Source: Bolinopsis microptera
Lineage: Eukaryota; Ctenophora; Tentaculata; Lobata; Bolinopsidae
NCBI RefSeq assembly: GCF_026151205.1
Contig: NC_087076.1
Span: 4,673,902 to 4,737,901 of the forward strand
Direction of reading: 5' to 3'
Length of the DNA stretch: 64,000 bases
This document shows positions 1 through 64,000 of this stretch, piece after piece; the stretch's first letter is position 1, and each line of letters begins with the position of its first letter. A model generated the notes under the pieces. That model did no database searches, was not told where the DNA came from, and saw nothing but the letters and a program-made list of their open reading frames with translations. Made by a program: the position numbers and the translations under genes.

Positions 1-962
1 ACTTATATACGAATATGTAACATAGTCAGTATCACTTGTTACGTTGCTCTCGGATTCGTGATCATGGCAGGATTATAGTTAACGTCATCCAGCCTTCATG
101 TCTGATGTGTTGCGACATCCGTTTGTTACAGTACGATCGGCCATGATTATGGACCGGCCTATTTGCATGTTTTCGAAATAATTGTTATCGATATTATACG
201 GTAATCATTGTAAACGAGATTACTCTCTGTTATTTCTGTTTTATTTTTAAGATATCAAAGCTGTTATGTTGGCAAAATAACATCAACACCCGCGATTTCT
301 TTCCAATTTCATAAGAATTCTAAGAATTTCGGTTGATAACCGAATATTTGTTGATAGCCAGTCGTTCTTTCAAAGAATGAGCCCTGGCTATCAACGAATA
401 TTACTTAGCCAAGATTTACAGCCGGGTAAGTCTTCAAATCCTTGCTAGTTTTTACCCCGCAGCAACATACGGTGATTTAGACTCTCAGATCGACTGAGCT
501 TTGTTTATTAAGTAAACTTAATTTTCTGCAGCTGTAAGCTGTTCTCCGCTGTTAGTCCACTGGTAGATTACTTCGTTAAATTTCTAATTAGTATTTCCGA
601 TCCCGCTATTAGTAGGTAATATTCAGCTGTACTTGTTAATACTGATCGTGAAATTTCACCCTTTCTGATCTCCTGTTTCATCTGAGTCTCACTCTAAGCA
701 GCTAAGAAATGACGTGTATAACAAGTCCCAAACCTCATGTAAAGTTTAGAGAGTGATAATGTTAGAAGGTATAGGGTGATCATAAGTTTGTATTGTATTT
801 GTATAGTTTTAGAATGTACATAAAATTCAATTAGGAATGTAGATAGTTCTGAAGCCTGAAAATATCTTGTATTTAGACATTTTAGTAGAACTAAAAGGCT
901 TCCTAGAGTAAAACATCAAGCCCCATATTTAATATTAGTTTCATCCCGTACGATCCACACAG
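1..962. other. Non-coding stretch, no gene seen
   Basis: No open reading frame with splice signals, no tRNA and no simple repeat of note was found. The stretch ends at the TTAA that flanks the element starting at 967. Confidence 0.4.
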
Positions 963-966
963 TTAA

Positions 967-3002
967 AGGACCAGTTAACTGAAAAAAAAGTTATCCTCAT
1001 ATTTTGACAGATTGTGACAAATAGCAAACTGAGCAACGAGTCGAAATTCCTAAATCTCTAACTGCTCTCTAACGCGTGTAATTAGCGTTTGTATTATTTT
1101 GGCGATGACGTCATAAAGTCCCTTGCGCGCACAGAGCAGCTCGTGAGACTGTATTTTACAGGTAAAAATGGACATAATACAATGTTTCTCCTCCAAATAA
1201 CTCGAAAAGTAAGTGTTTTAGGGTACATGTTGCTTCATAAGTTGTATATAAACATGGCCATTCTGCACAATTTGCACTCATTCAAAAATCTGTAGGGCCT
1301 TCATAGCCCAATTTACGAGATACCCATATTTTTGCATGATTTCTGGAACCGGAAATCAGTTTTTCGCCAATAACTGAAAAAGTAAGCACTTTAAGGCATC
1401 TGTTTCTTCGTAAGTCATATATTAATATGCTAATTGCGGTTCTTTTGCACCCTGTCTAAAGACTCTATCACGATCCTATCGAAAATGGGCTCAGCACCAC
1501 GCCCAAAATGGTTTTTGGCGAATTTCTCGAAAAGTAAGGATTTTAGGCCATGTGTTGCTCAATAACTCCTATATAAACTTGCATATGCGGCTTCGTTTAA
1601 GCCTATTTTGAAGTCTCCACGACCTTCAGAAGCAAAGGGTCGGTTACGTTATTGGGTCAATATCGGCGTGGTCAATATGTCTCCAACCGAAAATCCTTTA
1701 TTCGTACTTTTGGGAAGGTCTTTGCAAAATTTCGTGAGTATACGAAAATTTGCAGGTTCAATTCCATAAATGTCCATAAATGACTGGACTACACAAGTTT
1801 AGAGTTAACTTTAGAGAAACTCATAAATCATTATTATCTAAAATTATGCTGTCAGTGTCCATGATCAACCTATGGCTACAATGTTTTACGTGAAAATTGA
1901 AATGTAAAAATCAGGAGTAATATAAAAAGTGTATTTTTAGATTAAAGTGCTATCTCATAGTTTAAGAATTGTATAGATTAACGTTTGTCGTTTAGCCATC
2001 TAAGAATCGATCGTGCCGTAATATATATGGCCAACGAATAATAGGGTCTTGCAAATTCTATAGTTGTTGAGTGGGTCGATTGACTGAACACGTTTGCACT
2101 AATTGGTATTTAATTTTATGATCATACAAGTAGGACGATAACTAGGTAAGTCAAATTCAAAACACTCCACACACTGTACACTCCGATCAGTATTTAGTAG
2201 ACCGGGTATTTTTCGGTTCCCACGGCACCGTTCTGATAGGAGCTACTTCTACTAATGGTCCCATGGGAACGGCCGTAAAATAGCCAGACTTCTTGTCTCC
2301 TGTACTGTCTGGCACGTGTGGATTAAAGTAAGAGATTTCGCTATGCTAAAAATATAATTGCTCTCGGAACTATGTCTTTTACAGCGAACCATTCGACTGC
2401 TCGCATTCTTCCGAACAACTGTAATATTATATTACAGAGTTACACTCTGATCAGCTATATTTAATATATAGCACATTATTTTGTGTATTAGTTTCATGTA
2501 CTGGGGAAAAATAATCGGTACAGTCTCCCTTCGTTTGTAATGAAGCAATGAAAACAATCCAAAATTATCACATATGACATAACTTGTAATAGCAGAAACT
2601 TTCTAACCGTACATTCACCCGCCACTGTTCAAGAACTTATGTCACTGTTTAAAATCCTGACGTGAGCACTGTACATCCAATCAGCTATTCATATAGTTAG
2701 GGTGATAGCCAAAACTATAAGGATTTTGTAGAACTAGGGAAATAGTCATAACTCTAAAATTTGAGTGAGTTACACGTGTTTTATTGACGATGATAAACAT
2801 TTGTGCATTGTATTACGCTATGCAAGCGCGCACTGAGGGACTTTATGACGTCACGCGGCCACAGCTTATTATTGCAATAACACGCGTTACACGTACGCTA
2901 GAGAGTTAGTTCTTTCGGCGATACGATTCTTTACCAGTTTGTCACAGCTGATTTAAATCTTAGCCAAATTGGAGACTACAAATTTTTCAGTTAACTGGTC
3001 CT
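967..3002. mobile_element. TTAA-flanked 2.0 kb DNA element with long terminal inverted repeats, non-autonomous
   Basis: The left end AGGACCAGTTAACTG (967-981) is repeated inverted at the right end (2988-3002). Both ends abut TTAA (963-966 and 3003-3006), the target duplication typical of piggyBac-type elements. Interrupted similarity between the ends continues for about 170 bp: a GACGTCATAAAGTCCCT block near 1106-1122 has its reverse complement near 2834-2850, and ACGCGTG blocks also match. No transposase-sized reading frame lies inside, so it would depend on a transposase encoded elsewhere. Superfamily assignment rests only on the TTAA and the inverted ends. Confidence 0.7.
1201..1620. repeat. 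Degenerate tandem repeat of about 150-175 bp inside the TTAA element
   Basis: Three diverged units start at about 1201, 1374 and 1526. Each opens with a CTCGAAAAGTAAG-like motif. About 25 nt later comes a TTGCTTCATAAG-like motif, then a TATATAAACATG-like motif and a CACC/CACTC-like segment. Spacing is about 173 and 152 bp. Internal tandem repeats are common in non-autonomous transposons. Confidence 0.55.
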
Positions 3003-3006
3003 TTAA

Positions 3007-5549
3007 CGAATATTTGAGTTGGTCAAAATTCGATATGTTAATTGTGTAGGTATGTAGGACGTGATGAAAATGCGGCACTTTACTGCCCACCTCAATCCGA
3101 CTGACCAGGCAAACTGGGCTACAAGTATGAACTTCTAATAAAAATAGCAAGCCGAATCGCCAAGTGCCAATGGCAATGATCCTAGAGCCAGGCTTTATAT
3201 CAACATGTAGCTTTCATGTTACTAAAAAATCTTGGCTACACTAAGTAGCGAATAGCGATGTGGCAGCCGGCAGGAATGCAAGTTCCAGTAACACTACAGT
3301 GAGTTGCCGCCCGACTATGAGCAAGTTACTCAACTGAACGACCAAAATGTGTCACTTTTAATTGCATTACAGTGATGATGGATAGAATCTCATGTGCTTT
3401 ACGCGAACTCAGTGCGCGCACTTTTGTAGTTGCTAATCTCCTAAATATCCTGCTCTCTCTCTCTCTCTCTCTCTCTCTCCCTGCCATTACCTATCATCTC
3501 ATATAACCTCTGTTTCTCGTTCTACTTAGCACTTTGATAAAGTCACGTACCAGGCCGGTCAATATCTGAATATATTGTCAGTATTGTGAAATGGGGTGAC
3601 TCGTTCTGATAATGTTAATTTTGCTTATCAGTTTTCTGTTTCCTCTCCCAACCAACTTTAGAGCCCGAACTGAACGTCATGGTCAACTCTGAAGTGCTAA
3701 TTTATAGACATCAGCTCACAAATTGGCACTTTTTATTCGTTCCCAGCTGTAGCAAGTTCTATCACTGTCAATGGGTTTGCACTCAATTAGATAGTATTAG
3801 TAGATACTACTACTACTATACCAACTACAGATTACTTTAACAGTTAAGCTGAACTCCGTGATAACATAATCCTGATTTAGACTCAGCCAGGGTGCCCTGT
3901 CAACATTTAAACATTAAATATGCTACCAAACACCCATGTGAATAATGCAGTGCGATAGTCACGAAGTCGTTTAGTTAATAAAATCAACTCAAATAAGGTA
4001 ATGTGTTATACGCATAATATGTTATACAGGCGGGAAGATTCCTGTCTTTCCGTTTAGATGTTAATAAAGCTGGACACAGTTACTAGCGGCAAACCTGTTA
4101 TTTTGCCACATATAATAACGTATATAATAAACAGTAACAGTATAGTGATACTTCACTTAGTTTGTGTTTAAATATATCCTGTATTATATTTGTATGGGTT
4201 AGTTTTGTTGCTTTTTTGCAGCCGTGCCCCGTTTGTTTAACCTTTGTCTGTGTCAGAAAAGAAACAGTAGTCGGGGGATTACAATGTGAGACTGTTAATT
4301 TTATTTTAATTTGTTCTTTTTTATAAAGCTTCGTTTGTTAAACTTACAGGCAATGCTTTCGACAGAAAACTATGAGTTTGGCTGTTAACATGATCCCCTG
4401 AGTTTTCATAAATTGGGCGTGATAATTATAAAGGTGTTACATGTTAGGAACTCCGTCATGCGAATCTATATTTATCTAACATAGCCGGGTTATGGTCTTC
4501 AAAACTCATCGCTTGATTCACTACCCTGGGCGGGTAGTAACTTCTTGCTAGTACCTTCTCTTTTTCAAACACATGCAGAATAGTATGCACTTTTAGTTTT
4601 TGAACGTTTTGACTTTAAAACTGAGTTTAATTTGGGAAATTCATATGGTTAACACAGGTGAAAAGCTGATTCTGTTAATTTTTGGTTCTTGACTAATTGA
4701 ATCTATCATTCAATCAAGCAAGTTTAAACATCTCCGTTAAAGCTGGTGCATTCCTCGGTATTATATTTAAACAAGCTAGCACCATGCAAATTAAACAAAC
4801 CCATTGAAATATAATTCCTTAATTCTGCGGAGCTGAAACCAAAGAACCGGCTCTCTGGCCGTCTCAGAACGAGCAGGTTCCGCGTGTAGAGTGGGTATAT
4901 GCGGGTCAGGTAGGAGGTTTCTGCACATCTCCAAACATCAACACATTTCAGGAAGCTATTGTAGACTACATTCTCAGTGGTGGAGGATATTTCGAGTCTG
5001 GCTTGATTTGACCGTGCTTTTTTGTTGTTTAGAGTTTTGTTAGGCCGGATTTTGTTTTATACTTTTAGCGTTCTGTAAAACTCTGATTTGTAGGGGGCCT
5101 TTTGGGGAAATAATAACCCTGGTACATGATGGTAACCGGTAAATTTTACTGTTTATTTACACTGAATTATTAAGTAAATAAGGACTTTCAGGGGATCTGA
5201 GAAATGCCCGAAATACTTTTTTTCTGTACATAGTAATTTGTAGCTGTTGGAGTTAGGTTTTTAGTAGACTGTCGACACCATCAGAAATGAATTGAATTTA
5301 GGTCAGATGGTGTCGACAACCAACTAAAAAACATTTAGTGCTAGTGTTGACTGAAACGCTGTACGATACTCTCACAGCGTTTAACCCAACTTGATTTAGC
5401 TTGTCAGGGTTACATTTTTTTAAATTAATATTTTTACGATTATACTTTTTAAGGTTTTGAAGTTTTGAAGATTCTACAATTACTTTACATGAAATATATT
5501 TGGGTGATGAATTATTAAATTTGGTCTCACTTAAACCACTTTGAGAAAT
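3007..5549. other. Gene-free stretch with a short (CT)n run
   Basis: No supportable gene. It contains a (CT)n microsatellite at 3453-3479 and otherwise A+T-rich sequence without recognisable exons. Confidence 0.4.
5256..5332. repeat. Hairpin with 27-bp stem
   Basis: The left arm (5256-5282), ending CTGTCGACACCATC, pairs with the right arm (5306-5332), starting GATGGTGTCGACA, with about three mismatches and a 23-nt loop. It resembles a small fold-back element; no target duplication is obvious. Confidence 0.6.
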
Positions 5550-5618
5550 ATCCTGAAATTAGTGCTACTTGAAACACAAGGAAAAATCTTTAAAAGTTAT
5601 TCCAGCAGCAAGATATCG

Positions 5619-5693
5619 ATGACTGACGTACTAGAGCTGGAGGTTGAGGACCTGGATGATGAAGAATGTGGTACTTATAACAAATTAGAGTAA
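5619..5693 (+). pseudogene. Diverged copy of the acidic first exon found at 6865
   Basis: A 25-codon reading frame starts MTDVLELEVEDLDDEE and soon meets a stop. It and the ~65 nt upstream (from about 5555, containing AACACAAGGAAA and TCTTTAAAAGT) match the sequence leading into the start codon at 6865, whose product begins MADVQELEVEEIDLDDED. No family is recognised. It may be a decayed duplicate or an alternative first exon that would need a donor upstream of its stop; GTGGTACTT at 5668 is a weak candidate. Confidence 0.4.
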
Positions 5694-6864
5694 TAATAGC
5701 ATGGTTTTGAGTGCACGATCAAATAAAATACCGATAACAATTTGAACTTGTTGACCAAGAAGTAATTGATTGATTGATTGTTAATTGGAATATGAGCTTG
5801 AGTAAGATGTGATGTGAGTATGGATTGGTTCTGAGTTGTGACGATTGAATAAATGATGAGAGTGACATGACTAAATTGTAAGCAAGTAAGTAAGAACAGA
5901 CACAAGGGGGAAGTCAGGGTCGATAGTTGGTTTACCACATATGAGCTCATGGTATGAGGTATTGTGAGGGGGTAGTAAATAAGAATCTGTGGTCTAGCAT
6001 GAAGACACGATATTAAGATGGGTGTGCTTAGAAGTGTGTAAGAATGCTTGCCAAGAGGAATGTCATGAAATATTTGTGTCGAAGGAACATTTAAGATCCA
6101 GTGACAAAGAGGAGAAACGTAACATAAACTTAACCGAGTGGTGCTGAATGATAATACCTAACATCCAAGTCGCCGGAAACATAAAGTTACGATAACGTAC
6201 GATGTAACGCAGACTCAGAGCATGTAACATTTTGGTAACATTCACTATCCTGCTGTAACTGCTGGTTCACCCGCACAGTGCACACAGCATACAGCATACA
6301 GCAGTAACAACGGGATATGGTGATGGAGGACCAAAACGTCTTATTATCTATGCATGAGCTAATAAAGCTGGTGTGATAATGGATTGAATTGAGAAAGAAT
6401 GTGAATTAATATTATAAACGATCGAAATAGTCAATTGAAAGTGAGCTTGTGAATACTGGACATGATATAAAGTGACCAATGATTGAAGACTGAAGTGCTT
6501 ATGAACTTTGAAGTGTTGTGATATTATTATTGCTTATTAATAAATCTGATCACTAGAGGGGATTTGAATCATATTTTTCTGACACATGACTGATTCCATT
6601 GTCACATGTCAAAACAAATATGGTGCATCTCTCCACCAGTATCCATATTTTGAACAAATGATAATTGATTATAGTGAATAAGAATGGCATGGTGAGTGAA
6701 TTGTTATAATGAACATGTAATGTTGATTATGTTATGTTCATATATTATGTACATATTATGTATAATGTATGTGTGTTATGTATGTGTACTGTGTAGATCC
6801 TAATATTAGTGTTACTTAAAAACACAAGGAAATATCTTTAAAAGTAACCCGTGCAGCAAGTAAG

Positions 6865-6969
6865 ATGGCTGACGTACAAGAACTAGAGGTTGAGGAGATA
6901 GATCTGGACGATGAAGACTTCAGTTGTGAGGTACACGATGATGACGAGCCAGAAACAGCCGAATCAGAG
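6865..6969 (+). CDS. Probable first coding exon of an unrecognised acidic protein (partial)
   Basis: The exon runs from ATG for 35 codons to a good donor (GAG|gtaagaaat). The product starts MADVQELEVEEIDLDDEDF and continues with many Asp and Glu; I recognise no family. Downstream, a second open stretch (about 7681-7848, read W-D-S-D-Y-C onwards, with RPLPDPEDVTILPSHRHR in the middle) looks protein-like. However, no acceptor joins it in phase to this exon, so the model is incomplete. The intervening intron contains the fold-back repeat at 7137-7650. The same exon start is duplicated 1.25 kb upstream. Confidence 0.4.
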
Positions 6970-7136
6970 GTAAGAAATATTTTAGTAGTAATGATAATTT
7001 TTAACCGTTAATCGGGTTTTACTTTTTATCACTTCATTTCAAATTTTTAAAGATTTTATTATTTGTGATCATTTTTAAATGTGGCCTGATTTCGTTTTCA
7101 ATTCGGTATCGGAATGGTTTATTCTGTTTGAACATA

Positions 7137-7650
7137 ATTTGACCAAAACCCATAATTGGGTAGAGTGGACCGCTGCCAGTGTCTCTCTTTCCCAAACAAA
7201 AGTAAATGATATTAATTTGAATTACCGTCTGCAAATGCAAAATGATACCGAGAATGAAATCGGTCGCTTGCTTTTCCTATTCATTCACGGCTTACGAATT
7301 GTATAAATAAGTTTCGATTAATTGCATCAATCACATGCTGTAAAAATCTATTTTGGTTGCTTTCGGGTCGATACCTAGTATTTCGGGATAATATAAGGGC
7401 GGTATAGTTAGTGTCCAATTAGCTGATGTTTATTGAATCGTTATTGCCGAGTACAGCTGCCTTCGGATAGTTTCTCTTAATCTATTACAATTGTAATTGT
7501 AAATGAATGGGAAAAGCGAGCGACCGATTTCATTCTCGGTATCATTTTGCATTTGCAGACGGTAATTCAAATTAATATCATTTACTTTTGTTTGGGAAAG
7601 AGAGACACTGGCAGCGGTCCACTCTACCCAATTATGGGTTTTGGTCAAAT
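7137..7650. repeat. Fold-back repeat with 149-bp arms
   Basis: The arms at 7137-7285 and 7502-7650 are inverted copies with few mismatches, separated by about 216 bp. Each arm carries the same uninterrupted reading frame, containing TKTHNWVEWTAASVSL, on opposite strands. Both frames are probably just copies of one sequence rather than genes. It sits in the intron after the exon at 6865. Confidence 0.75.
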
Positions 7651-7851
7651 ATCATCTCTTTTTGATTAATGTCAGGGTAATGGGACTCCGACTACTGCGG
7701 AAATACCTTAGTATTGCTGTATAACTACTACAGAAGTAATCCCGATAACACTCGACCTCTGCCTGATCCAGAGGATGTCACCATTTTACCTTCACACAGA
7801 CATCGAATGCTGTATGAAGATGACGATCAGACCTCGTTAATGTCAGGGTAC

Positions 7852-9291
7852 TTTACAAAGTCGAAATATAAAGTGATAACTTCATTAAATAATAAGGAGG
7901 TAATTTCAACGATTTCGAAATTTTACCTTTGAAAACATTTCCTTGTGTTTAGATAAGCATATCTGTCGATCACTGACTGAATATGCCACTATATACTCAT
8001 TTAAATTGGCATTAAATTCAAATATAATGCCATTGAACTGTCGTGGGAAAGCAGAATCTAATCGACATCACGAATGAGCAAAATTCTCACCTTTCGCACG
8101 TGCAAACTTTGAGCGGACGTTGCGTGCACATTAAATATTGGATCGGGCCGTAAATTTTTGCATATTAGTATTTTATATATAGTTTGATGGACATACAAAG
8201 TTTCAAAAGATTTCAATGAGAACTTACATTACAGCGGGACTCCAAAGTTGATAAAAATCGTGAAAATAACAATTTTCAGTGATTTTAGCAATTTTCAATC
8301 AATTTGGGCGTGTCCCCACGTGTGCAACTTTTCAATTTTCAACTTTTAAATTAGCCTATTGCACAATATAGACCTATAAAAAGCAGAACTGAGCTCCACA
8401 ACCTAGCGGTGGCCCAACACCAGAGAATACCAAATCACTAAATATCGTGTAAATATTTTGCGCAAATTTCTTAAAAACCTCCACATTACCACATAACTAT
8501 TTATTAATCCTGTCATTTTTGACATTGAATTAGAATGTTTTGAACTTAAAATATGCCTGTTGAACTACTTTCGGTGAGTCTTAATGCCTGAAAAACAGTA
8601 AAGGGGTATAATAGTTATAGTATAGGAGGTTAATAGTATAGTGTAAGTGAGTATAATGGCGGCGGTCGTGCTTGCCAGCACTGTGACATTATTTTGTTAT
8701 TTTGTCAAAAGTATACGTATATTGGTTTCCTCAACCCAATTATAAATATTTCCCGGAAGGGGGAGTACCAGTTTGCTCATAGTAACCTAACGTTACTCAC
8801 AGTGAGATAACCGCTATGTCCGTACATTCTTTGCTACATTGTAGTTGTTTATATTTAAAAAGATGTCGCTACTTTGTGAATCTTTGTTTGTTGTAGCAAA
8901 TTAGTTGCCCGACAATAGCTGATCTTAGCTGCTCCGCTATCCATTTAAGCACTAAAGCAGCATTTAAATATTTTACACCCGATTTTTATGGATCTTAGAA
9001 AATTTAAAGTTAGTATTTAATAAATGGTGATCTGGAATCAAAAAAGTGATTTGTTTCGTGTTATTCCGTATTCTGTATTGTTCATTCCGTTATTAATATA
9101 TATATTATGGAGTGCAGCTATATTTGGCACATCGTTTTTCACTCAAGCCCAAAATACATTGTTGTACATTGTGTATTTGTACTCAAACAGAGGCTAGCAG
9201 ATCAAAGAACTCTTTTAAGCTATCGCCGACGATAAAGTGTGAAAGTGTAACATAACTTGCAACAGTTTGCCATAGAATTATCGAAGTTTAA
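7852..9291. other. No gene seen
   Basis: A+T-rich sequence with no recognisable exon, RNA gene or repeat. A 122-nt open stretch from an ATG at 9292 to a GT at 9414 follows; it is discussed under the LIM gene. Confidence 0.35.
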
Positions 9292-9548
9292 ATGACAGCG
9301 GCTCAGTTCCTAATAGGCTGTGACTCCCCTGCTGCTGTTGTGCGACCTCAAACTCATATCCAGCTGTATCAGAGGCTTAGAGAAAGTTCTCAAGCTGGAG
9401 AAAGTTCTCAAGCGTATGTGATCATGTTGTTTTAGCAAGAGTACGTGACTTCAACGAGTTTCTCTCCTGCTGACTGCTGAGATCCCAGCACTACAAAGCA
9501 GCGCCAGTCACTAAAACACTCACTAACTCCTCCACCTCACAGGTCGAT

Positions 9549-11277
9549 ATGTGTGGTATGTGCGAAGCTATCATTGACGGCCAGTACCTCACCGCTTTGG
9601 ACAACAAGTTTCACCCTGAGTGCTTCGTGTGCGTCAACTGCAAGAACAAGGTCGCGCCTGGACAAGACTTCTTCGAAAGGTACAGACTAGGGTTTCCTTT
9701 AATCTTCAGTTACATAATCCACTATTCATCTGCACCATTTTAAACTGAGTTTGAAAGAATGAAAAGCCGTTTTGAAAAAACACTCAAATTTGTATACTAG
9801 GTATTTTTCGGGGCATGATTAATGATTATCTAAAGCAATACAAATATGCTCTACACATACAATCATGAATCAGTATATCTGTAATAGGATCATTTACTAC
9901 ACATCACTTATATTATAACCAGTAATGCACCTCGTGTCCTGTGCCGGCCACTTAACAGCTGTAGCTGCTAGAATGTTAACCATCAGATTCTCAGTCTGTC
10001 AGGTCAATATTTTGTGAGAATATTAAAAGATTTAGAGGATGGTCGCCCGTCTGGGGACTAATGATGTTACTAACCGCCATTACGGCATCTTTTTATAATG
10101 TTGTGGAGGTAATCCAGGACAACTGGCGAGGAAAACCTTATTTTTCTTTTAAAATATAACGACTCTGGTCGAAATTACTGTGACAAAATAACGTCAACTC
10201 TCCGCCAGTCAGCTCCGTCATTCTTCATAATATCTGAGCAACACCCCTAAGACCCTGTAAGTGTAATTCACCTTCAAGAAGCCCACCTATACGACAACAA
10301 TAACACCTTTATGAAAATACCATCTTGATAATTAGTTCCATAAGTTAGAGAATTATACAGCGTACAGTCTGTAAATATAATTACTGGATGTTTGTAAACA
10401 AAATCACCAACTAACACTAACTCGCACAATTATAAGAACACCTTTGCAATTAGTTCTATAAGACCATACACTAAATTTGCTGGATGTCATTACTTATTAA
10501 CCGTTATGACAAGCGCTAAGTCATACATTCCTATCATTGCATTGTACAGCCAGAGGACACATGTGATCCATATTGGTATTTTTATAAAATATAAGAAGAT
10601 GGAGTACATAATACGGTTTCTAAACGATCTAAACATCATACATCAGCAAGCAGGCCTCTAAATATCATACATCAGCAAGCTGGCCTCTTAATCTTGAGCT
10701 TTCAGTGCAGTTATGATAATAACTCTCTTGCAATTTAAGGCTTCTTGCGGCTGCACTATAGTTCTGGAGGTGTCCAGGCACGTGTCAAGTGACAAACATG
10801 ACTACAGACTACAGACCAACTATTAACACTAAATCGTACAGGAACGAAAAGCCACTGTGTGTAGATTGCCACTATCTGCTGTACGGCTACAAGTGTAAAG
10901 TGTGTAAGGAGTTCATCAAGGGACAACGACTCTGCTGGGGAGACGATGCTTTCCATTTCCAGGTGAGCAGTTGGACAATTTGTCACAATAATAATAATTT
11001 TTCACATACTTTGTTACATAGTATGTGTTCGTTTAAAAGGTATATTTAATATTGAATTTGCGTCTGAGACTTATTGATTCCAATTATCACTAAGAGCTGT
11101 CAATACTTAGTTTTTCTTGTTCTTAGCCAGGCCGACACATGAAACTGGTAAACACCGGAAACTGATACAGTAATATTTCAGTGCGTGAAATGTACCGGGT
11201 GCGCCAAGACCCTGTGCGAAACAGACGACCTGAAGGTGGTCAACAAGAAGGACTTCATCCATGTAAAGTGCTGTTAG
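9549..11277 (+). CDS. Small two-LIM-domain protein
   Basis: Three exons: 9549-9679, 10842-10962 and 11182-11277, with all junctions GT-AG and in phase, encode 115 aa. LIM1 has CGMC, HPEC, CVNC and CVDC as zinc ligands and is split by intron 1. LIM2 has CKVC, HFQC, CTGC and a terminal HVKC just before the stop, and is split by intron 2. LIM domains are double zinc fingers that bind partner proteins, typically at actin structures or in nuclear complexes. Nothing but the two fingers is present, so it resembles LIM-only proteins. The start is the ATG six bases after an acceptor (cacag at 9538-9542), implying an upstream untranslated or coding exon. A candidate exon at 9292-9413 ends out of phase with this frame and is not joined. 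The NEK4-like gene converges on it from the right. Confidence 0.85.
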
Positions 11278-11586
11278 GAACTAACTTTGTAGTGAGGTGG
11301 AGACAAGGTTTACACGATAGATCGTGAACAATAAGAACACGGTAGATCGTGTCGAGTGTGAATGCGGTGGACTGTGTACTGTGTTGGTTTTGTGTGGTAT
11401 TTTTTTGCTATGACGTTGCCAAAAAATGTATAGGCTCCCAAAAATTTTTATTTATTTTGACGGAAGTTGATGGAAAAATTTCGAGGTTTAAATGTATGGA
11501 TTTCGTTACAATATGAACAATGATGATTTATTATAAATTTGTACATTTTTTTTTCATTTCTTTACAAGTCTTATAATTTCCAAGGA

Positions 11587-11592
11587 AATAAA
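11587..11592 (+). terminator. AATAAA polyadenylation signal of the LIM gene
   Basis: An AATAAA hexamer lies 310 nt after the LIM stop codon, with a second one about 40 nt further on. Position and sequence fit a 3' end signal. Confidence 0.4.
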
Positions 11593-12061
11593 TGGCTGTA
11601 TCATTGTCTTCTGTATAATGACCCTTCCGAAATAAATTTATTTCTGCTGTATGTAAATCACTACAACTGAAATTTAACTCCTTCATAAGAAATACAATCA
11701 GATGATGGTAATTTATTAAAATATGAAATATTACAATTGTCCATTTGAGACATAATTATATCATATAATTATATTATATTATCTCCATTTGAGATTAACC
11801 ACGTTCTAGTGAAACGTCGACTAATCGAACGATAAGTTATCTTGTCAATTAAAATGAATATATTCAGCTTAACGAGCTTAAAACCCCACCTCATAAATTA
11901 ATAACATGCAATTTCTGCCCTTGAAATTGTCACCAACAAAACTGCAAAACATCCCAATTAACATCAAAAATCTCTTTCAAAACAGTTAACATACGTACTC
12001 CTCCTCTATGCATAGCATAGTTCAACCGATTTTAAAAAGCTATTATAACTATATTGGAAAA

Positions 12062-30129
<18,068 letters not shown>

Positions 30130-31258
30130 TCTTTGACAAGTAGTGTTGTTTGCTACTATAACATCATGTTCAGCTATTCCTTCATTATGTTGAAAGGTTA
30201 ACTCGAATGAATGATAAAATGAATACAAATTTGTAAAGACTAAATCAATATAATATTACGGCCTAATACTTGCACAAAAAACGCAACTGAGTATGGAGAA
30301 TTAAACAAATGGTTATTGATTTCTACTGATGTGAAGAAGGTTTGTACTAGCTAGCAGTAGAAGTATGTCACTCTTTTTTTATAAAATAACTGTAATGGCA
30401 GCAGATGTAGTTTCCACATTGTTGAAAAGTATGATTCCTTTTAGCTGAGATAGAGTTGACCCAAACCATCACCCAGCAAGATACAGTATGTAAGACCTCC
30501 CACAGTACCACTCCATCATTGAAACATTGATCAAAATTGCCTGGAGCAGTACGGATCGAAAGAAAAAACAGTACTTAACAGAGAATAGATCTAGGTTGAA
30601 ATCAGAAGACTGGCTGCCAACTAGATATTGTATAGTCAATTATCCTTATTGTTTCTCCAAATAAAATTGATGTACTGCCTGACATTGATGTGAGTCCAGT
30701 ATCATAAGGAGTAAGATTCTTCCTAAGTAGTCTAATCTTTAAAACATCATTGCTATCAACACAAAACAGTCTCACCTTGCGCATCTAATGTACTATTTGA
30801 GAACCAAACGTTTTGTGCATTACATAACAAATTTAAAATAAAGGAAATGTGAATTCAAAAACCAAATACTATAAAACATGGATAATAGGTTATAAAATGA
30901 AATAAGAATCAAAGTACAAAACATCTCATACCCAACTGGTGATTAATCAAACAGAATTATACTATAATTTAAGAGTCCATACAAACTCTCTCATACATTT
31001 AGTAACTGTTAAAGATGGAATGAGCTGGAAAGCTATGAACTTCGTTCGTTTATTCCAGCTTTTACGGTCTGCTCATAAGCAAAATAGAAATTGTGATTTG
31101 GGCTTAGTCAGGAGGGACCCTGCCAAGAGATCTTGGATCTTCTATAGTAAGGATCCTTTATAGTAAGGATCATACCCTTCAGTTAACAATCGGTGATTTA
31201 CGAATATCTTGTACACTGAAAGATTACCAAGGGACTGAAGTCATACCCGGGATCAAAT
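30130..31258. other. Upstream region of the NEK4-like gene
   Basis: No independent gene seen. The promoter and any 5' untranslated exon of the NEK4-like gene should lie here. On the minus strand, a possible donor (GCAAG|gtgaga near 30775) could end an untranslated exon. I cannot define a transcription start. Confidence 0.3.
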
Positions 31259-31287
31259 TAAATCCACTGGGTTAATATAAAAGGATT

Positions 31288-31368
31288 CGCGATCTGTAGG
31301 ATTCGAACCTACGCGGCCAGAGCCTGATTGATTTTAGTCAATCACCTTAACCACTCGACCAAGACCAC
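31288..31368 (-). pseudogene. tRNA-Ser pseudogene
   Basis: It is closely similar to the intact tRNA-Ser(AGA) at 31579-31660, but one base is missing in the anticodon loop (CTAAAATC where the others have CTAGAAATC). No normal 7-base loop with AGA can form. The acceptor 5' strand has also drifted (GTGGTCT) and pairs only with wobbles. Its flanks (31259-31437) are a direct repeat of 31550-31732. Confidence 0.8.
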
Positions 31369-31578
31369 ACTGATTAACTTTGAATTGTTTTATCAACAAT
31401 TTGAGTGGCAACTAACATCATGACTAACTTCCATGAGGTTACTTCTCTGGAACTAGGCTTCTCTAACACAAAGTTAAGTTCTTGAGAAACTCCTCCAGCC
31501 TTTCTAGACCTTTCCTCCTATTTGTTATTTAGTCGTATTTGGGAACAAATAAATCCAAAGGGTTAGTACAAAAGGATT

Positions 31579-31660
31579 CGCGATCTGTAGGATTCGAACC
31601 TACGCGGGCAGAGCCCAATTGATTTCTAGTCAATCGCCTTAACCACTCGGCCAAGATCGC
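31579..31660 (-). tRNA. tRNA-Ser(AGA)
   Basis: An 82-nt class II tRNA. Acceptor GCGATCT pairs with AGATCGC, with discriminator G. The D arm is GGCCGAGTGGTTAAGGC, the anticodon stem-loop ATTGA-CTAGAAA-TCAAT, the variable arm long, and the T arm contains GGTTCGAATCC. The anticodon AGA reads UCN codons after A-to-I editing. No CCA is encoded, as usual in eukaryotes. Confidence 0.95.
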
Positions 31661-31960
31661 ACTGGTTAACTTTGAATTGTTTTATCAACGATTTGAGTGG
31701 CAACTAACATCATGACTAACTTCCATGAGGTTACCATAAGCATGACGCATGTAGTTGATATGATATATATACACACCATGTGTTGCAGCCTTGTTGATAA
31801 TAAATGCAGCTCATTAGTCATTGAACTCAATTAGTAATTACCTTATCTAAAACTGACAAAGCTACCAAATCGAATTGTGTTGTGGATGACAGATGCAGCA
31901 TGTTCACAAGATTGTAGAATTAGGTCAAAATTAATTGTTATAAAATTGAATTTTGTCAGT

Positions 31961-32032
31961 GGCTCAATGGTCTAGGGGTATGATTCTCGCTTTGGGTGCG
32001 AGAGGTCCCGGGTTCAAATCCCGGTTGAGCCC
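31961..32032 (+). tRNA. tRNA-Pro(TGG)
   Basis: 72 nt: acceptor GGCTCAA/TTGAGCC with discriminator C, anticodon stem-loop CTCGC-TTTGGGT-GCGAG with anticodon TGG, and a T arm containing GGTTCAAATCC. It sits in the left arm of the palindrome, opposite in direction to the tRNA-Ser. Confidence 0.95.
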
Positions 32033-32541
32033 ATCACTTTTGTATTTTCAAGAAACATACTGCTCCTGTGTCACTCATACAAACTGTTTTCATTTCATTT
32101 CTTGTTGGACCCATCTGCCACATGGATTATGTAATGCACCAAATTCAGTAAATTTGTGTGTTTGTGAATAGCTACAGTTGTTAATCACCAGAGACTATCA
32201 GAACCAGGTTGCCTTCAGCAAAAATTTGCCAGCTATTTTTAACGTTACTAACCTTAATTCGAGCTAGTCTAGTTATCTTTTCGTATGTCTGCGGAGCTCA
32301 AAAATTTTAGCAACACCAACAACCAAGGTGACAGATGTTGACAGACAATTAGAATTTTTAGTACAAATCCGATCAAAGAACAATTATGGTGACATGTAAT
32401 GAATTATTGATAATCTTTCCATGCAGCTGCGCTGGCCTCACCAATATCTTAGCTACGAGACCATCAGACCTTGATAAAAACTATACTGGTACTGCAGTAT
32501 AGCGATGAAGAAAATACGGTCAATTAATTGGCTTAATTTGG

Positions 32542-33236
32542 AATACAACTTTAGCGCTCGACTTTCGAAAACTAAAATGTAAGTAATTCCGTAAAACAAC
32601 AAAAATATGCGCGCGGCGCTAATAAAAGTTATATTAAATTAAGTTTGTTACAAAATTATCAATTATGTTAATACAAATTTTAAAAACATGTTTGTTCGAT
32701 AATTTAATTAATAAGCGTGATAAAAATACGAAACATATCACCTATTTATTTGTTTACAAGCACGACGTAATTTCTCGACGTTGATTCACGATGTCAATTG
32801 AAAATCCTTCGTTTCTTATTTCGCCAATCTAAGGAAGATTTTTTAGAATTGATGTGCGGCGAGGCCCAGTTGTGCATTGCGCTACAATGCAAGTCTCGAC
32901 GTGAAAAAAAATTAAAGCTCATTTTACATAATGTACAAAATGTTGAAACTTTAAATATAAAGCGCAAAAATGAAAAATATTTCTAAGGGTTGATCAAATT
33001 AGTTTTGCTTTTTATATATCTCAGCAGGAAAATGATTTATTTTATATTTATATTCAATTTTAGCATTTTCAGTATTGGGTCGAATCGATTTTGATAATTT
33101 TCAATTGGCATAATCGTAACAAACTTAACATACATTTTATTAGCGCTGTGCACATGTTTTTGTTGTTTTACTGTTTACGGAATTAATTAATTTCTTATAG
33201 TTTAGTTTTTCGAAAGTCGAGCGCTGAAGTTGTATT
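32542..33236. mobile_element. Inverted-repeat element of about 0.7 kb in the palindrome centre
   Basis: The left end AATACAACTTTAGCGCTCGA (from 32542) matches the inverted right end ending at 33236, and similarity runs inward for about 100 bp (CTTTCGAAAA, AATTCCGTAAA, AAAACAACAAAAA, AGCGCTAATAAAA, TTAAGTTTGTTAC blocks). The internal part is A+T-rich and has a 62-codon frame that I do not recognise. No clear target duplication is seen. It looks like a non-autonomous DNA transposon. Confidence 0.6.
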
Positions 33237-33437
33237 AACGGGTGATACTCGTAAAATATTTATTTCAAGACCGTCGACGAGTCCAACTCGACGCCCGTCT
33301 TTGTAGGTTATAAACTAAAAAAAGTTGTCACCTTGGTTGTTGGTGTTGCTAAAATTTTTGAGCTCCGCAGACATACGAAAAGATAACTAGATTAGCTTGA
33401 ATTAAGGTTAGTAACGTTAAAAATAGCTGGCAAATTT

Positions 33438-33516
33438 TTACCTGAGGACCCCAGGCTATTATGTTCATTAGCGAATAAAGATTTGGCGGAATGACAGGCT
33501 GAGCGCGGCCCAGTAA
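33438..33516. mobile_element. 79-bp hAT-like miniature element
   Basis: The ends TTACCTG and CAGTAA are imperfect inverted repeats. The 8-bp duplication GCAAATTT lies on both sides (33430-33437 and 33517-33524). The equivalent site in the other palindrome arm is empty and has one copy of GCAAATTT (read inverted), so this is a genuine insertion after the arms formed. A second copy is at 52185-52264. An 8-bp duplication suggests the hAT superfamily. Confidence 0.85.
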
Positions 33517-33720
33517 GCAAATTTTTGCTGAAGGCAACCTGGTTCTGATAGTCTCTGGTGATTAACAACTGTAGCTATTCACAAACATACAAATTTACTG
33601 AATTTGGTGCATTACATAATCCATGTGGCAGATGGGTCCAACAAGAAATGAAATGAAAACAGTTTGAAATTTGAATGGGTGACACAGGAGCAGTATGTTT
33701 CTTGAAAATACAAAAGTGAT

Positions 33721-33792
33721 GGGCTCAACCGGGATTTGAACCCGGGACCTCTCGCACCCAAAGCGAGAATCATACCCCTAGACCATTGAGCC
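33721..33792 (-). tRNA. tRNA-Pro(TGG), second copy
   Basis: Identical over its 72 nt to the copy at 31961-32032, in inverted orientation in the right arm of the palindrome. Confidence 0.95.
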
Positions 33793-34087
33793 ACTGACAA
33801 AATTCAATTTTATAACAATTAATTTTGACCTAATTCTACAATCTTGTGAACATGCTGCATCTGTCATCCACAACACAATTCGATTTGGTAGCTTTGTCAG
33901 TTTTAGATAAGGTAATTACTAATTGAGTTCAATGACTAATGAGCTGCATTTATTATCAACAAGGCTACAACACATGGTGTGTATATATCATATCAACTAC
34001 ATGCGTCATGCTTATGGTAACCTCATGGAAGTTAGTCATGTTAGTTGCCACTCAAATCGTTGATAAAACAATTCAAAGTTAACCAGT

Positions 34088-34169
34088 GCGATCTTGGCCG
34101 AGTGGTTAAGGCGATTGACTAGAAATCAATTGGGCTCTGCCCGCGTAGGTTCGAATCCTACAGATCGCG
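34088..34169 (+). tRNA. tRNA-Ser(AGA), second intact copy
   Basis: Same 82-nt sequence as 31579-31660, inverted, in the right arm. All stems and the AGA anticodon loop are intact. Confidence 0.95.
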
Positions 34170-34306
34170 AATCCTTTTGTACTAACCCTTTGGATTTATT
34201 TGTTCTCAAATACGACTATAACAAATAGGAGGAAAGGTCTAAAAAGACGGGAGGAGTTTCTCAAGAACTTAACTTTGTGTTAGAGAAGCCTAGCTCCAGA
34301 GGAGAT

Positions 34307-34906
34307 ACCTTTAGAGACCCAATGTTGGATTTGTTCTTTTCAAACTTTCATAGGAATTACGTTTATACATCAAAAGTTTTTAGCAGCAATTCAAATTCAT
34401 TTTGTTTAGGTACCTTTTGACATTATAGTGATCAAAGGTCTGTTTAACCATGTTCTTTTGATCTATCATGATGGATCTCCTATTTGGATCTCCCTGTGAT
34501 TTAATAAATCGACTGATCCCTCTACATTGGGTTTGATATAGTTTGATATCTTTTGTTAAGGAACTCATATTTGTGTATATTGGATTTAAAACTATAAATC
34601 GTAAACTTCAAAAAAGATTCAATGGTCAAGTGGATGGAATCGACAAAGAACATTCATTATAAACTATTTCACAGACATTGTGTCTTTACACTTAGACTAC
34701 AGATACTATAAAGCAAAATGATACTTACAATGGAGTGAATTAGACAACAAGTAGCTTTGAAAGTAATTATTAAATATACCTAGAAATAGTTTGATGACGA
34801 CTTAACTAATAGAATAAATATGTTTATTCTAGTTAAGTCGTCAACAAACAATTTATATGTATATTTAAGAAACAATTATAAAAAGCAGCAGATTCAGTAC
34901 ACTCAC
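34307..34906. other. Region downstream of the last recognised sushi exon
   Basis: No clear exon. A weak minus-strand candidate (about 34732-34782, phase-compatible, donor gtaagt) could continue the sushi gene, but its product has no sushi pattern. A hairpin lies at 34789-34849. Confidence 0.3.
34789..34849. repeat. Hairpin near the 3' side of the sushi gene
   Basis: GTTTGATGACGACTTAACTA and AGTTAAGTCGTCAACAAAC form a near-perfect stem that extends through AGAATAAA/TTTATTCT with a two-base bulge and a very short loop. Confidence 0.7.
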
Positions 34907-37900
34907 CCTTATTCACACAAAATGGTGTGGAGGAGAAGAAGAAGCTCTTATCATTATCACAAGTAATCACGTGACTACCTATCAGCACGTGATCAGAGTC
35001 ACATGACACTGTCACCACTGTGCCATGTCTTACAGGAAATGTTGCTGTTGTTAGGAGGTGGTTCACTAATAGAGGGCCGTCACACTGAACTGAAATACAG
35101 TGAAGAGACTAATCATTAATAAAAATGACCGTGTGAAAGTATAAACCCAGTTCAGAATGATTGAAGTACAGCTGATTTGAATGATGGAATATTCTTCCAT
35201 GTCTGAAAGCTTCTGATAGCATTAGCAGCATCAAATATATATATGAGGACGTTATGCAGTAATACGTATTATATTCCGTCACCATAATAAAGTTAAGGTG
35301 ATTATAGTACTTTTTTCTAATATCACCTATTTGGCAAGAAGGGAAGTGTGTAAAAGTGAACTGTCCTCCCTCGTAACACGTGATAACAGAGTCTCCTAGC
35401 AAAGTGTAACCATAGTTACAACCCACCATCACCTCAGTGCTGTACACTACAGGTAGAGGGATCTCTATCTTCAAGTGCTGAAGAGAACCTGGCAGATTCC
35501 TGCACTCGTCTGAAACACAAATCATTCTTAAATATAATACTCCTTAGTGGAGCGTGCAATGATCAATCATCGGATGACTTTGTCTATTATTTAATTTCAG
35601 ACTCGAATATTGACTAGTCGACATATTAATGTAAGTGTCTGAACTTCTATTGAACATGATTATATCATAGGATCAGAAATATGTGCTATATTCACAGCAG
35701 GCTCTCACCTAAGACACAGGAAGGCACCTCTTCATAAGAGAACTCTCTCTCCTTCACACAAGTAATAGAACTATCTCCCACTAAAGAGTAGCCTGGTATA
35801 CAGTGTATCTCAACAGTTGTTCCGTAGTCTACAGGGAGAGCTCTATCTGTTCTAATGTTGAAGATAGCTGGTAACTTTACACAGGTGTCTGTAGAAGACA
35901 AATATAATTCAGAACAAGAATATAGCAGGCGAGTTGTTAGCATGTCCATACAAGATTTATCAAAAGAGAATTGTTTTACAGCTTGCATGGCGATTATAAG
36001 GAATATGAATTGAGTCCCAGTTTAACAGAAAAACTATTTTCACTGTATTACAGAGTTTTTTTTCTACCATATACTCCATTATCATGAAACTGAACTGTAT
36101 TGTAAAGATGTAGCTAACCTTTAGAACAAGAAGGCTGAGTCCTGTAACTAAATAAAGCATCTCCTTGACACATGATAGTTGTGTCTCCTGACGTCAGAGT
36201 GTATCCAGTCTCACAGTTAACACGCACTTCGATTCCTTTAGTCACGGGAAACACTGTGTTTGTTATCAGGAATTGTCCAGTAGGAAGTTCGTTACAAGTG
36301 CCTATCAGGATAATAATTAGTTCAAAGTTAGTATTATTTCTGATTATTCCGCCATTTTACTAAAGGAGAAAGAAAACTAACGGGATTTAACCTTGTCTTA
36401 TTAAGAAGCCTATGCCAATTATCTTTGCAATGACTTAACAATTTGATATGTTATAATAATTCGATAATTTCCTGTAACTTTGTACTGTAGCATTTAAACA
36501 TACTCTTACCAACTAGATTACACTTAGGTGTCACCCCGTATGTGTACCCCTCCCCATCTTCACAAATGATAACACTATCTCCTCTCAGCTCCACCCCTAC
36601 CTCCCCACATGTCACTGTTACTTCAGCTCCGTAGTTTACTGGGAAGGTCTCTGATGTGGTCAGCTCAACTAGTTCAGCTGGTAAACCGGTGCATTTTTCT
36701 GAAAACAAAAGGCATTTAGAAAGTGTTATCTTACAGCGAGGAATAGTAGTTGTAGAATACTATTTCTCTAGATTGGTGCAAGGAAATTCAATGTATGAAC
36801 AGTAAATACGCTACATCAAATGAATCAACGGGACCTCCATGATAAACAACAAGGCCGGCCACTGAAGAAATAAGACTCACATTGATTAATGTAAGTCAAT
36901 TAACGAGATATGCACTAACTCTGACTACAGGAAGGTTCTGTCTCATATCTAAAGGTATTCCCTTTCAAGCAGGTGACGAGACTGTCCCCTAGTAGTTTAT
37001 ACCCTGTGTCGCAAGATAATGAGACTGGAGATGAGTAGTCCACAGGGAAGGTAGTTGTAGTTACAATCTTGTCAATATCAGGAACACCCTGACAATTATC
37101 TGAAATAAGATAATTAATTAGTATAGTGAACTATCGTGAAATATAGTGCAAAACATAGTGGGACTGTGAGACTAGATACACTCAGGGTACAGGATTATCA
37201 CGTGTCAGGGAGAGACGCTCTGTTTACAGAACAAATTCTAGACCGTAACACAATAACAAATTTGATTGCTCAAGATGATTTTAAAAAAAAAAATGTAAAT
37301 GGAGTTAAAGCTTCTACCAACCGTTTTTAACTTGCGAAGAAAATAAAATTGAAGCATTCGCAATATAACATAGAGATAAGAGACATGTGCACTAAATTAG
37401 TCTCTGTTCCTACCTATTACACAGACTGGCAAAATGTCTCCTGAGTGCTGAAACTCGGTGTCTTTAACACAGGTCAATACATCTTCTCCTGTCAGTTGGT
37501 AACCAGTATTGCAAGTCACTGTAACCAATGTGCCCGGGGCCACAGGGAACACAGCTGTTGTTACCATTTCAGTCCAAGTATGATTCAGATCTCTACAGGA
37601 CTCTTGATGGATTTTAGGTCAAAGTATTATATTATTTTGTTATAAATTTACCAGTATTACAGTGCCTGTGATCTTACTAAAATGGTACCCCACTTTTTTG
37701 CAAATATCATGATTTACTATTTTTATTTTTCAAATATATGCTCATTACAAGATACCATTAGAAACTAATCAGGTAATCAATTAATCTTACCACACTGAGA
37801 TTGCTGGGTATTAGCTTTAGTATTGGTTGGGCACTGAAAACACAGCCCTGATCCCCTACTACTGTAATGGTTAGTCTCACACTTCACACACTCTGACATT

Positions 37901-40900
37901 AAACTGTTCTTGTAGAAACCAGCTTCACAAGGGTCTGAAAATTAGATAAGTTCAGTGTAAAGACGTGAAAACCTGTGGTTACAATGGGTTATAATATAAT
38001 CTGCAGATTTTAAATTTGCAAGGGCCTCATTTTCATAATAAAGAAAAACTCAACAGCAGCATTATTCAAATAATGTAAGATATGAAAGAAGTGATGGTAT
38101 TGTTAATGGTAGGAAGGTGACCCACATTGTTCTGACACACCCGACACACGCCGTTAATTCGGCGATAGATTGACGCTGGGAGCTATCTGTCACGGATCAG
38201 AAGGTTCACTTCCCTACTTTCCTTATTACAGTATTACTTAAGTTATAAAGCTTATATTGTAAAATTAACTAAAAATGTAACATACTGCAGGCGCTCTGGT
38301 GGTAGTTAACTTCATGTCCTATGTTGCATCGTTTACACACTGTCATGCCAACCTTTCTGTACTCATGTTGAGGGCACTTCTCTGAAAGATCACGTATAGT
38401 AATATCAATAAAATTTAATTCTAAATCTTTATCAATGTCAATAAGCCTAATCTACATTAATATCCAGTCTTAAAAAGTTGAAAAAGAGATCATTCCTTGT
38501 TGTTTTCCCAATTATAACATTACATACCACAATTAGTTCGGAGAGGGTTTGATCTGTAACCCTCCAGACACCACGAACAACTAGATCCTCCACGACCACC
38601 GTTACTGTCCTAGTGAGCACAACACACATTCCTTCTCAGAGTTCCTGTACTGACCAGCTGGGCAGTCTGTGTATGCCGTAATTTCGGACACGTGGATACA
38701 CCCCGTATATTTGTATAGTGTTTTAGGATGGTGTACCGTCAGTAAAAGTGTGTCCCCGCAGGTGTTTTGACAGTCAGTGTAGTGTAAATTGTCTGTTGTG
38801 TTTAGTGTTTGTGATATTCGTAGTGTGCCACACAGCTCCTCTGTCTCGGTATTTGTATCGATGAGAATCACTTTCGTGTCATCCATTCTATGCTTCTGTA
38901 AGGAATTTAGATGGGTTTGAGCGATAAGGATTTTTTTCACACAGCGAGTTGAAGAGAATTGCAATCTAAGCCAAATTTTAGTATCATGGTAACAAGCGCT
39001 GTGATAACTTGAGTCTTCCCAATTAAGGTTCCCATCAAAACTGTTAGCAACTGTTCCAGAGTATATTTTACCACTCGCTTCACCAGAGACAATTTCGATC
39101 TTCGTTTCCCCTTGAAAGTAAAGGAAATAAATATCAGCAGACTTTTCAGAGATTCAAGATGCTTAGCTCATTTATGATTTACACTCCGTAACTTGATTTA
39201 AAATAGATTTTCCGCAACAAACTAAAGACAGTGTGCTTAACAAATACCTGGCAGAAGGGAAGTAGTGCACGGAGTACCCCCAACATCAGCTAATGGACAA
39301 GCAGAGCACTGAGCAGCCCCGTTATTATAGACCCCTGCTGAACAAGGCACACATATCCCTCCCTCATCCCTGTAGTAGTTAACAGGGCACTCCATATACA
39401 CTGCTATCTCCCTTATCTGAATACACCCCTCCTCTTCCTTGGTAGTCTTCATCACTGTTAGTTGAATCATGTCACCACAGTGCAGGGAACAGTCAATATA
39501 GTGATAAGCTCCCACCAGTGTCTTGTAACTTCCACTCAGTCTGATAGTCCCACATAAGTGCTCCTCTTTGGTCAGCGTGTTTATCAGTACAACTTTAGTG
39601 TGATCCATTCTGGCTTCATGAAAAAAGCCCAGAAATTCCTGGGCTATGCTGACTTGTTTAACACAGCGCGCGCCTGTAAATCTCATCCTGAACCAATGCT
39701 CGACATTGCGTCCACATATAGTGCGTGAGGAGGTTTTCATATCTCCATCCACCGCTTTTGCTGATCTGTACTGCCATTTTTTTATCGTAGTGGAACTCTG
39801 TTCAACTGAGGCTATCGCTATCTTGTGGAACACTGTAATAAATTTAAGTTTTAACATTATTAGACGATGATTTTACAATACCTATATTATATTTGCGTTG
39901 CGATCCGGTATTATTTCTCAGTTATTTCCAAGTCATGTCAGTGACAGGTCACAACTGTTTATTATAAACCGTTATCTTACTATATACAAAACGATACGAT
40001 ATAATATATATATTATATACATATAGGTAGGTATAAATATCTGTTGCCATTTCACTGACACCACGACATCAACTTTAACACGACTTTCCACAGAAACCGT
40101 GAGAGATATAATATACTTTTTTGGCTGGGTTTAATGCTTTCATGGCCTTTTGACCAGTATGAAGAAATACAAAATCGACCAAGGAATAAATGATTTAGGT
40201 CTCGAAAATTGGACCCCAGGTGGTTTCAAAATCACAAAATAAACAAATGTCGTTGTCTCTTCTCACCACTTTAGAGTTCCTGCTAGTATAAGTAATGTAC
40301 TATGGCCAGTAAACAAATTTCAGTTAGGGCAACTATACCAAAATAAAGTTGTACAGTTATATTAACAAAGTTGTGAGAACCAATATGTTTTTGAGGTAAT
40401 TTACTTAACACTGACCTTGACAACATGCTCCCTCAGTTCCAGTATTCCATATTACCTCATCTCTTTCCTCTCCCTCCCATCTCCACAGCTCAACATTCTT
40501 TGTGTTCTCCACTACAAGCTCTAGTGTATTATTTACATTGGAGAGGTCTGCTGTATTGCTGCTCCATAATGATCTACTGCTGCTCGAGTAGAGAACCAAG
40601 TTTCCGTCACTCTGAAATACCGACCATTTGAATTGAAATTTCAAGTGAACTGTGGAGAGGATTTGGTTTTATGATATCAATTGAGCCCCAGGATACATAA
40701 TATAGACTATAGACTATACAGTAGTTAGGGGGGGGGGGGGGGGGGGGGTGGGGGGTTACCTATTAGTTACTCATTAAACCAACCTGGAATCCAAGACCTC
40801 TTGGGTCAACATCCTGTGCTGCTGTGTAGGTTTGCCATATAATTCTCTCAGTGTCAGTGCAGATAAGAGCCAAGTTGCCATCAACCCGCATTTCCAGTCT

Positions 40901-41133
40901 AGCTTGACCATTGCTGGAGGTTATTGACGTTCCTTGTCTTATCCAGGAGCCCGTTTCCTCCGGTCTTATGCATTTGTTTTCCGAGCAACCTGGTTTGTGG
41001 TTAATAATGATGATAAAAGTGAGGACTGAGTGATTGAAATGGGATTGCTAAATCATGGTTACAGCTTACCTTGTGATAGACCCTCCAAGATATTGACCAA
41101 GAAGAGAAGGAGCAAGTATGATCTTCTTGACAT
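34907..41133 (-). CDS. Secreted modular protein: B-lectin, two fucolectin-like domains, Cys-rich repeats, seven sushi domains (3' end open)
   Basis: Exons in coding order: 41070-41133, 40784-40989, 40416-40611, 39248-39832, 38528-39110, 38286-38381, 37791-37934, 37414-37602, 36920-37099, 36510-36698, 36119-36301, 35709-35888, 35327-35509, 34907-35089. It starts with a signal peptide (SYLLLLFLVNILEG), then a bulb-type lectin domain with two DGNL motifs. Two F5/8- or fucolectin-like domains follow (each with AxDG, RMDxTKV, CGTI/CGTL, CGD), each leading into Cys-rich TNFR/ephrin-receptor-like segments. Seven sushi modules follow, each one phase 1-1 exon of 180-189 nt with four cysteines. The role is probably extracellular recognition or adhesion. 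Exon 5 is 2 nt too short for its phases (see findings). The last exon ends at a donor, so a C-terminus or membrane anchor is still missing. It diverges from the phosphatase gene. Confidence 0.85.
40728..40755. repeat. Poly(G) tract
   Basis: A run of about 21 G, then T, then six more G, in the intron splitting the B-lectin domain of the sushi-type gene. Confidence 0.95.
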
Positions 41134-41846
41134 AATGGCTTCCAGTGCAATGGCAGAGATTTAACTCATAAAAATTGATAACTGATTGACTAAAATAAGA
41201 GAAGTTCGTGATTAAAAATATAGGAAAGTTTCAGTTACGAAAAAGATTTCCTGGTACACCGACCAAATAAATAAAACATACATCAACTATAAGAGCAGTC
41301 GGTAAGGAAACTACACAATAATATTATCGACATCAAATAGGGAGTTAGCTCAGCCGAGGGCGGCTCAATATAGTACAGGGAGTACAGAACATTAGTTTTA
41401 ATGTTATTGTTTACTCCACCAGAGAAGCAGATCATAGTAGGATAGTGAGTGCGTATGTGGTTCGTGACTTAGTGACTAACGTGTTTACTGTTTAGGGGTT
41501 ACTGATGGTGTGGCTCATTACATCGCTCTAGGATTGTGGGGACTAACTGCGGTTTGCTTTCCTAAAACATGGAGTCGAGCAAAGAACCGACTAAGTAAAT
41601 AGGTCTAGTCTAGAGAATAATGATCTTTGTATGCTGTATACTGAGAGAAGCAACCATCATATTCCCAAATCTAGAACACAAGAAAGTTTTTTGTATTTGG
41701 AAGCAAAATGCTGGAATTTAACTCTAGTGAACATTGAAGCGATGTAGAATGAACTGTCAGATGCTCGCAATGTATAAAAGTATAAAATCTCATGTTTATG
41801 TTGGACGTTATAGTTAATGGTGTCTCATCAGTCATCATATTAGGAT

Positions 41847-41905
41847 GCAGTGAAACTATCGGACTACGATGTATGGGGACTTGCCACCCCACGGCAATAT
41901 CAAAA
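41847..41905 (+). repeat. 59-bp dispersed repeat, copy 1
   Basis: It shares about 55 of 59 bases, same strand, with 45749-45807 (GCAGTGAAACTATCGGACTA, then TGTATGGGGACTTGCCACCC). This copy is about 0.7 kb upstream of the sushi-type gene; the other is in a phosphatase intron. Function unknown. Confidence 0.85.
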
Positions 41906-42852
41906 ACACTCTGTTACATCGTTTCCTGTTAATATAAAACTCCGTTACTAATTGAACTCAGTGAAACAATAACTAAACTCATGTAAATGTCTAATAAAAT
42001 ATAAAATACAATATAGTGTACTACTAGAAAGCTTAATAATTAACTATGAATGAGTAATTATGGTAAATAAAACTATTCCAACACAACCAAAGAAACAGCT
42101 CTCGGAAAAGGTAACACGGCATATGAAATAATCAAAACAGAATCGAACAAATGTCGACACTAAATCTATAACCGAGCACGTGTGCGTTACCACTCGTGCA
42201 CATCTAAGTTTGACCCATATCTATAATCTCTGAAATTTCTGAGCAATTCTAAGAAGAATTACGTGAGATATTAAAGGTTTGCGTGTGGGCAGTTACTTCT
42301 GGGCCACCCTGTATAAAGTTTTCAATGTATTCGCATTACAATTAAAATATGCAGCAAAACCGACAAAAAAGGCTATAAAGCTATAAATTCTGACTATAGC
42401 ACTAGCAAAGAAGACTATTTATAGCTAGTCTTTGCAAAACTGATTAGGCAATCATTGTTTAAGGAGGAAAATTATGAATAACAAGTGATAAAGCTCTGTT
42501 CTTTTGTTAGCAAATTGCCGACGGTTTAAAAAAAAATACCTCAAGAATAAATTACTATAAGATAGGCAAATTAGTTTTCTTTCTTCCTTTCAAAATGTCA
42601 CTAGAATAACCTGTTATACCAATTATAGGCTTAAAGGGTCTGTCAGTTAACAATGCTTTATCAATTATCATTCATGATGCTCCCCTGAAACAATAATTGG
42701 CTAATCAGTTTAACAAATTGCATACAGTCTACTACAGTCTACTTTTAACTTCTTGAAGACGCCTTTACCAGTGGTTAGGGGTACTGATGATTCGGTAATT
42801 TTAACGACATAACGGACACTTTAAGTTTATGCACAGTGCAGAATTCCAAATA

Positions 42853-43358
42853 CCTTACAAGACATATTTATGGCGGCCTAATTTGCGACGACCAAAATTT
42901 TGGCGGTCCGAAAATATGGCGAAATTGAACAAAAACCGTCAAATTTCGGACGTCACAGAAAATAAGGGTATTTTTTATCATTTTTTGTGACAGTAAGCAG
43001 TAAGGAAATTTCTGAAATTCGGTAAAATCATGTTCAAACTTAGTCTGTATTAAGACTGTAAGACTTTCATGTTAGCACATACATGTATTTTAATGCAAAT
43101 TTAAACTGTATTGCTTGACATTCAATTCGTCATTGGTGTGGTGAAAATTTGTCTCAAGATGCCAGAATTTATTTATTTATTTTACTTGATATTACTTTTT
43201 AGAAACAAAATAAAGCAGTGAAGGCACAGTCATTGAAATAAGCTAAAAGATAATGCGACGGATTCTATTACGACGACCGAAATTTTGGCGGTCCGAAAAT
43301 ATGGCGAAATTTTCGGAAAACCGCCACATTTCGTACGTTATAAATATGTCTTGTAAGG
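42853..43358. mobile_element. 506-bp miniature transposon with TA target duplication
   Basis: The ends CCTTACAAGACATATTTAT and its reverse complement are perfect over 19 bp and flanked by TA on both sides, as in Tc1/mariner-type elements. Inside, a GACGACC..AAATTTTGGCGGTCCGAA block occurs near each end in the same orientation, so the subterminal parts are partly direct repeats. There is no coding capacity. Confidence 0.8.
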
Positions 43359-43887
43359 TATGGAAAATATTTTCTATGACGTTATCTTTCGATGTTATCC
43401 AGGCGATCCTCACAGTTCAGTCGTGAACTCCGGATGGCTTCACCACTTTTTATTTGTTGAACTCAACAGGACCATACCTATTGTTTATTCGTCAAACAAT
43501 AGATAATCATAGTTTCCTTTGTCCCGTATTTGTACCGGTCTCCCATCCCCTAGTTGTATTTCCCTTAATAGCAACCAATGATTACCCTGCAATTAGCGCT
43601 GAGTTGTTACCTGTTAGACCTGGAACGTAATCATTGGAACACGTACCATACCATCCTCTTCATCCACTCACAATCCTAATAATACGTCACATGATCATTG
43701 ATCACAGTGTTAGTCCGAACACTCTCATTTCTCAATGTCATGTTATCAAATGTTCTTTGTTTTAATATCTTTCCTATCTATCTAGATGGATCTCCTATTC
43801 GACTGTGATAAATGATAATCCGACCAGTCCCTCTACCTCAGCTTCTCCGTTAGTGAAGTAGTAGTAGTATACGTTAGTCGTATATAT

Positions 43888-43930
43888 AATAACCACATTC
43901 ATATATATTATATATATGAATGTGGTTATT
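43888..43930. repeat. Perfect 20-bp hairpin
   Basis: AATAACCACATTCATATATA is followed by TTA and its exact reverse complement, 184 bp before the phosphatase start codon. It could be promoter-proximal structure or a remnant of an element. Confidence 0.85.
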
Positions 43931-44113
43931 ATTAGCAGTTTCCTTCTCGACGCAATGCAAGGCGATAATATTATTTGTAGAATTAAGGTTCGCTTTTCTG
44001 TAACCTAGTGATTCAAATAAGCTTTTGGTAAATTAAAAGTTTTCTTTCAGTCGATTTTTTATAGTGCCGAAACAGGATTTAACTGATTTAAGATAATTTT
44101 ATTGTTTTAAGCA

Positions 44114-47100
44114 ATGCAATGGATGGTGCTGCTGTTAGTTGTCCTCAGCGTAGTTGCAGCTAGAGATAAGCGGGACATTGAACACACACCTCTTCACAAG
44201 AGGAATGCTCAGAATGCTCTGTTAGATGTCAGAGATACACATGTTTCTTTCTCTCATTCGGAATTTGCTTATGATGACTCTGTAAAGTAAGATCTGACTT
44301 TGACGTATTTTTAAGAGATGTTTTTGAAAGATCTTTGTATCCTAAATGACTTAAATTTTTAAATTCTTATCAAATATCATTCTTTATAGGACAAAAAACG
44401 TTTTGATCTATCTAAAAATATAATTTATTGCATTAATTGCACTGTCATACCATTACAGAGTGTATGCAAACACTTCAAAGATCACGAATGAGGAGGCAGT
44501 CGAGATAACATGGGAGAACCCTGCAGCTAGTCTGTTCGACATGATAGCTATTTACACTCCACCTTCAAGAGGTGTCAAGGTAACAAATTATACGGAATCT
44601 TGTACCTACCTGAACCAAACCTTGATTGAACTGTTTTACAAAAAAACCCAAAATCAAACTAAACTATATGGATTTAGGTCGTTTTCTAAAAATGTTCAGT
44701 TTGATGATTTCATCACCTTTTTCAGGATTATTTAGACTTCAGATACGTGTCAGACACCAAAGGATGGCAGAAACACCAGGGAGTGTTTCACGAGATCTTG
44801 TTCAACATGCGAGCTGATTATGAGATTCGTTACCTTGCTATAGGTTACCTGTCATCTACCTTTTATTATGTGTATTTCACGTTTCTGGAGACTATAATTT
44901 GTAATTAACTGATTTGTGCGGTCCCTACATAACAAAGTGCCCAACTAATATAAATCTGAAAGTAGAAATTTTGTCCTTCGTTAACTTCTGATCTGTTGTT
45001 TGTTCAAAACTTGCTTTACCTTTTATCTAGGAACGAAGTTGTGATTGAATTTTGTTCATAAAACATTTTACTCGTTCAGATAAACACCAAAAAGCGACTG
45101 TAAAAGCAAGTTTTAAGATCTCAGTCCCCGACAACGAACCAATGCATGGTCACATAGCAGTCACATCCAGACCTGGTGAAATAAGGGTCATGTGGGGCAG
45201 CGCTAAATCTGATAAACCCAGAGTCAAGGTCCGATATATTAGTAATATTATCCGTAATAATATGCCAATTTGATTTAGATTCATTAAATATTTCCCAAAA
45301 TTAAGGTTCTGTAGTTGAGACACTATCAATAGACTTGGATTGTGATGAAACATTGGCACATTTTTTGATAAATCAATTAAACAGACAAAACAAGCATGTA
45401 ACCACCTAATCGATATTACCAATGTCTATAATTAGGAATATATTTACCAACCACCTCCTCCAATTTAGTTCCTAATTTCCAACCCTCTCCCAGTTCTCCC
45501 AGTCACCTGACTTACAGAACCCAATGACAGCACTGGCAACCACCACCACCTACACTGCTGATGATCTGTGTGGGGCACGTGCTAATGTTACAGATCCTGT
45601 CATGTATCAAGATCCTGGCTTCTTCCACACTGCTCTTCTAACCGTTACTGCCGCTATTTTGTTGTGATTTTTATGTTGCTGTAATTATCTTATCTCCTTT
45701 TTGCGATAATACTAAAGGCTTACTGATCCAAAATCTGTATATTATGACGCAGTGAAACTATCGGACTACAATGTATGGGGACTTGCCACCCCATGGCAAC
45801 ATCAAAATATATTACTTCCTTTTACTTACTAAAATGTTTAGTAAATACCTAATTTTGGGATTATCTGCTAGGACCTAAAGCCAGGCGTCACATACTATTA
45901 CACATACGGAACTAACAAAGCTACAAGCAAGACTGCCTCCTTCGTTGGAGCACCCTATCCAGACGCCAAGGTATTTTGTTACTACATTACAATATAGTCT
46001 ACTTACTATTCATCATTACATTAACAATTTAACATACTGTGAAATTGAATGGAAATAAGATAATATATAGTAGCATCTCGAACTGGCAAAGTTTTAAAGA
46101 ATCTCCACCGCTCAGGTAGCAGTGACAAAGTTTATAGGATACGGAGATATGGGAGTCTACTACCCGCCCTACAATGGTGACAGCATGGGGGCAGCGGGTG
46201 TCACACGCAACCTCGAACAGGAAGCTGCTAAAGGTCTGGACTTCATCCTCCATTTCGGTGATCTCAGCTACGCGCGCGGGAGAGGCTACATCTGGGATCA
46301 GTTCATGACACAGATGACTAGTGTGTCGGAACAGGTTCCGTACATGGTGGGGGTCGGGAATCATGAGTACGATCACGTGAGCGGAGGAGAGAAGGATCCT
46401 AGTGGGGCGCCTGATAATGGGTTCCGTCCTCAGTGGGGGAATTATGGGAATGACGGAGGTGGCGAGTGTGGTGTACCCACCTCGCACAGGTAATTCCAGC
46501 ACTGACTACTTCTTTTCATTTATTTGTTATTATTTTTCTTTATTTTAATTCGGTATTCTTAAAAGCGAGTAAAATCTCAGGACATATAATATATTATATA
46601 CAAACCCATGCAACTGTGAATTATTATTTACAAACTACAATCTCATTACAACACAACTAATATTACGGGATCCGGATTATTTTCTTATAGGAGACTACAT
46701 CTGAATGCTTTCTTATGTCTGCTCCTGTCATGTCATACGATATTCTTGCCATAACATATAATATAATCGAAAATATAACTGTTTTCCCCACTCCTAGTGC
46801 CATACTCATTACTCAACTTATTCCACACTCTACAATGTCCACGAAGACTGCTATCCTGAAATCTAGATTACACTCGCGTAAATCGTTTAGATGAAGAATT
46901 CCTGTGAAGATGTCGATCACTCAAACTACCATAATTCGTCTCCGACAGATCCAAATACTGACGAGAGACGACCTCTATTTTCTCTAGACACTCCACTAAA
47001 GAGTGCCCAACTGCTGATTGATAAAATTTTTCTTTCTCGTCGATGGGAACTTGTAAGATCGACTCAAGTTGTTTATTTAAGAGGGAAAACGTGAGAGCAG

Positions 47101-50100
47101 CAGCAAAAGTAGCATCTTCAAGTGAGGTATCAGCTGAATCCCTCTTCTCATTCTTCTTCTCATTCTTCTTATCAGCCTGATTCCCTCGCATTTTCAACCC
47201 GATCGCAATAGAAGTTAAACCCACCAAAACTGATACCACCGATTTTTGAAACGAAAATCCCATGTGATTTTGAAGAATAGACATAAAGACAGAAGCTGCA
47301 CCACAACTGGTTACTCCTACAAGTAATGTCTGTCGAGCTAGAAGTGATTTATCTGATGTATCTTTTCTTTCTGGGTCTTTTTCAACGAGAACATCGCAAA
47401 TACTGTTCAGGGCCTCCCCAACTCCCGCCCCTACTTCTCTCAGTTCAGGCAGGGTTTGCTGGATCAGGGTTTTCAAGAAGGCTTCAAATGTAATCCCTTC
47501 ATCAGGATTTCCCCAGGATTCATCTGGATTTCCCCAGGATTTACTACGAATGATACTCTGCTGTGAAGAGTCGTTCAAGGCAGCTGATAGCTTAGTGAAC
47601 CTGTACTGTGCTTCTTCTATCATCTTCTGAATCCTTATCACACTCTCCATTGTGGCCTTCTTTTCAGTTTCTTGACGATTGTTCATTACAATCAGCTTTT
47701 CCAAGGCTCCGTCAAGGTTGTGATTTATTGTGATCAACGAGACTGAATCCGCCAGAAGTTTGATGATTCTTTTCACCCAGTAAAACCATCTCAACCCAAC
47801 CTGTACATACCCTTCACAGTCCGTGTCGTTCCCTAGCCAGTCTACTTTGAGTGTATCCGTACTTTCTTTATCCATTGTGAAGGATTACTGAATTTGAATT
47901 GGCTGTTTAATAATTTAAACTAATTTTACAGAAGTGATTTAATGTATGCTCGCTAGTACTACGCGTACGGTCCTTTCAGCTTATCTTTAGATTGAGCTGG
48001 CTTGCACAAAACAGAAGAATATGATATAAACAAATTTGCAAAAGTCAAGCTGCAAATTATACGGCGACAGTCTTGTTTTCGTTATAATTTATTCGTAGAG
48101 GAACCAAGAAAAGTAGAGGAAGTAAGAACCGTAAAGTAAGACTATTAACAGAACAACAAACGAATGTATCATAACAAAACGTGACACTAAGACAAACTTC
48201 ATTGATATAGATCTAGTTAACTCAATCAGGTTTGTACATGGAATTTGGAAAAATGGCAAAGGGTAAGTTTGACTGATACTTCCACTGACCGTATTTTCAT
48301 ACATTAGCTATCAGACAAATTGAAAAATCCTGTAACACAGCCGAAATATCTTAGAAGATGCGATAACTCCAATAACTCAGCAATGATCGGAATTTCAAAA
48401 TGCTGAAGGACTGGTAACTCGTATGAATACCTTGATGTTGAGCTATTTTTAACCATCTCGTCCCCTGGTTGTACGTGTAATATAGTAGGGGGGAGACAGT
48501 GTATTGTAGGTGATTTTACGTAGATAAAGATAGACGATGGAATGTAAGCCACACCCTACATTCCTCCCTCCCTCAGATACATAGCGCCTGATAACGGTAA
48601 CGGAGTGTTCTGGTACAGTTTCAACTACGGACTAGTTCACGTGGTGATGTTCAGTAGTGAGCACGACTTCAGACCTGACAGTAGACAGGTTAGTATTCAT
48701 TGTAATCTTGTAAATATTTTGTAGATAGTCTCTTAATATCTTGAGATTGTAAATACTTTGTAAATATCTCGTTATAGGAAGATCTTATAAACATTTTGTT
48801 ACTGTCCAGGGAATATCTTGGGACCATCTTTCAAACATCAAGCTAAAATGTTGTGAACAGCTGTAGGTTGCTTGAATTAGGGTGGCATCAGATGACAAGC
48901 ACACGTGTCACGTGTGTAATCTAATTAGGCTCATGGACACGATAAGTAAATAAATCGTGTAAAACAGACAGTTCCAGAATAAGTAATACTAAGTTAAATC
49001 GAATTTGGTATCAAGGTCAAAACTCGAAACCATGTGATTTTAAATTATATTATCTGTTTGCTAGAAGTCGGTGACACGGTCTGAAAGCATTCTCTGGAAT
49101 GAAATTAAAAACTTCCTTTACAACCTCGTGATGGCAGATAGTAAGTAAGCAGTTGTGTTTGTGCTTTATCAAATAAAGAAGTAACCAATAAAACTTCCCA
49201 GTACCTGTGGCTGGAAAAGGACCTGAAGTCAGTTGACAGAAATAAGCACCCTTGGGTTGTAGTCACTTCTCATCGACCTCTTTATACTAGCCAGGTAATC
49301 TTCTTCTTAATTTGAGTACTAATCAGTACCCCATCAGTCGTTAGGTACCCCATTAAGTTGGAAGTCAATCAATGCCTCAGCTTAATAGAGCAAAATGATT
49401 TATTTGTTCTAGGACAGATAATCGAATAAAGGAGCTATTTAGGGTATTAATATTGATCGCTATAGTTTGTCAGTTTGACAATAGTAACATAACAATCATA
49501 ATAGCTCGTTCTAAGGCACTTTGCCAAGATATACAGGTAAGTATGGGAGGCAGCACAATCGTACATATTGTTGTTAACGTTACACAACACAGATACTTGA
49601 TATACTTTTTTGTAGTTTGTTCTACTTCCTTCTTATTGACATTGTATCAGTGCTTTTACGTACTGTATGTCACCAGACACCAGCTTGATATTAAAATTTG
49701 TATTCAACTTTCTTTAGTTTATCTTCTCAGTTCTCAATGAGTCATGTCAGTCAAAAAATATTTCTCAGGACCAAAATGGGGACCATGTTGTTGGGCTTCA
49801 CATGATAATGGCACTTGAAGAGCTTTTTTACACTTACAAAGTCAACATTCACCTCTCTGGTCATTATCACAGGTCAAATTAGTTTCTCAAATTATGAGTC
49901 ATTAATAATGAGTTATTATATTCTTAAACTTACTCATGATTTCTCGTTTCCAGGAGCAAAATGGGGACCATATTGTGGGGCTACACATGAAATTGGCGTT
50001 AGAGGAACTTTTCTATAATTACCAAGTTAACCTGCATATGGCGGGACATCTACACAGGTTTTTTAGTTCATATTGGCAGGATTCGAAGCTTTTTGACATT

Positions 50101-51362
50101 GTCGGCATTTTTAATTTGTTGTGGCAAAATTTTCAAAATACTTAAATGTAGCACGCAGTACATACTGTCAATTATTTATCTTTGTAAATTTTCACGTACG
50201 TGCTGAAACGCGCGCATTTTGATTTAACAAACGCAAATGTCACAACAAAAACAAACTCCATCCGATCCTTTTTAACATAGTTAAATTCTAGTTACGAGAG
50301 AACTTGCCCGGTGGTTGCTGGAGACTGTGTAGCCCCTGGTCATGGTACTGTTTACGTTATTAACGGAGCTGCTGGAAAGTTCCTTGATGCCCAAAACTAC
50401 GATCAATATTCATGGTAATTACCCTTCAAATTGTGATTAATAAGCTAATTAGAATAATTATCTTCAGCTACGAGAGCACGTGCGCAGTGGTGAGTGGCGA
50501 TTGTGTTAAGCCCGGAACTGGAACTGTTTATATAGTTGTGGGCACTTCTGGTCATTCTCTTGAACAGCAAGCTTACAGGCCGTATTCTTGGTGAGCGTCA
50601 GTTTGTCGCCAATCATGTGTTATTTGAATGCAATATTTACAGTACCCAAAAGTCAAATGATAATTTGTCGTCCTATTTTGATTATTAAAACCTAGTCAAT
50701 TTAAAAGTTGATCGAAATTCGATTGTTGGCACTAAAATCCCTGATTTAAAGTGGTTTTTCAAATTATCGTCTATCAGTTTACGTGTCTATTTTATCACAC
50801 TTCTACTTATCGCACACTCTCAAGTATTCTCTGTTTCAGGTCAAAGTATCATAACTGTGAAAAGTTCGGATACCAACGCATGACAGCTAATACAACTCAC
50901 ATGCATGTAGAATTCGTTACGGTAAGTCAAACTTAATTGAGCTTCTAAATATAATTTGCTGCTCAACAAATCCTGGTTCAAAACTTGAGACTTTATAATA
51001 TGCCACTTTCCTGGACCTAACTATCAGCTCCACAGTCGTCTTTTTATAATTTAAACTAGTTAGCAAAGAAATGGGTCCTATCTTGATTCTTGCAGTATAT
51101 ACTGTAATAACTTCTGTATATCAGTTCATATCCAGGATATACCAATTGGTTAAATCTTAAGTACTCAAGTACGAACTCAAGTACGAACTCAAGTACGTAC
51201 TCAAGTATGTACTCAAGTATGTACCGTTAAGTAAGGTTCGGAGTAGTAGACAAGCGATGTCAATATTATTCCACTTAGGCACCGAACCAAGAAGTGCTGG
51301 ACAACATAACAATCCCAGTCTGGGACGAGAGTGCTACAAAACGGGAATTCAAGAGACGATGA
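44114..51362 (+). CDS. Secreted purple acid phosphatase of the high-molecular-weight (plant/ACP7) type with two duplicated exon pairs
   Basis: Exons: 44114-44286, 44459-44579, 44726-44843, 45080-45228, 45494-45643, 45872-45970, 46116-46489, 48577-48688, 49202-49294, one of 49769-49872/49954-50057, one of 50292-50414/50468-50590, 50840-50921, 51279-51362. All are in phase; each form is 593 aa. A signal peptide (MVLLLVVLSVVAA) leads into an N-terminal fibronectin-like part, then the metallophosphatase domain. All five PAP motifs are seen: GDMG (Asp281), GDLSY (Asp319, Tyr322), GNHE (352-355), TSHRP (His456) and GHxHSYE (His495, His497). These bind the two-metal (Fe-Fe/Zn/Mn) centre that hydrolyses phosphomonoesters. 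The acceptor of exon 5 could also be 9 nt further on. A 335-aa gene sits in the 2.1 kb intron on the other strand. Confidence 0.92.
45749..45807 (+). repeat. 59-bp dispersed repeat, copy 2
   Basis: Partner of 41847-41905, here within the intron between phosphatase exons 5 and 6. Confidence 0.85.
46868..47875 (-). CDS. Unrecognised intronless 335-aa protein nested in a phosphatase intron
   Basis: One open frame from ATG to stop, far longer than chance in this A+T-rich sequence. I recognise no family. The N-terminal half is predicted helical and charged (NNRQETEKKATMESV, RIQKMIEEAQYRF). A perfect seven-residue duplication (SWGNPDE twice) follows near residue 115. Two hydrophobic segments are TLLVGVTSCGAASVFMSIL and SVVSVLVGLTSIAIGLKM, around 184-230, separated by a short polar turn: a possible membrane hairpin. 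A Lys/Glu-rich linker (DKKNEKKNEKRD) and a second helical stretch end the protein. No signal peptide. It lies wholly inside the intron between 46489 and 48577, antisense to the phosphatase. An intronless body could mean a retrocopy. Confidence 0.7.
   Translation of the reverse strand: MDKESTDTLKVDWLGNDTDCEGYVQVGLRWFYWVKRIIKLLADSVSLITINHNLDGALEKLIVMNNRQETEKKATMESVIRIQKMIEEAQYRFTKLSAALNDSSQQSIIRSKSWGNPDESWGNPDEGITFEAFLKTLIQQTLPELREVGAGVGEALNSICDVLVEKDPERKDTSDKSLLARQTLLVGVTSCGAASVFMSILQNHMGFSFQKSVVSVLVGLTSIAIGLKMRGNQADKKNEKKNEKRDSADTSLEDATFAAALTFSLLNKQLESILQVPIDEKEKFYQSAVGHSLVECLEKIEVVSRQYLDLSETNYGSLSDRHLHRNSSSKRFTRV
49769..50057 (+). other. Duplicated exon pair A of the phosphatase (GHxH metal-ligand exon)
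   Basis: Exons 49769-49872 and 49954-50057 are both 104 nt with the same entry and exit phases. They encode DQNGDHVVGLHM...SGHYH and EQNGDHIVGLHM...AGHLH. Each brings its own two metal-binding histidines. Including both would shift the frame (208 nt is not a multiple of three), so only one can be used per mRNA. Confidence 0.9.
50292..50590 (+). other. Duplicated exon pair B of the phosphatase
   Basis: Exons 50292-50414 and 50468-50590 are both 123 nt with identical phases. They encode YERTCPVVAGDC...YDQYSW and YESTCAVVSGDC...YRPYSW. The introduced differences cluster in the loop following the GHxH motif (for example HGTVYVINGAAG versus TGTVYIVVGTSG). Including both would keep the frame but duplicate a core segment, so they are most likely alternatives. 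Confidence 0.88.
51163..51222. repeat. 12-bp minisatellite, five units
   Basis: Five ACTCAAGTAYGW-type units in the last intron of the phosphatase gene. Confidence 0.9.
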
Positions 51363-51972
51363 TAACGGACTTAGGACATCAGCAGTTTCGCCTTAAATCA
51401 CCTTCATGTTTTGTTACGTTCTGCTAATTTCGTTGGCTGATATTTATTTTTATAGATTTTGTTTCTTGTAAATATTTACCCATTTTGTTATTCCTGGCCC
51501 TTCAGTCCGTACTTTTTCAGAATTGAAAACTAATTTTATTTAACTACCGTGACCGTGTTATGTTTAGGATAAAGAAAATTCTTCTTTAAGATGTAATCGT
51601 TAAATTGATACTGTTCGAAAATTCTGTCAGCAATACAGCGTATATGTGAGATTTATCGATCAATCTTTTTTAAAATTCAATACTGATTGCTAGCAGAATT
51701 TTCTTTTTATGACAAATCACAGAAATGATAAAACAAAAATAACAAATGTCAAGCTTTTTTGCGAACACTGAACATGGCGTGTATAATGTATTGATATGAA
51801 AAATACTGTTTTATATGATTCTAATTATTTGTAAGAAATGTGGTTATAACAATCAACTGTTTTCACTTAGTTCTGTAATCAATAAATTAATTAATCTGCA
51901 AAGTTTTAAAGATTTACAAAACGTATTTATAAAACGTCCTCAATAATAGATAAGTCGATCCGTCAAGTGATT

Positions 51973-54900
51973 TCAAACTAAAACAGTGGATAGCCTGCTC
52001 TGCTCTTCGTAGAATTCTGATATCTTATCGTACACCTGAAAAACATACTGATCACAATCATTGGCCTACATTTTAAAATTTAGGGCATTTATTTATAATT
52101 TGCAAGATAATTGATATCAAAACCTTGGGAGTCTGAAACGAGTTAAAACTTTCGTACTCCTTAATTTTCATTCCTACTCACTACTTACCTGGGGACCCCA
52201 GGCTGTTATGTTCATAAACATAATAAAGATTCGGCGGAATGACAGGCTGAGCGCCGCCCAGTAAACGCACTACATGCTATAAAAAGTATTTCATTGAAAG
52301 AGAAACCCTACCTCGCTAGATTCCACAGTGAAATCACATTGGAGGCAGAACTGAGAAAGTTGTAAGAAGTTCAGCAGACTCTTATCATCTACGTCACACA
52401 GTAATTCGTGTCTGTTTACAAGAAACGCTGAAAGATCAGATCCCCATTTCTTCACTTTTTCTGCCTGTAATTGATAATGAAGTTATTGATGGAAGAATCT
52501 TTAAATTATCGGAGTGTAAAGTGTAGGGGTTTGATTTATTATACTATAATCACATTTTGGAACATTTAACATTGTCAAGCATCAAGTTCTTCCTACCATT
52601 TCTTCTATCCTCTCGACCAAGGTTGAATCAAAGTAGAGTTCAGCTACTATCTGAAAATATGGAAATCGTGAAAGCTTCCTATTTAAATCTAATTCGTAGA
52701 GAAGAAAGCTGGTCATGGAACACCGACCAATTTGTCACAATTGTTTTCTATCGAAGCGCTCACGTACGCGCGATTGAAAAGCATGTGCTTTAAATCCGCG
52801 CTAAATAATCAAAATTATTAGGAAGAACTACTCCGCGTGTTCCATAACCACCACCATGTGTGTGACCGATTTTGTGGCAAAAATGATTAAAGTCTGATTA
52901 TTTAAACAGCTCCAAATTGTGCAGCATACCATTCCAAGACCGTGAATATCTTCGATGTAATTAAATTCCAGATTATCACCACCACTGTGACCGAAATCTC
53001 CGATTTTGCATTGGTAGTGTCGATCGAGGAATATGTTCTGACTGAAAATAATATCCCACCATAATTATTAAAATTATGTTCAATCCAATGAGAAGGCGTG
53101 ATGATAAATACTAAATAGGGCATAAAAACCATCAAAACAACGAGCCCGTTCATTTATCGAAAAAATTCAAAGCATGAAGCTGGGAGAAAGACCCAGGAAT
53201 TTAATCTCTGTAAGCGAGGACCACATACCTTGAAATATTTAGGTGGGCAGTTTGGAATTTAGAGTGAAGTTCGAAGACAGCAGTAGCGATATCGTACACT
53301 ATTTGCACTCGGGCCGCCCAATTCAACTTCGGTAATTTGTGCTGAATCAAATTAGTGTTTTCAACAGTGCGAAAACATGATAAAAGATATTTTAAAACAT
53401 GATCTCTCTGTTTTTCTAGAAGAAGTACTTTCATCTGGATTAAGCTAGCATTCGTAGGAATGCGAGCAAAAGTGCAAAGACTTAATGGGACAACTAATTC
53501 AATTTGTCCAACTTATAGAGATAAGAAACCTAAAAGCGTTAAATTTTCACAAATTTGCATACAACAATATCATTCACTCATTGCAGTCATTGGTGATCTC
53601 GTTCTTTATCAAGACAAAATAACAGAATTACAGATAAAAGTGACGAAATGGGCCGATAAGAGCACGTACATTTGCTGCAATAAGTGAGTTGAGAGGTCCA
53701 AAGTTGATGTGCTCGTAGACCAACACCAGGTGTTTTGTATCGCAGCTGTATCGGAGAAGGTTGGATATCCCCTGGATAGGACAGTTCTTTCTCATCTCTA
53801 TCTGGTGGATGAAAAACGCTTCGTTTCCTCGGAACTGAAGATGATAAATGTATTGTAAAGAAAAAATACGTTATTACTTCCAATTGGATTTCTGGGCGTC
53901 AGGTAGTTGGATTGTTTTAGTTTTTAGATTCTGAAATTATGTGAGATGAGACCTGTAGTAATACAGTGAACATCTTGATTCTTGAGATTGGAACAATGCC
54001 GTGACACAGCTGGTGTTTGAAAACAAAGAACCAAAATTAAGAACTTAATTCTTTTGTTCGCTCCTTAATATTAGCTATTTATAAAGCTTAATTATGTGTA
54101 TGGTACTACACAGCACTGACCACTGACGAAACTCTTTGACATTAATTCTTCATTACGCTTAATAAGGTATTTCTTGCTATATTTTATTCTTGTATTTAAC
54201 ATCGACAATAAAAACTGCAATAATAAGCAATATCTCCTTTACTAGAACCCTATCATGCAAGCTTACTGCCTAGTGCTTACCAATTCTTTGTACATTTTGA
54301 GTACTTTTGAAGCTGGCTTGTAACACAGTATTATACATGTATAACCGAGAAGATAGTGTTTCGTCAAGGAATCAAGTATGCCCATATTTGGCTTGGTGAT
54401 CGACTGTTCATATTGTAATCCAGTGTTACAAGCTCCTTGTAATGTGTGATGAGGCTATCTAACGTGTAAGAAATGCTACTGATGTGGCTATTCTGTGATT
54501 AAATACATTTTGTTGATTATAATGTTATGATTGCATAATTTATTGAAACTTTATTTTATTTCAGTATTATGTGATGGGATGGGAGGGTTTTGACCAGGTG
54601 TAGCCAGTCCACGCCCTGGCTCCATAATATAATGACTTTGTTTCACTTCTACATGAAAAGGTCGAATACATCCAACGTGTATGAAACGCGGAGAACTCGA
54701 ATATGAGTCATATTATGTGACACTTAAGTTGTTATTGGCTTCCTTAATACATGAAGCCAGTACTTCTTATGCTACGTGTTATAATATAAAAGTGCCCACT
54801 CAAATAGTGCAAGTTTTGAGCAAACTGCAAGTTTTGATAAAACATAAAATAATAATTACATAGATTAGCTAATAAAGTAACGTACTAACTTCTTGATATA

Positions 54901-57900
54901 ATATGTGATTTAATATGAATACTTTAAACTTGGAGTTTACGACGTTCGTGCTATTTTTAGATAAATATGCTGATTGTTGTGAGACGCTATTACTGTTGTT
55001 AGACACTTTCACTGCATCGCTGCCGTTCATTAATTCATTTTTAAATGTTCCACTCGCTTTTAAAGCGTAAAATCGATATACGATTTAAAACAGTTTTAAA
55101 CCGGTTTATTTACTTTTCATGCGTTTCATTAATCTGAAAATATTCTAAAGCGCTTCATTAGCTTTTAAAACGATTTGTCTTCTTTAAATTTGGTCTATTT
55201 TTGTCTATTTAGTTTCATTCAGTCTATTAAAACAACCAAATCTCTTTGAGGACTAAACATATAGTGCCCAGTCTGGCGGTGTAAGACGAAGAATCTGTTT
55301 ACCCTAATTAGTCATTAAGTAATTACCTTATTATCCCACAAAACTGACAGTGATTACGTCCCAATTATCCCATAATGACATGCGCATATATTATACACAT
55401 AAACATGGCGAATTAAACAATAATGTTTACTACTCTTTGAAGTAAGCTTCCTGGTACTGCACATTCACATCACAGTTGACTGTGTATTACTGTGAAGGAG
55501 ACACTAACAGAGGAGATTCAGTGTACGTACTCGGTTTTATACCAGCCACAAGGAGTGAAGTTACAAAAGTAGATAACATGTCTTTAAACTTTAGATAACA
55601 TAATGTACAGTGAGCACCTCAGACATGATTTTAACTAAGGACATGACGGGTACCTTACCTGATATAATGTGTACAGAACAAGACATATTCAGTGAACCTG
55701 TTTACATACCAGCCCCAAAAAGGGGTCCAGACTCTACGGCGTAAGTCTCTATGGCGTGAGACTCTACGGCGGGTTAGCGTTAGGGTTAGGGTTATGGTTA
55801 GGGTTATTTTTAGGGTTATGGTTAGGGTTATGGTTAGGGTTAGGGTATGGGTTAGGGTTAGGGTTAGGGTTAGGATTAGGGTTAGGGTTAGAGTTAGAGT
55901 TAGGGTTAGGGTTAGGGTTAGGGTTAGGGTCAGGGTCAGGGTTAGGGTCAGGGTTAGGGTTAGGGTTAAAGTCTCACGCCGTAGAGTCTTACGCCGTAGA
56001 GTCTTACGCCGTAGAGTCCCGGACCCCTCAAAAAGCCACATAGTACAGTTAGAATACCGTCTTCACTTCGTAAAAACTAGATACCACCTGCGCTAAAAAG
56101 TAAATAACATGTTTGCGGTGTAATTGTGCCTTTAAATGCTAGATCTGGGCTGGCGGCATATTTCCTTAAAAACTAGATACCATGTGCGGCGGTAAGACGT
56201 GATTTTGATACAGAAGAACATTCCATCTGGCGACATGGAATCTAACTGATAAGTGTAAAGTGAGCAGACACCCGTAGATCAGAAGGAGGGTGTGGTGTTG
56301 TGTTGTTGTTATGTGTTGAAGTGTGGTGAAGTGAGGGAGCCCTACAAGTGGTCACATATCATTGATCTAGTAGCACTGTGCCACATTGTTGCCATAACAA
56401 TACCGGCTCTTAGCTGGTAAATCAGTACTTTAAGATGACTCAACATTAATTGTTACTGTGGTTAAATTGCTGGCCCAGCAAAAGCGGGATGACAAGCCGG
56501 ACAAGACCAGCAGTTTTGCTTGACAAACACCTAATTTTATGTAGTACGACAAAATCTAATAACTAATTGCAATGATGAATGAGACGGTGATAATTGAAAA
56601 CTTGTCATCTTCCAACGGTTTATGTTGCATTAAGTTTACTATAAAATCTAGAGACATCAAATGGTAATGAGATATGATTTATTGTAGTAGAAAATAGGTA
56701 ATTCCATCCCATTCCCCTTAGTAATAATTTACCAATACAAACTTATAAAAAAAGGAAGCTGCACATAAAAGCTCAGAGCCCTACCTTCTTGAGAACCTGA
56801 ACCATGATCTTGCTGCCGTCCAGCTCTCCAGTAAACATGCAGCTGTGATCATTCTCGAGCACCAGAGACCCTCCCATCTCCACCGGGGTGGGTTCCAGTG
56901 CGTTGGTTGCCAGGAACACGTCGTCAAACATGATGTGATCTGGGGTCTTGGACAGCTTGCTGAGTTGGCTGTATGCTGTTGGTATCGCGAACAGGCCGAA
57001 CTTCTCTGGGGAGGTTAGAAGGATTAGAAAAGTAGTTGTAAGTTGGGTGGCTGGAGTAAAGTTAAATTTGGAATTTGAATCAAGTTCCAGTGTTCTAATT
57101 ATACAGTGCACACAGTACAATGATAATATCTTCTGAAGTTTAAAGCAAACGTTCCATAGAACACGTTCCCAGTTTCACGCTTATTTGTGTACTTTCAACA
57201 CTTTTTTAGCTCACTGTCACAACAGTGTAACCGCAATGTTTTTATAGTAATAAACGTGGGAACAGCCGTTAATCGGCGCTAATGATGCTCTGTTTATGTT
57301 AACACGGCTGTGTGAACGTAATTATGAGAAATATTAAATAGGCTGTGATTAAAAACATGTTCACAGTAATGTAGTACACATTCATATGATGGAAGTGTGT
57401 ACAAGCCAGTAAATTTGGGCTAATTTCCTGGGATTTTCTAAAATTCCGGTATTTTACATGTTACGGTAAATCGTAGTTCGATTGAAACCGTATTCATTTT
57501 ATCCCAAACACATGTAATCCTAGTATATCGGAGCGATAAATCGGGGTATTCAGCACCTACAGTGATAGCCTTGTCTTATATATATTGTATTTTTAATCAC
57601 AACGCTTCATGCCCATAGACATTGTAATAAAATCCCCAAATTATGTGTTATAATTATCAATTACGAGTCTCGAGCCTTCATTTAATTACTGACTCGGTCA
57701 CGTGTCTAAATAAATAATAGGCACCACATTTAATTGCCATAGAAACGGTTATCTAATATTAATATTTAACATGCTACAATAAAACATAATTCACAACTAC
57801 ATATTAATCATATTATGTTAATACACTCTTTACTTATTTGTTTTAATTATATTACCATGTCAATATAATATGTATAATGTACATATTATAATGTTTGATA

Positions 57901-58138
57901 TGTTTTAATATTATGACCACTCTCACACATATTATGTTTCAGTAAGCACAAGATTCTCACCGGAGAAAGAGACTCGTCTGAAGAAGACAGTAGCCTCGTG
58001 ACGTCGCTCGTCCCACTCCCTCGTTAAATCCTTCATAAAATCATCGTCATTTGAGATCTTAACCGGACCGAACAGGCTGTGATCAACAGGGTCTGTTTCT
58101 TCGTAGTTGGTGGGCTGGCATTTTGTGGTGGTTGTCAT
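51973..58138 (-). CDS. Protein-kinase-like pseudokinase (TK/TKL-type fold)
   Basis: Eight exons in coding order: 57961-58138, 56785-57005, 53670-53834, 53229-53434, 52930-53041, 52597-52650, 52312-52464, 51973-52035. All are in phase; product 383 aa. About 60 residues of N-terminal leader precede the kinase fold. N-lobe: IMVQVLKK stands where VAVKVLK is expected, so the catalytic Lys is Gln. HLVLVYEHINFGPLNSLI matches the hinge. C-lobe: HLNISSQNIFLD replaces HRDxKxxNILLD, losing the catalytic Asp, while KIGDFG and DIHGLGMIVAELY (the DVYSFGVVLLEL segment) are kept. It should therefore bind partners rather than phosphorylate. The hinge resembles JAK JH2 and Pelle/IRAK-type kinases, but I cannot place it. 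It converges on the phosphatase with 610 bp between stop codons. The region of exons 1-2 is tandemly duplicated upstream. Confidence 0.85.
52185..52264. mobile_element. 80-bp hAT-like miniature element, copy 2
   Basis: Same family as 33438-33516: TTACCTGGGGACCCCAGGCT start, GGCGGAATGACAGGCTGAGC in the body, CAGTAA end. It is flanked by CTCACTAC and CGCACTAC, an 8-bp duplication with one mismatch. It lies in the last-but-one intron of the pseudokinase gene. Confidence 0.85.
55722..56028. mobile_element. Interstitial telomere-like (TTAGGG)n array bounded by inverted repeats
   Basis: About 195 bp of TTAGGG with variants (TTATGG, TCAGGG, TTAGAG) at 55773-55968. On the left stand copies of ACTCTACGGCGTAAG-like sequence; on the right their inverted copies (CTTACGCCGTAGAGT three times). 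The outermost ends GGGGTCC and GGACCCC are inverted. CAAAAA flanks both sides, so the whole may be an insertion with a 6-bp target duplication. It lies in a pseudokinase intron. The reading frames across it are repeat artefacts. Confidence 0.75.
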
Positions 58139-59035
58139 GGCTACCCTGTGTCAAATAATGGGTGGTGAGGTGAATCGGGGAATGTTATTCAAATATATTA
58201 ATCAATATTGTCTTACATAATATTATGGTGCGTGATGAAAACAGCAGATGTAGGAATATTAATAACTGTGGTTATATCGGGACAATAAGACGAATGACAG
58301 CCACAACAAGACATTCCAATCATTCCTATCAGTACAGAACATCCCCAGTGAACCTCCCAGACACACCGAACGTGTGCAATCAAGCAATATTGTCCAAATT
58401 ATACTTTATTTCAACAGAAAAATCCAATTGGGCAACCAAAAATTGCAAAGACAAAGCGTAATCAAGCCAATGCCTAAAATGTTCGTCCGGGTTTTAAAAA
58501 TACATATATAACGTAACACATATATAACGTAGCTAAGTTTGTTATACTTATGACATCTAAAAGTCGTGAACCAGAGAGATTTGGTTACAACAACATTTTT
58601 AACAAACACAAAAAACATAAGTTACATAACATTACCATCACCATACTTCATAAGAAACGATATTAACTATTAAGTTTTAAAATAAGCTATATTGTATAGC
58701 TCATGGTTTTAACTGAAACTCCACATAACGTTACATTATTCATAACAACAAGCTGGAGTCATGGGATGGATGACAACACAATAGCTAGTGTAGTATAAAC
58801 GGGTGTACTCCCCACTGTGTAAACTTCTGTGATTTGTGTACACAACTCAAGAAACAAGTACACAACTTCTCTTAAGAAACACGTGCCTTGTTGGGAGGTT
58901 ATTAAGTGCACTACACTAAATATCTTAGATCTCTGTCTCCCGTGCCCGGGTCTGAAAATTCTGACTAATTATCAATAATTATAATATAGAAATGTTGTTG
59001 TGCACATATTAGAACAAGTAGAGGCCGTTACATTA

Positions 59036-59082
59036 TAACAACGTAACAACGTAACAGCGTAACAGCATAACAGCGTAACAGT
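59036..59082. repeat. GTAACAGC-type minisatellite at the unit 1/unit 2 junction
   Basis: Short units ACGTAACA / GCGTAACA / GCATAACA repeat five or six times, exactly where the tandem units meet. A longer array of the same kind ends unit 2 (61848-61952). Confidence 0.85.
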
Positions 59083-59556
59083 GAAAGGTGTGGTGAAGGT
59101 GAGGGAGCCCTACAAAGTGGTCAACATATCATTGATCTAGTAGCACTGTGTCACACATGTTGCCATATCAATACCGGATCTTAGCTGGTAAATCAGATAT
59201 TTAAGATGACTCAACATTAATTGTTACTGTGGTTAAAATGCTGGCCCAGCAATAGCGGGATGACAAGCCGGACAAGACCAGCAGTTTGCTTGACAAACAC
59301 GCTAATTTTATGTAGTACGACAAAATTAATAATAAATTGCAAGTGATGAATTGAGACGGATGGATATTGAAAACTGGTCATCTTCCATCGTGTTTATGTT
59401 GCATTAAGTTTACTATAAAAATTAGGATACTTCGAATTGTATTGAGATATGATTTATTGTAGTTGAAAATAGGTAATTCCTTCCCATTCCCCTTAGTAAT
59501 AATTACCAATAACAACTTATAAAAAAAGAAGCTGCACATAAACGTCAGAGCCCTAC

Positions 59557-60947
59557 TTCTTGAGGATCCTGAACCATGATCTTGCTGCCGTCCAGCTCTA
59601 CAGTAAACATGCAGCTGTGTTCATTCTCGAGCTCCAGAGACTCCCATCTCCACCGGGCGCGGGTGGGTTCCAGTGCGTTGTTGAGTTGCCAGGAAACACG
59701 TCGTTCAAACATGATTGATCTGGGGTCTTGGACAGCTTGCTGAGTTGGCTCTGTATGATGTGGTATCGCAAACAGGCCGAACTTCTCTGGGGAGGTTGAA
59801 GGGATTAGAAAAGTAGTTGTAAGTTGGGTGGCTGGAGTAAAGTTAAATTTGGGAATTTGGATCTAGTTCCGTGTTCTAATCATTACAGTTGCAACACAGT
59901 ACAATGATAATTCTTCTGAAGTTTAAAGCAAACGTTCCATAGAACACGTTCAGTTTCACGCTTATTTGTGTACTTTCAACACTTTTTTAGCTCACTGTCA
60001 CAAAAGTGTAACGCAATCACGCAATGTTTTGTATAGTAATTAAGTGGGAACAGCACGTTAAATCGGGCGATAATGATGCTCTGTTTATGTTAAAAACACG
60101 GCTGTGTGAAGGTAATTATGAGAAAATATTAAATAGGCTGTGATTAAAAACATGTTCACAGTAATGTAGTACACATTCATATGATGGAAGTGTGTACAAG
60201 CCAGTAAATTTGGGCTCTAATTTCCTGGGATTTTCTGAAATTCGGTATTTTACATGTTACGGTAAATCGTTAGGTTCGATTGAAACCGTATTCATTTGTA
60301 TCCCAAACACATGTATCCTAGTTTATCGGAGCGATAAATCGGGGTATATCAGCTCCTACCAGTGATTAGACTGTCTTATATATATTGTATTTTTAATCAA
60401 CAACGCTTCTGCCCATAGACATTGTAATAAAATCCCCAAATTATGTGTTATAATTAATCAATTACGAGTTCTCGAGCTTCATTTAATCAATGACTCTGGT
60501 CACGTGTCTAAATAATAATAGGCACCACATTTTAATTGCCAGAGAAAACGGTTATCTAATATTAATATTTTAACATGCTACAATAAAACATAATTCACAA
60601 CTTACATATTAATCATTATTATGTTAATACAATCTTTAACTTTATTTGTTTTATTATATTACCATGTCATATAATATGTATAATGTAAATATTATAATGT
60701 TTGATATGTTTTAATATTTATGGGACCACTCTCACACATATTATGTTTCAGTAAGCACAAGTTCTCACCGAGAAAGATGACTGTCTGAAGAAGACAGTAG
60801 CTCGTGACGTCGCTCGTCCCACTTCCCTCGTTAAATCCTTCATAAAATCATCTTCATTTGAGATATTAACCGGACCGGACAGGCTAGTGATCAACAGGGT
60901 CTGTTTTCTTTCGAGTTGGTGGGCTGGCATGTGATGGTGGTTGTCAT
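59557..60947 (-). pseudogene. Broken second copy of pseudokinase exons 1 and 2
   Basis: Exon 1-like sequence (about 60767-60947) and exon 2-like sequence (about 59557-59790) match the functional exons at 57961-58138 and 56785-57005. Several small indels break the frame, and the donor after exon 2 is damaged (AAGAAGTAGGG for AAGAAGGTAGGG). No copies of exons 3-8 follow inside the window. Either a decayed partial duplicate or low-accuracy/uncollapsed haplotype sequence. Confidence 0.75.
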
Positions 60948-61847
60948 GGCTCCCTGTGTCAAATATTGGGTGGTGAGGGAATCGGGGGAATTGTTATTCA
61001 AATATATTAATCAATATTGTCTTACATAATATTATGGTGGGTGATGAAAACAGCAGATGTAGGACTATAATAACTGGGTTATATCGGGACTATAAGACGA
61101 AATGACAGCCACAACAAGGACATTCAATCATTCCTATCAGTACGACATCCCCAGTGAACCTCCCAGACACACCGACGTGTGCAATCAAGCAATATTGTCC
61201 AAAATTATACTTTATTTCAACAGAAATCCAATTGGGCAACCAAAAAATTGCAAAGACAAAAGCGTAATCAAGCCACTGCTAAAATGTTCGTACGGGTTTT
61301 AAAAATACATATATAACGTAACAACATATATAAACGTAGCTAAGTTTGTTATACTTATGACATCTAAAAGTCGTGAACAGAGAGATTTGGTTACAAAAAC
61401 CATTTTTAACAAACACAAAAACATAAGTACATAACATTACCATCACTTACTTCATAAGAAAACGATATTAACTTATTAAGGTTTTAAAATAAGCTATATT
61501 GTATAGCTCATGGTTTTAATGAAACTCACATACGTTTACATTTTTTCATAACAACAAGCTGGAGTCATGGGATGGATGTCAACACAATAAGATGTGGTAG
61601 TATAAAACGGGTGTACTCCCCACTGTGTAAACTTCTGTGATTTGTGTACACAACTCAAGGATACAAGTACACTACTTCTCGTAAGAAACACGTTGCCTTG
61701 TTGGGAGGTTATTAAGTGCACTACACTTAAATATCTTAGATCTCTGTATCCCGTGCCGGGTCTGAAAATTCTGACTAATTATCAATAATTATATTATAGA
61801 AATGTTGTTGTGCACAATATGAGAACAAGTAGAGGCCGTTACTTATA

Positions 61848-61952
61848 ACAACCGTTACAACGTATCAGCGTAACAGCATAACAGCGTAACAGCGTAACAA
61901 TCGTAACAGTGTAACAATCGTAACAACGTAACAATCGTAACAGCATAACAAT
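61848..61952. repeat. GTAACAGC/GTAACAATC minisatellite
   Basis: About eleven 8-9-bp units of GCGTAACA, ATCGTAACA and variants at the end of tandem unit 2, longer than the matching array at 59036-59082. Confidence 0.9.
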
Positions 61953-61969
61953 TGTTTTGCAACCGCACA

Positions 61970-64000
61970 ACGAAGAAGGACGGCTCCGGAGCAGCTTTTC
62001 AGAGAAATAATCTTAAATAAAACTTCAAACACCACATCGTCGGCTTTATTTTATCAATTAAGTACTGTGATTCCGTTTCGCATTCTTTTTAAATTTCAAC
62101 CCTTATTTAATGAAAAAAAAACGCTGAAGTGCAAAGTTTTAAACGGCCGAGGAGACTTAAAGCTTCTCAAAATTAGGATACTTAATTAACCCTTTAACAA
62201 TTTGAAGTCAAAGGCAAAGGGTTTAAGAAAGATAAGACTACAGGGTCGGGATCAAAGATCGCAAGAGGTGAAACAAGATGAAATTTGATATTTTTTTTTA
62301 TTTTTTTTAAATTTTTTTTTTTTTTTTTTTTTTTTATTTTTTTTTTTAAACAAATCAAATTAAGACAAATACGTGTTTTTGTGACAGAAGGATGCTAAAA
62401 GTTGATTTGATTTGTTAACTGTCTCTAATTAAATACCTTCAACACTACTTTTACTTTAAGAAATGATTTAAAGAATATAAATGTGTCAATCCGAAATATT
62501 TTAAAGTAAACTTTTCTAAAAGCTCCTCATTTTACTTGTCAATCACTGTGGAAACTATACAACTATAATACTCTGGTTTTGGAAATATGGATGATTACTG
62601 AGGTTAGAAGTGAGGATTGCATGACAAAATGTCGTCCTCTACAACAATACATTGCACGCAAGCTTATAAATCATGAGATTATAATTCATAAGATGGGGAC
62701 TGAGAAAGCGGAGTGTATGAACAGCAATTGGGATCCAAATGATGAAACAGCTCCGGACGAATCTCAAGGAATGATGATGGATGTTGACTGGAGGGACAAG
62801 GAAGGGGAGGGCTAATGTGGGTAAATTAGTCTACACATCGCGTGGTAATTCCTATATCTGCAGTAAACTCAGGACTCGTTTTATCTTAACTCAGGGATCA
62901 ATGGTATTGATAATGATAGAATAAAAGTTGCTGATCACACTGTGGACACTAACTGGGTGACCGTTATCTTTATGAAGGAGTAGCGTGACATCATGTGAAG
63001 TGTTTTCCTGCTTTCCTAACGATTCTGCGAAATTTATACAAAGTTTCGGAAAGTGGAGGTGCAGAGTATCCTGATTACCGTGAATAATCAGACATATTCA
63101 GACATACCGTCATTGTTATGTGTTGAATGCACGTTATTGTTATTATATAAACGTGATAAATCTCACCGAAAATTTGATAAGACGTTGATAAAAGGCCACT
63201 AAAGTATATAATATAATTGTACAGGCATGATGACAACATGATGACAACATGATGACGTTCCAAATGATAACCAGTGTTAAATGTTGTGAGAAAATATTAT
63301 CGAATGATATCTAACACGTGAAATTGATTATGGTTTTAAGCTGAGCCGGCAGTTCTTTGAGTTGTTAAACAACTTATTTAAGTTTTTTAGTAGACCAATT
63401 TTACTGAGGCTGTAAATTTATTCAGAAATATTAACATAATAATGCTTTTATTTAGGAAATGAAACAATGGAAATAATATTTATTTTCAGTAAGATCAATG
63501 ATCTAAGTAAACAACAGTTAAGCTAGCACCATCCGAATAACTCAAGTTGAACCCTTTTTATAAAACGCCGACAACATTTATATCTCTACAAAAATGTCCA
63601 TGAAAATAAAATCATTAGCCAATTTCAGTTCAATGATCAGTTATCATGCCGGCATATTATACTAAGGACATAATATCCTTACATGAGGATTGAGGAGTAA
63701 AGTAGAAACAGTTAAACTGACTACAAGTGAATAACTCTGAAACATACAGCTTGTTAGATGAAGCTAACTTCAATAAAACGATTCAACGTACAACAATGTG
63801 CAATAATGACTTGTTACCTCATCCTTTTTCTACACATACATACATAAACGATATGGCCATCATCAATGGTTAAAATCTCTTGACAATGAGCTTCAGAAAG
63901 TATAGTAAAAAATGTGTGCATATTATTGATGAGCAGTGTTTTGTATGGAAAACTAACTCAATAAGTTCTGTAGATGACTTTGAATCAATTGAAATTTATG
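61970..64000. other. Sequence without a supportable gene
   Basis: Contains a T-rich tract (62290-62348) and one 78-codon frame (62579-62815). The frame's C-terminal half is acidic (DPNDETAPDESQ), but it has no family resemblance and no splice context; I rate it below 0.25 as a gene. Confidence 0.35.
62290..62348. repeat. Poly(T)-rich tract
   Basis: Nearly 60 bases of T broken by a few A. It could be the tail of a minus-strand retro-element, but no element body is recognised beside it. Confidence 0.8.

Follow-up and report, generated by a model that had tools for sequence, protein, structure and literature searches.

Two pairs of look-alike exons stand side by side in a Bolinopsis microptera gene predicted to encode a purple acid phosphatase (PAP), within the 64-kb stretch of DNA analysed here (the window). 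This arrangement raises the question of whether splicing chooses one member of each pair and, if so, what keeps the choice exclusive. With a probability of about 0.84, we consider that this single ctenophore PAP gene contains two independent mutually exclusive exon clusters, from which up to four intact enzymes would be produced. Each mature mRNA would take one A exon and one B exon, all four exons being used. Exon A would supply the last helix and strand as well as the GHxH metal-ligand motif, and exon B the following segment of the C-terminal sheet.

Layout of the gene and family of its product

The exon model was based on GT-AG borders and a continuous open spliced frame. The gene occupies positions 44114-51362 of the plus strand and comprises exons E1 to E9, A1, A2, B1, B2, E12, and E13. 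Each predicted transcript contains 13 exons and encodes a protein of 590 residues.

44114-44286, plus strand: exon E1, protein start
44459-44579, plus strand: exon E2
44726-44843, plus strand: exon E3
45080-45228, plus strand: exon E4
45503-45643 (or from 45494), plus strand: exon E5
45872-45970, plus strand: exon E6
46116-46489, plus strand: exon E7
48577-48688, plus strand: exon E8, GT-AG borders, open frame
49202-49294, plus strand: exon E9, carrying metal ligand H453 (SHRP)
49769-49872, plus strand: exon A1, 104 nt, residues 461-494, helix and strand, GHYH with ligands H492 and H494
49873-49953, plus strand: A1-A2 intron, 81 nt
49954-50057, plus strand: exon A2, 104 nt, GHLH version
50292-50414, plus strand: exon B1, 123 nt, SYERTCPVVAGDC...GAAGK
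50415-50467, plus strand: B1-B2 intron, 53 nt
50468-50590, plus strand: exon B2, 123 nt, SYESTCAVVSGDC...GTSGH
50840-50921, plus strand: exon E12
51279-51362, plus strand: exon E13, stop codon at its end

The alternative start of E5, 9 bases upstream, is proposed because two AG acceptors lie 9 bases apart.

Comparison of isoforms A1B1 and A2B2 with Pfam gave matches above cut-offs, with nearly equal scores for the two, to PF16656 (N-terminal domain of PAPs), PF00149 (metallophosphatase domain), and PF14008 (C-terminal domain of PAPs). The best PDB match was the lupin diphosphonucleotide phosphatase 1 (3zk4; E values of 5.4e-54 for A1B1 and 6.7e-55 for A2B2); further plant PAPs, among them that of kidney bean, came next. 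Judged by these family matches, the gene product is assigned to the purple acid phosphatases, a class also marked by phosphatase activity and by the purple colour of its Fe(III)-tyrosinate. The metal ligands of the kidney-bean enzyme, which we take to be D135, D164, Y167, N201, H286, H323, and H325, served as reference. Alignment to 1kbp placed the seven ligands of the ctenophore protein at D278, D316, Y319, N349, H453, H492, and H494, and all seven are present in all forms. Exons E1 to E7 (44114..46489) encode the N-terminal PAP domain and the first four of these ligands (D278, D316, Y319, and N349). Exon A holds both GHxH ligands together with the QNGDH motif, which aligns with kidney-bean His295 and His296, residues with a role in substrate handling. 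Exon B begins inside the codon that follows the last metal ligand. The lupin (3zk4) and kidney-bean (1kbp) enzymes share with the predicted protein the sequence family and the aligned ligands; to our knowledge, duplicated exons have not been described in the genes of these two enzymes.

Duplication, reading frame, and selective constraint

The first-pass annotation had proposed two duplicated exon pairs in the order A1-A2-B1-B2, of 104 nt for each A and 123 nt for each B, with equal phases within pairs. The exact borders, with AG before and GT after each exon, agree with this proposal: A exons enter at phase 0 and leave at phase 2, and B exons both enter and leave at phase 2. All four envisaged enzyme forms are open, every combination of an A and a B exon giving 590 residues and a single terminal stop. 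The anticipated break of the frame by A1 plus A2 was likewise found, with a stop after 506 residues, and a transcript devoid of an A exon meets a stop after 464-483 residues. Inclusion of both B exons, or of neither, keeps the frame. Thus, the frame would lock the A pair only.

As described in an excerpt of PMC5740500, mutually exclusive clusters consist of neighbouring, similar internal exons of the same frame and similar length; junction reads run from each member across the other, and none join the members unless the join shifts the frame. Both PAP pairs are neighbouring, similar internal exons of this kind, in the same frame and of similar length. A1 and A2 encode the same residue at 24 of 34 codons (73.5% nucleotide identity), and B1 and B2 at 24 of 41 (61.8%). 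Codons differ at 21 of the 34 positions in A, 11 of these differences being silent, and at 30 of the 41 in B (13 silent). Comparison of the two isoforms with the window by tblastn recovered the known exons, and no other match reached an E value below 2, revealing no further exon copy.

The Nei-Gojobori method gave dN/dS ratios of 0.10 for A1/A2 (dS 1.86) and 0.22 for B1/B2 (dS 1.70), ratios that sum pairwise over both branches and that a very recent loss in one copy would escape; both dS values are close to saturation. Third codon positions account for 16 of the 27 changes in A and 25 of the 47 changes in B. In a neutral simulation, the observed number of substitutions was placed at random; in each of four runs, 0 or 1 of 20,000 copies stayed open while equalling or exceeding the residue identity of the real pair. 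Together, the low ratios, the third-position changes, and the simulations indicate that both members of each pair have long been held by selection: the A and B copies are old and under strong purifying selection. Chance similarity, an assembly error, or dead duplicates could in principle produce paired exons, an explanation to which we attach a next to negligible probability: equal lengths, phases, and splice borders and the strong constraint argue against chance and decay, and the copies differ at 26% (A) and 38% (B) of nucleotides, so that doubling during assembly does not explain them.

The constraint also bears on the idea that one member, most likely A2, is a decoy or poison exon, the choice between members acting as an on/off switch through frameshift and decay. 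Early stops are indeed produced by A1 plus A2 or by the lack of an A exon, and the donor of A2, gtttttta, looks weak. However, GHxH is intact in both A copies at a dN/dS of 0.10, the PAP family match of A2B2 equals that of A1B1, and further donors of the gene are also non-consensus (gttacctg, gtccgata, and gttactgc). We therefore regard a poison exon as highly improbable and return to the reading with two exclusive clusters.

Inner introns and proposed means of exclusivity

The PAP gene has 14 introns, of which the two shortest separate the members of the pairs (53 nt between B1 and B2, 81 nt between A1 and A2); the other twelve measure 145-2087 nt. As a yardstick from the same genome, we used myosin, chaperonin, and kinesin genes, in which neighbouring profile matches define junctions (217 match rows; overlap of -4 to 16 residues, gap below 6000). 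Estimated from profile coordinates, the 113 resulting junctions spanned 98-5375 nt, and both inner introns are shorter. Restriction to 188 of the 217 match rows left 108 junctions and the same minimum. The five lowest estimates (98, 107, 108, 118, and 119 nt) became 98, 107, 108, 133, and 119 nt when read from the sequence, using GT-AG candidates that we chose as continuing the protein. Eleven matches exceeded their profile span by more than 40 nt; two of these, at 54 and 78 nt, represent insertions in the protein with an open frame, and nine bridge 111-195 nt. Four pairs of neighbours lay closer, with raw gaps of 51-74 nt, outside the overlap filter: a myosin pair and three kinesin cases. In the kinesin cases (one on contig C7 and two near-identical ones on C13), the intron is longer than the gap and contains the start of the second match, as judged by eye.

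The myosin pair, on contig C3, consists of two neighbouring segments that match one stretch of the profile, with an inner intron of 59 nt. It matches an exon pair of the muscle myosin Mhc2 of Mnemiopsis leidyi, 'cluster-0', which is predicted to be mutually exclusive (Kollmar and Hatje 2014; PMC3912159). This control shows the same short-intron arrangement at a pair that specialists class as mutually exclusive, a classification that is itself a prediction. Like the PAP pairs, Mhc2 'cluster-0' is a predicted ctenophore mutually exclusive pair, and it is located beside the nucleotide site of an enzyme; unlike them, it belongs to a myosin and is one pair of unequal exons (PMC3912159), whereas the PAP gene has two adjacent pairs of equal length.

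Means of blocking joint inclusion listed in the excerpt of PMC5740500 are a frame shift, a distance from donor to branch site below 50 nt, a mismatch of U2 and U12 sites, and RNA pairing. For the A pair, the frame shift was found. For the B pair, matching of a branch-site pattern in the 53-nt intron gave branch-like adenines 26 and 34 nt away from the donor; in the A1-A2 intron, the same approach gave them at 33, 60, and 64 nt. Portions of a human spliceosome study (PMC6692369) indicate that about 50 nt are needed between donor and branch site in vitro and cite a case in which a distance of 35 nt abolished assembly. The branch-like sites between B1 and B2 fall below these 35-50 nt quoted for mammalian assays, a limit that may not be that of ctenophores. 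Steric blocking of the A pair is uncertain because the sites at 60 and 64 nt exceed the mammalian limit of about 50 nt. Taken with the frame results, these distances suggest that the two pairs are locked differently: the A pair appears to be locked by frame, perhaps aided by spacing, and the B pair by spacing. Exclusivity of A would arise mainly from frameshift of the wrong combinations followed by nonsense-mediated decay, to which the 81-nt intron may contribute. Exclusivity of B would arise from steric blocking in the 53-nt intron, where some 26-34 nt would separate the 5' splice site from the branch site. A similar arrangement is reportedly found in the alpha-tropomyosin exon pair, for which Smith and Nadal-Ginard, cited in PMC6692369, are said to have mapped in 1989, by experiment, the branch-point position that enforces the choice. 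In both cases, too short a distance between the 5' splice site and the branch site would forbid joining of the two exons, as we infer for the PAP B pair.

Alternatively, only the A pair may be mutually exclusive, B1 and B2 being independent cassettes that also give forms with both B exons or none. The length of 123 nt, which keeps the frame with both or neither, is what this explanation expects, but it has to accommodate an inner intron of 53 nt that is shorter than all 113 sampled junctions and whose branch-like sites lie no farther than 34 nt from its donor. It also implies proteins in which a 41-residue piece of the fold is repeated (both B exons) or deleted (no B exon). We judge independent B cassettes to be improbable and retain the reading in which each pair is exclusive.

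It had also been suggested that complementary intronic sequences might enforce the choice, and these were not convincingly found in the ten intron pairs compared. Local reverse-complement alignment of these pairs gave z values of at most 1.7. RNAduplex, compared with dinucleotide shuffles, singled out one weak pair among the ten, formed by the introns before A1 and after A2 (z of -2.4, 2 of 100 shuffles), which we discounted because this value fails correction for ten tests. On the same strand, and relative to plain base shuffles, two introns show similarity to the one between A1 and A2, namely the B1-B2 intron (z of 3.7) and the one that follows B2 (z of 4.3); a tentative reading is that these gapped, AT-rich alignments reflect base composition.

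Precedents and possible consequences of the proposed exon exchange

Conservation of a pair in related species supports mutual exclusivity and is not strictly required, as stated in the excerpt of PMC5740500. In the same genome, pairs of this kind were not seen in four more distant PAP paralogs (three on C7, one on C8): in each, a single open frame runs across the A/B border, and no duplicate matches are listed for them. Points that speak against the two-cluster reading are that mRNAs containing B1 plus B2 or skipping B would be in frame, that the A1-A2 intron has branch-like sites as far as 60 and 64 nt from its donor, that the A2 donor looks weak, and that the more distant paralogs show no pairs.

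Exchange of an enzyme core by mutually exclusive exons is known from exons 6a/6e of coq-2, where it switches the substrate and is backed both by RNA data and by the removal of exons (extract of PMC7434440). The exchange predicted for the PAP would be of this type, but coq-2 has one pair and is an unrelated enzyme. The same extract describes exon swaps in enzyme cores as rare and CYP4F3 as the most notable other case. Thus, remodelling of an enzyme core by mutually exclusive exons is already known, and the PAP gene would add a further member. A search for mutually exclusive exons in PAPs or acid phosphatases, covering open-access titles and the beginnings of abstracts (subscription journals and preprints being mostly outside), returned no PAP case, and neither 'purple acid phosphatase' nor 'ACP7' appeared among the matches listed by a wider open-access search. 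For ctenophores and mutually exclusive exons, the open-access literature yielded the myosin paper and a Hormiphora genome paper, which uses the term once, for an annotation step; a wider search of this literature gave nothing closer among the matches listed.

Both A copies retain the GHxH metal ligands, as first noted (GHYH in A1, GHLH in A2), and both B copies retain the two Cys residues at positions 500 and 507. QNGDH and the ligands aligning with His323 and His325 are identical between A1 and A2. Only one of the ten residue differences between them falls in a motif, at the middle residue of GHxH, which is Tyr in A1, Leu in A2, and Val in six relatives compared by eye (3zk4, 1kbp, and the four PAP paralogs of this genome). 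The first-pass annotation had spoken of altered substrate loops; this description was overstated for A, where changes are mostly conservative and spare catalytic residues; the changes in B are larger. B1 and B2 differ at 17 of 41 residues: the Arg of the YER motif, present in B1 and in the six relatives, is Ser in B2, and GAAGK is replaced by GTSGH. In the reading favoured here, the swap would tune activity or substrate preference and not turn catalysis on or off.

A more specific proposal, which we advance tentatively and hold to be somewhat doubtful as a whole, is that a two-by-two splicing switch rebuilds the active-site end and yields, in an early-branching animal, four isozymes that differ in substrate preference, with a frame lock for A and an intron-shortness lock for B. 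Should each of the four forms be produced, this small gene would test how the specificity of a metal-phosphatase can be tuned by exchanging 34 and 41 residues, and a single ctenophore gene would offer a natural comparison of two means of exon exclusivity. The protein begins with a signal-like segment, as judged by eye, and is probably secreted.

Features within and upstream of the PAP gene

The 2.1-kb intron separating exons E7 and E8 of the purple acid phosphatase (PAP) gene contains, in antisense orientation, the following feature:

46871-47884, minus strand: intronless reading frame of 338 amino acids

This frame had no Pfam match at an E-value of 0.001. One relative, located at C6:14558175-14559166, matches it in two pieces (60-71% identity), the larger being interrupted by stops. 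The frame is consistent with the numerous nested intronic genes reported for a ctenophore genome (PMC8527503).

Exon E5 (45494-45643) has two AG acceptors spaced by nine bases, rendering three residues optional. If E5 is left unspliced, the frame enters a hydrophobic stretch and then reaches a stop.

Two additional features were detected by eye:

about 41846-41910 and 45752-45810: short element, gcagtgaaactatcggactac..., present twice in almost the same form
34800-41100, minus strand: putative multi-exon gene with recurring Cys-rich segments

The element, whose second copy is within the E5-E6 intron, looks like a dispersed repeat. In the minus-strand gene, the Cys-rich segments resemble complement-control repeats, and the start appears lectin-like.

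Loci elsewhere in the genome

G000:C7:15800500-15810400 (L023): three PAP genes in tandem, with few introns
G000:C3, about 9154013-9154489 (L027, about 3014-3490): two paired myosin exons in the region of loop-1 and switch-1

The tandem genes displayed approximately 40% identity with the PAP gene of the window across the matched stretch. One further similar gene was found on contig C8 (L024). The myosin exons, separated by an inner intron of 59 nt, are probably the counterpart of the predicted mutually exclusive pair of Mnemiopsis Mhc2.
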